Origin: Bolinopsis microptera
Taxonomy: Eukaryota > Ctenophora > Tentaculata > Lobata > Bolinopsidae
DNA length: 64,000 bases
NCBI RefSeq assembly: GCF_026151205.1
Contig: NC_087075.1
Location: 7,830,858-7,894,857 of the forward strand
Direction of reading: 5' to 3'
Positions 1 through 64,000 of this stretch are shown in pieces. The translations under genes were made by a program, and so were the position numbers. Within the stretch, counting starts at the first letter, position 1; each line of letters starts with the position of its first letter. The notes below the pieces were generated by a model, which was not told where the DNA came from, did not search any database, and saw nothing but the letters and a program-made list of their open reading frames with translations.

Positions 1-1
1 A

Positions 2-436
2 CTTATGTGTGGTACAAATGACGTGGACTCTATCCTGAACAGCCCTCGCAACATGAGGACTAAACTTCTGTGCCCTGATAGTTTTTCTGGTGATGCTAGA
101 GCTCTTGACTTTACAAACAATTGTATTGAAAAACTTGTACTTTTCCTTCACAAGTGGGCACCTGGAGCTGATATTAAAATTGTTAACTTATTACCTCGGG
201 AGAGTTTCTCCAGAAACAAGGTTATAACTGATATCAATGAGTGTATATCAAATCTGCAAAGAAAATACACCTATGTAAAACTGCTCTCAACCGAGACAAA
301 TCGTTTCTTGTTTAGTGATAAGAAAGGCTTTAGAAAATCGTCATTTTTTAGTAGTTATGGAGAGGATAATGTCCATCTCAATGATTATGGCATAGTTAAA
401 TTAGCAAGGCACTTGAAGTATCATGCACACCATTAG
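2..436 (+). CDS. LINE-A ORF1, C-terminal part (SGNH esterase-like)
   Basis: The frame is open from the first bases of the window, so the protein starts upstream and only its last ~144 residues are visible. Near the start is CGTND, the GxND block III of SGNH/GDSL hydrolases. Near the end is DNVHLNDYG, the D-x-x-H block V that carries the catalytic Asp and His. The Gly-Asp-Ser block must lie outside the window. Esterase-type ORF1 proteins are established in CR1/L2-group non-LTR retrotransposons. It ends 155 bp before an intact endonuclease-RT ORF on the same strand, the normal ORF1-ORF2 order. Whether another domain precedes the esterase, as in LINE-D at 57-59 kb, cannot be seen here. Confidence 0.8.
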   Translation, partial: LMCGTNDVDSILNSPRNMRTKLLCPDSFSGDARALDFTNNCIEKLVLFLHKWAPGADIKIVNLLPRESFSRNKVITDINECISNLQRKYTYVKLLSTETNRFLFSDKKGFRKSSFFSSYGEDNVHLNDYGIVKLARHLKYHAHH

Positions 437-591
437 AATACTGCTGAATACTGACATAACACTCCTACCATCAGTTTTATTTTTACAGTACGACATCCAG
501 ACAAATACAACCTGTTTTTATTCTGTTTTTTAGTTTAAACACAACTTTTCAACTTTTATTCATTCCATTGTGAATTAATAAGATTCACAAG

Positions 592-3567
592 ATGACAAAT
601 TTTAATAATGCAGCTGATAGGTTTCACAACCTCTGCATTGGTCATTGTAACATTCAAGGAGGGCTTCTCAATTTAGCTAAAAGTAATGAACTTTCCCAAC
701 TTATTAGAGATCATAAATTAGACATACTTTCCCTAAATGAGATGAATCTTAATGATACTATTGACACAGACACCATAAATATTCCTTCCTCCTTCAACCT
801 TATGCGATGCGACAGGCCAAACAGTTCTAGGGGTGGTTGTGGCTTAATGATAAACAAAAAACTAGCTTACACAGAATTAGTTATGGATAGTAAGCTTGAT
901 AACATTGAAGCATTATGGGTGAAGCTTAAGAATAGCAAGATCAATGTTTGCTGCTTCTATCGCTCTGGAAATTATTGCAGTGTTGATAACTTTATTGAAT
1001 ACATTCATTTTTGCATGAAAAAATTGAATGGGAAAAAGGTTATCTGGATTGGGGATATAAACATTGACCAGAATAATATCTCATCCACCCAGTACAAAAA
1101 ATTAGATATGACCTTGAGATGTTACAATCTAGTTCAAACCATTCAAGGGATAACTAGAGTTGCTAAACGTGGAGACAATGTTACCCAGACTACTATTGAT
1201 GTAATATTCACTAACTGTTATGCAGATTTTGTTCAATCTTCTGTTCTTGATGAACGTATTGGAGATCATCAAGCCATTATGTGTGAGATAGATTGTAAAG
1301 TACCTATAGCTCCTAAATTTGAGAAGGTTGAAATTAGAAATCATTGTAAACGTAATGTTAAACAATTCTTAGACTATCTAGATACCTGTTCTGATTACAG
1401 TCCACTATTGGAAAGTACAGATGTTGAAGCTATCACTGCTGGCCTTTGTCATCATATTGAACAGGCATATGCAACCTTCTCCCCTTGCAAGACCATAGAA
1501 AGGCATGAAAAGTTCATACATAAACCTTCTACTGAACTTTTAAATGCCATTAATCATACACATTTTCTTCTAAAGAAATTCCGTAAAAAGAAGGATAAGA
1601 GAGACAATGGAAATTGCAATAAATGTGGTACATGTAGCAAATGTATAAAGTGTAATGAGGCCTGGGATTGCTACAAGATTCAGAGAAATATTAGAAATAA
1701 ATTAGCTAAAACCTGCAAAAAGGCTAATGTAATCGATGATCTACAAGTTAAAAGTGCCAAGAATGATCTTAAAGGGATATGGAAAACTGTCAAACTGGCA
1801 TCAAATATGACCCCTGGTACAACTAATTGTCAAACTATCAATGAGAATGATCCTGAGCTATTTAACTTTCATTTTGCAAATGTTGGATCAAGATTACAAA
1901 ATCAGGCCCCCAATATTGAAAGAGTTAGTTTTACTGATTTTTTACCTCCTAGAACTTCTAATATCTCATTTGATAGATTCCAAGAAATAAATGAAACTGA
2001 TATCCTAATGTATGTCGAAACGCTCAAGAATGACAAGGCCTCATATGACAATGTGCCTCTATTTTTACTTAAGCAAGCTGTACCACACATAGTTGAGCCA
2101 CTGACCCACATTGTCAATCTGAGCCTTAATACAGGTGTTGTACCAACCCTTTGTAAAAAAGCTAGAGTAACTCCCATCCATAAGGCAGGAATGAAAGATG
2201 ATCCTAATAATTACAGGCCAATATCCATCCTTCCACTTGTAGGAAAACTTATAGAATACTTTGTCGGCAAGCAACTCACTGATTACATGGAAGAGAACAA
2301 ACTTTTCATCCGGCATCAATATGGCTTTCGGAAAAATCACTCCACAACTTATCTGATGTACGATCTGATGGACGAAATATATATGAGTAAATCTAAGTCT
2401 TATAAACCAGGAATCATCTTTCTTGATCTTAAGAAGGCCTTTGACACAGTGAATCATGAAATATTGCTTCAAAAATTGGCATATTATGGAATTGGTGGCA
2501 TTGCTTTAACCTGGTTTAAGAACTTCTTATCTTGTAGATATCAATGCACTAGGATCAATGGCAATCTAAGCTCATTTTTAGAAGTTCTGAGTGGTGTACC
2601 ACAAGGAAGCATCATTGGGCCTATATTATTTAGTATCTTCATAAATGACATCATTTATGCCTGTAACCTATCTAAGCCCTTTCTATTTGCAGATGATGGT
2701 GCACTATTCTTTGATCAAACCTGCAGAAGCACATTTATAAACATGAAAATAGAACTTATGACAATCTTTAAATGGCTCAGTGTTAATAAATTATCACTCA
2801 ATGAAAAGAAGACTGAATTCCTATTGTTTGATTCTGTTGACCAACATGATGAAATAACCATTGATTGTAATGAGGTAACTTTCACAATCAAGGAGTGCAA
2901 AGAGACAAAATATCTTGGCCTCATTCTAGATAGTAAATTAAACTTCAAAAGCCATGTAGATTATATTATTAGGAAGGTCATGAAGAGAATTGGTGCCATG
3001 TATAGAAGTAAAGCACTGCTACCCATTAAATATAGGAAAATGTTTGCCAATGCACTCATGTTGCCACAATTCGATTATTTAGACACGATCTATTGTAGAG
3101 CTGGCAAGACAAAACTTGCTGAACTTGACACTCTGTACAAAAAGGTAGCCAAAATAGCTCTCAACGTTCCAAAAACAGAGAGCAGCCTTAATGTTTATAG
3201 AGACATGAAATGGTTACCACTCCATCTTAGACGACAACTCCATCTGTCAAATTATATGTTTAGAATCATCCATGACAATTGTCCTACAAACTTTATGAAC
3301 AAATTTAGTTACATATCAGGAGGTAGTAGGAGCGGCGAAAGCTGCAACCTTTATGTCAATAGATCAACATCACATAAAAACTTTCAATACTTGGGGGCAA
3401 AATGTTGGAATAATGTTCCAACAGATCTACGAAATCTGCCCGATGTTAAAAGCTTTAGTGATTCGTATAAGAAACAGCTACTATCATCTATAACAACAGA
3501 CCCTAATTATACCGTCGACAATTCATATGACAAATTTTACACTGCAATCATAGTCGCCGATAACTAA
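592..3567 (+). CDS. LINE-A ORF2: endonuclease-reverse transcriptase
   Basis: Intact 991-residue replication protein of a CR1/L2-group LINE. The N-terminal AP-type endonuclease shows HCNIQG (Asn ~20), SLNE (Glu 50), GDINID, TIDVIF and the GDHQ block. The RT domain shows NYRPISILP, FLDLKKAFDTVNH (~610), GVPQGS (~668), FADD (~700, catalytic) and KYLGLILD, followed by the usual C-terminal extension. Between endonuclease and RT, residues ~341-361 hold a cysteine cluster with five Cys at three-residue spacing (CNKCGTCSKCIKC), then Trp and another Cys; it looks metal-binding and is not standard for the family. The ATG at 592 lies just before the endonuclease. No stop or frameshift is seen, so the copy may be young or active. 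Confidence 0.93.
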   Translation: MTNFNNAADRFHNLCIGHCNIQGGLLNLAKSNELSQLIRDHKLDILSLNEMNLNDTIDTDTINIPSSFNLMRCDRPNSSRGGCGLMINKKLAYTELVMDSKLDNIEALWVKLKNSKINVCCFYRSGNYCSVDNFIEYIHFCMKKLNGKKVIWIGDINIDQNNISSTQYKKLDMTLRCYNLVQTIQGITRVAKRGDNVTQTTIDVIFTNCYADFVQSSVLDERIGDHQAIMCEIDCKVPIAPKFEKVEIRNHCKRNVKQFLDYLDTCSDYSPLLESTDVEAITAGLCHHIEQAYATFSPCKTIERHEKFIHKPSTELLNAINHTHFLLKKFRKKKDKRDNGNCNKCGTCSKCIKCNEAWDCYKIQRNIRNKLAKTCKKANVIDDLQVKSAKNDLKGIWKTVKLASNMTPGTTNCQTINENDPELFNFHFANVGSRLQNQAPNIERVSFTDFLPPRTSNISFDRFQEINETDILMYVETLKNDKASYDNVPLFLLKQAVPHIVEPLTHIVNLSLNTGVVPTLCKKARVTPIHKAGMKDDPNNYRPISILPLVGKLIEYFVGKQLTDYMEENKLFIRHQYGFRKNHSTTYLMYDLMDEIYMSKSKSYKPGIIFLDLKKAFDTVNHEILLQKLAYYGIGGIALTWFKNFLSCRYQCTRINGNLSSFLEVLSGVPQGSIIGPILFSIFINDIIYACNLSKPFLFADDGALFFDQTCRSTFINMKIELMTIFKWLSVNKLSLNEKKTEFLLFDSVDQHDEITIDCNEVTFTIKECKETKYLGLILDSKLNFKSHVDYIIRKVMKRIGAMYRSKALLPIKYRKMFANALMLPQFDYLDTIYCRAGKTKLAELDTLYKKVAKIALNVPKTESSLNVYRDMKWLPLHLRRQLHLSNYMFRIIHDNCPTNFMNKFSYISGGSRSGESCNLYVNRSTSHKNFQYLGAKCWNNVPTDLRNLPDVKSFSDSYKKQLLSSITTDPNYTVDNSYDKFYTAIIVADN

Positions 3568-4439
3568 GTAACTTCTAATTCTTTTAAATCTGAGGCATAT
3601 ATAATTGATGTATCGAAAAGATATTCCCTTTTTTACCACCTTACCATTCTGATTGATTTTGCACATGACTGACATGTTTTAACTGGAGAAGGGGTTCCCA
3701 CAGTGGTAGTTTTATAAACCACTTTTAATTTATTGACCTATTATACTTAGTGGTAGTTTTATAGACCACATTTAATTTATTAACTTATCATACTTAGTAT
3801 TTTTTGGTGACTGTATCACCCAGTTTTAACATTTGATAATTGTACAGTTTATTGACGACACATTGACTGAATGTTATTTTATATTCTAATTTATATTCTA
3901 GATATTTTATTTATTTTACAACAGACGACAACTTCCTGTTTTTTCTTCTATATTAGTTACTCATATCTCTTGTACAGACTTTTTTACAAGGACATTGACA
4001 AATGATACTCACATTAGGCATTCATTATTGCATCTAAATTAGTTCACTTGCATTAGGCTTAGAATTTTATTCTCTGGTCAACAGATTTCAAATGTTTAAT
4101 TAATTTGTAGTATGACAGTAAGGTATATAAGAAGTTATTTAATTTTGCTTGGGCTATTATATTGACTAGGTATTGAGGACTTGAGGTTTAATGATGATAT
4201 GGAATTTGAATTCTATATAAATTTACACTATGTGGTTGGGGCATTTTGCATAGTAAATATGGTTACTACTCATATATATCATATTATTTGATTGGTATTC
4301 GATTTCTGATTATTTCTCTAGGAATATGATTATTATATCTCAATTTGGCTTTAGGTAGGGTGCCCCGCTAAAAGAACTGGATTCTTCCAGGAAGCATCCC
4401 GTGCACAGAGCTTGGTCTACATATATATTAAATTATTAA
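3568..4439 (+). other. LINE-A 3' UTR / LINE-B 5' region, non-coding
   Basis: AT-rich sequence without a convincing ORF. It holds the 47-bp tandem repeat described separately. A more GC-rich patch at 4357-4420 directly precedes the LINE-B ORF1 frame and may belong to its 5' UTR. A TAA at 4437 closes the ORF1 frame upstream. Confidence 0.6.
3703..3797 (+). repeat. 47-bp direct repeat, two copies
   Basis: Two adjacent near-identical units begin at 3703 and 3750, each starting with GTGGTAGTTTTATA and continuing through a shared ATTTAATTTATT block. They lie in the presumed 3' UTR of LINE-A. Confidence 0.75.
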
Positions 4440-4454
4440 CCATTCATTCTGTAT

Positions 4455-5906
4455 GTGCACGAAAATTTATTTCAATCAAACTGTGATGAAACTTGCAATG
4501 TCAGTGCGCCCACGGTTTTTACTGCTCACCTGTCTCATGCTGTGAACAACACTTCATCTTATGCTAAACGATTTGGTCGCTTTCTATTTATCTGTAATGA
4601 TTGTAGTACTGCTGAGGAGGAAAAGAGGGCTGCTACTACCGTAGATCGGGTAGGATTGTTAGATAATAAAATAGATGCCATAAATTTGGAGTTCAGGGAA
4701 GAGATGTCTGAACTTAAAACCTTGCTGAAGGAACAACTGTCCCAGAAACCTGAGAGAGCTCAAGAGCGATCCTCAGATCAGGTTGATTTTATGAAACAAT
4801 TTGCTGAACAGTTTTCATCTTTAAAAGAAGACCTCACGAAAAATATCAATGATGTTATTGACAATAAAGTAAACACTGTTGTAACAAAATCCGGTACTGA
4901 TTCTCATAAAAAGGACGTTCTCTATTCCAGCTTGTTTACCGACTCAAACAGTTCCACACCATCTGCTCAACCACCACATGTTCCAATTGCTCCAACACGT
5001 ACACAACCTTCATCACCCGAGATTCTAATTCTGTCCCCGAAAGAAGAACAATCGGTAAATGCTGCAACAATGACGAATGTGAAAAAATTTGCTACTGATA
5101 AATTAAAGAGCAGTCAAGTAGTATTTCTCAGATGTAATGAAAACAACAAGAAAGTTTCAATTGGCTTCCCTAATGCTGAAATTCGTGATAAGGCTACTTC
5201 ACTTCTCAATGATGGAAATACCTTAGATTCGTATGGATATCAGTCTAAGAATGGCAACAAAATGCTGCCAAAAGTTACTATTTATGGTGTTTCTTCTGAA
5301 GTTCTTGACGATATAGACACTACAGCTGTAGGGAATGATGCCGATAAACTTAGGGATCTTGAAAAGAACCACTTAGTCGCCCAAATTGTGGAGAAAAACT
5401 CGTCCATCAAAGATTTGTATGAAGCAGGGCACACTATCAGTATTGTCTATCTCAATAAGATAAAACGTTTGACCAACGATAAGCAGGAACGCACAGAGCT
5501 CACTATTGGAATCAAACTATCACCATCTGTCTATAGAGTCCTCTTTAACCAACAACAAGGATCTCTCTATTTAGGTAGTCGCAGATACAAAGTAACTGAT
5601 CGCTTCTACATCAAACAGTGTTATCATTGTCAAATGATTGGACACACTTCTGTTGACTGTAATGAAGTCAAAACAAATAAACATCCTACCTGCATGTACT
5701 GTATGGGAAGTCACCGGTCTTCAGCATGCCAATTTAAGCAGAAGAAGGACAAACATGCCTGTGCTCGATGTCTGGCTTCAACACACACTAATGATGCCGA
5801 GAATTCAAGAATACATAATGCGGCAGCTTACGATTGTCCTGTGTTGGTAAGAGAAACTAAACGTATTGCTGCTAACACTGACTTTATTTCAAAAAACGTA
5901 ATGTGA
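4455..5906 (+). CDS. LINE-B ORF1: coiled-coil, CCHC zinc-knuckle nucleic-acid-binding protein
   Basis: The frame is open from 4440; the start is uncertain because the first in-frame ATG is near 4704, inside the coiled coil, and the upstream part opens with a GTG. The N-terminal ~55 residues contain scattered Cys/His (CDETC, CNDC) like the second half of a PHD-type finger. A charged coiled coil follows (residues ~65-145), then a Ser/Pro-rich linker, a central domain, and from ~386 three knuckles: CYHCQMIGHTSVDC (CX2CX4HX4C), CMYC...C and CARC...C. This gag-like layout is typical of LINE ORF1 proteins that bind element RNA. The ORF ends in AACGTAATGTGA and overlaps the ORF2 frame; see the slippery site at 5891. 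Confidence 0.85.
   Translation: MHENLFQSNCDETCNVSAPTVFTAHLSHAVNNTSSYAKRFGRFLFICNDCSTAEEEKRAATTVDRVGLLDNKIDAINLEFREEMSELKTLLKEQLSQKPERAQERSSDQVDFMKQFAEQFSSLKEDLTKNINDVIDNKVNTVVTKSGTDSHKKDVLYSSLFTDSNSSTPSAQPPHVPIAPTRTQPSSPEILILSPKEEQSVNAATMTNVKKFATDKLKSSQVVFLRCNENNKKVSIGFPNAEIRDKATSLLNDGNTLDSYGYQSKNGNKMLPKVTIYGVSSEVLDDIDTTAVGNDADKLRDLEKNHLVAQIVEKNSSIKDLYEAGHTISIVYLNKIKRLTNDKQERTELTIGIKLSPSVYRVLFNQQQGSLYLGSRRYKVTDRFYIKQCYHCQMIGHTSVDCNEVKTNKHPTCMYCMGSHRSSACQFKQKKDKHACARCLASTHTNDAENSRIHNAAAYDCPVLVRETKRIAANTDFISKNVM
5891..5897 (+). promoter_or_regulatory. Putative -1 ribosomal frameshift site (A_AAA_AAC)
   Basis: The heptamer A AAA AAC sits in the exact ORF1 phase (codons AAA 5892-5894 and AAC 5895-5897), matching the X_XXY_YYZ rule. 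A one-base slip back continues directly into the ORF2 frame (CGT AAT GTG AAA...). The ORF2 frame is closed by TGA at 5879, and the ORF1 stop is at 5904-5906, so the usable overlap is only 5882-5906 and contains this motif. ORF2 has no AUG before its endonuclease Asn. Only weak short stems are visible downstream by eye, so a stimulatory structure is unproven. Confidence 0.65.
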
Positions 5907-8854
5907 AATTAGGTGCTAATCGACAGAAATCACAGCTTTCTATTGGTTGTTTCAACGCAAGGTCTCTATGCAACAAAACTTGTGGCGTACTAGAAATGCT
6001 TAAAGATAACTCGATTTCTATCTGTTGTATCACGGAAACTTGGCTAAAAACTAATGATCGGGCAAAGTTTGCCGAAATCCGTGATTTTGGGTTCGATATT
6101 ATCAGTGCCCCTCGAAGAGGTAGGGGAGGTGGTGTTGGTTTTCTCTTCAACCCCAAAATGATATCGCCTGTACGCAATGATGTTACTAAATATTCATCTT
6201 TTGAAGTACTTGAATGTGTCATTAAAACTGCTGGTGAGATTATCAGGCTATGTGTAGTTTATCGCAGCACTCAGGCCAAAGCGAAATATGATGAAACAAA
6301 AATATCTAAGTTTATGGATGACTTTGATGGATACCTGGACAATCTTCTGCTTAAAACTGGATCTCCAATTATTTGTGGTGACTTTAATTTCCATGTTGAA
6401 GACATATACAATAATGCTGCCCAGAACTTTATTGCTCTTTGTGAGAGCAAAGGCTTCCTTCAGCATGTCGACTCTCCTACTCACATCTCCGGCGGGACAC
6501 TGGACTTGTTATTTACTCTAGGCTGTGTAAGTGACTCATTGTCTGTAACAGATATGATGGTAGAGACAAGCACTGGAACCAGCTCTGATCACTATCTATT
6601 AAGTTTTCAGGTCCCAGTCACATTCGATCTTCATAAAGCTCGTACATATGAAAAAAAAGATGTCAGAGAGCTAAGCAAAATTGACATCGATAAGTTCAGG
6701 GAAGATCTGTTTTGTTCAGAGCTTAACCTTTCTGAATATCAATCCTTAGACGAGGCTGTGAACCTTTATCAAAATGTCCTTGAACAGGTGCTAGACAAAC
6801 ATGCCCCACTTATTACGAAACGATTTACTGCTGAAAAGTCTGATTTTTGGGATAATAAATGTCAAATTGCTGTCAGAGAGAGGAGAAGGGCAAAACGAAA
6901 AGCCAAAAAGTATCCAGAGAATGATGAGTTTAAAACTACTCATTTTGAAAAATGTGTTGACGCAGAAATCACTATCAATCGAGCTAGGGATGGCTACTAT
7001 GATAAACAGCTCAGTTCTTGCAAAGGAGACTCGAAAGGGACCTATAAAGTCATAAATAAACTTTTAGATAAGGAATATGGCTCCAACAAATTGCCAAATG
7101 GTGAAGATATCGAAGTGGCTGCCAAACTCAAGACTTTCTTCGATCAAAAAGTAAAGACCATTTACTCTAATATTGAGAAGGAAATTCAAAACACTTCCCT
7201 AAACGGTCAAGGTACCAAGGACTCTACTTCGATAGATAATGCAAAGTGTAGACTTAATCAGTTTAAGGAAGTCTCATTATCAGATCTTGAAACCTTAATT
7301 AAGAGTCTTCCCAATAAATCAAGCGTACTCGATGTCATACCAATGTGGCTCTTCAAGAACTGCTTACCCGAGCTTCTCCCAATCATCCATTACATCGTGA
7401 ATGAATCACTAAGAGTCGGAAAGTTTCCATCTGCCCTAAAAGAAGCATCTATTAGGCCTGGACTCAAGAAACCTACCTTAGATGTTGATGAGCTGAAAAA
7501 CTATCGACCGATTAGCAATCTAACTTATCTGTCCAAAATACTAGAAAAAGTAGTTCATTGCCAATTAAATGAATATGCTGATGTCAACAACCTGTTTTCC
7601 CCATATCAATCAGGCTATAGAAAATTCCATAGTTGTGAAACTGCAGTTACCAAAATACATAATGATATTCTAATGATGATTGACAGCAAATCGAATGTTG
7701 TGCTTCTACTCTTAGATCTATCAGCTGCTTTCGACACCATAAACCATAACCTCCTTCTTACGAAACTCAAGAATGCGTATGGTATTACAGAACTAGCACT
7801 CAGCTGGTTACAATGTTACCTTAATAATCGCACATTCAAGGTTAAAGTAAAAAAAGCCACATCTTCTGAAGGCTATCTGGATATTGGTGTACCTCAAGGA
7901 TCCATTTTAGGACCACTACTGTTCATATTGTATACCAGAGATCTTGAAGAAATTGTCACAAAATATGGTTTCTCGATACATTTGTATGCAGATGACACAC
8001 AGGTGTACTTTACTTTTGATGTTCACAGTTCTAATCCTGATTTAACAGCTGTGAAAAATTGCTTTCTGGAGATAAAGCAATGGATGACAGTTAATTTCCT
8101 AAAACTGAATGATGAAAAAACAGAGTTCATTGATATAGGTCCATATGTCAGCCCAATCCAGACAATGGATTTAGGAGACCTCTCAATCTGCCCTGTTAGC
8201 AAGGCCAAGAACCTGGGATTCCTTTTCGATCACCAAATGAATCTGGACTCTCAAATAAATGCTGTCTCCAAAGTATGTTATTTGAATCAAAGGGACTTAG
8301 CAAGAATCGGTTCGAAGCTTTCCCATGACCTAAAAGTTCAGTTAGTTCACTCCAATATCCTCTGTTTCATAGACTACTGCAACTCAGTCTATTATGGTAT
8401 AACAGAAAAGAATCTCCATAAGCTACAAAAGATACAGAACAATGCTGCTAGATTTATCTTTGGTCTTTACGGAAAAAAGATACGTGAACCTATCATGCCT
8501 TACCTCAAAAAGCTCCACTTTCTGCCTGTTCGGTTCAGAATTAAGTTCAAAATATCACTTCTGGTCTTCAAGTGTCTTAATAACATAGCCCCTCAGTACT
8601 TACAAGGACACGTCAATCTAAGGGAAGTACGAAGACGAAGTTCCAGACTAGATGATGACTTTTATTTGTTGAAAGTTCCTCCTGCTCCTCATTTCAGACG
8701 AACAGATGCTGCATTTATGTTTTGTGGACCAAAAATTTGGAATGAACTACCCTACTCAGTGAGATCATTATCATCTGTAGAATGTTTTAAAAATGCCCTA
8801 AAGACGTTTTATTTCCAACGAGCTTTTGATAATATTTCTAATATTTGTCCATAA
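5903..8854 (+). CDS. LINE-B ORF2: endonuclease-reverse transcriptase
   Basis: Intact 983-residue EN-RT of the CR1/L2 group, of a lineage different from LINE-A. Endonuclease motifs: CFNARS (Asn 18), CITETWL (Glu ~45), GRGGGVGF, CGDFNFHV, TLDLLF and SSDHYLL. RT motifs: NYRPISNLTYLSK, LLLLDLSAAFDTINH (~610), GVPQGSILGPLLF, LYADDTQVYF (catalytic, ~695) and KAKNLGFLFD. The C-terminus carries the LPVRFRIKFK...PKIWNELP block common in L2-like elements. The first in-frame ATG is too far in (LEML), beyond the first catalytic Asn, so translation probably enters by -1 frameshifting from ORF1; position 5903 is a GTG and only marks the overlap. No internal stop is present. Confidence 0.92.
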   Translation: MKLGANRQKSQLSIGCFNARSLCNKTCGVLEMLKDNSISICCITETWLKTNDRAKFAEIRDFGFDIISAPRRGRGGGVGFLFNPKMISPVRNDVTKYSSFEVLECVIKTAGEIIRLCVVYRSTQAKAKYDETKISKFMDDFDGYLDNLLLKTGSPIICGDFNFHVEDIYNNAAQNFIALCESKGFLQHVDSPTHISGGTLDLLFTLGCVSDSLSVTDMMVETSTGTSSDHYLLSFQVPVTFDLHKARTYEKKDVRELSKIDIDKFREDLFCSELNLSEYQSLDEAVNLYQNVLEQVLDKHAPLITKRFTAEKSDFWDNKCQIAVRERRRAKRKAKKYPENDEFKTTHFEKCVDAEITINRARDGYYDKQLSSCKGDSKGTYKVINKLLDKEYGSNKLPNGEDIEVAAKLKTFFDQKVKTIYSNIEKEIQNTSLNGQGTKDSTSIDNAKCRLNQFKEVSLSDLETLIKSLPNKSSVLDVIPMWLFKNCLPELLPIIHYIVNESLRVGKFPSALKEASIRPGLKKPTLDVDELKNYRPISNLTYLSKILEKVVHCQLNEYADVNNLFSPYQSGYRKFHSCETAVTKIHNDILMMIDSKSNVVLLLLDLSAAFDTINHNLLLTKLKNAYGITELALSWLQCYLNNRTFKVKVKKATSSEGYLDIGVPQGSILGPLLFILYTRDLEEIVTKYGFSIHLYADDTQVYFTFDVHSSNPDLTAVKNCFLEIKQWMTVNFLKLNDEKTEFIDIGPYVSPIQTMDLGDLSICPVSKAKNLGFLFDHQMNLDSQINAVSKVCYLNQRDLARIGSKLSHDLKVQLVHSNILCFIDYCNSVYYGITEKNLHKLQKIQNNAARFIFGLYGKKIREPIMPYLKKLHFLPVRFRIKFKISLLVFKCLNNIAPQYLQGHVNLREVRRRSSRLDDDFYLLKVPPAPHFRRTDAAFMFCGPKIWNELPYSVRSLSSVECFKNALKTFYFQRAFDNISNICP

Positions 8855-9035
8855 TGTCTGAACTGATATGAAAGTGCATAATTTTGGTAACTTCATACAA
8901 ATATTTGTTCATAAAATCTGAACTGTTTAAAAAGTCCATAATCTTGCTATTTCAACACTAAGTCTCGCTTGAATGACTTTAATGTACGTCTTTGTTGGGT
9001 ATATTTTAATGTCGAAGCGTGTAATAAATGTTAGA

Positions 9036-9221
9036 ATTTATTTATTTTATTTATTTATAATTTATTATAATTTATTATAATTTATTATAATTTATTATAA
9101 TTTATTATAATTTATTATAATTTATTATAATTTATTATAATTTATTATAATGTATTATAATTTATTATAATTTATTATAATGTATTATAATTTATTATAA
9201 TTCATTATAATTTAACCACTA
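9036..9221 (+). repeat. TTTATTATAA tandem array (LINE-B 3' tail)
   Basis: About sixteen near-perfect copies of a 10-base unit, with a few TG or TC variants near the end. The position directly after the LINE-B 3' UTR suggests an expanded retrotransposon tail. Confidence 0.85.
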
Positions 9222-9234
9222 TTCTCTCCCACAG

Positions 9235-9347
9235 AAGGTACATGTGGCCGTGGATTGTAAGACAGTGGAAGTATGTGGGAGGAGGAGGAGAGGATGAACC
9301 TAAGAAACCTGTTGTTGTAGCTATGAAGGAGATTGTGACATCCCAAA
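9235..9347 (+). CDS. Internal exon of an unidentified host gene
   Basis: A pyrimidine-rich acceptor (CTATTCTCTCCCACAG) is followed by 113 bp open in one frame (one base, 37 codons, one base) and by a consensus donor GTAAGT. The peptide starts RYMWPWIVRQWKYV, has a Gly run and an acidic patch, then PVVVAMKEIV. I do not recognise the family. No neighbouring exon was found in the next 1.4 kb. LINE-B occupies the upstream intron in the same orientation. Confidence 0.6.
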
Positions 9348-10746
9348 GTAAGTGCTGAGTGTGTAGTAAGTGAGATATCTTGTGGAATATGTGTAATGTA
9401 AGTGACGTATGTGAGATAATATCTTACATATTTCACATATTATGTGGGATCATATGTAAGTGAGGTGCTTTTTAATTTTGTAAAATTTAGCGAGTTCATT
9501 TATAAATTGTTTTTGGGTTTGGACGCGCAGTTTGTAGTACTCGTGATAATTAATTTACATCACTGAATAATGCGAACTGTAGACTATAAGTTAAATTTAA
9601 TAACATATCCCAGGGTTTATTTAATTAATAATCTGGTTCAATGTAAATATGACGTACTATGTTGTAACTCAATAAACAGACTGGACTCTACTAGAAGTAA
9701 TCAATAATCAACATAAAATCATACATTATCATAAATCTGACGCTTTAAATGTAAATATCTAGTTATCATGACAAATAAAGGGTTAATAGGGTATCACTGT
9801 ACCAAATTATATAAATCTTAAGGGTTTTAAATAACTTACACGTTTGCAATGGGCTCAAGTATGATTGCTTTTGGGTGAATAATTTTGCTTCCAACTAATA
9901 GGCAGACGGATAAAAATAAAATGTTACATATTTACATGCTGAAAATTACAGAGATATCAGTAAATACGTGGCATGTGTAAAATTACCTATTCAACTTATT
10001 TGCTATACGCATATTTAAGAAGCAAAACGATGGGCAAACTATGTCAGTTTACAAAGTGAAACGTTGATTTTTATGCTATGATTGGTTCCTTTTCTGCTTG
10101 TACCGTGTGCGGACAATATTACAATTTAAACAGTTTATACAGTTTATTATACAGTTTATTATACAGTTTATTATAAAGACTATGGAAGTTGAATGCATCC
10201 TCAAATCTAAATCTTCCCAAGCAGTAACGTTTATATTATAATAAATCAATATTACATAATATATTTAAAATTTTATATATTGAATTAAATATACATAATA
10301 TCCATGCTTTTCTTGCGAAGCTATTATATTTTGGAACTTTGCTAAGAAGTGCTGTTGAACGTTTTGTTCTTCAGTGAGGAACTTCTATCTCTTTAGTCTT
10401 TAGGGCGGGGTGGTAAAGGTATGTAGCAGGTATGTAGCAGTAAAATTCTATAGCTATTATTTACAGAGTTGTGAACTCTACCCTAGCTGAAAGGTTTCAG
10501 TTAATCAAGTCACTTAGATCTGTCAAAAATAGGAATGGTTAAATCTAGATCTGCCCACTTTCTATTATGTGAACAGATGAAGAATGAAGATGCAGTAAAA
10601 TGTGTGGGAGTTATTTGATAAGTGTGCTTTACAATTAGTCAAGATAACAAAGTAAAACGACCAGCTAATTTAAATGAAACAGTATTAAACTATTGTACAA
10701 GGAATGTGGTCGTGTGTTGCCTTCCCATCACTCTGACTACACGTAG
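9348..10746 (+). other. AT-rich stretch without a recognised gene
   Basis: Intron or intergenic sequence. It contains a threefold CAGTTTATTATA repeat at about 10133-10175 and no convincing ORF, exon or RNA gene. Confidence 0.6.
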
Positions 10747-11602
10747 TTAACCAACAGAGCAAGTTCCTCTGCAGCTGTTATTCTTTACTTTCTCACAGTC
10801 GGAGTCTATCATGCAGGCAGAGTCTGCCCCACTTGACCAACACCATTCAATGTGCGGATAACTGAAATTAGTAGTAATTAGTAATAAGTTATAGTACTTA
10901 GCAATAAGTTGTAATAAAATTGTTGGAAGCATGGTATCGATAATATAATGTCATAATTGGAAGATATAATATTAAAATACGTTAAAATAACGTTAAAAAC
11001 CCACCCTGTATGGCATGTGCCGGGGGGACCATCCCAAATCATCTCGCTCAAACCATTACACTGACTCCAACAATACCCCTTGTGGCAACCATAGTAACAG
11101 AGGTTATCTTTGTTACACGTGTAGTCGTCCACAAATTGGAGGTTGCAGGTTTCGTACTGCTGTGTTTCAGTTACTGCGGGGATAAATCTGTTTACCTTCT
11201 TTCTGACCCTGACCCTGACCCTGACCCTGACCCTGACCCTGACCCTGACCCTGACCCTGACCCTGACCCTGACCCTGACCCTGACCCTGACCCTGACCCT
11301 GACCCTGACCCTGACCCTGACCCGGACCGCCTGACCCTGACCCGGACCCCCTGACCCCCTGACCCTGACCCCCTAACCCTTACACCCTGACCCCCTGACC
11401 CGGACCGCCTGACCCTGACCCTGACCCCCTGACCCCCTGACCCTGACACCCTGACCCCCCGGACCCCCTGACTCCCTCACAAGAATTAAGAATAGGATCA
11501 GTCTGAACAATTAATAGGAAACTTTAAATGCATCCAATAAGTATAAAATACGAATTTCTTACCTGCTAAAATAGCAATTGCAATTAGCATTATTCGAAGC
11601 AT
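10747..11602 (-). CDS. Secreted 12-cysteine protein, paralog 1 (3 exons)
   Basis: Exons: 11563-11602, 11005-11173 and 10747-10861, with GT-AG introns and matching phases (1, then 2); total 107 residues. Exon 1 encodes a short hydrophobic signal peptide (MLRIMLIAIAILA). The mature part has 12 Cys with the signature CxYGCHKGYCWSQC, then WDGPPGTC, EWCWSSG, DSDC, NSC and CSVG before the stop, suggesting six disulfides. No Pro/Lys processing sites stand out. Small extracellular proteins with a similar Cys pattern occur in invertebrates, but I cannot assign a function. The neighbour at 12.0-13.8 kb is a clear tandem duplicate. A TA-rich box at 11660-11674 may be the core promoter. Confidence 0.82.
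11202..11480 (-). repeat. (TCAGGG)n hexamer array in intron 1 of paralog 1
   Basis: About twenty perfect CCTGAC units (TCAGGG on the gene strand) decay into CTGACCCC variants. The array begins only ~28 bp upstream of the exon 2 acceptor. Regularly spaced GGG runs on the transcribed-sense strand make a G-quadruplex possible. Confidence 0.9.
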
Positions 11603-12043
11603 CGCTAAAATTTGTCAATCTAGAAATGAAAACTGTTTGGAGCTATGTCAGTTCAAAATCTTATTTAAAAATAGGATGTCGACAGATGCAATGAAATTGT
11701 TGAGAGTTTTGCGAACAAAAGAAAAATGAGAATCTAGCTACAGTACAACACCACTTGATTTCATTTTCACTTCTAGTTCATTTGATTTAAACTTGATTAA
11801 ATTGATTTATTGGACAGGTTTAGATTTGAAAACTCTATTAGAATGCAGTTCAATGCAGTGGCCATGGATGCATTGCATTTTAGTTTATTAATATTGTCTC
11901 ATGTCTGAACGATAAGACAATAAACCAGAGTAAAACGAACTATTCATTTCAACAACAGCAAATACGCATTATAAATGGAATGTTGAATCTGATCTCATGA
12001 CGTCATATGACATATCATGACGTCACCACTCTGATATCACGTT
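11603..12043 (-). other. Spacer between the two Cys-rich genes
   Basis: Contains the 5' flank of paralog 1, with a CTAGAAAT...AAAACTGTTTGGAGC block shared with paralog 2, and the 3' flank of paralog 2. No other gene is visible. Confidence 0.6.
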
Positions 12044-13775
12044 TTAACCAACAGAGCAGGCGCCGCTACAACTGTTCTTATTCACTTTCAAACAGTCAGA
12101 GTCTACATTACAGGTTGTGTCTTCCCCGCTCGAATAGCACCACTCAATTGGGTTAAAACTGAAATTTGTAACAAATTAAATAGTAATTAGCAATTAGAAT
12201 TAATTTCTGAAATTAGAATAGGAAGTGAATAGAAATACCAGTTCGTTCTGAATATGTGACAACAAATTATATTATGTGGTGCGTATTTGACTATTTGATG
12301 TGTATTATGTAGTTTCTGAAGTGAGTACCTCTTACCTTAGCAGTCACTCAATAGTCGATTAAGTATCATGTGGGTGAGGGTGAGATTAATGTTGATGATA
12401 AAACCTATGAAAAATTTGATGAGTTTATAATAATACATTTAAACATGTGTAAAGAAGAAACATACTCAGTGTGGCACGTGCCAGGGGGACCATCCCACGT
12501 GATGGCCCCCACAGCATTACACTGACTCCAACAATGTCCCTTGTTGCACCCGTAGAAACACAGGTTCGACTTGTCACACGAGTATTTACGAAAGTACATC
12601 ATGTTACACGTGAGATACTGTATGTAGGTCTCAGCTCCTGTGGGGGGAGGGAGTTATATCTGGGGGGATATATCTGGGGGGTATATCTGTTAACGTGGGG
12701 GGGAGGGAGGGAGTTATATCTGGGGGGGGGAGTTATATCTGGGGGGGGGGGAGTTACATCTGGGGGGATATATCTGGGGGGTATATCTGTTAACGTGGGG
12801 GGAGGGAGGGAGTTATATCTGAAGGGGGGGAGTTATATCTGTTAACGTGGGGGGAGGGAGGGAGTTATATCTGAAGGGGGGGGGGGGGGGGAGTTATATC
12901 TGTTAACGTGGGGGGATCTTATCTCGTGCTTCTGACCCTGACCCTGACCCTGACCCTGACCCTGACCCTGACCCTGACCCTGACCCTGACCCTGACCCTG
13001 ACCCTGACCCTGACCCTGACCCTGACCCTGACCCTGACCCTGACCCTGACCCTGACCCTGACTCATGACCAGGGCACGTGGTACAAGCGCAAGACAAACC
13101 ACGGGGTGTCAGGTTTTTGGCCACAAGTGACGAAAATCGTACAAAGAGTCGGCTCCTTGTACGGTCTTCCTACCCCCAATGTAAACCCCCGTACTTTGAG
13201 CCCCAAGATCGTACTTTGAGCCCCCACGTGACAAGAGAAAACGTGGTAATATCACGTGAAAAGTCATATGACTCGATCGTACTTTGAGCCTCTAGCATCG
13301 TACTTTGAGCCGGCTCGTTGTACGATTTCCAAACGGCCGATACCAGCTATTCCATGTGTTTATACCACGTGCCTTAAATTCTCTGTTCACAAGTGACGAA
13401 AATCGTACAAGGAGCCGGCTCCTTGTACGGGGGTTTGTCCCTGACCCTGACCCTGACCCTGACCCTGACCCTGACCCTGACCCTGACCCTGACCCTGACC
13501 CTGACCCTGACCCTGACCCTGACCCTGACCCTGACCCTGACCCTGACCCTGACCCTGACCCTGACCCTGACCCTGACGCTGATCCTGACCCTGACCCTGA
13601 CCTCGACCATACTAAAGCTCGAGGCTCTGTGGGGTTGATGAATTTTTGTTTGAAAATTAATAATAAGATTAATCCAAAATATTAAGGGAAAAAACTTTTA
13701 ATGCATCCAACAAAATAAATGAGACTTTTTCTTACCTGCTAAGATAGCAATTGTGATAAGGATTATTCGAAGCAT
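12044..13775 (-). CDS. Secreted 12-cysteine protein, paralog 2 (3 exons)
   Basis: Exons: 13736-13775, 12466-12637 and 12044-12158; total 108 residues. Exon 1 and exon 3 have the same lengths and phases as in paralog 1, and exon 2 is one codon longer. Signal peptide MLRIILITIAILA; all 12 Cys are conserved (CFYGCNKGHCWSQC, WDGPPGTC, EWCYSSG, DSDC, NSC, CSVG). Between the conserved Cys many residues differ, so the duplication is not recent or has diverged under selection. Intron 1 (12638-13735) is swollen by a G-rich repeat, two hexamer arrays and palindromes. Function unknown. Confidence 0.82.
12638..12930 (+). repeat. G-rich degenerate minisatellite in intron 1 of paralog 2
   Basis: Irregular repeats of a unit with GGGGGGAGGGAGGGAG, TTATATCTG and GTTAACGTG. 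Long G runs alternate with TTATATCTG. On the gene strand it is a C-rich tract running up to the exon 2 acceptor. Confidence 0.85.
12932..13062 (-). repeat. (TCAGGG)n hexamer array
   Basis: About twenty-two nearly perfect CCTGAC units (TCAGGG on the gene strand) in intron 1 of paralog 2. Confidence 0.92.
13131..13429. repeat. Cluster of CGTAC-ended palindromes
   Basis: A perfect 26-bp palindrome lies at 13404-13429 (half-site CGTACAAGGAGCC). Related imperfect versions lie at 13138-13163 and ~13299-13324, and four GTACTTTGAGCC half-copies lie between 13190 and 13305. Several CACGTG hexamers are interspersed. Confidence 0.8.
13438..13592 (-). repeat. (TCAGGG)n hexamer array, second in the same intron
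   Basis: About twenty-four CCTGAC units with a few variants at the right end, in intron 1 of paralog 2 just beside the perfect palindrome. Confidence 0.92.
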
Positions 13776-13792
13776 TGCTAAAATTTGTCAAT

Positions 13793-13845
13793 CTAGAAAT
13801 AAAAACTGTTTGGAGCGGACTCTATTTAAGAGTTTGATTGAGAAT
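13793..13845 (-). promoter_or_regulatory. Putative core promoter / 5' UTR of paralog 2, shared with repeat X
   Basis: Lies 18 bp upstream of the ATG and includes a TATA-like CTTAAATAGA (gene strand). 47 of 53 bases match 63249-63301 in repeat X without gaps, with a further copy at 15672-15724. A partial match precedes paralog 1. Confidence 0.45.
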
Positions 13846-14251
13846 TGTTTGTCGGCAGATGCAATGAAATTTGTGAGAATTCGATGAACAAAAGAGGTGA
13901 GAGAATCTGAAAATAGTTTAGCATCTCTTAATTTTGTTTCCACTTGTAGTTTTTCCATTTAAGCTCGATTTAGTTTAAATTGTATTGATTGGGAAGCTTT
14001 AGATTTGATAATGAGATTAAGACACAATGGCCATAGGTTCTACAATAAAACTTCAAAACGTGATTGATATGTCACGGGTCTGGGACTCTAAGAGCGGCAA
14101 GAAAACTTTGTTTTCAATCAATATTATTTAACACTCGACCTCTGCCGACGGACAACTAAGGACCTGTCAATTTTACCTAGTTAACTGATTAACATGCTAG
14201 CTTGGGAAATCCAATCAGCTCCGACAACTAAGAAACAATCATTACATATCC
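13846..14251 (+). other. Intergenic stretch
   Basis: No gene seen. CGACAACTAAG motifs at ~14149 and 14222 are outer copies of the inverted-repeat end described next. Confidence 0.5.
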
Positions 14252-14962
14252 CCGACAACTAAGAACCTCTGGAGATACTTTAAACTTTTAAACATTCCAT
14301 GTGCCGTGCAGATCCGGACGCCGTGGCTCTACTGCGTTGTACCACCCGAGCGAGGGATTCCATGTTCGGTAGCGTCTGATTAGCTTCTGAGGTTGAGTAG
14401 CTGTGTATTATGAAGTGTATTAAGAAGTGTTCAAGGTCCCGGCATGTGCTCACATAACGGCCGTGAGCCGGGTCCGGAAGGGGCTGGTTCTCGTATCCAA
14501 GGACATGAGCGCGAGCTGTGCATGCAATGGGAGTGATACGAGGCATACAATCACAATTACGAAAGTTGATCAGCTGTTAATATACAACCGCACTCCTGGT
14601 ATATATATTGAAACATGAAGAGTATCGTTTTCAGTTCAACATGCCTGATTGCCTGCTTTCTCCAAATTCATCGAAGGACATAGAGGATCTCAACAGCTGG
14701 TGGACATGGACGGATACATCTACTCCAGAAAGAAGCCTAAAGATACAGACCTCTACTCGGCTTGGCGATGCTGGAAGAACAACCCTCCTAACAAGTGTTC
14801 CTGTTATGCCTACCTCACCCTGTCAGATAACTCCTTAACTCCTTGGTTGTCCGGCTGTTAGGATTGTTAGAATATGGATCACATCACAAATGATTCGTCA
14901 TCGATTGGGCCATGTGATGTGATACCTGTGGGAGCCCGGAATGAGAGATTCTTAGTTGTCGG
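14252..14962 (+). mobile_element. Inverted-repeat-bounded element carrying a FLYWCH fragment
   Basis: CCGACAACTAAGAA at 14252-14265 and its exact inverse at 14949-14962 enclose ~0.7 kb. Extra direct copies of the end sequence sit just outside. The interior carries a FLYWCH-like zinc-finger fragment, a domain often linked to MULE transposases. No transposase core is present, so this is non-autonomous or a remnant. No target duplication was identified. Confidence 0.45.
14688..14861 (+). pseudogene. FLYWCH zinc-finger domain fragment
   Basis: The reading frame gives SQQLVDMDGYIYSRKKP, then AWRCW and KCSCYAYLTLSDN, following the FLYWCH pattern (Gly-Tyr-x-Tyr, W-x-C, C-x(2)-A). It stops at TAG just before the expected His pair. 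There is no good start, and the upstream exon or transposase part is missing. Confidence 0.55.
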
Positions 14963-14974
14963 TCACCGCCTCTG

Positions 14975-15857
14975 CCTGATCTAGAGAATGTCACCATTTT
15001 ACCTTCACACAGACATCAAACGCGTAAGAAGATGACGATCAGACCTCGTTACAATCTTATTCAAATTTTAATAACTTACTCAAGCAAGTCAGTCCCTCAC
15101 CTTTATGTTATTAACGGGGTCTGGACTCGTCGGACGTTGAATGTCCCTGCTTGCAAGGCTCGTTATAACGATCTGCTCTTCCAATGCCCAACTTGATAAG
15201 TTGATAATTCGTCCCCTACAAATGAAAAGGGCCTCAGTCGACTTAAGCCCTTTTAAATTGCAACACGGCTACTCGATATTCTGGGGTACCATACCTACAT
15301 GGTCCCAAAATAGTCATCTGTTGAAATTTGATTTTATTTTAATCGGCTTATGTCCACTACTGAATATAGTACTATAGTACTGTAGACTCTTTGGATATTA
15401 TTAAATTTAAAAGGCCTGGATAGCTTTAAAATTAATCAAAAGGGCCTATCTTGACAGAAGCCCTTTTCGATTCCTGCTGGATAGCTTTAAATAGAGATTA
15501 AAGCCTATGTTCTAAACTATTTTTAAAAAGGGCCTAAGTCTAAATTGAATCAGAGTTTTAAAATAGCCAAAGTTAGTATGGGAATTTCTTTTGCTGTAAG
15601 TCACCTCTGACCTCAGCTAGGTCCATACCCTATATAATAGATTTGCATAAAAACATGCCTGAGTACAATCTATTCTCACTCAAGGTCTTGAATAGAGTCG
15701 GCTTCAAACAGTTTTCATTTCCAGGAGAAATCAATTATTTCACTAGACACTTTTTCTATGTAGGTGACGACTTATGAATTTCTATGCGCAATTGCTTTCT
15801 ACTTCACTATGGCCATCTGAAGGGATCATTATGACGATCTACTCTGCCGTAGGTACA
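14975..15857 (+). repeat. Repeat X, copy 1 (uninterrupted)
   Basis: Nearly identical, in inverse orientation, to 61598-64000 once the LINE inserted there is removed. It has several AAAAGGGCC / GGCCCTTTT blocks, a 78-codon open frame (15141-15377) preserved in both copies, and a short frame starting MPEYNLFSLKVLNRV. No transposase or RT is visible. The right limit is where the copies diverge after GCCGTAGGTA; the left limit is poorly defined because copy 2 leaves the window. Confidence 0.8.
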
Positions 15858-16680
15858 TGTTTAGCTAATTTATTACGATCTGATCAAGGGCATTTCAATG
15901 ATGGGCACTGCTGTATAATACTATCATTCCGATTTCTCCACATCCTAGCCTCCAACTTCTACAATAACAGGTGACTGATCAGTCTACTTTCACGATCATC
16001 CGGAAGAGAACCGCAACCAGTAAGAACCTACTCCACTTTGGGTTGTGATACTCAAAAGACGGCAAAACAAGATGGTTTTTATTCATAAATTCTAATTTGG
16101 TATTCTTGTAACTCTTGTAAATCGTGTAAGTTTTTTTGGTTGGATGCAATGCATGTGCCTTACGCTATTGGTCGTGACTGTGTTGCTGCCCGAAAGCTGT
16201 CCTGCTGACTGATCTCAACTACTTTCTCTGCCTCATTGATAGGACATGCGTTCAGGTTTACTTTGTTCTGGTTCGATTTTGATTGTTTTTATGCCAATTA
16301 ATTTCAAAGTCTAGGATCTAAATTCTATGTTAAAGAGTCCACCAAACCTCTATTCACCAAAACTCGAACTACTTGCTATAGAAGAACATATACAGATACG
16401 TTGTTTATGGATATTGTTAAAGATCATTAAATCACGAGTTACAAGGCAATTTCGTTATACTACCTATTCGGCTTATCAATAGGAAAGATAATCTGTTAAT
16501 CACTTCCCTTTCCAACTAAATACATTTATTTACCTGATCGCACTTCTGCTGCGAGTCGGGGAACAAATTTCGTATAGTTGGGCGATGATTTCACCTTCCT
16601 CTTTGCAGCCTCTGTCAAGATTAGCTTAACAGTCAATTTAAGAGTCAAAACAGTATGGACTGATTTGTGTGGACAAAAAT
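15858..16680 (+). other. Non-coding stretch
   Basis: No convincing gene, exon or RNA was found. Confidence 0.5.
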
Positions 16681-16683
16681 AAA

Positions 16684-16853
16684 TTTCACTGAATTATGAG
16701 TTAAAGTGATTGTGCCTGTTATTCCCACTTACTGACTGATAATCTTATCTGGATACCATGCCCGTATGAGGTTTGACAAAAATTTCACTGAATTATGAGT
16801 TTAAAGTGATTTGTGCCTGTTATTCCCACCTTTCTGACTGATAATCTTATCTA
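16684..16853 (+). repeat. ~97-bp tandem duplication
   Basis: AATTTCACTGAATTATGAG through GATAATCTTATCT occurs at ~16684 and again at ~16781 with a few single-base differences. Confidence 0.8.
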
Positions 16854-16859
16854 TGGATA

Positions 16860-18598
16860 GATAAGTTGAATCCTCCACAGTCAGTAGAACGCGATCGCCG
16901 AATGATTAAACAATATGGGAAGGCGCACAGCATTACATATTGCGCGCTGATACTTCAATTACTGTGCGCGTTTCGTCCGGGAACTGGGTGGTGGGGAAGT
17001 TCCCGCTCTAATATTTCTGGACGACAGTCAAACAGTGATCACTCATTTATGAGAACTGATCCGGACACTTTCCCGGTCGAACCGTACCAAAATCAAATAA
17101 TTTAGAACCACGCGTATAGCCACGGTCCTGGCGGTGCTGAGCCGATGTAAAACTCTTCTGTCTCTTGTTAATATTTTAGTAGTAATGTGCATTAATAAGT
17201 GTGTAGTGGTTAACATATATTTATCTAGGAACGACACGATATTTATAATGCAGGAATTAAAAGCTGCTTTCGATATGACTGGTGGTGGCTCTCTCCGGTG
17301 GGACATGATCTAGGGGGTACCCGGGGTCGAGGTTAACGAACAGTGTTCGTGTCCTTCACAACCCCCTGATACCTGTGTTTGTGTCGGGGGAGCCTAATTC
17401 ATTGGTTAGAATCGCAGAGTTAGCGGAGCTTCATGATATTCTCGCGACGTATGCTGCATGACGGTGCAAAGACTTGCGCCGTTTGTTTCAGCATCCAGTT
17501 GCGAGTTGCTTGCCCATCGAAACCATGATTACGTGATTGTGGATTGATATTACTGATATCCATCATTTCAGTATTAAATTATCCATTATTTATTTATTGA
17601 CATCCTTCAGTCTCCCAAACAAGGTGGGAAGGTTAAATTAACTTTTGGGCCTTGTTTTGGCGACTGCTTAATCGATGGGCAAGTAGGATTTGTTTTTTTA
17701 GCAGTGTTTGAACATTGAAACGATTTTAAAATGTTTATTTGTATCTTATATAAACGTACACTATGAATGGAACATATGAGTATTGCTGAAAAGCACAGTG
17801 TAAGCCTACACGGACCGCCTCACGTCGAGAGAGTAGCACAAGCACTCACTGTACTTACATGCCGTGGCAGTAGCCAGCGGCTATCGCATTACACCGCTAT
17901 GGTGACGTATCATAATTATTACCTTAATGCATCTAGATTTAGTTAACTTGCTAGATGTGATTTAAGTGCAATTGTAATTGCAAAATGTTTCTAACCCTCC
18001 CCCAACCACCACACCCCGCTCGATTATTACTAACATTTATCTGTGTTTAATACAGAGAGAGATCATGATGTCTTCAACTAGGCTGCCAGACACCTTTCAC
18101 GTTTGGAGTTGATAAGTCAAGGAATAAGTCATAGATATACAAAGACACTCGGCTAACAGGATATATCTTATATATTAATACTCTGAAATATAAAGGAGTG
18201 AACTCCATTATAATATAGATACAAACATATTAAAATACAATAGGGAGAATATAAAGTTCAACAGAGCTCGTACAGAGTTATGAAGCAGGTGAATTCAAAT
18301 TTTTTCCATTATCGCAGAATCCCTGTTTTTCGATTGGTGGCTGGACCTGAAGTCGGTGAAAATAGGTAAAACGGTGGAATCAGATTAAAATAGGAGACCT
18401 TCCGGAATAACAAGTATATTGACCAATGAGAGTTTATAAAACCACTGACCACTAACTACGACTATAAATAGAATCTGGTCAGAATAATGTAGTTCATCGA
18501 TCATATTTTTCAGTGATGAATTAGATTTCAGCTGAATGTTTCATGTAGAGCTGACGATTTTTGGTTGGAATTCTGTTCTGCAATTATTCATTTTTTAT
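16860..18598 (+). other. Non-coding stretch with a possible small MITE
   Basis: GC-richer patches at 16870-17080 and 17280-17420 give no recognisable protein or tRNA. CTTGCCCATCGA (~17508) and its exact inverse TCGATGGGCAAG (~17672) enclose ~175 bp and could be a small inverted-repeat element. Everything else is unassigned. Confidence 0.4.
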
Positions 18599-18688
18599 TC
18601 ATGCAAGAAATCTTGATGACATCTCGGGAGCTAACATCTTACGCCTCTTGCGGCTACTACTGTCCTGGGCACTTCCAGTGGCTGGAAC
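18599..18688 (-). CDS. Candidate terminal exon (basic, nuclear-type tail)
   Basis: A good acceptor (TTATCTTTTTCCTAG) opens a 29-codon frame, VPATGSAQDSSSRKRRK... to TGA, with an AATAAA overlapping the stop. The RKRRK cluster resembles a nuclear localisation signal. The upstream exons were not identified; it lies 3' of the zinc-finger cluster and could belong to an older member or to another gene. Confidence 0.35.
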   Translation of the reverse strand, partial: VPATGSAQDSSSRKRRKMLAPEMSSRFLA

Positions 18689-19098
18689 CTAGGAAAAAGA
18701 TAATCAGACATACTTAGGAATTCAATTTTAAAATGTGCTTTTAAAATTAATTATAAGCTATATATAATGGTATAATTATAACCTATTTATTGCTGCTCAA
18801 AATCTGTAACAACCCAAAAGTTAAAGTTGTTAGTTTTATACTACGCTCATTCTAAAACAAATAATTCAAGAGTATCGAACTGCCACACAGCTTTAGTGTT
18901 CAATATAGTTACTCTGCCAAATCTAAGCTACTTATGAATCGAATCAAAATAAACTTAGCGATCACATGTACATAATCAAATACACAGTGACACCATGAGT
19001 TAAAAGCTTAATAATAACAATACAGCAAAAATAAGTACAATAACAAACAGCACAGCGCATACTGATTAAAAGGGCTTCAGTAGTTAAAGTTAGCGCAT

Positions 19099-19383
19099 TT
19101 AATTAATCAAACAGAGAGTAATATGACTAAAGTTTAGCCGGAATCTCCTGACATCCTCCATCTTTGCAACTTCACCTACTTGGTTGAGGTGTTCTGAACC
19201 AGCTTCAAACTGACTACATAGCACGGCTTCAGCTTTCATAAGTTTGTTATTTTCGTCGTTTTCCTCACATTTACAAGTGCATGATGATGATGACCAGGTT
19301 GAAGTAGGGTTAACTTGTTGAGCGTCTTTCATCTCCTCTTTGATATCTACCCCCTCAAACATTTCTGTTTTTTCAAGTGACAT
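19099..19383 (-). pseudogene. Zinc-finger gene copy C, N-terminal fragment
   Basis: Nearly identical to the first ~85 codons of the genes at 19887 and 21225 ([18 protein letters not shown]..., [27 protein letters not shown]). It then diverges after a small deletion and contains no fingers. The 5' flank is shared with the other copies, so it arose by tandem duplication. Translation would give a short finger-less protein; probably a pseudogene. Confidence 0.7.
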
Positions 19384-19770
19384 TCCTGATAGAAATTTTT
19401 GTATTAATTTATTTAATGTTCTTTACGTCTTTAGCGAGTAAAATTAAAAATAACAGGATTATGTATTATAATTTGTAACTACTCAATCATAAAATTATTA
19501 AATAAAATATATAATCGAGCCACAAATTGTATTTTATTTAGCAATTAACCAAAATTAATAGAGTACACTCTAAAGTTTGCAGTATCGTTCAAATATTTTG
19601 TTGGATAACTGACAAGATTTTGAAAGTTATCAAAATTCTGTCCCGAGTAAATCTATCGAACATGCTATAATATAATATAATGTTTTAATGTATTAACTAG
19701 CGAAGTTCTCCTTCCTGAATCTCTTGGATTAAACTACAGTTCAGATGAGGTGGTATTGCGTAGATATTAT
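19384..19770 (-). repeat. Duplicated 5' flank / spacer of the zinc-finger cluster
   Basis: Nearly identical to 20739-21112, apart from small insertions such as an extra ATTATT. It includes the sequence downstream of the next gene, showing that gene and spacer were duplicated together. Confidence 0.8.
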
Positions 19771-19886
19771 TATGTGGTTCAACAAATCGTCCTTGGATTT
19801 AGGATTACAGTCACAGTACTCGCAGCCATGATACAGCCCACTATGATTATGAATCAACATATGCCTTTTCAAAGATCCAGCTGTCT

Positions 19887-20738
19887 TCACTTTAATGTCG
19901 CAGAGAGTACAGCACAGTAAGGTTTATCTCCGGTGTGTATCAGTTCGTGACGAGCAAGATTGCTCGATTGATTTGATTTATAATCACAAAAACTGCACGA
20001 ATAAGGTTTCTCTCCTGTGTGTGTCCGTTTGTGAGAAGCAAGATTGCTCGAGTGATGTGATTTAAAATCACACAAACTGCAAGAATAATATTTCTCTGCT
20101 GTGTGTGTCCGTTTGTGAGAAGCAAGATTGTCCGAGTGATTTGATTTATAATCACACAAACTGCAAGAATAAGGTTTCTCCCCGGTGTGTGTCCGTTTGT
20201 GACGAGCAAGATTGCCCGAGTGATTTGATTTATAATCACACAGACTGCAAGAATAAGGTTTTTCTCCGGTGTGTGTTCGTTTCTGTTTTTTCAACTTCTG
20301 TTTATTCCCAGACGGAGTGGTTTCTCCAATAGATAGAGTTTCAGCCTGAATACCAAAATCAGACTCGGTAGGTATAGGAACAGAAGAAGAATTTCTTTTC
20401 GCAGGTCTTACATTCGATGATTTTAGAGCAAGATTACAGTTATCACACTGAAGTTCTTTATAGTCCAAAGGTTCAGCTTTAGCCAGGACGTCACGGAAAA
20501 TCCTGACATCCTCCATCTTTGCAACTTCACCTACTTGGTTGAGGTGTTCTGAACCAGCTTCAACCTGATCACATAGCACGGCTTCATCTTTCATAAGTTT
20601 GTTATTTTCGTCGTTTTCCTCACATTTACAAGTGCATGATGATGATGACCAGGTTGAAGTAGGGTTAACTTGTTGAGCGTCTTTCATCTCCTCTTTGATA
20701 TCTACCCCCTCAAACATTTCTGTTTTTTCAAGTGACAT
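19887..20738 (-). CDS. C2H2 zinc-finger protein, copy A
   Basis: 283 residues. The N-terminal part is acidic, with VDIKEEM (fits the SUMO consensus) and a CTCKC motif, then a Ser/Thr-rich region. Four C2H2 fingers of the type [13 protein letters not shown]...H...H follow with TGEKPY linkers, plus a fifth that breaks after KPYC. Likely a nuclear DNA-binding regulator. The next finger (CTLCDIK...SLKRHMLIH) and a Cys-rich tail are encoded directly downstream but out of frame by a 2-base TG duplication, which copy B shares. An acceptor TTTCTATCAG lies two bases before the ATG, so a 5' UTR exon is probable. Confidence 0.85.
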
Positions 20739-21112
20739 TCCTGATAGAAATTTTTGTATTAATTTATTTAATGTTCTTTACGTCTTTAGCGAGTAAAATT
20801 AAAAATAACAGGATTATGTATTATAATTTGTAACTACTCAATCATCAAATTATTAAATAAAATATATAATCGAGCCACAAATTGTATTTAGCAATTAACC
20901 AAAATTAATAGAGTACACTCTAAAGTTTGCAGTATCGTTCAAATATTTTGTTGGATAACTGACAAGATTTTGAAAGTTATCAAAATTCTGTCCCGAGTAA
21001 ATCTATCGAACATGCTATAATATAATATAATGTTTTAATGTATTAACTAGCGAAGTTCTCCTTCCTGAATCTCTTGGATTAAACTACAGTTCAGATGAGG
21101 TGGTATTGCCTA
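20739..21112 (-). repeat. Second copy of the zinc-finger spacer
   Basis: Matches 19384-19770 closely and marks the tandem duplication unit between copies A and B. Confidence 0.8.
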
Positions 21113-21224
21113 GATCTTATGTGGTTCAACAAATCGTCCTTGGATTTAGGATTACAGTCACAGTACTCGCAGCCATACAGCCCACTATGAATCAACATAT
21201 GCCTTTTCAAAGATCCAGCCGTCT

Positions 21225-22352
21225 TCACTTTAATGTCGCAGAGAGTACAGCACAGAAAGGTTTATCTCTGGTGTGTGTCCGTTTGTGAGTAGTAAGATTG
21301 CTCGAGTGATTTGATTTATAATCACACAAACTGCAAGAATAAGGTTTCTCCCCGGTGTGTGTCCGTTCGTGATTAGCAAGAAAACTCGATCGATTCGATT
21401 TATAATCACAAAAACTGCAAGAATAAGGTTTCTCCCCGGTGTGTGTCCGTTTGTGACGAGCAAGATCGCTCGATCGATTCGATTTATAATCACAAAAACT
21501 GCAAGAATAAAGTTTATCTCCGGTATGTATCAGTTCGTGACGAACAATATCGCTCGATTTATTTGAATTATAATCACACAAACTGCAAGAATAAGGTTTC
21601 TCCCCGGTGTGTGTCCGTTTGTGACGAACAATATCACTCGATTGATTTGATTTATAATCACACAAACTGCAAGAATAAGGTTTCTCTCCGGTGTGTGTCC
21701 GTTCGTGACGAGCAAGATTGCTCGATTGATTTGATTTATAATCACACAGACTGCAAGAATAAGGTTTCTCCCCGGTGTGTGTCCATTTGTGACAAGCAAG
21801 ACCACTCGATCGATTCGATTTATAATCACACAGACTGCAAGAATAAGGCTTTTCTGTTCGTTTCTGTTTTTTCAACCTATGTTTAGTCCCAGACGGAGTG
21901 GTTTCTCCAATAGATAGAGTTTCAGCCTGAATACCACAATCAGACTCGGTAGGTATAGGAACAGAAGAAGAATTTCTTTTCGCAGGTCTTACATTCGATG
22001 ATTTTAGAGCAAGATTACAGTTATCACACTGAAGTTCTTTATAGTCCAAAGGTTCAGCTTTAGCCAGGACGTCACGGAAAATTCTGACATCCTCCATCTT
22101 TGCAACTTCACCTACTTGTTTGAGGTGTTCTGAACCAGCTTCAACCTGATCACATAGCACGGCTTCATCTTTCATAAGTTTGTTATTTTCGTCGTTTTCC
22201 TCACATTTCAGGTTGTTATTTTCGTCGTCTTCCTCACATTTACAAGTACATACTGATGATAACCAGGTTGAAGTAGGGTTAACTGGTTGGTCGTCTGTCA
22301 TCTCTTCTTTGATATCAACCCCATCAAACTTTTCTGTTTTTTCAAGTGACAT
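21225..22352 (-). CDS. C2H2 zinc-finger protein, copy B
   Basis: 375 residues, paralog of copy A with an almost identical N-terminal region, except for an extra CEENDENNK-type segment. It has seven complete C2H2 fingers (CSLCDYKS / CSFCDYKS with [16 protein letters not shown] and similar) joined by HTGEKPY linkers, and a broken eighth that ends CAVLSATLK. Out of frame downstream, the intact-looking finger continues and ends LLNHIRSRQYHLI. Finger number differs from copy A (seven against four), as expected from unequal exchange between finger repeats. Probably a nuclear DNA-binding protein; target unknown. Confidence 0.87.
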   Translation of the reverse strand: MSLEKTEKFDGVDIKEEMTDDQPVNPTSTWLSSVCTCKCEEDDENNNLKCEENDENNKLMKDEAVLCDQVEAGSEHLKQVGEVAKMEDVRIFRDVLAKAEPLDYKELQCDNCNLALKSSNVRPAKRNSSSVPIPTESDCGIQAETLSIGETTPSGTKHRLKKQKRTEKPYSCSLCDYKSNRSSGLACHKWTHTGEKPYSCSLCDYKSNQSSNLARHERTHTGEKPYSCSLCDYKSNQSSDIVRHKRTHTGEKPYSCSLCDYNSNKSSDIVRHELIHTGDKLYSCSFCDYKSNRSSDLARHKRTHTGEKPYSCSFCDYKSNRSSFLANHERTHTGEKPYSCSLCDYKSNHSSNLTTHKRTHTRDKPFCAVLSATLK

Positions 22353-22498
22353 TCCTGATAGAAATTTATTAATGTTCTTTACGTATTTAGCAATCAGAAA
22401 TAAAAATAACAGGATTATGTATTATAATTTGTAACTACTCAATCATCAAATTATTAAATAAAATAAATAATCAAGCCACAAATTTTATTTAGCAATTA

Positions 22499-22746
22499 GG
22501 GGTCGTTCACATATCACTTAATCAGTCGAGGGGGGTTTCCAAATGATTACGGTTGATTACGGAGGGGGTTTGGTTGTTGGTCACGAAATCAAATTTTCCT
22601 TTTTACCCTCTAGAAAAATAACAATTTTGACAATATTACGAAACATTGCTGTCAGGAGGGGGGGGATTGGGTCTTGATTACGGTTGATTACGGAGGGGGG
22701 AGGAAGAATTGCTAAAATATTGATTACGTAATATGTGGACGACCCC
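22499..22746. mobile_element. MITE M1 (GGGGTCGTTCACATAT ends)
   Basis: The terminal inverted repeats start GGGGTCGTTCACATAT and end ATATGTGGACGACCCC, flanked by TA on both sides. The interior has repeated GATTACGG and long G runs. A second family member lies at 37891-38062. Confidence 0.75.
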
Positions 22747-22749
22747 TAA

Positions 22750-23829
22750 TAGGAGTTCTGATAAACCGTTATAGCAAGGTTGCTCTGAACGATCTCTCAT
22801 TACAGATAAAGTATTTGAAAACTACACTGAACACATAAAAGAACATCCTGTGCTATAATTGACATACATTTTAAGCGAACATAGACTCCAGGCCATGCTG
22901 CATTGCGATTAGACCTTTACCTTTGCTTTAGACATTGATAATAATAGATAATTGTGCGCCATGCGTTTATATTTGCCGCGCGGCGCCAAGCACCTAGTTT
23001 TGAAGACATTTGGAGTTAGCGCCAACGGTTTCAACTGTGCAGATTGTGACCAGCCCAAATCCTTCATGAATCTAGCGGACCTCGTGGTCGTGTAGAAAAG
23101 TTAGGTTCTTTGTTTTTATTCTCATTTGTGATTTGAGCACAAGCACTATCAAACTTAAGATACTAGATGCTAAGAAATATTGTCATGTTTTTGAGTACTG
23201 ATACATAATATTAACATTTTGCAGAACAAGCTAATGAACATTTCTTGGACTTAATTGTTCATTTCACCAGCACAGGTGTCGGAGAACTCTCTTTTTACAG
23301 AACCTGATTATGAATAGTTGTACTCCCAAGTCCTAACATAGTTTCTAGCAGATCGAATAACCTTTTCATCAGAAACATAATAAAATTAAACATTTTCATC
23401 AGACATAATAAAACATAACATCAAACATGATAATAATAGAAGTAAGATTAGATTCAGTCTCTTAGGAAGATATTTATGTACAGTTTGTTGAACTCCGCTA
23501 TCATTCAATCAAACGTCACTGATCTATTTGAAAATCAGATCGGTCCTAATGGTCGGTCTCCACGCAACGTTTCTTTCTCAGGTTCCTGAATATTCTGGTA
23601 TCAATTATAGAAAGCAATCTATAGAAAGTAATCTAATTATAGCAAGTAATTTATTACTGAAGAATAGAAAAGACATACCAACCCACAGATCTCTCAATCC
23701 CAGAAAAATGTAAATTTTTGACGGACTAGTAAATTTCCCGTAATTTGCATCATTTTATACAAGTATATGTATTTAATATGTATTTATAATTTAGATTAGA
23801 TTGTATTACAGAAGCTGCTAAATTGTGGG
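22750..23829 (-). other. Intergenic stretch
   Basis: AT-rich; no gene seen. The left side flanks MITE M1 and the right side is the 3' flank of the nine-exon gene. Confidence 0.5.
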
Positions 23830-26800
23830 CTAAACGCAACTATCACGGACATATAGACATGTCCGGCCGATAGAATTAAAAGTTTTACAGTACTCAATCG
23901 TTTCTGTTTCATGTAGAACATACCAATTCTTAGAATTAGACGAGAAGGAGTTTGAAAGGAGTATAGTCTTTCCTCGTTCTCCCGGCAGCTTCATTCCCTT
24001 TTCTTGCTCTGAAAAATGATTGAGTCAAATCACTCAACTATATTATGCTGTGTATTCTTAAAGTTAATAACTACAGTCCATTAATTCCATGGAAGTAAGA
24101 TGAGAAATCACCTCATTTTGATGTAACAGAAATCGATATGAGTGTGAGAATCAAGGCTGTACGACTTTAAGGCGGCGCCCTACGAAACAGGACTCTTGAG
24201 CGTGGAAATGAAAAAAAAATAAGGCAGCTTTAAAAATGGAGAGTTGTTTTCGATCAATCTTGTTTAACAACTGCATATTGCATGAGCCCAATTAATCAGT
24301 TCATTAGTGGACATAGCTGTGTTATAATAATATCACCGCTCAAGAGGCAGAGCCACCCTGAGAGTTAGAGTCTCACATCATATAGCACCGACCGCTAATC
24401 GAATATCTTTGACGTTTAATAATTATTCACCTGGTGAAATAGATCCTGTCGCTGCATTGTTAATGTTATCATTTTCTTCATAACCAATTTCCTCGTTGTC
24501 TCCATTTTCGGACCCAGCACTATCATAATCGCATCCGCGGGAGGTTTGGGTACCTGCCTCCTTCGTTATTTTTTCCTCCATTCTCTGCTTATTGTCCAGT
24601 ACTAAAACATTGACATTAAAAATTGTTTGATAATTATAACCAGATCATGAGAAACATCGGAATATGGTCAAAAAACCGTCAGAACTAATGTAAAATTGAC
24701 TCACAAGACGCTCTCAGCTTCTCTTGTAGCTCCTTTATGGTGTTCTCAAGATCAGTAAACTTTCGCTTCCTGAGACGCAAACCTTGATTAGAGAATAGTG
24801 AGTGTCTCCTGGGGAAGCACATAAGGTGTTTCATAGTAATAGTTTACCGTTGCATTATACATATTTCCATTGCAGGAATAGAGTAAAAACTAAAAACTGA
24901 AACCTGTCAGCATCCATCGGGGACTTGGATTTTCTTTTTTCCTTTCTCCTGACATTGTTTATCCATTTTCTTAGCTGGTCCAGCAGTGCCTTTTCTATTT
25001 CCTCCTGGTTATTGTTACTATTATTATTATTAGATATTTAGAGATTTTTATGAGCAAATTATAACACGCCTCAAATCCGGTCTGATGCGAGACCCGGACA
25101 ATAACCAAGATGCAAAATGTAATATTATTCTAAGAATAGTTAGTATTACAGTGTATACTGTATGTTGAATGCAAGTCCACTCACTGGTAGTGGCTGACTC
25201 CACATAAAGATTTTGCTCGCTTCACAGTATAACCAGTCTCGGACATGGATATTATTGCGGTCAATATTGCTCACATCACCGTCCCATCTTTCTTTCAGAG
25301 CTGTGAACACTCCGTTCAACCTGAGATTATTGCGGTCAATATTGCTCACATTACCGCCCCATCTTTCTTTCAGAGCTGTGAACACTCCGTTCAACCTGAG
25401 ATTATTGCGGTCAATATTGCTCACATTACCGCCCCATCTTTCTTTCAGAGCTGTGAACACTCCGTTCAACCTGAGATTATTGCGGTCAATATTGCTCACA
25501 TTACCGCCCCATCTTTCTTTAAGAGCTGTGAACACTCCGTTCAACCTGAGATTATTGCGGTCAATATTGCTCACATTACCGCCCCATCTTTCTTTAAGAG
25601 CTGTGAACACTCCGTTCAACCTGAAATTATTGCGGTCAATATTGCTCACATCATCACCCCATGTTCCTTTCAGAGCTGTGAACACTCCGTTCAACCTGAA
25701 ATTATTGCGGTCAATATTGCTCACATTACCGCCCCATGTTCCTTTCAGAGCTGTGAACACTCCGTTCAACCTGAGATTATTGCGGTCAATATTGCTCACA
25801 TTACCGCCCCATCTTTCTTTAAGAGCTGTGAACACTCCGTTCAACCTGAGATTTCCTATATATAGGTTTATGTATATTATATTAACAAGATACTGATAGG
25901 AAATAAGGTAGATTTTTTTCTATTCACACCCTTTTGTAAAAAGGTAGATTTTTTATGTACTGTTATCTATTGTTAGTGCCTCAACAATGCTTAAACGTAA
26001 AGTTTCACTTTCATAGTTCTCACTCAAAGTGTATGACATTACCTCCACGTGAATCTTCTGTTTTTCAGATTCTCCTCGATCTCCATGCTGAACTTCTGAA
26101 AATATTAAAGCGATCATCTCAAAGACATTAACTATTCGCTTTCGTTTATCTTTTTATGGCTGGTTTGTAACTCATTGGTTAATGTGCACTGTACTTTTTT
26201 AGAACACAGGGAGTAACAGAGAATGGGATTCAAAGCCACGGCTTAAAAAATATCAATTGTACCTCAGGCTGCAAGATGTCAATGCCTGGACATAGCAAAG
26301 GGGCTGGTTTTCTCCGGTTGACACGACCAGCCTTTTTCTTTGTTTCACTTTCGTTTCTCTCGGTATCGAGGATGTCCTAAGGGTGATGATATCATGGTAT
26401 CAGTTTTTTAAACACGTTTCTTGTTAATTTATTAATTCCAAGCCATTCAGCCATTGTCAAAGCAGAACATATTTTTAGATGGAAAGTTGATATTATCTTT
26501 ATTAAATACCTCTCTCTCGGCTAAAATAATTGGTCTACAAATAATTTCGTACCCCATTGCTGATCCTGTGATTCGTTTCTTCTTCCGCGAGAAAATCCGT
26601 CCCTACTTCGACTTGTAAACCCTCCTCTAACTGAATTATAAGAATTAACAATTATTAATGATCGTGAAAACTGAAACTCGAATACATACGCATCATATCA
26701 CTTTCCGACCGTTTCTTACCTATATCTTATGGATTTTAATGTAGTAATGTCTAGATCTGTCACGATATAACTTGATTATTCGTGTTTGATGAAATTCCTA

Positions 26801-26868
26801 AGAATCATAATTACCGCAAGTATCAGTAGAGTATCCTCCATTTTATGCTTGACAAGTCTTCTGCCCAT
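23830..26868 (-). CDS. Nine-exon protein with eight 25-residue repeats and a bZIP-like basic/coiled-coil segment
   Basis: Exons: 26815-26868, 26553-26630, 26263-26376, 26043-26095, 25185-25845, 24904-25004, 24705-24808, 24431-24601 and 23830-24008. All introns are GT-AG, every junction phase agrees, and the total is 1515 nt (504 residues). The ATG has an in-frame TAA two codons upstream. Residues 101-300 are eight tandem 25-mers (LNGVFTALKERW...IDRNNLR). Residues ~321-353 are strongly basic. Residues ~361-388 (QGLRLRKRKFTDLENTIKEL) combine a basic stretch with a heptad-like coiled coil, resembling a bZIP. An acidic Asp/Glu/Asn segment (~405-440) follows. Likely nuclear; family not recognised. 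The acceptor of exon 5 is the weakest junction. Confidence 0.75.
25251..25850 (-). repeat. 75-bp minisatellite, eight units, coding
   Basis: Units begin (plus strand) with ATTATTGCGGTCAATATTGC at 25251, 25326, 25401, 25476, 25551, 25626, 25701 and 25776, exactly 75 bp apart with no indel. Being 25 codons long, the repeat keeps the reading frame of exon 5 of the nine-exon gene. Units differ at a handful of sites, both silent (CTG/CTT) and replacing (ER/GT, GN/DD, L/F). Confidence 0.93.
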
Positions 26869-27551
26869 TAGTTACAAGGCAATTTTATTGATTAGTAAGG
26901 ACAACTTTCTTTCCCAGAAAACATTCATCAGGCCAACTTAAGTAAAACATGTCAACATGATTAATCTATACATTGACCTCTTAATCAGTATAGTCAGAGT
27001 AATGGGAGACTACAGACTGAAATAACTGTAGTCACTACAGACTGTAGTCACTGTAGACACTACAGACTGTAGTAGTCACTGTAGTCACTACAGACTGTAG
27101 TAGTCACTGTAGTCACTACAGACTGTAGTCACTTTCGTCACTACAGACTATAGTCACTGTAGTCACTACAGACTGTAGTAGTCACTGTAGTCACTGTAGT
27201 CACTGTAGTCACTACAGCCCAAACTTATGTCTCCTTGCTTTATGAAACATTAAAGTAACAATTCATGTAGCTTAAAAGATCAGAATACTGATATTACGGT
27301 GGCTTTATATAAACAACAAAAGAACAAACGAGCTCCGACCAAGTTGTGGTCTGAAATTCCTAAATATTCCTTTCCCGTTATAGTAATTCAAGCGGGCAAC
27401 GAAATTCAAACAAAAGAAAGAATTTAAGAAAAAGGAGTGGCCTACATTTTTTATGCCTCGTGAAAAAGGTTTGGACTTTGGTGTTAATTTTCTGGGTTCA
27501 GTCAATGGCCTTTATTGGTTGGAACAGCACCCGAAGCGCTATAAAGCAAAT
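26869..27551 (-). other. Intergenic stretch with minisatellite
   Basis: Upstream flank of the nine-exon gene. It holds the CACTACAGACTGTAGT array listed next. A 66-codon frame at 27305-27505 has no recognisable feature and is not called a gene. Confidence 0.5.
27020..27217. repeat. GTAGTCACTACAGACT self-complementary array
   Basis: Irregular repeats of GTAGTCACTACAGACT. Because GTAGT and ACTAC alternate, the array can fold into many short hairpins. Confidence 0.85.
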
Positions 27552-27797
27552 TTAGAAATTTTTAGAATCTAAATCCTCACTGACCTTAATATCTTCATGA
27601 TGTGTTTCGATATGTTCAATGAAATAACTTTCATAAAGAAAATGAGCTTCACATTTTGGACATATAAAAACATGCGATTCTCCAGTAAGTTCATCTTCCT
27701 CAGTTTTTATTTCCATTTTGATTGGTGAATCAGGGCCCTCATTCTTTACTTCGGCTGATTCGTTTAGAGTATTTTTACTCTGCATTGGCATAGCCAT
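27552..27797 (-). CDS. C2H2 zinc-finger family 2, short first-exon-like copy
   Basis: 81 codons. The start MPMQSKN, the acidic MEIKTEEDE and the finger FICPKCEAHFLYES...HIETHH closely match the N-terminus of the gene at 34567. It ends 11 codons after this first finger, where the other copies continue. A donor-like AAG|GTCAGT follows HHEDIK, so it may be a spliced first coding exon whose partner I could not find, or a truncated duplicate. An acceptor ATATTTACAG precedes the ATG. Confidence 0.55.
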   Translation of the reverse strand: MAMPMQSKNTLNESAEVKNEGPDSPIKMEIKTEEDELTGESHVFICPKCEAHFLYESYFIEHIETHHEDIKVSEDLDSKNF

Positions 27798-28413
27798 ATA
27801 TCCTGTAAATATTGATGTAAAACTCTCACAATTTTAATGAAACTCATTGATGGAAGAAAAATCATCAATCTGCAATTTTGAATAGGACTGACTATATTAT
27901 TTAATATAATATATTATATGGTATATAATAGGTAATTTTCAACGTTTTTGTAAGTTGATTGTTATAAATTGATGGACTGTAGAATTATCAATAATTAATC
28001 ATCATGATAGCGACACCAACAAAGTTAAAATTGAAGAATGAAACAGGTTTTTAAAAACTTAAAATAAATGTGATAAACAAATTCCATAAAAAACTTCCAT
28101 TAATTTTTAGAAGAGATTTAATAAAATGAATTATCCACCGCATATTTTTTTCATACCGGAGACAGTAGTTGCAAACATAAATTCTGATTGGTGAATCACC
28201 AGTCATTACTAAATGTAAGCCAGTAATAACATCTAGTTTGTTAACAGAGCATCATTCATATCCAAACATCTAATACTGGAATATTAGTTCTTCGGTTTCA
28301 ATCTTATCAAAACGGTCGTGTCAGTAATCTGTATTAAACAGAATACTGACTACACAGTACACAGTTATATTTCTGAGGGAGTGTCAGATTCGTTGAAATT
28401 TACATAATATTAT
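27798..28413 (-). other. Duplicated 3' flank of zinc-finger family 2 (empty-site version)
   Basis: From ~28000, alignable with 31440-34566 once two transposons are removed from the latter. It carries both unoccupied target sites: TATCCACC at 28132-28139 and the TA at 28405-28406. Confidence 0.75.
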
Positions 28414-29151
28414 TTAGGGTCCTGTTGCAGCGTGCATACTACGACGATGTCTGTCCAGACAATCTTTCCTATAGCACTTATATGGACAGTTGACACATTT
28501 ATACGGTTTTTCTCCAGTATGAATCATCAGATGACGTTTAAGATTATGTTTCTGAGTGAAAGACAACGAACATTCCTTGCACTTGTTTGGCTTCACTCCA
28601 GAATGAGTCCTCTCGTGTGAGACAAGATTATATTTCTGAGCAAAATTTAGGGAGCATGTTCTACACTTATATGGTTTATGTGTAGTGTGGGTCCTCTGAT
28701 GTCTATTAAGATTAGATTTCCCAGTAAATGATAAGGAGCATTGTTTGCATTTGAAAAGCTTTTCGCCATGCTGAATACACCGATGACGTATAAGATAAGC
28801 ATTTGAAGAACAAGCATACACACACTTTAAGCATTTGAAAGGTTTCTCCCGACTGTGGATCAGTAAATGTCGTAGAAGGTTTCCTTTCCGGAAAAATGTG
28901 AGGGAGCAAACATCACATTGAAATTGCTTTTCTTGCAGAACTGTCTTTAAATCGCTTCTATGTTTTGAAGACACATTCTCATGATGATCTTTGATATGTT
29001 CAAAGAATAAAACCTCACACAAAAAATGGGCTTCACATCTGGGACAAATCAAACCCACTGATTTCCCAGTATATTCCTCCTGTTCTGTTTTTGTTTCCAT
29101 ATTGATCGGATTTAAAACAGCAACGTAGAGCTGTTTACTTCGTAGAATCAT
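28414..29151 (-). CDS. C2H2 zinc-finger protein, family 2
   Basis: 245 residues. An N-terminal finger CPRCEAHFLCE...H...HH follows an acidic METKTEQEE segment, then come six further C2H2 fingers (CDVC, CLKC, CKQC, CRTC, CKEC, CVNC types) with HTGEKPYKC-like linkers, ending HRRSMHAATGP. The first ~16 residues (MILRSKQLYVAVLNP) differ from the paralogs; an acceptor TTTGCAG lies just upstream of the ATG. Likely a nuclear DNA-binding regulator. Paralog of the gene at 34567, with the BTB gene in between. Confidence 0.87.
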   Translation of the reverse strand: MILRSKQLYVAVLNPINMETKTEQEEYTGKSVGLICPRCEAHFLCEVLFFEHIKDHHENVSSKHRSDLKTVLQEKQFQCDVCSLTFFRKGNLLRHLLIHSREKPFKCLKCVYACSSNAYLIRHRCIQHGEKLFKCKQCSLSFTGKSNLNRHQRTHTTHKPYKCRTCSLNFAQKYNLVSHERTHSGVKPNKCKECSLSFTQKHNLKRHLMIHTGEKPYKCVNCPYKCYRKDCLDRHRRSMHAATGP

Positions 29152-29597
29152 GGCTAACCTGCAAACAATTTGTAAGCGTACAAATTCTTACTAACTTACA
29201 TTATACTGATAAAGTGAGTGTAGCAGCATCAGCAGGATATATTGAACTCACAATTAAATTCATTTATATATTAAGTTTAAGAGCGTTATTATCTTTTGTT
29301 GAGGGATAATTGACTATAATTTTATATATCAAAGGATATCAAACATAAGTTTTAAAAACTTAATGTTTTCTTAAATCAATCAAATCTATGAACAGCACCT
29401 TCTCTATGCAGTAAAACGAATCGAAAACACTTTAAAACGATTATCATTTATTTTAGACTAATCAAATGAAAACAGAAAATGGTACTGAGCTTAAAGTTAC
29501 ACAATGTTCAAGTGCCAATAAAAGTTGACTCCTTAAGTCCTAGTGCACAAGAAAAGTAAAAAAATCGATATTCAATAGCTAAACAGCAATAAAAGAC
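29152..29597 (-). other. Spacer between zinc-finger and BTB genes
   Basis: AT-rich, about 446 bp; no gene seen. It should hold the 3' UTR of the BTB gene and the 5' end of the zinc-finger gene. Confidence 0.5.
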
Positions 29598-31247
29598 TTA
29601 AAATAATGTTTTTGTCGAAGCATCAATTTTGTATAGCACCTTAAATGTATTAAGAGGATCATTACCACTCATACCAGGTACATCACAATCGATCAGGTCA
29701 ATCCCGCACAACCAAGAAATAGGGTTCAGATAGTGTTGTTCATTGATAACTAGATCAACATACATGTGCATATCTTCTGCTCGGATCTCATCATGAAGGT
29801 GTACTGGTTCGTTCAGATAATCTTCTTTGTCAGTACACAGAGTCACGGTTCTCAATCCAATCTCACTCGGGACGGTTTTAAGAATAAAGCCACAGCCAGG
29901 TAAGGTACACGAGGTGGTTGATGGGTGCCTAAATAGGAACTTGAACTTAGCTTCTTTTGATAAGAGAGAACGTGGCTTACTACACGTGTCCATACAATCA
30001 ATGATAACATACGAGCAATTATCTTCGGTAGTCGAGCAAAATGTTGACCTGTCAATCAAGTATAGCGTATGCCCCCAATTTTTTCCTTGAAACCTCGCAT
30101 GCTTTCCGAGAAATATTGGTGGCAAAAGTGGCCAGCCTCGTTTTTCTGTCATGCCTGTTATCGTTTCTGCCAACAATGACATATCAACATTGCGTCTCTG
30201 CCCTTTATACCATTGGTAATATCTCCATGTCACAATAGCTTCTAATACCATTAATAAACCAGTAACTTTCTTTGACTCAGACAACCAATCCAGTAGCTCC
30301 TTAAATGTGATTTCCCCATCCAGATCATGATACAGGTTGGGTATAATGTTATTTCTAGCTGGTAGCGCTAATGTTGAGGTACCTCCACTCACTTCAGTTC
30401 TCTTTGTCTCGATAGATTCTTTTGGTTCTGTAGTTTCAAGGGACATCAAACTCGTAGCTTTCCGGTGAAGTTGTAATGTCCATTTCATATTGTCTCTCGA
30501 GTCCGAGAGCCCCTCCAATACATCAAACAATTGATCAAAAAGGACCCTGTCCCCCCTTTTACATAGATTGAGGTTACAATTCTCCAGTAGATGTACAGAA
30601 GACACAGGTAGTACCGATCCCTGGACTTTCAACAACTCAGACAGCTGATTACTCAAAGTTTGGACAACATAGTTAACTTCAGTACCAGCTAGCTCTATCA
30701 CCATGTCTAGCTTCTGTGTGGACAGTCTGTCTGCATTCTTTAAATACTCGTCTATAAATTGCTGCTTCCATTTCAATATTTCAATCCTTCTGAAAGCCAC
30801 AAGGAGATAATCTTTAGATGTCAGGTTCTCAAAAACAAATGCTGCCTCTTCAAAGAGATAGAGTAGTTCTGTAAAAGACGGTGTCTTGATCGAGTCAGCA
30901 ACTTTGGTGAAATACTCGGAACATTTTTCAGCCAACCAAGACATTTCAAAAACAGTTGCAATCTTGTTGATGTCCCTAAATATTTCCCGGTTCATTCCCT
31001 CAACTGTTCCAGAATAAGCAGCATCGACGAACAGCTGAACAGCAGCTTCACTGAACTCTAACATGTCTACACTGGTCATGTGAAGTGTGGTTGTCATGTG
31101 ATTGATTACAGGGCTGTTGAAGGAGAGGATCACCGAACTGGCACCCACCTCACCTCCCTCACTTGTGTTTAGTTTAATATTGGAGTGTGTTGGAGATCCT
31201 TTCAGATGTATTCCAAAATCCATTGGTGCAACAACTTTGGGGGCCAT
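29598..31247 (-). CDS. BTB/POZ-domain protein, single coding exon
   Basis: 549 residues. The first ~115 residues follow the BTB fold (HSNIKLN, GEVGASSVILSFNSPVI, then AVQLFVDAAYSGTVEGMN and VFEMSWLAEKCSEYF), although the usual HK-x-VLAA-RS core is divergent. A helical BACK-like region follows (~125-230), then a low-complexity linker (~270-300) and a C-terminal domain (~315-549) with GWPLLPPIFLGKHARFQGK and CGFILKTVP that I do not recognise. BTB proteins dimerise and often recruit CUL3. No intron interrupts the coding region; an acceptor-like TATATTCAG upstream of the ATG suggests a 5' UTR intron. It lies between two zinc-finger paralogs. Confidence 0.75.
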   Translation of the reverse strand: MAPKVVAPMDFGIHLKGSPTHSNIKLNTSEGGEVGASSVILSFNSPVINHMTTTLHMTSVDMLEFSEAAVQLFVDAAYSGTVEGMNREIFRDINKIATVFEMSWLAEKCSEYFTKVADSIKTPSFTELLYLFEEAAFVFENLTSKDYLLVAFRRIEILKWKQQFIDEYLKNADRLSTQKLDMVIELAGTEVNYVVQTLSNQLSELLKVQGSVLPVSSVHLLENCNLNLCKRGDRVLFDQLFDVLEGLSDSRDNMKWTLQLHRKATSLMSLETTEPKESIETKRTEVSGGTSTLALPARNNIIPNLYHDLDGEITFKELLDWLSESKKVTGLLMVLEAIVTWRYYQWYKGQRRNVDMSLLAETITGMTEKRGWPLLPPIFLGKHARFQGKNWGHTLYLIDRSTFCSTTEDNCSYVIIDCMDTCSKPRSLLSKEAKFKFLFRHPSTTSCTLPGCGFILKTVPSEIGLRTVTLCTDKEDYLNEPVHLHDEIRAEDMHMYVDLVINEQHYLNPISWLCGIDLIDCDVPGMSGNDPLNTFKVLYKIDASTKTLF

Positions 31248-31638
31248 AATGATATTCTCTCCCTGAATATATTTTATAAGTTATTTTATTTTTATAAGTT
31301 AAAGAAGATTAACTAATTTAAAATCTTGAAAAATGCACTTAAATGTATTTTTCTTCCAAAACAGGAGGTCAGTTGCCTTTCAGCCAAAAACCAAGTTTAT
31401 TATCAATCTGAGATTTGCAAATAGTTATAAATCATTTCCTTGATAGCCACGCCAACAAAGTTAAACTTGAACAATAAAACAAGTCATTCACACAATAAAA
31501 GTTAAATAAATCTGGTAAAAATCTGTAAAAATTAACTCAATAACGATATAAATTAAAAATAAAGTGTTTTCTGATCAAAGTTTAATTCGTTTACTGAAAC
31601 ATTCCATTAATTTTTAGAAGAGATTCAATAAAATGAAT
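31248..31638 (-). other. Duplicated flank upstream of the hAT-like insertion
   Basis: Non-coding. From ~31440 (GCCAACAAAGTTAAA...) it aligns with ~28003-28131. Confidence 0.6.
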
Positions 31639-31646
31639 GATCCGCC

Positions 31647-32746
31647 TAGGCTATCCACTCCGATAATCGTTACCGATAATTATCTCCGATAATTCGTTAA
31701 AAAGGGTTATCTGTTTATCTAGATAAAACATATTTTTATCGGTATAAAAATTCACTAGAAATTACCGAAAAAACTGCCACAATACCGTAAAATTTTAAAG
31801 AAATATTAATGTTTTTTTTTAATAGTATGATAGAAGAGGTAGTTTACTTAAATGTGAGCTACACAAATGTTTATTTACATTTGTATACCTATGGAACTGT
31901 AGAACTGTAGAACTGTAGAACTGTAGAACTGTAGAAGTCTAGAGAAAGTTATTGACATTGTTATCTTGAGGCTAGGGTGCTGGCGTTCTACCTTATAACC
32001 ATTCTGGAGACAGGAACGAGCATGTTACTGTTAACAAGAGTCAAAAATACCGGCAGGGCACTCAATTAAATTCCGTAAGTGTTCTAGGCGTGAAACATTG
32101 TCTTCAGGAGAAGGAATCTGTTGCTCCAAGTTATCCACAGGATAAGGAAACGGTTCACTGAATCACTTTAAATGTTTTACTGTTTCGAGGAGAATTGGTA
32201 TTTGTTGCACTACTGTTCTCAGGAGAAGGAAACCGGTGGTCTACTGTTTTGAAGAGAACTGGTGCACTACTGTTCTCAGGAGAAGGAAACCGTTGGTCTA
32301 CTGTTTTGAAGAGAACTAGTGCGGTACTACTTACTGTTCTCAGGAGAAGGAAACCCTTGGTCTACTGTTTTGTAGAGAACTGGTACACTACTGTTTTTAG
32401 GAGAAGGAAACCGGTGATCTACTGTTTTGAAGAGAACTGGTACACTACTGTTCTTAGGAGAAGACAAACCGTTGGTCTACTGTTTTGAAGAGAACTGGTA
32501 CACTATTGTTCCCCGGAGAAGAAAACTGATGCTCTAATATTTTCAAAAGAAAGGAAGTTGTACTTTAGCAAGATTACTGGTAAACAGTAATAAAAGTCGA
32601 CAATCAGTTTTTGTGAAATTTGGAAAACATTTTGGCTTTGGCCTTCAGCAGAAAAATTATCGGTTTTATCGGTTTTATCTAGATAAAACCTAAATTTTTA
32701 TCTGTTTATCTAGATAAAAGATTTCATACCGATAATGGATAGCCTA
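31647..32746. mobile_element. Non-autonomous hAT-like transposon with 8-bp target duplication
   Basis: The ends are inverted repeats TAGGCTATCCA / TGGATAGCCTA. Both flanks carry GATCCGCC (31639-31646 and 32747-32754). The paralogous flank at 28132 shows the undisrupted site. Three copies of the palindromic TTTATCTAGATAAA lie near the two ends, as is common for hAT subterminal repeats. There is no transposase ORF; the middle holds a minisatellite. An 8-bp duplication with TAG-type ends fits the hAT superfamily. Confidence 0.85.
32090..32520 (+). repeat. ~60-bp degenerate minisatellite inside the hAT-like element
   Basis: Six or seven irregular copies of CTGTTCTCAGGAGAAGGAAACC...GGTCTACTGTTTTGAAGAGAACTGG. 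It produces open frames in one direction that I do not regard as genes. Confidence 0.85.
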
Positions 32747-32906
32747 GATCCGCCGCATATTATTGTACCATATATACCGGAAACAGTAGTTGCAAACATA
32801 AATTCTGATTGTCGTATTCTGCGTAGTCAGTTCTCAGTATTAAACAGATTACTGACTACACTGTTATATTTCTGATAGGAATGACAGATTCGTTGAAATT
32901 TACATA

Positions 32907-34555
32907 CGGGTATATGGCCCCCAGAATATAGGTCGTTTTTTGAGCACTTAGAAACAGGTGTTAAAACTACTTCTAAGCATGTTTAGGGCTGTAAATATGT
33001 ACATAATAACCCTTTAAATGTTTCTTGGGTAGTTGAAAATAATTATTAGGTTTTTAAGTGTACTTTTTTTTCACCTGTAAAAATACCATTTTTTAACAGG
33101 GCCCCCAGAATATAGGTCCAAACATCTGTTCCTAAGTTGTTCTAAAATTGTCACAAACAGTTATATGCAGTCAGAATATGTTGCTGAGACTGTATTGATG
33201 ATGCCAATGGCTCCAGATACAAAATTGAAAAGGTTTAGAGTATACTTAATAGCAAAAAATCAAAAACTACGGCCCCCAGAATATAGGTATGCAAAAATCG
33301 TCCTCAAATACTCCACCTTCATACATTTTGATGATGCCATCTCTTCAGCATATGTTCTTTAACTGTTTCTCATCACTACCCCACATTCCTTAATGCTCAG
33401 GGTGACAGAGAAAATGCAGAATCTTGGTCGCTATTTTTTTAAAAAAACCTATATTCTGGGGGCCATATACCCGTAATGAGTAAAATCTTTAATTTTACTT
33501 GTTAAAAAGCTTTCATGCACTCATTTAGTAGGGATCTTAACTAAATACTTAAATAAGATTGAAGGAGTGTCAGATATGATTGAGGGGGGCTGTTTTTATC
33601 TGTATCAATACAATGTGCACCTCAATGACTGTAAATCAGACATTTTTGGCCGCCAAATTTTTTTAAAGGCCTAACTCAAAATTCTGTCCCAAAACTTAAG
33701 GTCATGAGACAATTCTACGTTGATTCTGAAAATTTCATGTGAAAATATTGAAACCCTATTGAGTTCTATTGTTTTGAGCGAAGTCAGTTTGAGATATGGG
33801 CGATTTTGTTCATTTTTTGCGATTATTTGAACACAGAATCCACAGTTAGGTAGATATTGAGCTGATAATCATAGAGAATGTGTAATATATGCTTACCTTC
33901 CATATAAAGTTGGTTTCATTCAAAAATATTGATATTAGACCAATTTATGGACCAAAATCGATCAAATTTGGTGCGTATGCCCAAATATGGGCATATGGTT
34001 TTTGTTTTTATCCCATAACTCGGCCAATTTTTATCCAATTTTGATAAAACTTGATATGTGGGTTCAGGAGACTAGTAGCTACAAGTAGAGCATCCCAAAG
34101 CATGGTTTTGGGCATGTTCAGGGTTTTTGACCAACCTATATTCTGGGGGTCGTATAGACCTATATTCTGGGGGCCCGTAAAATTGTGGTGGCCATAACTT
34201 TTTTCCAAATTGTCAGTTTGCAGATGTCTCGATGAAAAGATAGCTTAAAATAATACTTATACTCATACCAGTAGTCTTAATGGCATGTGTTGGACAGATT
34301 TTTGTCATGACAATTTTTCGCCATATTTACCCCTCTAGAAAATGACAACATCGTTTAAATCTTTCGCTGTCATGACCAAATATACCAAAATACCTCATGT
34401 AGGTCCAAAATTTTTATCCAGAAACATAAGTTACATGTTTTACTCCAACCTAGCAGTAACAGATCCCATTAGTATCGCTTATCTTGGTTAGAACTGTATC
34501 CACTAACATGACCTATATTTTGGGGGCCACCTATATTCTGGGGGCCATATACCCG
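32907..34555. mobile_element. TA-target MITE with iterated terminal-repeat cores
   Basis: A ~27-bp perfect inverted repeat beginning CGGGTATATGGCCCCC bounds the element, flanked by TA (32905-32906, 34556-34557). The empty site is preserved at 28405. The core GCCCCCAGAATATAGGT recurs at ~32915, 33102 and 33271 (forward), and at ~33448, 34137, 34160, 34510 and 34529 (inverted). A full internal end at 33447-33473, followed by TA, suggests a shorter 567-bp element (32907-33473) joined to a second one. TA targeting fits the Tc1/mariner group, but no transposase is seen. Confidence 0.8.
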
Positions 34556-34566
34556 TAATATATTAT

Positions 34567-35529
34567 CTAGGGTCCTGTTGCAGCGTGCATACTACGACGA
34601 TGTTTGTCCAGATAATCTTTCCTATAGCACTTATATGAACAACTCTCACATTTGTACGGTTTTTCTCCAGTATGAATCATCAGATGGCGTTTAAGATGTT
34701 GGTTCTCAGTGAAAGACAATGAGCATTCATTGCACTTGTACGGCTTCACTCCAGAATGAGTCATCTGATGTCTGAAAAGATGTGACTTGGTTCCGAAGGA
34801 TGCAGGACAATCACCACATTTATGTGGTTTTTCTCCTAACTCTAAGAGGCGCTTTTTCTTCATTGAAAATTGGGAATACTCCAAATCATATTTATAGATC
34901 TTTTCTCCTGTGTGGAGACGCTGATGCCGGACCAAAGTGCTTTTCGAAGTACATTCATAAGAACATTCCAAACACATTAACATTTTTTCTCGTGTGTGAA
35001 TTTTCTGATGATCAATCAGGCGATTTCTTAAAGGACCAGAATATGAACATTCCTTGCACTTGTAGGTTTTTGCAGAGTGCATAAGGCGGCGATGTTTGAC
35101 AAGACCAGTTTTGGAAGAACACTCACATGGACATTCAGCACACTTGAACGACTTCTCTTCAGCAGGAGTGAAACGACTTATACTCGCATCATGGTGAGCA
35201 ACGAAATTCTTATGAACAATCATGCAGGAAGAATGATCCTCCTTTGCAAGAATTGTTTGCAGCTTCATCACTTCTTCTGTTAGTTTTGACAGGTAAGCCG
35301 GCTTATTTGCAAAAGAGTGCAAACCCTTCCTGATTATATCATTATGATTTTTTTCGATATGTTCAATGAGACAACTTTCATAAAGAAAATGGGCTTCACA
35401 TTTTGGACATATGAAATCATGCGATTTTCCAGTAGGTTGTTCTTCCTCAGTTTTCATTTCCATTGCGATCGGCAGATCAGGGCCCGTATTCATTACTCCG
35501 TTAAGTGAATTTGTACTCTGCATTGGCAT
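34567..35529 (-). CDS. C2H2 zinc-finger protein, family 2 (longest member)
   Basis: The start is chosen at MPMQSTNSL (35529) because the acceptor ACTTTTTGCAG lies just upstream and the same N-terminus occurs at 27797; the frame itself is open further. About 320 residues: acidic MEMKTEEEQ, finger CPKCEAHFLYES...HIEKNH, a ~75-residue linker, then fingers CAECPCECSS, CKECSYSG, CLECSYEC, CGDCPASF, CNECSLSF and CESCSYKC. One position (YKYDLEYSQFSMKKKRLLEL) keeps finger spacing but has lost both Cys, a degenerate finger. The end HRRSMHAATGP is shared with the gene at 28414. Confidence 0.85.
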   Translation of the reverse strand: MPMQSTNSLNGVMNTGPDLPIAMEMKTEEEQPTGKSHDFICPKCEAHFLYESCLIEHIEKNHNDIIRKGLHSFANKPAYLSKLTEEVMKLQTILAKEDHSSCMIVHKNFVAHHDASISRFTPAEEKSFKCAECPCECSSKTGLVKHRRLMHSAKTYKCKECSYSGPLRNRLIDHQKIHTREKMLMCLECSYECTSKSTLVRHQRLHTGEKIYKYDLEYSQFSMKKKRLLELGEKPHKCGDCPASFGTKSHLFRHQMTHSGVKPYKCNECSLSFTENQHLKRHLMIHTGEKPYKCESCSYKCYRKDYLDKHRRSMHAATGP

Positions 35530-35766
35530 ATCCTGCAAAAAGTTATGTAAATCTCTCACTGTATTAACTGTACGAAAAGAAAACACTGAAAAGTAAACAA
35601 TTTCCATATTTATCAGTTTATGAGTTTTAAGAATCACAGAATAAAAGTTGAACCGAATAAATCTTCTCAAGATTATATTCCTTTTTTTTAATTTAAATTG
35701 AATTAACTTCAAGGCTCATCAAACGTTTCTTTCACCAGCAGTTATAATTGCAGCACCATAATACTA
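35530..35766 (-). other. 5' flank of the zinc-finger gene
   Basis: AT-rich; the frame of the gene stays open for ~60 codons but contains no recognisable domain and probably is intron. Confidence 0.5.
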
Positions 35767-35999
35767 GGCTTTGCATTCCTAATTATTCACAAGACATTAG
35801 TATATATAATAATTGTGGGTGGCGTCGTCTGCTGACAGTGCTCAATCGGCAGGCCGAGAGCTAGATACAAATTGAAACGACCGGTTGAGTCAGACAAATG
35901 TTTCAATCATGATACAAAACCATGATCGCATCAGTTGTCACTGTTATATATATATAATATATACTATTATGTCCTGTGAATAATTACGAATGCAAAGCC
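35767..35999. mobile_element. 233-bp MITE with ~40-bp inverted repeats
   Basis: The left end GGCTTTGCATTCCTAATTA and the right end, its near-perfect inverse (...CGAATGCAAAGCC), continue inward through TTCACAAGACAT and TATATA. The central ~130 bp is unique. No ORF; target duplication unclear. Confidence 0.75.
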
Positions 36000-36871
36000 A
36001 AACCAAGTTATTACACATTTTTGATCGGCCAGTATATCATTATGCAACTTTTATTATTTATAAAGAAAACATGAGCTCTTGAATAAAGAATTAATGTTGA
36101 AATCATAAAATTATAACGAGTTTAATTGTAAGCACAGGTACACAAGTGTTACAAATATCTGAGTTCAACTTTAATGTTCAACAAAATTAGTCTAATACTA
36201 TATATTAGACTATATAATACGTCTAATTCTATAAATTATAATTATAAATCTAACGAATCTAATGATTATTATAATTTCTAAGTCCTAGCAGAAAACTTAA
36301 ATTCAAAAATCCAAACATATTATTATAAGAAGAAAAGAAAATGAAATCTAGTATACCTACAACTAAACATATTTACAATGGGGATGATTCAAATTATTTG
36401 TCAGCTACGTTTAAAGTATATTTCAATACAATGGCTAAGTATTCACTGTCGCCCCAGAAACTCCCACCCTAAAATCGTGCTAAGATTGGGGTGACTTTTT
36501 TTTTTTTTGTTGGGGACTGGCCCGTGGTACCAGCCAATGTTTACTCAAAAAATATATATAATATCAATGGTAATAAGAAATTCATCCCCGTGGGGCACAT
36601 GCATAAATATAAAATGTAAAGGAAATCTCAAACTATTCAATTTAGATTCTACCTGTAAAGTATGCAATGAAGGTTTATAATTTAAAGTTTTATTTTCCAA
36701 TGGTTAATAGGTAAAGATAAGAAAAGTAAAACAAGACTGAGCACTTCAAAATTTGTAGAATTTGTAACTTGATTTGAAATCGCGGCGATAAAAAAGAATG
36801 TCCTATGTTGGCAGTGTAATTGATGAGATATGCGACGTTTATTGAGTGATGCATAAGTGTGTGCATATAAT
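36000..36871 (-). other. AT-rich stretch and 3' region of LINE-G
   Basis: No gene seen. The part next to 36872 (to ~36680) is probably the 3' UTR of the truncated LINE; an AATAAA is at ~36690 on the minus strand. Confidence 0.5.
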
Positions 36872-37795
36872 CTAAGATGTAGAGACAAGGTTATTATCGG
36901 CATTTTGGTTTATGTTACGCTTTGATTTTCTTAGTCCTGTTATACAATATAACATGAAATTAGGCCAATCGTCTTCGATGTTTTCATTTTGCTGATCGAT
37001 GAGCATAGTTTTTATACAAGTTTTGTAAATGTTCAGGTTAAATAGACTAGGCGGGGAAGTTGCTGCAACATTATATCGGTTTATTGCTAATAATGGACCT
37101 TTAAAAAATACTGAGTTGTTGTAAGGGTGTTGACCATACTTTTCTGACCATTGTGTAGTGAGAATAGAATCCAGGTTAGTCTTAAATAATGGTGCACTTT
37201 TGGGAATTGTTTTCTTGAGAGACAATGGTACTAGATTAGGAAAGTTTTTCAATTTATGCATTAAAATGAGTGCGTTCTTTACAATGATACTGTGTACTGT
37301 CAATATTTTATGTGAATAAAAGCCAGACTTGGTACTTGCTGGGGGGATACCGTCCTTGTACCAGTAATTGACGAAACCAGGTAATACTGCTCGAAGGCCC
37401 ATTTTCTGTTTTACAAAAAGCGATTCAATATGAGACTTGGCAGCAAAACCCCATACAAGGCTGCAATAATTAAGGTGTGACTGCACAAAACTTTGATAAA
37501 TTTGAAGACGTGCTTCGAGAGGCAGATATTTTTTAAGTTTGTACATGACTCCTATGTATCTGGACATTTTCATTTTCATGGCAGAAATATGATGGGACCA
37601 GTTTAGTTTATCATCTATTATAACTCCTAAAAAACGGGCTTCTGTTTTTCTCTCAATTGTGACACCAGAAATTGCCACATCACGATAATTAAGATTTCTT
37701 TGTCGAGAGAAGATCATATAATTTGTTTTCTTAAGGTTGAGAGCTAAACCATTATTATCTACCCATTTAACTAAAGCATCGCTAAGAGTATAAGG
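36872..37795 (-). pseudogene. LINE-G, 5'-truncated RT C-terminal fragment
   Basis: Open for ~305 codons. It starts just after the catalytic box, in the segment ...VKWVDNNGLALNLKKTNYMIFS, continues through ARFLGVIIDDKLNWSHH and YCSLVWG, and ends with the PSLFNL tail of jockey/CR1-type RTs. Endonuclease and the YADD box are missing, so it is a dead-on-arrival insertion, although its remaining frame is undamaged. Confidence 0.85.
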
Positions 37796-37890
37796 TTAAG
37801 TTCTAAGGGAGATTGGCAGAGGGCTAAAAGTTTATCTAATCCAGGAAATGTTAAAATGATTGTTATTATGTCCAGGCAATATAATAATAA

Positions 37891-38062
37891 GGGGTCGTTC
37901 ACATATTACGTAATCATTTTTTGGAACATTTTTACCCCCCCCCCCCCCCCCCTCCCTCCGTAATCAGTTTTACACATAGCTATTGTGTCAAAATTACTCT
38001 AGCGTAATCATTCGGAAACCCCCCCCCCCCTCAGCCGATTACGTGATATGTGAACTACCCCC
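37891..38062. mobile_element. MITE M2 (same family as 22499-22746)
   Basis: The left end GGGGTCGTTCACATATTACG and the right end ...ATATGTGAACTACCCCC are inverse. Long C runs replace the G runs of M1. Confidence 0.75.
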
Positions 38063-38442
38063 AATACTAATAGTGAGTGATTGGTGGGCAGGTTGAATCA
38101 TTTATGTGTGAGAACTAGCAGTAGTAATTTGTTATGAGAGAAACATATTTAATCATAATTACTAACGATTAATATCAAGAATTATAAACTGATGTAAACC
38201 AATATGAAGCTGCAGATAAATTATAAATGGTGCAAAGAATAACTAGCAATATTTAACAATACCTAACAATGTCTAGCAATATCTAACAATATCTAACAAC
38301 AGCTAACAACAGCTAACAATATTTAGTACAATAACCTAGCATAATAATAATACTTATAAATTGATAAAATCTGACTGTAAAATTCTAACTCTAACTCTAA
38401 AGATAATAACCATGTGTTATTCTGATTCCACTATCTAGCTAA
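38063..38442 (-). other. 3' flank of the oxidoreductase gene
   Basis: AT-rich with an irregular CTAACAATAT array (~38255-38335). No gene seen. Confidence 0.5.
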
Positions 38443-41400
38443 TCAACAGAAGTAACCAGCCGGTATCTCCGCTTTGTCCCACACTAGCCCTACAGAGACC
38501 CCCTCTCTAGCTGACTTCTCAGCAGCATCAGCTATCTTAGATACAGCACTGGAGTGTAAGTACGTGATGGGTAACTCTCTAGTTCCGTTCACTACATCTG
38601 GAGTAATTAGTAATTAGTAATTGTTAATTAGTGACTAGTAATTGGTAGTAATTATTAATCAGTAATTAGTGCAACTTAGTAATTCATAATTGGTGAGGGC
38701 TAGTTGAGCGCATTTTTGCCACACTTTTGCCACACTTTTGCCACAAATTCAAGACGTCATAACTCAAAGATCTTAGCAGATATCATACTGAAATTTTGAC
38801 AGCAGTTTCTTCCCAAACAGTAATTTGTGACTACAAAATATGAGCTTGATGTGACGCGTAATACCATAGATACAATACCGAACACAAGGAAAAATTTCAA
38901 AACATGTTAGGTCGATTTTTTCAAAAACTGCCCGAACGATTTTTTAAAAACTTCTACAGCAGTTAGATATGCACTATTTAAAGATTATATCAAATTTTTT
39001 TAAATTTCTATGTCTGGAATCAGAGATATAATGTCAAACACAAGAAAATATTTCAAAAATTACTTTGAGTCGCTTATTGCTCAAAACTGGCCCGAACGAT
39101 TTTTTTTAAATTTTGTCAATACCCTTACCACACCTTTTAAGGTGTTCCTGCAAAGTTTAAAGAAATTTCTATGTCTAGGAGCTGAGATATGGCCCCATCC
39201 TTAATTTGCTGTTTTTCGGCCCATATCTCCGGTTCTAAACATCGAATCTCCATAATTTTTGGACAGTCGCCATATTTTAGGGCATTATTGATACCTACCA
39301 AGTTTCAGACAAATTGGTCGCTTGCTTTCGGCGTGGCACCGATTGCGAGTGGCACAAAACTTATTTTTGTGTTTGACTTCATATCTCAGCTCCTAGACAT
39401 AGAAATGTCTTTAAATTTTGCAGGAACACCTCAAAAGGTATGCTAAGGGTACTGAAAAAATTTAAAGAAAATCGTTCGGGCCAGTTTTGAGCAATAAGCG
39501 ACTCAATTTGTGGCAAATTTTGAAATTTTATGTTTTTAGTTGTGCTTTTGAGGCCCTAAGTCTTTTTGCTGCAACATGGAACTTTTTGAGACTCTCAACA
39601 TATTTGCTGAGGTAATTAGACTACTCCTTGAACTCCTAGAGTCCTAGTAGTCGGTATGAACGGTATGGTTTGAGTCGCGAGAAGTTAAAGTTGGTGTAAA
39701 TCTGCGCCGAGGGAGTGTGGCAGATTTGTGGCAGATTTGCGCTCAACTAGTTCTGTAATTGGTAATTAATAAACAATCTTACCAACAAAATGGTCCATTT
39801 CAGCAGCGTAACTCTCTTCGTACCTGCGCGCGCAATAGAACACAGTTAGCATTATTAATAGCAACACAGCCGAAGAGTTAAATGCAGAATCATGCATACA
39901 TAGTGAGTTTAAAGTGGAAACCAAATAAAAAGCATTTTCTCACCTAGAAGGAAAAGAGTGGTATATAGGAACAGAACTAGATCCACTACTGGTACTGTAA
40001 ACTGCCGTGTTAGGTTTACCATTGTTAGCTTCATACATTGCCTTCATACCAAACACTTCTAGGCGCTGGTCGTAACCGTACGCAGCGAATCTGTTGACGT
40101 TTATTATTCCTAGCGTTCCTGAGAGTAATTAGTAATTAGTAATTAGTAATCATACTTGAGATGTGTTCAGTAGGAATGTAAGAGCGTGCCAATGCCGACT
40201 AATAACTAATTACTAATAACAGCTGTAATATGGAAAACTGACCAGATGGGTATGTAAGGGTTGTGACAACGTTATCATAGTCACCAATCTCAGCTATTTC
40301 TGGAATCTGTGCATTGGCGATCGTGTGGACCTGCAATTTAAGTTGGTCACCGAAGAAAAATTCTGTGAAAAATGTCACATTTTGTTTTAATTTTTCAAAG
40401 CCTTCTCCGGAAATCTGACAGACTGCAGTACCTTAAACGTGTCTTCTGGAAATATCATAATATTTGAACCTGGAATGAACAGAAATGGGAAAACATGATT
40501 TTCCACTTGTAATGCTTTCTCTGGGATGCTTTCTCCGGCCAGAATCAAACTTCAAGTACCTCAATAACTGTGTCTCATACCATCTGAATGATAACTAACC
40601 TGAACTGGCAACTCTCCAAGTACCCAACACTGCATGTCTATATCATGAACCATACAATCGTGAAATATTCCTCCTGATATCTTGAGATAGTCAAGAGAGG
40701 GTAGCGGGCTGTCACGTGATATACTCTTTATTATCTGGATGTGCCCTGCTTCTCCTGAAATATAATATTATGAAACTCATTGTACCAGTCAGCTTAACTG
40801 ATATCAAAAGTCGGTCATACATCCATATCCCAATAGCACTGTCGCGGCACTCTCGTGGCACTATTCCTGGTTATGTTTGGACTGTTCCTTTGAATTGGCA
40901 GCAAGCCAAACACAGATATAAAATGTTCTAGAATATCACAAATACCTAAAAATCAATGTCACACACAGCCACATACCTCTTCTGACCCTAGTCTGAATAT
41001 CAGCGAAAGTAGGATCGTATCTCCTCTGAAACCCGCAGAACAGAGGTTTACCCACCCTCTCAGCTGTCATGTAACAAGTTTTAGTGTCCTCTGGAGTTTC
41101 GCCTATTGGTTTCTCGCTGAAAACTGCTTTTCCTGGAGACAGTGTTATGTTACCACCTGGTTACCACCTAGTTACCACCTAGTTACCACCTAGTTACCAC
41201 CTAGTTACCACCAGAACAGAGGTTTACCCACCCTCTCAGCTGTCATGTAACAAGTTTTAGTGTCCTCTGGAGTTTCGCCTATTGGTTTCTCGCTGAAAAC
41301 TGCTTTACCTGGAGACAATGTTACTGAAGGGAGTTGGGACAAACTCTAAAGAGGAACTGCGAACCCTGACAGGGATATATTATGGAGGGGGTTATCTGGC

Positions 41401-43263
41401 GTACATCGGACTTAGTTCCGTTATAGTAGTAGTGTTATAGTAATGTTATGGGAGTCGGCTCACTAGAAACATTTTTAACCAACTAATTTCATGTTGTATT
41501 TATTGTTGTTGTATATATATTTTTTTTATTGAAATCTTTCAATTATTATCATCAGAATTTATTACAATATCAATGTTGTATAGAATTTCTAAAAACTAGC
41601 AGGAACCCGTCTAACCCTAAAGTGGTGTCAAGACTCGAGAGACTAAAATAATTATTACCTATTTAATTCGCGTTTTTGACACCACTTGAGAGTCCAAATT
41701 TTGGGCACTAAAATTATTATTCCTTGGCCAATTTTTTATTTTTTCATGCTGATTTGAAGGCCATTAAAGCATTTGACCCAGTCAAAAAAGTTTCAGTTGT
41801 ATATGTTTTACGGTTTTTGCGGAAAGTCGCGTTAAATTGATGCCGTGGTGTCAGTAAAATGGCATGGATATATACACATTTCCTCCACAGCCCCTTCATT
41901 TTCACTTTTTCTTTACACTCATCAAACACCTTAATGGTAACGGATTTTCTATTTGGATTTCGGACTTTGACCTTTAGCTATGCTGATCTGACATTATCTC
42001 ACTGTAATATAGATCTATTTTTTGTAAACCTTGTAAACCTTGTAAACCTTGTAAACCTATACACATATATATATCGTCTCGCTTTATATATAGTAAGATG
42101 GACTAGAGAAACCAAGAAATGCCTTGACAAGTGTACAGCGATGATAACAATCAGGGGACACCAATACACCCAAATAACCAAACAAAAGGCCTCGAGAGAC
42201 CTGATGAAAAGTCGAGCAATTACATTGGGCCCCAAGTGCAGAAGGAGAAAAATGGGCAAATAATACGAGCTGTGACCTTAGGAGGCATTTCTAGGTTTTT
42301 AAGAATAATGGCCACAACCCAGAAATTCTCAATTACAATTGGCTGATTTGTAATATTTCCAATGGAATGAAGTTTTAACGATAAAATTTAAATAATTGAA
42401 TATCAAAAGTCAAGGTAATTCTATAACCAAATAATACTGCAATGAGACATCTTTATTAATAATCTCACCTGCCTCCAGACACAGCAGAATGATATCCTTG
42501 TGAGTAAAGGTAGGGGTACATATAACACACGCGTTCAGCTCGGGGTCTGATAACATCTCAGCTGCTTGATCCGGGTGAACTATTTCAGTGCTGCTACCAC
42601 ATACTGACTGTATCTGCCAGGGGTGTATTCTGTTAAATTAAATAGAATAATTAATTAATTCTAACATTTATTACATGCTTCGATAATCGACATTAAAATA
42701 TACCCGATGAAAATGTACATTTAAATTTATACAGAGGATAGTTCTAGTTATTTATTTGTTCTTCTGCGACTAATTCACGGAACTCCAGATGTGTTTGTAT
42801 TTGTAATGACTTACAAGAAAGGATGATACAATCCAGAAAATGTTAGCTTATCATTAAATTATTGAAAAAATTTAAATGTTTTAATTTTAAAAACCTGGTC
42901 CCATTTGTTTTGATCACTTTCAACAACATATCTCAGGTTGATACTTGAATGTGCCTTTAAGTTCCCCAAGTGAATACCCCCTGAAAACAGTACTAGTAAT
43001 CGTATCAAACTATTATTGTTGATGACTGCAATGCCTAAAATGGAGAATATTTAAAATGAATATTTAAAACTTGAATACTATAAATTAAACATGAACTAAC
43101 CAGCTCTTCCCACCCCAAAGAGGGCCATGGTAACAGGTCTCCTGCTAGAAACACTCCCAGAGACTGTATCCAGAAACTTCTGGTACTTCAGATCAGATGG
43201 GTCGTGCTCTCTCTCCTCCCTTTTAACGTAGGGGGACTCAGTTTTGAAACTTACTGTTGCCAT
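38443..43263 (-). CDS. Gfo/Idh/MocA-family oxidoreductase, inositol 2-dehydrogenase-like (9 exons)
   Basis: Exons: 43101-43263, 42895-42980, 42469-42613, 40977-41132, 40600-40754, 40243-40330, 39944-40118, 39783-39823 and 38443-38597. All introns are GT-AG with agreeing phases; 1164 nt, 387 residues. Residues ~1-45 are an extra N-terminal extension. The Rossmann motif ALFGVGRAG (50-55) binds NAD(P). FSEKPIGE holds the catalytic Lys139, and GGIFHDCMVHDIDM holds Asp216 and His220, matching the Lys/Asp/His triad known in Bacillus IolG. Later blocks (GTLGIINVNRFAAYGYDQRLEVFG, then YEESYAAEMDHFV) are typical of the C-terminal domain. Probably a cytosolic NAD-dependent polyol/inositol oxidase. The large introns 3 and 8 hold repeats. 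Confidence 0.9.
38700..39750. mobile_element. Foldback MITE in intron 8 of the oxidoreductase gene
   Basis: The ends CTAGTTGAGCGCA and TGCGCTCAACTAG are inverse. Inside, ~130-bp arms (about 39062-39192 and 39377-39512) are inverted copies sharing CAAAACTGGCCCGAACGATT and the CTAGGAGCTGAGATAT block. No transposase; target duplication not identified. It accounts for most of the 1.2-kb intron. Confidence 0.75.
41153..41211 (+). repeat. GTTACCACCTA 11-mer tandem array
   Basis: About five copies, lying exactly between exon 4 and its partial duplicate. Confidence 0.9.
41212..41320 (-). pseudogene. Partial duplicate of oxidoreductase exon 4 in intron 3
   Basis: Repeats the 5' two thirds of exon 4 (41038-41145) with very few changes. 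It keeps the acceptor CATTGTCTCCAG and the catalytic FSEKPIGE codons in frame, but the part after LFC is replaced by the 11-mer array, so the normal donor is missing. The first G-K codon remains valid (GGT AAA). A weak donor (CTG|GTGGTA) is the only way it could be used. Confidence 0.8.
41594..42101 (+). repeat. Dispersed repeat Y, copy 1 (with extra internal segment)
   Basis: Starts AACTAGCAGGAACCCGTC and ends CGCTTTATATATAGTAAGATGG. It matches 45360-45681 except for ~190 extra bases that include a short TTGTAAACC array. Located in intron 3 of the oxidoreductase gene. Confidence 0.85.
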
Positions 43264-43694
43264 CTGAGCAGTTTTATAGTATTAATGCCTTGAACTGTAG
43301 TGTTATTACAGTAGAAACTCTGTAAATTACAGTGTATTACAGAGTCTGTAATACAAGGCCTGAAAAATGAACGGTATAGAAAAAACCAGAGATATGAGAT
43401 CTGATAAATCACATTTCTTGCACGAACTGGCCAAACACTGGCTAATTAATTAAATATTTATGTACAGGCTCTACTATACAATAAGTTGTGATTTAAAAAT
43501 ATGTCTAGTAAGAAATGATATGATGATATAATTCGATTGACATATTTATGAAAGGCTGTTGGCTGCGTGCATAACATTCAATAGTTCAATTAAATAATTA
43601 ATTGAATAATTGATTGAACGTAGGCGAAGCACTGAATAAGCAGCTGTGACTATCATTTGTATAGAGGAGTAATACTATAGCAAGTAAATCCCGA
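43264..43694 (-). other. 5' flank of the oxidoreductase gene
   Basis: AT-rich region that should hold the promoter and 5' UTR. No clear TATA box could be singled out. Confidence 0.4.
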
Positions 43695-44670
43695 AGTAGA
43701 AGCTCAAAGTAAGCACGATTACGGAGTACAGACGAAGTATATCTAGAAGCTCAAAGTAAGCACGATTACGGAGTACAGACTACGGACGAGGTAAATCTAG
43801 AAGCTCAAAGTAAGCACGATTACGGAGTACAGACTACGGACGAGGTAAATCTAGAAGCTCAAAGTAAGCACGATTACGGAGTACAGACGAAGTATATCTA
43901 GAAGCTCAAAGTAAGCACGATTACGGAGTACAGACGAAATATATCTAGAAGCTCAAAGTAAGCACGATTACGGAGTACAGACTACGGACGAGGTAAATCT
44001 AGAAGCTCAAAGTAAGCACGATTACGGAGTACAGACTACGGACGAGGTAAATCTAGAAGCTCAAAGTAAGCACGATTACGGAGTACAGACTACGGACGAG
44101 GTAGATCTAGAAGCTCAAAGTAAGCACGATTACGGAGTACAGACTACGGACGAGGTAGATCTAGAAGCTCAAAGTAAGCACGATTACGGAGTACAGACTA
44201 CGGACGAGGTAGATCTAGAAGCTCAAAGTAAGCACGATTACGGATAACGGAGTACAGACTACGGACGAGGTAGATCTAGAAGCTCAAAGTAAGCACGATT
44301 ACGGAGTACAGACTACGGACGAGGTAGATCTAAAAGCTCAAAGTAAGCACGATTACGGAGTACAGACTACGGACGAGGTAGATCTAGAAGCTCAAAGTAA
44401 GCACGATTACGGAGTACAGACTACGGACGAGGTAGATCTAGAAGCTCAAAGTAAGCACGATTACGGAGTACCGACTACGGACGAGGTAGATCTAGAAGCT
44501 CAAAGTAAGCACGATTACGGAGTACAGAGTACAGACGAGGTAGATCTAGAAGCTCAAAGTAAGCACGATTACGGAGTACAGACGAGGTAGATCTAGAAGC
44601 TCAAAGTAAGCACGATTACGGAGTACAGACGAGGTAGATCTAGAAGCTCAAAGTAAGCACGATTACGGAC
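43695..44670 (+). repeat. ~54-bp minisatellite, about 19 units
   Basis: The unit contains AGAAGCTCAAAGTAAGCACG, ATTACGGAGTACAGAC, TACGGACGAGG and TAGATCT. Units come in a long form (with ACTACGGACGAGG) and short forms (ACGAAG or ACGAGG only), and an AGATCT variant spreads through the right half. No open frame spans the array. Confidence 0.92.
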
Positions 44671-45359
44671 GTAACAACTGGTTACTACTACTAAGTCTAC
44701 ACTCGCACTCTACAACTATCCAATAAAGAGGAGGAACTGAGCAAAGGAAAACTCAGGAGATTGAATTATAATTGAATTACACAGTATGTAGCACTGTACA
44801 GTGTACAGTATAGTATGTAGCAGTGAATACAAATACCATCTTCTCTCTATCTACCGATCCCACCTATTAACAAATTACATTCCTAATTTCCTACATTACA
44901 AAACCACGTGACGTGTTGAGAGATAAAGTAGGAACAGTCGGGAAAGCATCTAACAGTTCAAAGTGCTGGTAGAAAAGACACATGTGCAATCAGCAACTGC
45001 ACAATACCACGGCGGTTCAGAGCTGATGTCAAACAAAGCACAAATAAGTTCTCATCTCATTATTATATATCGACTGTGAGAGATTGTTTTTTTCTATTTT
45101 TTTGAGAGAGAGAAAGGCTGGACCTGGATTGCCCATAAGAGGATAACATGAAGACGCTTTGCCTACATCTAGGGTGTGGCAACCCTCCAAGGAGATGATG
45201 CCGGGGAAATCTAATGGAAAATGAGAGGAGAGTAGCATGTAGAATGAAGAGGAATTATAAGATGCCCCGAAGCTGAGATGTTAAAACCAATAGAAACCAA
45301 TAATAACAACAAGTCTATGTAGCACACCAGCCAATTAAAGCTGACACTGACATGAAATA
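44671..45359 (+). other. Unassigned stretch
   Basis: No recognised gene. A 69-codon minus-strand frame at 45029-45238 has no recognisable domain and was not called. Confidence 0.4.
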
Positions 45360-45681
45360 AACTAGCAGGAACCCGTCTAACCCTAAAGTGGTGTCAAGAC
45401 TCAAGAGACTAAAATAATTATTACCTATTTAATTCGCGTTTTTGACACCACTTGGGGGTCCAAATTTTGGGCTCTAAAACTCCTATTTCTTGTCCAATTT
45501 TTTATTTTTTCATGCTGATTTGAAGGCCATTAAAGCATTTGACCCAGTCAAAAAAGTTTCAGTTGTATATCTTTTACGGTTTTTGCGGAAAGTCGTGTTA
45601 AAGTTGATGCCGTGGTGTCAGTAAAATGGCACGGATAAATAAATATATATATATCGTCTCGCTTTATATATAGTAAGATGG
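45360..45681 (+). repeat. Dispersed repeat Y, copy 2
   Basis: The shorter version of the repeat at 41594; both share the ends AACTAGCAGG and GTAAGATGG and differ by scattered substitutions. Confidence 0.85.
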
Positions 45682-48600
45682 TTTCATGAGGAAGGCTAAT
45701 CCAGGTCTGATAGAGCAAGAATGTGAGTTAGATAACGCAACGCAGCTCAGTGAGATATCACTACAAATACACTGGATATCTTGTACGCGACTACTACTAC
45801 TACTACTAGTTACTACTACTACTACTACAAGTACAAGAAAGCGCAACTAATACTATACTATACTAGTACAAGTACAAGAAAGCAGGAGTAATGTAAACAC
45901 ACACCTCCTAGTAAGATAACCCTCTACTCTGACTCATCCCGTACAGCAGCTCATACACAGCTCATACACAGCTCATACAGGGAGATACAGGGAGATCTAA
46001 TCTAATTTAGTGTCTAATGATCAGAGTGCTGAGAGTTGAGACAAAGTTAACCGGTTAAGATCAAAATATCACGTAACACGTTCCTCCTTCTTTAGAATTA
46101 AACAATTTAACTGAAGTCTTTCGTATAATTTATTAGCCCGAGTAGTCCTCATTCTCCTCACGTCCTAAGATTGCGTTTCTTTTGTCTCGTATTATATATA
46201 ACGGACAGTGGGAAAATTATATCAGAAAATTATATTAGTGCCGGAGGATTGGTCGTGAACTACTAACACAAGTGATAAGATACATTTAACGGCTATATTA
46301 TATACTGTCTAGTAGTCTCTATATCACAATAATAATAATATAGTGATACAGGATATAGTGAATATATCGCTCTGTGTGTAACATTCCAGTACATTGTGTG
46401 AAACTGTGGGATACATTTAAAATTTGGAAGTATGTAGGACCCGCAGGGGTCGATATTAGAAGAGTGAAAACTACCCTTTGGAACTTTGGGGCAGACGTTT
46501 GTCACACTAATGTCGCAGTATTCGTGAAATTGAATCAAGGGTTTTCTTGCTCAGTGTGTCCGTAAAAATTTGAATGCAAGTACCACTACTTTGATGCTGA
46601 CCCAAATTATTACTAAATATTCTAAAACATTTTAACTGCAGTTGTACAGAACTCTTAATGCTTAATAAATACCCTTGGAGCTTGCAGGTACCACCCGTAT
46701 CTACACTCAGTATTTAGTTGGATAATTTTCCAATACGAGATTGGGGACGAGTTCTATAACCAACCAACCAAGATTTTCTATAAATTTCACACGAGTATGG
46801 TTACTCCTCGTGGGTTACTACAGATTGCAGTTATGGTAAATAATCGTAGAAACGATTGAAGGAAACTAAAGAAATAATAATTGGAAGAGTAAAATAAAAA
46901 CAAAGTAAATAACTAACACAACCTACGTGAGTATGTGAAGCAACGATTTGGTCTCGTCTTGAAAGCTGTTGTGACGGATGTTACTGAGGACACGGGGTGT
47001 TATTAGGGATTTGTAACACAGTTAGGTGGGTTAATACAAATAGAACACTGTTATAATGAATCAATAATCTCAAGAAAGTGGGTTACATATAATTATAATA
47101 ATATAACACAATGCACTCTTATACTCTTTATAACCCCCCTATTCCTAATTATTTATCATAACTAATAAAACAACTACTTACACTAAAATAACACACCATA
47201 CTCATTACTCATGTTTCCTCCTTGGTCGAAAAGTCCCCCTCACTGTATGTATCAATTATGGGAGAAGCAGGTTTGTGAGCGAGTTTTGGATATGTCTTCA
47301 CAGCAGCTGCAGCTTAATTATTTTCATTGTCCTCCAAATATAAATATCTGATAGTCATGCAATTTTTCTGAAAAGTTTAGAAATTTATAGGTTTTGACGT
47401 TTCTGATCCCGATTTCGAAGTCTGATCTTACTCCTCCATATATCATCTTAAAATCGATGCTTCCCTTTTGCGATGTGATCTCATAAGGCAGGCCCCGGCC
47501 TTCCCTTTGCAATGCACGCTAGCTTGGAAGCAGGGAGCCTGCCTTGAGCCCCTTGAGAGGTATGTATCAAGAATGACTCTGACGAAATTAGCCAGATATC
47601 AAATCAATTCCTAAATATCATCACTATCACAATGAATAACCTGGCTGGACGGAGTCAGCATACACCTCCGACTGCCACTTTAGAAATTGGAGTGCGCCAC
47701 ACATCTGGCCTAAGAATGCTGTTTCCTGATTCTATCTGTCGAAATGTGAAATCATGGTGAATATCGATATAAACACCAATAAATACCTTTAATTATTGTT
47801 TAACTGATATCATTCAATTAGTAACCCAAAGAGATATTCCTAGGATACGATAAGTAAGGCATTTTGGACATAAAAGGCTAGTCTCACAGCTGATTTGGTG
47901 ACCTTAGACCATTTTTTTTCAGCTCTAACATGATTGCATTGTTTTGCCAGACAAATGAGCCATAGAAAAGAGAATAAAAATCGTAGTTTTGACCAACCTC
48001 AGCAAGACTTTCTGGTTCATCCCCCTATTACAGTTTGTATACAAACCCAGCAGTAGATTAGCCTCTTATCTACATCCTAGCTATGCTGCTCGTTCCTTTC
48101 AAAGGTTATTCCAAGCATACGATAAGGGAACAGCTGCAACTCATGTTTTATTGAAATTAAATCAGATTGTTGTTGACAAGCTGGACCTCAATTTGGTCAT
48201 TGGTGCACACTACCAACGATGAAGACAACGGTGACGATGTATATGATGCCAACAAAGTAGAGGATGTAGGACGAGAACGTAGAAAAAGGAGGAGAAAGGA
48301 AGAAGAATGAAGATAAGATTCCATTTTAATTTACTATGATAAATTGATTGTAATATAAAAATTAAACACACAATTATATCCATTACTCCAGCAGTGATAA
48401 CACGTTATATCGAATCAGATTATATATTTTTATAGGAGAAGAAAATATCGCAATTGGGTAAAATTGTGAGGGTAGGAAAAAAATTGATCATAGTCCATGA
48501 TGAGTCTCAGGCCATGAATGAAAGTGGAAAGGCGACAGTGAGGTCAAAGCAAAAACTAAAACTTTTTTGAATATTTAGTATGTATATAATCACAAGGTGA

Positions 48601-49135
48601 TTCATAATTGCACTACTAAACTTTGTTCCTGCTTTAGTTTGAAGTGAAAGATACTAGCCTACACCCCATAAAATGTTTAAGTGCCACTGTAAACCTGTAA
48701 GACGCAGATGATTGAACCCTTAATCACACTTTAACATCCATTACGGCTTTTATTTTCAATTTTGCAAAGCACTACCCCAATATTTGGTAGCGCTCGATTT
48801 TAAAAGATTTTAAAACGCGCGGCGCGATTTCATTTTTGCCAAATGTTAGTGACCTGGAAACGCGTTTATATTTTTCAATATATAACTATGCTGGCTTAAA
48901 AATTTTTTTAAAAATTTTTGATGAAGCTTGTATTGATATCATAAATTTATATGATTGATACATCAAGCAAATGTAAAAATTATGATTTTAGCTTATAGTT
49001 TAGTTGCAATTTTTATGCAATTTTAATAAAATGGAAATGTCTGATTTTAACGGCTACGTTTTCTTTCCACAACTTTTAAAAACAGCAACTAACAACTTTT
49101 TGATTGTTGATATATAACGGATGATATTCACTTGT
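45682..49135 (+). other. Long unassigned stretch
   Basis: Contains an ACT-triplet tract (~45787-45835), AT-rich sequence and several weak frames. The only one worth noting is 47989-48222 (+): after an acceptor-like CCCCTATTACAG at ~48035 it reads FVYKPSSRLASYLHPSYAAR and stops. A frame beside it continues to TGA at 48308 with DEDNGDDVYDANK and RKRRRKEEE, so a terminal exon with an acidic/basic tail is possible but unproven. No RNA genes recognised. Confidence 0.35.
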
Positions 49136-49145
49136 CCCAAGACTG

Positions 49146-49518
49146 GCTCTTACTAATTCGCTTGCCCAAAAATTTCACGTGACGTTGGTTTTTATGGTTT
49201 TGCAGCCGTACAAAACGGTTTTACATAAACCCTAATCCCAACCCTAACCCTAACCATAACCCCGAAGCTAACCATAACCCTTACCACAACCCTAACCCTA
49301 ACCCGGGCCCTAAACAATCGAATTCGTATTTTACTAGCCTGTCACGTGACCAAAACGGTTTTTTGCCCATAACTCTCCAGGGAAGCATTTTAACCCTACG
49401 TCATGGGGGTTGATTCGGAATCAGCGTCCAAAATACACCGATCTAGATTACTTTCATGCCTAAAGAGCCTTTTCACAAGAATTTTCTTAAAATTTGGGCA
49501 AGCGATTTAGTAAGAGCG
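49146..49518. mobile_element. MITE with telomere-like tract and 10-bp target duplication
   Basis: The inverted ends GCTCTTACTAATTCGCTTGCCC and GGGCAAGCGATTTAGTAAGAGC are flanked by CCCAAGACTG on both sides (49136-49145, 49519-49528). Inside, 49231-49313 is a degenerate AACCCT/AACCAT array. A 9-10 bp duplication fits MULE-type elements. No ORF. Confidence 0.8.
49231..49313 (+). repeat. Interstitial telomere-like (AACCCT)n tract
   Basis: Thirteen or so hexamer-like units, several exact CCCTAA, others CATAAC or CCCGAAG variants. Confidence 0.8.
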
Positions 49519-49549
49519 CCCAAGACTGTCAAATTAGATGTATAGGATA

Positions 49550-52500
49550 CAAGGATACAAGGATACAAGGATACAAAAGTGATAATTATTTTATTGAATT
49601 CACAATAGTTATAATTCTGAAATAATTTAAGGTTACACAATTCTAGTTATTTACAAATGTGTAGGGATAAAATAGAAATGTTTTATAATACTATTTTTGA
49701 GGTCCTATAGCATTATGCATTGGCCAGTATTTGAGTGGAAATCTGGGCTCTTATAGTAGGCTGTAAAATTTTCGTTCACAGAGAGAATTGAATGGATTGC
49801 TCTTGCTGTGGCAGTAAATTTTGTAGGGTCTAGTGTTTTATCGGATAGCAAACCGGCTAGGTCAGTAATATTTTTGGGATGGAAGTTAAATTTTTCTCTA
49901 ATTGAGGAGTAGAGTAAACAGTCAGTTAGAACATGAATTTCGTCCTCAATAGGCTTAAGCCCCTTGCTGAAAAAGCAAAAAGTGCACCATCGATGTTCTC
50001 TTGGTACTAGGGGGGTTTCGTAACGGCCCCTCTCAATGTAAAGATTGTGGCAGCTAATACGAAACCTTGTTAAGCTTTTCCGAGCATCGGGGATCTTAAC
50101 CACTCCTAAGTATGTTTCTGGTTCAAAATCATGTTTAATTTGATTGTAGAATTCTAATTTAGGTGAGGATGCCTTGGCAGATTTCCAGGTATCCACAAAT
50201 TCTTCCCTCATGTTGTGACTGATTTGGGTAGAGAGCTTGGATTTTGAAGAGGATGAGTGAGGGAAGTTATATTTGGTGAGAAGATTAGAGATGTTGGTGT
50301 ACCAAGGAAGGCCCAGCATAATCTGCTCGTGAAATGCAGCGGAGAGAAGTTCATTTTCAGTGCTTTCAAGGCGACTATAGAAATCTATTGCAAGTTTGCA
50401 GGCTTCAAAGAAGAGGGGGTGGCGCCCACTTTCGCCCCAGCAGCCTATATTTGATGCTTTTGAATGGACAGACAAGGACCACTTGATAAACTTAAGGTGG
50501 AATCTTTCATAGTGGTCTTGTGAGATGTACCTGAGAGTATGCTGGGGGTTGGCTTTGCTATCTGTTTTGGAGAGGTATCTCATGGTTTTTGAGTGAGGAC
50601 ATAAGATTTGGCAGCCATAGAGCAGTATCGGTTTTATTAGAGAGTCAAATAGAATGTTTAGAGAACGGTGAGAGAGGGCATCTTTGACGATATTGCCTTT
50701 GAGGCCATAGAGAGCACGGAGAGCCTTGGCCCTCAGTTCAGTATTTGCTGCTGTAAAAGATCCATTTCTGTGGAATATAATGCCAAGATAGCAGTATTTT
50801 TCGGTGTGTTGGATGGGCTGGCCTCCCAAAATGAATGTTTCATAGGATTGTTTTCTTTTAGGAGGGCAGAATATGAGAATCTTGGTTTTTTAATGTTTAC
50901 TTCAAGGCCCATAGAGTTACAGAAGTCGAATAGGATGTTTATATTGTCTTGCAAGGCCTTGGGACTTAGGGCAAGTAGGACAAGATCGTCAGCCCAGAGC
51001 AGATGTGATATTAGGACGTCAGCTAGAATAGGATAATCACCAACAGATTTCAGGAGAGATGACAAGTCGTTGATATAGATTTTAAAAAGGTCCGGTGATA
51101 GGGGGTGTCCCTGCTCTGTTCCTTGTCAATATTAGGGGACAAGAGTTTGGAGATTTTTATATGAGCTATTGAGTTTCTATACATATCACTTAGGCAATTG
51201 AAGAAGTTTCCAGTTATTCCAAGGCATGTGATTTTGTGCAGAAGGAGGTCCCTACATACAGTGTCAAAGGCCTTTCTTAGATCAACAAAGCATGCATAGA
51301 GGCGAGCTTTCTTAACCTTGGTATATTTGTCAATGACTGTCTTAAGGGTAAAAACGTGGTCATTTGTTTGAGCACCCTTCGAGAACCCTAGTTGTTCTTT
51401 TGGGTCAGGGCAGTAGAGCTTTTTGAAGTGCAGGAGACGCTCAAGTAAGATGCTAGAAAACAGTTTACCCATACAGCTACCAACAGCTATTGCTCTGTAG
51501 TTGTCCGGGCTGAAATGGTTGCCAGACTTGTAAATAGGTGTAAGGATGATAGTGATGCTATGGACAGTAACCTGAGACCAGTGAGTGATCGAATGTTTTG
51601 AGGATGGCTTTGATACAAAGCAGAGTTAGGCTCTGAAGCATCTCGTTGGATATCAAGTCGTTTGAGCAACTTTTACCTTTTTTGAGATTTTTGATGGCAG
51701 AGGTCACTTCAGATTCTGACATGAGCTTATTTAGGATATCCAGATCTGGTGGTTCAGGGTAATGTTTGTGATTGTGGTGAGTGAGATCTGGCTCCTGGTC
51801 TGGTTTTTTATAAAGGGATGCAAAGAAGTCATGGAAGCTAGCTAAATCAAATTTGTCAAGTAAGGGGCTAGTGTCATGTTCTTGTTTGAGCCGTTTAAAT
51901 TTTTTCCAGTCGAGTATGTGACCTTCTTCTATAGCTTCATTTAGCTTCTTAAGGAAAGCTACTTTCTTACTGTTTACAAAATTGCTATGCTTGTTGCGTT
52001 GCTTAAAGTATTCTCGTCTGAGGATACTGTTACAGTGCTTACTACCAAGCCGATTTGCTAGCCTATTAAGGTTCCGCCGCGAGGAGTTGACTTGTGGGTC
52101 AAACCATTTTTTACGGGCAGAATTTTTGGGAGGCTTTTTCACTTTTAGGGCTATATCAGCAGCACTGTGGAGACATTTTATGACTGCATCGTTCAGTTCG
52201 TGATTGCCCTCCAGAGTACTGCTAAATTCATTTGTCACAATGCTTTCCAGATTGTTGATAATTTCGGGCGAGGTAAGGGCTTTTTTAAATAGTGAATGGG
52301 AGGTGTTGCTGTCCCACTTATAGCCACAAGGAAAGTTAGAAAAGTCTGGGAGCTGGAAGTTTGCGACAAATGGTTCAAATGTAGTGAGTTTCAAGACTAA
52401 TGGACAATGATCAGAGTATGATGTAAACTCTTTTACTTGGAGAGAGTTTACATGATCTCTTGCCCATGAGGTGATTACAAAATAGTCAACCACACTGCTT

Positions 52501-52785
52501 CCATTGTATTTGTGACAGGTCATTTTTCCAGTGGTGTCCCCAAGGGTACGACCATTGAGAATTTTGAGTTGGTTATTGATAACCATGTCAAGGAAGTGTT
52601 GGCAGTGGGGTTCAGATATTGTAAGGTCAGAATTGTTTCTTGGTTCTTCTATGTCGTGCTCGAGTCCAATGTCGTTATAGATGTCATGGATGGCAGGTGC
52701 ATAACAGGAAAGGATATAGTCTGGGAGTTTTCCAGTTCTTGCATTTGCATCGCCACACATAATAACTTCTCCCTTTTGACGTAGT
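49550..52785 (-). pseudogene. LINE-C, 5'-truncated and frameshifted EN-RT
   Basis: The open pieces, read 5' to 3', are 52760-51558, ~51560-51050, 51065-50733 and 50829-49705, each in a different frame, so at least three frameshifts. The start is inside the endonuclease (CGDANARTG, SSVVDYFVI, SYSDHCPLVL). RT boxes: NYRAIAVGS, FVDLRKAFDTVCRD, a damaged EQG-HPLSP, LLWADDLVLL (catalytic) and CYLGIIFHRNGSF. The Cys/His tail is CTFCFFSKG...HVLTDC. The 3' end has a short TATCCTTG tandem tail (49546-49577), as CR1-like elements do. Different lineage from LINE-A, B and D. Inactive. Confidence 0.85.
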
Positions 52786-52885
52786 CAGGAAAACAACAAT
52801 TTCAGGAAAACAACAATTTTATTTAGTATCAGTTACAGCAAACAAAAAATATATTTTATATAATATAATATAACTAGGACGAACT

Positions 52886-53132
52886 TTAGTTTAGAAATCT
52901 TGGGGGACTTGGAGTAGCAAGAGATTGACTAGAAGGTATATACCTTTTACCAAAAACGTCGAAAAGAATCCTGGGTGATACAGGATCGGAGAGTACAGAC
53001 CATAAAGTTTACGCACCCACCTTTGCCTCCAGAATTCTTGGTTGGTTGAAAATGTATGCTAACTTGGTCGTTTATACTCCAAGTCCCTTTGTTAAAAGAA
53101 GTAACATTATGTACGTCTGGAGTTAACTTCAT
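52886..53132 (-). CDS. Candidate small two-exon gene (66 residues)
   Basis: Exon 1 53017-53132, exon 2 52886-52970, with a 46-bp GT-AG intron. It begins MKLTPDVHNVTSFNKGTW, exon 2 reads ILFDVFGKRYIPSSQSLATP, and the stop is TAA. An AATAAA follows ~65 bp downstream (minus strand). Alternatively the ATG region is intronic and exon 1 starts after TTAACTCCAG at 53116, with further exons beyond LINE-D. The intron is unusually short for this window and another donor (AAAG|GTGGGT) would change the end. Family not recognised. Confidence 0.42.
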
Positions 53133-53377
53133 TCAATAATAACAATATCAATATAGTCAATATCAATATCAGACTAAACTATCAAATAAATTATCAAATA
53201 TTATTTGTTAATTCGATCTGAATAAAAATTTAGTTAAGTTAAGATATTAAATAATTAAAAACATTACAACAAGTGGTTAAAAACGCCCAAAATTGATCTG
53301 AGAGCTTTTCAGTCTATGATACAATCATGATAGTAATATTAAGTGTGTTAAGTGTGTGCTGCTGCGATAAGAATAGA

Positions 53378-56300
53378 TTACTGCAATTTAAAATTGTTTG
53401 GATTCCAAGTATCTTTTAAATCAGCAGCCTGTACTTGTAATAATAGTGCCTTGGTTCTCAATTTTATCAAGTTAATGGAAGTTTCTAGGCAATTGCTTGA
53501 GGTTAGAATTTTTTTATGAACAGTGTTCCAAAGCTTGGCTGCAGTGAACAAAAAAGTATTTGATTTATTAAGAAGAATAACCGTTAAACTCGTTGTACGG
53601 TTTGAAATGTTGATGGCCTCATAAAGGGAGTATGGGCAGTGGTACTTGATAATCTTAGAGAATTCTGAAATGCAATGGTACTTGAACAAGTTTTGAACTG
53701 TAAGAATTTTTAGTCTATTAAAAATGGGTTTTGTATGCTCCTTTTCAAAATGTTTATGGCCTAATCTTTGCATACCATATGGTCTAGTTCTTGCACATGT
53801 TGATTGTTTATCTAGATATGAGTCGAGATCACCAAAAAGGATCCTTATACAGTGCTTCTGAGTGATAAAAAGACTGTCATTGGACCGTTCCTTGATGACA
53901 ACACCCCAAACACTTATACCATAACTGAGATGTGATTCAAAAAGAGCATTATATATTTTCAAGTATAGTTCAGCAGGTATAGAGTGCCGGATTCTACAGA
54001 TTGCACCAGTCATGGTCCGCAGCTTTTTACGGATGTAGTGCATGTGGGCAATCCAGTTTAGCTTACTATCTATAACAACACCTAAGAATTTGGTATCCTT
54101 GACTTTAGTAATAACCTTACCATCGATGAATATTGATCTAGATTCATCTAGCAGGTTAGCAAATGGTCTAGTCCGCGCACAGGTGTCATCATATTCAGAG
54201 GCAGGTTTAAAATGTATGTAGCAGCATTTGGACATGTTGATATGAAGTAGATTACATTTCATGTAAATCGAGACATGTTTAAGTACTAAGTTGGCTTTTT
54301 TATATGTTGCTTCTCTAGATGGTCCTGATATGAAGATATTAGTGTCATCAGCATAAAGTACAAATTTCACCTCACTGTCTGAAAAACAGTTTACTATATC
54401 GTTCATATACAGTAGGAAGAGTAGTGGCCCAAGAATTGACCCTTGTGGTACTCCAAATTTCACGTCCATTGTTACTGATGGTACATCGTTATACATAACA
54501 TACTGCTTTCTGTTAGTCAAATAGCTTTTAAGTAAGGTAAGTGCTGAACCCCTAATACCGTAGGAATTTAACTTGCTTAGAAGAATATTGTGATCAAGGG
54601 TGTCAAAGGCTTTGCTCAAGTCAATGAATATGCCCAATACATGTTTATTGCTAGCCAGAGACTTTGTAACGGAGTCTATAGATTTGTGTAGAGCATGAGT
54701 GGTAGAATGGCCTTTTCTAAATCCAAACTGTGAGTCTGTTAGTACACCTTTAGATGTGAAGAAATTATAAAGGCGTTTGTAAATGATCTTCTCAAAGATT
54801 TTTCCAAATAAAGGTAATATTGATACAGGCCGATAATTTTCAATGCATTCCTTATTGTCTTTCTTGTAAATAGGAATAACTTTACCAGTTTTAAATATAC
54901 TTGGGAATGTACCACTTTGTATACATGTGTTGTAAAGCCTGGCCAAGGTACCAGCAATGAGCTTTGCCGATTTTTTTACAACGATTATAGGTATGTCACT
55001 CGCCTTGCCATTTTGAAAATCTCTGATGACCTCGACAATCTCGTCTTCATTAGTTTCTTCAAGGTATATGGAGTCAGATACTGAATTAGACATGAACTGA
55101 GCAAATGATTCTACTGGTTCCAGAGAAATACTATTGTTTGACAATACATTTTTATTGAGATTACTTGCAAGAGATGTAAAATATTCACAAAATTTGTTAG
55201 CAATTATTCGTCTGCAAGTAACTCTCTGGCCATCTATGACAAAATCGTCCTTACATCTAGACAAATTTTTACCACGGAGTTCATTTATAACTTCCCAAGT
55301 CTTTTTCGAATTCATGCTGTACTTCTTGAATTTTTGAGTATAGCACATAGCCTTTGCCATATTTATTGACCTTTTGAGAAACTTGTCGAATTCCTTGTAG
55401 TAGATGTGCTTGTTTGGGTCCCCGTCAGGTAGTTTTAATGTACAAGTCTTCTTCCATTCGAAATACAACCTAGCTTTCTTATCGATGGAATTAATTAGGC
55501 CCTGGGTAATCCAAGGGTTGGTTATGCTGTTACGTTTAGTGGTTCTAGGAGTTAGAAGTTTGCAAGACAAATCTATCTTTTCTTGAAATAACTGCATGAA
55601 AGAATCAAATGTGTTACAGCTGTGGTGGAACCTATCTACATCGTTTTCTATTTCAAGACAGAGCTTTTCTAAGTTAGCATTACTATAGTCGTAGTGTATA
55701 GTAATTTTGTCTGATGAATCAGGTGTTGGCACAGAGTCAGGGGAAAGTTCAATAAGAGTGAATATAGGGTGATGGTGGGAGATCTTGTCAGATATCACAC
55801 CAGAAATAAGGGTTTGATCTACTACATTGGTATGGATATTGTCAATACAGGTCCTGGAACAGCCAGGCATTTGGTGAGTTGGTACTGATATGGTTGGTAT
55901 GAAGCCGTTGTTGAATATTATTTCTTGGAATTTGTCCTCTGATGGAGATGGGTCCTTCAACATGTTTATATTGAAATCACCAAGAATATATACTTTTTTG
56001 CCATTCAGTTTTGAGAGAATACATTCATATGCTTCGTTGAACAGTTCAAGTGATGCGTTTGGGGGACGGTATATAACCCCTACAACAGTTGGGTCTTGCA
56101 AGCTAGTGATGGATACGAACAGTGATTCTATGTGTTCATTACAGAGAGATAAGCCAGGGATTTTGTTAAAGTTAAAGGAGTTGTGCAGGTAAAGACACAC
56201 TCCTGATCCTTTACCCTTGAACTGGTTTTTCTTTTGACAAAAATAACGTGATTGGTAACAGGAGGAGTATCCGTTAAGCTGATACAGAGTTCCATTTTCG

Positions 56301-56782
56301 GGATTAGTATTTGTTTCTGCAAGACCGATAACAGAGAATTTGTGGTCGATACAAGACAGCTCAACTGCAAAGTTGTCAAAGTTTGATGCATTTCCATCAA
56401 TATTTAGGAATAATTTGGACAAATATTTAGCTGAATTTTTAGGTAGGACGGTAGCATTCAACTCAGTTATGGAGAATGTTTTGCAATTTTCAAGAATCTT
56501 TGAGCTATTGTAGATAGATTCAATATAATTAACTGGCTCATCATCAATGAGGCCATTGTTTGCAAAGTGTGGAGCTTGGTAGAAAGGGTTGTACCGTACA
56601 ATATCATTGGTATCAGTGCATATTTTGCAGTATGTTGCATCTCGAAATTTGGTTATGTTATCATCAGTTTTACATTTTTTGTGCATTATTTTGTCACACA
56701 TCTGACAAATCAAAAATGGATGTCCAGCACGCACAGGTCTATCGCAACAGCAGCAGATTTCGCATATCAGTTTGACTACCAT
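53378..56782 (-). CDS. LINE-D ORF2: PHD-like finger, endonuclease, reverse transcriptase
   Basis: 1134 residues, longer than usual because of an N-terminal Cys/His module (residues 7-55: CEIC, CCC, CQMC, HKKC, CKIC), which looks like a PHD/RING-type finger. The endonuclease follows: FLNIDG (127), GLAETN (Glu 156), GVIYRPPNA, LGDFNINM (~266), CIDNIHTN and SHHHP (~336), where the usual Ser-Asp-His reads Ser-His-His. RT: NYRPVSILPLFGK, FIDLSKAFDTLDH (~720), FGVPQGSILGPLLF, LYADDTNIF (~810), TKFLGVVIDSKLNW. CR1/jockey-like. No stop inside. The start ATG overlaps the ORF1 stop (ATGGTAG). Confidence 0.93.
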   Translation of the reverse strand: MVVKLICEICCCCDRPVRAGHPFLICQMCDKIMHKKCKTDDNITKFRDATYCKICTDTNDIVRYNPFYQAPHFANNGLIDDEPVNYIESIYNSSKILENCKTFSITELNATVLPKNSAKYLSKLFLNIDGNASNFDNFAVELSCIDHKFSVIGLAETNTNPENGTLYQLNGYSSCYQSRYFCQKKNQFKGKGSGVCLYLHNSFNFNKIPGLSLCNEHIESLFVSITSLQDPTVVGVIYRPPNASLELFNEAYECILSKLNGKKVYILGDFNINMLKDPSPSEDKFQEIIFNNGFIPTISVPTHQMPGCSRTCIDNIHTNVVDQTLISGVISDKISHHHPIFTLIELSPDSVPTPDSSDKITIHYDYSNANLEKLCLEIENDVDRFHHSCNTFDSFMQLFQEKIDLSCKLLTPRTTKRNSITNPWITQGLINSIDKKARLYFEWKKTCTLKLPDGDPNKHIYYKEFDKFLKRSINMAKAMCYTQKFKKYSMNSKKTWEVINELRGKNLSRCKDDFVIDGQRVTCRRIIANKFCEYFTSLASNLNKNVLSNNSISLEPVESFAQFMSNSVSDSIYLEETNEDEIVEVIRDFQNGKASDIPIIVVKKSAKLIAGTLARLYNTCIQSGTFPSIFKTGKVIPIYKKDNKECIENYRPVSILPLFGKIFEKIIYKRLYNFFTSKGVLTDSQFGFRKGHSTTHALHKSIDSVTKSLASNKHVLGIFIDLSKAFDTLDHNILLSKLNSYGIRGSALTLLKSYLTNRKQYVMYNDVPSVTMDVKFGVPQGSILGPLLFLLYMNDIVNCFSDSEVKFVLYADDTNIFISGPSREATYKKANLVLKHVSIYMKCNLLHINMSKCCYIHFKPASEYDDTCARTRPFANLLDESRSIFIDGKVITKVKDTKFLGVVIDSKLNWIAHMHYIRKKLRTMTGAICRIRHSIPAELYLKIYNALFESHLSYGISVWGVVIKERSNDSLFITQKHCIRILFGDLDSYLDKQSTCARTRPYGMQRLGHKHFEKEHTKPIFNRLKILTVQNLFKYHCISEFSKIIKYHCPYSLYEAINISNRTTSLTVILLNKSNTFLFTAAKLWNTVHKKILTSSNCLETSINLIKLRTKALLLQVQAADLKDTWNPNNFKLQ
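56776..56782 (-). promoter_or_regulatory. ORF1 stop / ORF2 start overlap (ATGGTAG)
   Basis: ORF1 ends TCA TGG TAG; the ORF2 ATG starts inside it, one base back. Such start-stop overlaps are used for translation-coupled restart in SART1-type LINEs. No slippery heptamer is visible here. Confidence 0.6.
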
Positions 56783-58734
56783 GACTGGATTACAGATCTA
56801 CGAGAACGTGGGGAAAATCTATTTTGGGCCTTGGTAACATCACTGAACAACCTCCCATCAACGGGGCTACCTAGAATCTTATGGGCAATTGCCCGGGAGA
56901 GTTTGAAGATACCGCTTGACCCCAGGTGGATTGGGTCATCCGGCTTCTTGTACCTACAAAACTGTTTGTTCAGTAGACCCTCCTCATCGACAAAACTATC
57001 AAAATCTAAATTTCCTATTCTAGCGTTGGTATTACAGTACCCAAACAATATACTATTAAACTCCATGGCTCTCTCATTTAGCCAGGAGGACCTAGTTGGT
57101 AGGATTGGTGAAACTATAACTTTAGAGTAAGGACAAATTTCACAAATATTCGTGAGCTTCTTCGTCAGCTCATTAGCCCAGTGTTTAACATCACCCCCTC
57201 CCCTCTTAATATTATTTACACCACAGTGTACTACAACATTCTTATATCCTACACAAAGGGCAGGGTCTAACTGATCTATTGTGAAGCATTCAAGTCTTTT
57301 TCCAGGCAGTTTGTGACCGAATGTCCCTTTTCCAGCACCAAATCGGAGGAACCGGGTATTTGAGTCACCAATAATCAATGTTGCATTGCTACTGCTGCTC
57401 ACGTAGCGGAATGTTATACTGAATCTCACGTCCCTCCTTTCACTGCTCTTATCTATTCTGTGGTCCCAGAGGAACTGAGACTGCTTGCTCATGATATATA
57501 GACTGCGTCCCTCTATTGTCTCAATGACTTCCCCACTTTCTGATCCTTTCATTGAGAACTTAACTGAACACTGGCTTCCTAACGATACAGTGAAAATCGA
57601 ACTATCATGCACAAGCGAGTTCTCGTTATCCGAGTGTTTAGGGAGAAAACTGCTCTCATCATTGTACCGGTTGATCAGGCATTGATTAATAACTGTTTCA
57701 GGGCAAAGCTTCTTTATCCTTGAGGCAAGTTCAGCAAGAACTTCAGGCAGGTCTTCTGATATGGGCTTAGCAGCTTTTGCCCCGGGGTAATCATATCGTT
57801 CACCAAAGCTTATAACTCCATGCCCGTTTTCTGTGTTCTTGACAAAATCATCGTTCTGTTCAGCAAGGAAATCTAATAGCTGAGAGTTCAAGGTTGTATC
57901 AATGAATTCTGGTAAATAAGACATGATGTGCTTAGACTTAGGGTCGTCTGCACTTGAAGGCTTCTGTGCATCTAGCAGGAGCTGTTCATGGTCTGTTTCA
58001 CAGGCTGCTGGTGGCCCTATGATAAAAGGAGGCATGGGCAGGTCAGGAGTGGATACGTTTGAGGATCTGCTGTTTTTGAAACAGTTAATATCAACTTTGA
58101 GCTCAGCAAGCTTGGTGTTTATGGAGTCAAGAGTCCTAAGGTGGCTATCATTGTCTTTCAAGTTTTTAATGGATGTTTGAATATCTTCTAAGGACTTGTG
58201 TATAGAGCTTTCGTTAGAAGTAGTATGACCCATTGGAATGCTGGAGGGGGCTGACAAATAAGAAGGGGACTTAACCTCGTGGTCACATCTCTTGCCACTT
58301 ATTACAGCACAGACATTTTCTGCAAGGCCAAGCAGGGATAGTAGACCCTCTGCTAAGGTGAGTTTTTTAAGAGATGGGCAGCTCTTAACCATAGATGGCG
58401 TTATGATTGCAAATTTGTTCACATCAAGTTTTAGAATGTTACAGATGTTGAGCTTAATGATATCTACCTCTGAGCGCAGGCTCTGCGAGTGAGTCAACAG
58501 GAAGTTGTCAAGGGGGGTAGACCCTGAGAAGAAACTAAGGAGGCTGCTACAATCTTTATTTTCCTCTGATTCGTGGTATTCTGAAAGAATTATATTTTCA
58601 ACATCCTTCAGTACTTCGTCAATTTCCACCATAATGGTAGGAGTCGTGGGTGCAGGTGTAGTCTGATCCGGAACCGTAGTACTTGAAGTCTGGTCCGGAA
58701 CAGATTGAGAAGAGTCAGTGGGTGTATCGTTCAT
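56776..58734 (-). CDS. LINE-D ORF1: AlkB-like dioxygenase fused to SGNH hydrolase
   Basis: 652 residues. Residues 1-270 are Ser/Thr-rich at the start with a weak coiled coil at ~178-220. Residues ~273-446 match AlkB-family 2OG-Fe(II) dioxygenases: INRYNDE, KHSDNE (Fe ligands His367, Asp369), FTVSLGSQCSVKF, RSLYIMSKQSQFLWDH (His425), and VRFSITFR, whose Arg437 and Arg443 fit the R-x5-R that binds 2-oxoglutarate. Residues ~451-622 form an SGNH hydrolase: IIGDSN (Ser458), HCGVNN (505-508), DPIHL (Asp600, His603). All catalytic residues are present. AlkB enzymes repair or demethylate alkylated nucleic acid; a role in protecting or modifying element RNA is inference. Confidence 0.9.
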   Translation of the reverse strand: MNDTPTDSSQSVPDQTSSTTVPDQTTPAPTTPTIMVEIDEVLKDVENIILSEYHESEENKDCSSLLSFFSGSTPLDNFLLTHSQSLRSEVDIIKLNICNILKLDVNKFAIITPSMVKSCPSLKKLTLAEGLLSLLGLAENVCAVISGKRCDHEVKSPSYLSAPSSIPMGHTTSNESSIHKSLEDIQTSIKNLKDNDSHLRTLDSINTKLAELKVDINCFKNSRSSNVSTPDLPMPPFIIGPPAACETDHEQLLLDAQKPSSADDPKSKHIMSYLPEFIDTTLNSQLLDFLAEQNDDFVKNTENGHGVISFGERYDYPGAKAAKPISEDLPEVLAELASRIKKLCPETVINQCLINRYNDESSFLPKHSDNENSLVHDSSIFTVSLGSQCSVKFSMKGSESGEVIETIEGRSLYIMSKQSQFLWDHRIDKSSERRDVRFSITFRYVSSSSNATLIIGDSNTRFLRFGAGKGTFGHKLPGKRLECFTIDQLDPALCVGYKNVVVHCGVNNIKRGGGDVKHWANELTKKLTNICEICPYSKVIVSPILPTRSSWLNERAMEFNSILFGYCNTNARIGNLDFDSFVDEEGLLNKQFCRYKKPDDPIHLGSSGIFKLSRAIAHKILGSPVDGRLFSDVTKAQNRFSPRSRRSVIQSW

Positions 58735-58800
58735 GGCGTAGAAGTGGTACAGACAGAGTCAAGAGCAGAGAAGGTATTGGCAGTATAATCTGGATTCTTC

Positions 58801-59375
58801 TTGACATAGGACGAGTATGCAGGGCTAATATAATAACATACCAAAAATAGGTCAAAATCAATATATAATAAAATAAAAAAATTAGATGTATATATATAAT
58901 ATATACTATATAGATAAAAGTCCAACTCGGCGCGCGCCGCGTTTTTCAGTAAATTATTGTATTGTTTGGATTGCACGTTGTAGCGCAATGCGTTACTGTG
59001 CCGCGCCGCGCACTCACGTGCGCGGCGTACTGTATATGTGTTTGAAATTTGAATTTATTTATGAATATAACATTATGTATTGATTATTTGTGGTAAATAA
59101 AATTTTTCTTTCCTAAAAAATTTTTCTTTCCTAGTACACTCATTGCATTAAGAGGAATCAGAGGAAGATCAACGGCCCAGCATCTTGAACTGCTAGACAT
59201 TTCCTTCAACCTCATCCCCCAGAAGACGAGCTTGGAGGTCTCCTAGATTTGTTTATGTAAATTTTGATATTTTACTGTACTATTTTATGTTGTATATAAT
59301 TTTACGGACAACCCACCGCTTCGGCGGGTAGTTGACGCACCATTCACAAGCAAGAGCTACTTTGGTATACTTGCT
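58801..59375 (+). other. Spacer with GC-rich hairpin
   Basis: AT-rich sequence interrupted by CGGCGCGCGCCG at ~58927 and a perfect 10-bp stem, 59004-59013 / 59018-59027 (CGCCGCGCAC, loop TCAC). A second smaller hairpin (ACCC...GGGT around CCGCTTCGG) lies at 59311-59329. A TTTTTCTTTCCTA direct repeat is at 59102-59133. No gene seen. Confidence 0.55.
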
Positions 59376-60556
59376 GTGAAGTGTCTCAGCTACATGGGTT
59401 GGGGGTCCCCCCCCCCTTTTTTTTGTCAATACCTTAAAGGACTAAAATACAAAATTCAACAATCCCTTATACCAGCAATATTGGATAGATCTTTTGGAAC
59501 CGACCAAACTAGCAGAGAACTCTTTGCATTACCAGTCAAAGAAGGAGGTCTATGTGACCTTAGTTTGATGTCTGACCTAGAATACAAGTACTCATGCCAA
59601 GTAACATCAGATCTTACAGAAGCAATATACAATCAACACCCAGATTTTTATGATAATCAGGAAAAACTTGTAGAGATCAAGACCCAAATCCGAAAATCAA
59701 GGATAGAGTTTTTCAAGGAGAGAAAATATGAGGTTACAAAAGACCTGAATGAAACCCAAAAATTGCAATTAGATCTTACATCAGAGAAAGGGGCAAGTTC
59801 CTGGCTTTCATCACTCCCACTCAAATCATTCGGATTCTGTCTCAACAAGCAAGAATTCAATGACGCCCTAGCTCTTAGGCACAACTTTGGAATAAAAGAT
59901 GCTGCAAGAAAATGTGTATGTGGAAGTGACAACTCAATAAATCACTCATTAATATGCAAAAGGGGTGGGTATGTAGATCTCTCCGCCACAATTCATTGAG
60001 AGATGTGTTAGCAGAGCTCTTAGAAACTGCTGGCTGTAAAGATGTTACCACTGAACCTCTCCTTATCCCTGTCAATGGGAGAGAACTTCCTGCAGGGGCC
60101 AACAAAGCAGATGGAGCTAGGTTAGATGTTAGTGCTAGGAGTGTATGGAACCCATTGGAAAGGGCATTTTTAGATGTAAGAGTATTTCATGCTCAAGCTC
60201 CTTCCAATAAGGCTCTTGGATCTCCAATGAGTATGTACACTAGCCATGAGAGACAGAAGAAAAACATGTACAACAAAAGGATTGTCGAGGTGGAACATGG
60301 AACATTTACACCAATAGTCCTATCAACAACAGGTGGAATGGGAAGAGAAGCAAATACGTTCTTCAAAAAGTTAGCTGATAGAATGTCTAGAAAATCAAGC
60401 CAAAGATAGAGTGAAGCGATGACTTTTATCAGGAAAAGAATAAGATTTGACTTATTAAGAACGACAATTATTGCTCTTAGAGGAGAAAGAGGGATAAAAA
60501 GTGGTTGTATAGTTAAAATATCAGATTTAGATATTAATATAGAGCCAACAAATTGA
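59376..60556 (+). pseudogene. LINE-E: C-terminal part of an R2-type (RLE) LINE
   Basis: Frame 1 (59376-59999) carries the post-RT region (LIPAILDRSFG, LFALPVKEGGLCDLS) and the knuckle CVCGSDNSINHSLICKRGG (C-x-C-x7-H-x4-C). A 2-base insertion shifts to frame 2 (59954-60409), with RHNSLRD, ARLDVSARSVW...AFLDVRVFHAQAPSN and VEVEHGTFTPIVLSTTGGMG. A TAG at 60407 then interrupts the frame, which otherwise runs on (MTFIRKRIRFDLLR) to 60556. The knuckle followed by a PD-(D/E)XK-like ARLD...FLDV segment is the layout of restriction-like-endonuclease LINEs. The RT core is missing. Inactive. Confidence 0.75.
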
Positions 60557-60629
60557 ATTGGCTACTTTTACTACTGGGGGGGGGGGGGTGTCACGTCCGT
60601 CTATGCCCGCTTGTCTCATAGAATCCAAA

Positions 60630-60865
60630 AAGGACAGGACATAGGCGGACATAGACGGACATAGGCGGACATAGGCGGACATAGGCAGACATAGGCGGAC
60701 ATAGGCGGACATTAATGGACACCTAAATTGCTTAATAAAATGTTCAATTTTTGCTGTTATAGGGGGATCATGTTTTTTGTCCGTTCGGTACCCTATATTT
60801 TCAAAACGGACAAAAAATAGAGCGGACAAAAACGGACAAAAATGGACAAAAACGGACAAAAATGG
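60630..60865 (+). repeat. CGGACATAGG array and AAAACGGAC array
   Basis: About eight CGGACATAGG decamers at 60636-60715 and four AAAACGGACA / AAATGGACA units at 60805-60865, separated by ordinary sequence. Confidence 0.88.
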
Positions 60866-60884
60866 AAATAACATTTAGATGCTT

Positions 60885-61275
60885 CCTCCTCCTACTTTTC
60901 CTCCTCCTCCCCCTGGGTCTTCCTGATCTTCCTCAGTCCTCTTCCTCCTCCCCTCCTCAGTCCTCCTCCTACTCCTCCTCCTCGTCCTCAGTCCTCCTCA
61001 TCAGTCCTCCTCCTCCCCAGTCCTCCTCCTCCTCCTGAGTCCTCCTCCTGGGTCCTCCTCCTGGGTCCTCCTCCTCCTCTTCATCCTCCTCCTCTTCCTC
61101 CTCAGTCCTCAGTCCTCCTTAGTCCTCCTCCTCATCCTTCTCCTCAGTCCTCCATCCTCCTCCTCAGTCCTCCCCCAGTCCCCCTCCTCCTCCTCCTCCT
61201 ATTCAGTCCTCCTCCTCCTCCTCCTCCTTCTCAGTCCTCCTCAGTCCTCCTCCTCCTCCTCCTCTTCCCTCTCAG
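60885..61275 (+). repeat. ~390-bp polypyrimidine (CCT/CTC) tract
   Basis: Almost uninterrupted TCCTCC triplets with periodic AGTCC interruptions. A long homopurine-homopyrimidine run that could form triplex DNA. Confidence 0.95.
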
Positions 61276-61309
61276 TCATCCGTTTATATTCTTGAATTTT
61301 AGATGAAGG

Positions 61310-61590
61310 TGATCCTGTTGAACCTACTGTATTTTGATTTTGTAAGGCCTTTGACACTGTCACCCCACTGTAGTTCTTTTATCTAAATTGGAGGGGTTTG
61401 GGGTCAAAGGAAAAGTTGTAGATGTTATAAAAGACTTTTTTACAGAAAGAACTATGCGGGTGTGTGTATAAGAAGGACAATGGCTTGAGGTGAAACACGT
61501 GTTATTGGTGTTTCCCAGGGGGTCAGTATTGGTTCCTTTGCTATTTATTCTTTATAATAATGATTTTACCTGATATAGTCAAGAATAAGA
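61310..61590 (+). pseudogene. Degenerate RT fragment (LINE-H)
   Basis: Shifting frames give LYFDFVKAFDTV, LSKLEGFGVKGKVVDVIKDFF and then QGGSVLVPLLFILYNND, matching RT motifs A and B' of non-LTR elements. Several frameshifts and stops are present, and the catalytic DD box is not reached before repeat X begins. Confidence 0.7.
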
Positions 61591-61597
61591 TTAAATA

Positions 61598-64000
61598 CCT
61601 ACGGCAGAGTAGATCGTCATAATGATCCCTTCAGATGGCCATAGTGAAGTAGAAAGCAATTGCGCATAGAAATTCATAAGTCGTCACCTACATAGAAAAA
61701 GTGTCTATTATTATTATTATTATAAAACAGGATCTTACCGACAAAAATGATTCTTAAAAATACCCTAATGCGGTAAACTGTACCCTTGAAAAAGATTTTC
61801 CCAACATCTGTTGCATGCAGCTATATCTCTAATTTCGTTCAATTCATGCAAGTTTTCCATTTGCAAATTTCTACTACTTAAATCACTTCTTAAAACCGAT
61901 AACAAGTTCATTCTAGGTCTCCCCAATCTACCAATGAATAAATTATCTGATTCAATTGCAAAAGAGAGAGCCGTTTGGGCTGGGGTGTTCTCCATACTCC
62001 TGAGAATGTGTCCAAACATCTTCCACCGCTGGTGTTCAATACGCTTGGATAACTTTTCAACTTTGCACCGTTCATACAATGCTTTGTTGCTTATCATACC
62101 TTTAGGCCATTTGATGTTTAAAATGGACCTGAGGTGTCTACGATGGAGTGTGTCCATTTTCTCCATGGTTGCTTTCTTAGGACTCCAACTATTTGAGTTG
62201 TAAATCAATACAGATACAACTTGAGCATCATATAACTTCAGCTTTCTTTCAAGGGAAATTTTCTTACCGGACAACCATACTTTTCCAAAGTTCTTAAAAG
62301 CAATCTCAGCTAGGATTCTCCTTCTTTGAATGTCCTTCTCAGTGCAGAGTAAGGAACCTAGTGACTTGTTACTTCGCCATGGTTCGTTATTAGCTAATGG
62401 CTGACCGTTTGTGTCTTTATCAGATTTTTTCGCCAGGTAGAAGGTACTGAATTCAGTTTTACTTTCGTTTACTTGGAGGTTCCAGTCTTTGAGAATCTCC
62501 TTCGCTGTAGGAAGGAAAATTCTCAGTTTCTCGATGTCCTCGTCAGCAAAGTCACAATCGTCTGAATATTCCCACTCAGTAGGAAAACCTAGTTCTGATA
62601 CTGGTGGGTTTGGTCTCCCGGATACAGCTCTGAGGTGGTGTAAGGCTGCTGCAAGAATAAGTGTGAATAGCTTTCCAGATAAAGTATAAACTGTCACCTT
62701 GAAAGGCTCCGAGTAAACTTTCAAACTCTTCCGACAGTGAGGAGTTAACACGAACTCTAAGGAGAGTATTCGATAGAAGGTATTGAACTAAGCGAATGTC
62801 GTCCTCCGAACAACCAGCATCCTTCAAAACATTGATGATAGTATCCCTTTTTACGGTATCAAAAGCTCTACTCATATCAATACCCATTTTGCTAAATGTC
62901 CATTTCTTCCTCATCACAACAGATATAAGCATTCTCTGAGCCCACACAATGTCAGAGCAGCTCCTACCTCTCTTGTAAGCACTCTGCCATGGCATGGTGT
63001 AGTTGTCAATTCTACTCTCAACCCGTTTTAGGGCAATTTGAGTGAGCATCTTCCTCGATCCGTTTAACAGTGTAAGTGGTCTAAGGCTTGTGAGGGGACC
63101 TTTAGGTTTACCGGGCTTCTGTAGAGGAGTCACAATACCTTGTCCTATTGAACTTATGTATCTGTTCCCACTAAATGACTCATTAATTGCCTCAGCATAC
63201 TTCTCAAAAGTGATTGGAAAAAGTGTCTAGTGAAATAATTGATTTCTCCTGGAAATGAAAACTGTTTGAAGCCGACTCTATTTAAGACTTTGAGTGAGAA
63301 TAGATTGTACTCAGGCATGTTTTTATGCAAATCCAATATCCATATAGGGTATGGACCTAGCTGAGGTCAGAGGTGACTTACAGCAAAAGAAATTCCCATA
63401 CTAACTTTGGCTATTTTAAAACTCTGATTCAATTTCGACTTAGGCCCTTTTAAAAAATAGTTTAGTTCACATAGGCTTTAATCTCTATTTAAAGCTATCC
63501 AGCAGGAATCGAAAAGGGCTTCTGTCAAGATAGGCCCTTTTGATTAATTTTAAAGCTTTCCAGGCCTTTTAAATTTAATAATATCCAAAGAGTCACAGTA
63601 CTATAGTACTATATTCAGTAGTGGACATAAGCCGATTAAAATAAAATCAAATTTCAACAGATGACTATTTTGGGACCATGTAGGTATGGTACCCCAGAAT
63701 ATCGAGTAGCCGTGTTGCAATTTAAAAGGGCTTAAGTCGACTGAGGCCCTTTTCATTTGTAGGTGACGAATTATCAACTTATCAAGTTGGGCATTGGAAG
63801 AGCAGATCGTTATAACGAGCCTTGCAAGCAGGGACATTCAACGTCCGACGAGTCCAGACCCGTTAATAACATAAAGGTGAGGGACTGACTTGCTTGAGTA
63901 AGTTATTAAAATTTGAATAAGATTGTAACGAGGTCTGATCGTCATCTTCTTACGCGTTTGATGTCTGTGTGAAGGTAAAATGGTGACATCCTCTGGATCA
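61598..64000 (-). repeat. Repeat X, copy 2 (inverted, split by LINE-F, runs off the window)
   Basis: Inverse of 14975-15857. The two halves, 61598-61707 and 63217-64000, join perfectly at GAAAAAGTGTCTA when the LINE and one target copy are removed. The 78-codon frame of copy 1 is kept at 63601-63837 with one visible change. Confidence 0.85.
61708..63216 (-). pseudogene. LINE-F, 5'-truncated RT inserted in repeat X
   Basis: Flanked by the 13-bp duplication GAAAAAGTGTCTA (61695-61707 and 63217-63229), with a TAA-type 3' tail at 61708-61722. The frame 63133 to ~62690 gives RPLTLLNGSRKM, GIDMSRAFDTVKRD and FQGDS. A ~4-base insertion shifts to 62751-61765, with GKLFTLILAAALHHLR, EYSDDCDF (catalytic pair kept), SKTEFSTF, GSLLCTEKDIQRR and WKMFGHILRS...GRPRMNLL. 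The lineage is distinct from all others in the window. Truncated and frameshifted, hence inactive. Confidence 0.88.

Follow-up and report, generated by a model that had tools for sequence, protein, structure and literature searches.

A LINE ORF1 combining an AlkB-like dioxygenase with an SGNH hydrolase in the ctenophore Bolinopsis microptera

The ORF1 protein of a LINE in the window, the 64,000-nucleotide stretch of Bolinopsis microptera DNA analyzed here, combines an AlkB-like dioxygenase with an SGNH hydrolase. This fusion, suggested in a preliminary description of the same DNA, is supported by the present analysis, and its active sites are under selection in many families. Judged by its sequence, the element is a two-ORF ctenophore LINE with a reverse transcriptase (RT) of the LINE/R2 kind. 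The preliminary description knew of no AlkB domain in a LINE ORF1, and our search of the open-licence literature likewise turned up AlkB domains of RNA viruses and of a plant Gypsy element, with none described in a LINE. The novelty lies in an additional catalytic domain within a known, esterase-type ORF1; RNA viruses and an LTR element with AlkB were already known. The features of the element, all on the minus strand, are as follows.

52786..58744, minus strand: LINE copy as inserted, 5959 bp, 5'-truncated, inside ORF2 of another LINE (from the flanks in L077, sister copies and the tail)
56776..58734, minus strand: ORF1, 652 aa, with a helical N-terminal part followed by AlkB and then SGNH
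58069..58518, minus strand: N-terminal helices of ORF1, aa 73-222 (secondary structure of the AlphaFold2 model)
57391..57963, minus strand: AlkB-like Fe(II)/2OG dioxygenase domain, aa 258-448 (Pfam, alignment, profile and fold)
56869..57381, minus strand: SGNH hydrolase domain, aa 452-622 (family profile and fold; Pfam below cut-off)
56776..56782, minus strand: overlap of the ORF1 stop and ORF2 start, ATGGTAG (ATGA in the other subfamilies examined)
53378..56782, minus strand: ORF2, 1134 aa, with a reverse transcriptase and a weakly matching endonuclease (Pfam and PDB matches)
56612..56764, minus strand: Cys/His cluster at the ORF2 start, visually like a zinc finger of the PHD or C1 kind (translation)
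55784..56341, minus strand: endonuclease domain of ORF2, weak match (Exo_endo_phos 0.003, Exo_endo_phos_2 0.0032, both below cut-off)
54071..54865, minus strand: reverse transcriptase domain of ORF2, aa 640-904 (RVT_1 6.8e-36)
52786..53377, minus strand: 3' UTR, ending with two tandem copies of a 17-nt unit (sister-copy comparison)

The single open frame claimed for ORF1 has exactly these coordinates, with 652 codons for amino acids and zero internal stops. The Pfam family PF13532 (2OG-FeII_Oxy_2, AlkB) matches aa 311-443 at E 2e-16 and 61.2 bits (cut-off 31.2), so that the lack of an AlkB profile match, which would speak against the fusion, was not encountered. Residues of this domain in the window ORF1 include N355, Y357, H367, D369, E371, H425, R437 and R443, among them the Fe ligands of the HxD...H pattern (H367, D369, H425) and the 2OG-binding R-x5-R (R437, R443). 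The AlkB signature given in the preliminary description (H367-S-D369, W-D-H425 and R437-x5-R443) is present in full, as are its SGNH residues, S458 (GDSN), N507 (GVNN) and D600/H603 (DPIH). The Pfam searches that it advised gave a split outcome, positive for AlkB (61.2 bits) and negative for SGNH: Lipase_GDSL_2 matched aa 480-608 with 19.8 bits (E 0.0012), short of the curated cut-off of 32.9, which was reached by 0 of the 10 relatives checked (the best, P0085, scored 31.3 bits). The family profile retrieves SGNH structures, including the PDB chain 4c1b, “ORF1-encoded protein” (E 1.9e-5, chain residues 7-162), which we take to be the structure of the ZfL2-1 ORF1p. Structure prediction, also advised there, recovered both folds: in comparisons of the model, the AlkB domain shows the AlkB fold (double-stranded beta helix), and the C-terminal part of ORF1 resembles SGNH esterases. 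Self-association is the likely role of the N-terminal helices (aa 73-222) of the same model.

The copy in the window starts at 58744, 10 nt 5' of the ORF1 ATG, where the sister-copy alignments end, and lacks the leader of ~0.6 kb that sister copies have; it is not a complete element. Its flanks, 58861..58745 (98.3%) and 52789..50001 (98.7%), match parts of L077 that adjoin each other there, an unoccupied site, which places the insertion within the ORF2 of a second LINE; its two ends have no more than 3 bp in common. The copy shows two LINE traits, being truncated at its 5' end and carrying a repeated tail at its 3' end, and this 3' end is common to the window copy and L031 (82% over 66 columns). 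Because the leader is absent, this copy is probably non-autonomous though both ORFs are open. The earlier characterization of ORF2 as an intact endonuclease-RT frame is borne out as regards the RT and the openness of the frame, whereas the endonuclease of this copy is below the Pfam cut-off; Pfam endonuclease domains are present in several relatives among the 120 of 7639 proteins listed. The PDB matches of ORF2 include an unnamed RNA-directed DNA polymerase (8c8j, 2.1e-15), LINE-1 ORF2p (2.5e-15) and R2 (7.5e-14), with group II intron RTs also among them. For the Cys/His cluster, Pfam returned just C1_2 at E 3.6. Assigning the RT clade from database names was uninformative, with one named protein (Mnemiopsis leidyi) among the same 120 of 7639.

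Overall, we identified at least 68 matching stretches in the genome, some of which are two pieces of one copy; because 68 of 926 candidates were scored, the true number may be higher. Of the 68, 60 are stop-free. The subfamilies are about 99, 86, 79 and 52% identical to the window ORF1. Database relatives of ORF1 fall into 100 clusters, 5 of them named as Mnemiopsis proteins, with the best named match 47% identical, and a search with P0099 yielded 26 proteins including the query, of which 25 contain PF13532. All organism names among the ORF1 and P0099 matches are Mnemiopsis leidyi (5 and 3 proteins, respectively), so that none of the named matches points to a spread beyond ctenophores; most matches are nameless, and other phyla may be among them. 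All five Fe/2OG residues occur together in 97 of 101 diverse sequences, that of the window included, and 4 of the 101 lack an active-site residue (the first row of this alignment is without Met1, so its numbering is one below that of ORF1). The SGNH set (Ser, Asn, Asp-x-x-His) is kept in 92 of the 101, that is, in 92 of the 94 sequences without gaps. Among the intact ORF1 copies, 26 in number, HSDN and GDSN each occur in all 26 and WDHR in 25 (the exception, WQHQ, retains the His). Neither of the two outcomes that the preliminary description saw as fatal to its claim, loss of the Fe/2OG residues in most members and confinement of the fusion to one copy, was observed. A chance or single-copy fusion is ruled out by the copy number, the 100 clusters and the kept active sites.

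The AlkB and SGNH parts are under purifying selection. Ratios of dN to dS, which the preliminary description had proposed to obtain over the AlkB part from a genome-wide search, were calculated for 26 of 31 loci (frames of at least 640 aa; L004, L011, L018, L027 and L030 were left out). Between the four nearer subfamilies, they amount to 0.065-0.196 for AlkB, rough values because several AlkB dS values between groups exceed 1, and to 0.085-0.124 for SGNH; in comparisons with L031, synonymous sites are mostly saturated. A codon bootstrap with one representative from each of four groups put AlkB pN/pS at 0.20-0.28, the highest upper limit being 0.40. Within subfamilies, the AlkB dN/dS is 0.18, 0.55, 0.03 and 0.11 for groups 1 to 4, where 0.55 comes from the window's own young subfamily with very few changes (dN 0.0021, dS 0.0039; SGNH dS zero).

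The two ORFs are closely linked. In 24 of 30 loci, ORF2 starts at the end of ORF1, with ATGA in 20 and ATGGTAG in 4 (the window's subfamily), an overlap that suggests termination-reinitiation. The position of ORF2 in these 24 loci leads us to reject a host gene lying beside a transposon. Among them, the ORF2 frame stays open throughout the 1.5 kb examined in 16 and is broken after 91-462 aa in 7; the ORF2 of L031 has 1169 aa. A block ending in ATATAACAAATAATTTGAG (one G variant) is located 578-606 nt (60 nt in L031) 5' of the ORF1 ATG in 18 of the 29 loci (of 31, excluding L004 and L005) for which this distance was measured; the DNA upstream of the block varies between the copies compared. A 24-nt part of the block has 1623 genome matches at no more than 1 mismatch, compared with 0 for the backward control. 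A spliced leader described from another ctenophore, Hormiphora californensis, is similar to the block and has the same ending, AATTTGAG (PMC8527503). The natural reading of these sequences is that the LINE RNA acquires the leader by trans-splicing and that the leader is retained in new copies.

Groups 1 and 4 differ by dS of 1.62 over AlkB and 0.28 over SGNH, and jumps in dS are also seen in sliding windows run along ORF1. Furthermore, in L023 and L024, ORF1 is of group 4 (78% to that of the window) and the first 1.5 kb of ORF2 show 98% identity to the ORF2 of L031, an element whose ORF1 belongs to the 52% family. Thus, AlkB and SGNH parts as well as whole ORFs appear to have been swapped; module exchange between lineages has been described for other LINE ORF1s (PMC4120745).

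AlkB domains are also found elsewhere in this genome, with at least 151 matches to the Pfam family (150 of 587 candidates were scored). L032, which clusters with human ALKBH2 (UFBoot 100), and L033 and L034, which cluster with ALKBH3 (UFBoot 94), look like host ALKBH2/3-like genes. In L044, L046 and L047, AlkB is at the N-terminus of a long frame, and the L044 locus, traced via L077, includes a C-terminus with a weak likeness to SGNH (GDSL 0.05) as well as an endonuclease-RT ORF (RVT_1 2e-28, endonuclease 1.2e-9); the AlkB domains of these three loci group with host ALKBH2/3 (UFBoot 98) and possibly represent a separate capture. L041 together with L078 represents a third type of ORF1, in which the SGNH part is divergent (profile 5e-8, from matches at E of 1e-2 or below); an RT ORF (2.7e-39) is also present. 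A frame of 3388 aa (parts L037 and L079) is, by its domain matches, a Helitron (AlkB 8.3e-22, Helitron_like_N 3.2e-22, PIF1 6.3e-22); an RNA-template role alone does not account for its AlkB domain. The AlkB tree was built from 26 of the 101 alignment rows, 8 of the 25 new proteins of the P0099 search, the 26 loci L031-L056 and three human fragments, after removal of columns with at least half gaps. The node joining the 54 remaining transposon AlkB domains has UFBoot 36 and, in this tree, no supported sister relation to ALKBH2/3, and no named host paralogue is shown as the origin of the transposon domains. One clean origin for all transposon AlkB domains is, at this UFBoot, unsupported.

Several known systems resemble this element in part. 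The zebrafish L2 element ZfL2-1 likewise encodes an SGNH esterase in ORF1, preceded by coiled-coil sequences, and is unlike the window ORF1, where AlkB is directly 5' of SGNH; the main text of that study contains zero mentions of AlkB or dioxygenase (PMC3905857). Esterase-type ORF1 proteins are described there as forming coiled-coil multimers, and the ZfL2-1 esterase as binding lipids. With the type IV (esterase) ORF1 of CR1/L2, the window element shares the esterase type and module exchange, and with L2 subgroup 5 perhaps a PHD, probable there, at the ORF2 start (PMC4120745, with zero mentions of AlkB, dioxygenase, Mnemiopsis or ctenophore in its main text); the likeness concerns these traits. 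An orchid Ty3/Gypsy retrotransposon also codes for a domain of the AlkB family, with demonstrated RNA demethylase activity, but this is a plant LTR element with a separate ALKBH5-like ORF, whereas the present one is an animal LINE with a domain that is SGNH-fused and nearest to ALKBH2/3 (PMC9289625). Fungal TET/JBP genes offer a parallel as dioxygenases moving among transposon lineages, Helitrons included, although these enzymes of DNA transposons and Helitrons are TET/JBP and not AlkB, with zero mentions of the latter in the relevant parts of PMC12730594. Plant Alphaflexiviridae, Betaflexiviridae and Closteroviridae are similar in that a replicating RNA genome carries AlkB. To our knowledge, the AlkB proteins of these viruses involve no SGNH fusion and no reverse transcription. 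For the viral domains, repair of genome RNA has been proposed (cited in PMC9289625). The window domain has the same fold and active-site pattern as ALKBH2 and ALKBH3, which, unlike the window ORF1, come without SGNH and without a transposon.

In both sequence (profile against PDB) and fold (model comparison), the AlkB domain is nearest to ALKBH2 and ALKBH3, cellular repair enzymes that remove m1A and m3C. The best PDB sequence match of the family profile is ALKBH2 and the second-best protein is ALKBH8, a tRNA enzyme; ALKBH5 and FTO structures score lower Z than ALKBH2/3 against the predicted fold, and neither was retrieved from PDB by the profile at E 0.01. We propose that ORF1p would multimerise and package the element RNA, with the SGNH part working at lipids or membranes in the way suggested for ZfL2-1, and that the AlkB part would oxidatively strip methyls that block base pairing (m1A, m3C) off the packaged RNA or single-stranded cDNA, leaving a cleared template that ORF2p could copy to full length. 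We rate this scheme as having slightly less than an even chance of being correct. Both marks are reported to interfere with RTs, and in R2-based OTTR, AlkB treatment removes them and raises the capture of most 3' tRNA halves, with modestly changed capture of full-length tRNA (PMC12140624). Counterpoints to template clean-up are the rank of ALKBH8 in the profile search, the 4 of 101 sequences without an active-site residue and the dN/dS of 0.55 in the window's own subfamily.

Alternatively, the AlkB part might strip m6A or a similar mark off element or host RNA, such that host readers would no longer decay or sequester the transcript, in line with the evasion of host RNA surveillance suggested in the preliminary description. 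The orchid Gypsy elements are a precedent for such evasion (PMC9289625), but it presumes an m6A-type mark and so fits the nearest relatives less well, the domain appearing closer in sequence and fold to ALKBH2/3 than to ALKBH5/FTO; moreover, a promoting effect of m6A on LINE-1 retrotransposition has been reported (PMC7873242; also PMC9289625), so that its erasure need not help the element. We consider evasion unlikely, and template clean-up is the better fit because of the kinship with ALKBH2/3 and because m1A and m3C hinder reverse transcription. These closest relatives do not fix the substrate, given the UFBoot of 36 and the lack of a supported sister relation to ALKBH2/3. Action on DNA, in the manner of ALKBH2, on single-stranded cDNA or target DNA at integration would agree with ALKBH2 as the top PDB sequence match and with the AlkB domain of the Helitron, a DNA transposon; against it, the domain resides in ORF1, thought to package RNA in the LINEs studied, and not in ORF2, and we doubt that DNA repair is its role.

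A still less probable explanation is that the AlkB fold is retained without catalysis, as a nucleic-acid binding or assembly module. Such a fold would be useful because esterase-type ORF1 proteins in Repbase are reported to lack RRM and other known RNA-binding domains (PMC3905857), but all five Fe/2OG residues, unneeded for mere binding, persist in 97 of 101 sequences. That the domain is a passenger from a single capture of a host ALKBH exon, or an artefact of an assembly joint, is hardly credible: host ALKBH2/3-like genes seem to be present (L032-L034), but the number of stretches and clusters, Mnemiopsis-named ones included, and the purifying selection contradict it.

That AlkB recurs within one genome, in a Helitron and in three types of LINE ORF1, suggests that transposons benefit from it. 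We tentatively suggest, while considering it rather more probable that we are mistaken, that in ctenophores AlkB is a mobile module across transposon classes, with at least three LINE ORF1 kinds and a Helitron, and provides LINEs with built-in template repair; if so, template repair would belong to the retrotransposition machinery. LINE ORF1 proteins are poorly understood, and here an AlkB-like domain is fixed in ORF1 across diverse families in an early-branching animal phylum. Whether methyl lesions in the template limit LINE copying, and whether an element can remove its own lesions, thus become testable questions, with a bearing on the nucleic-acid methylation that ctenophores may use against transposons.

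The AlkB-SGNH LINE is not the only LINE in the window; three others were delineated, all coordinates referring to the window:

49708-52785 and 58745-58861, minus strand: remnant belonging to the second kind of AlkB-bearing LINE, matching L077, the genomic locus with the SGNH-like C-terminus and EN-RT ORF of this kind
2-433 and 574-3564, plus strand: LINE within which the window begins, with the end of an SGNH-like ORF1 followed by an EN-RT ORF
4440-5903 and 5882-8851, plus strand: LINE with a 487-aa frame followed by an EN-RT ORF

The remnant, 98.7% identical to L077 over 50001-52789, is cut in two by the AlkB-SGNH LINE. The EN-RT ORF of the LINE at the window start encodes 996 aa, and an AlkB match lies approximately 290 bp upstream of this start, that is, outside the window. 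The 487-aa frame contains no Pfam domain at an E-value of 0.01 and was not matched by either the AlkB or the SGNH family profiles of this analysis, so AlkB is not a feature of all LINEs here. By eye, positions 60600-61290 contain simple repeats, namely, an array of the GGACATAGGC type and an extended tract rich in CCT.

Elsewhere in the host genome, AlkB occurs in a Helitron (L037 and L079, contig C10 of G000, 16874800-16884000), where a single 3388-aa frame combines this domain with Rep and a PIF1 helicase. In the tree, the Helitron AlkB clusters with those of four further loci with long frames and with a fragment, L036 (UFBoot 100). Among the database relatives, P0091, P0102 (Mnemiopsis leidyi) and P0101 have a PHD-type Pfam match in addition to AlkB; in P0091, it is located N-terminal to AlkB (aa 84-128) and is below the cut-off.

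Two AlkB-SGNH ORF1s of different families, one in loci L023 and L024 and the other in L031, are accompanied by almost identical ORF2s (98% across the initial 1.5 kb), apparently through a recent ORF swap.

A block resembling the ctenophore spliced leader is present at 1623 places in the genome (for example, L003, L012, L031 and L057-L076). It lies at the 5' ends of LINE copies as well as beside other, unrelated sequences, as if trans-spliced RNAs had been copied back into the genome.
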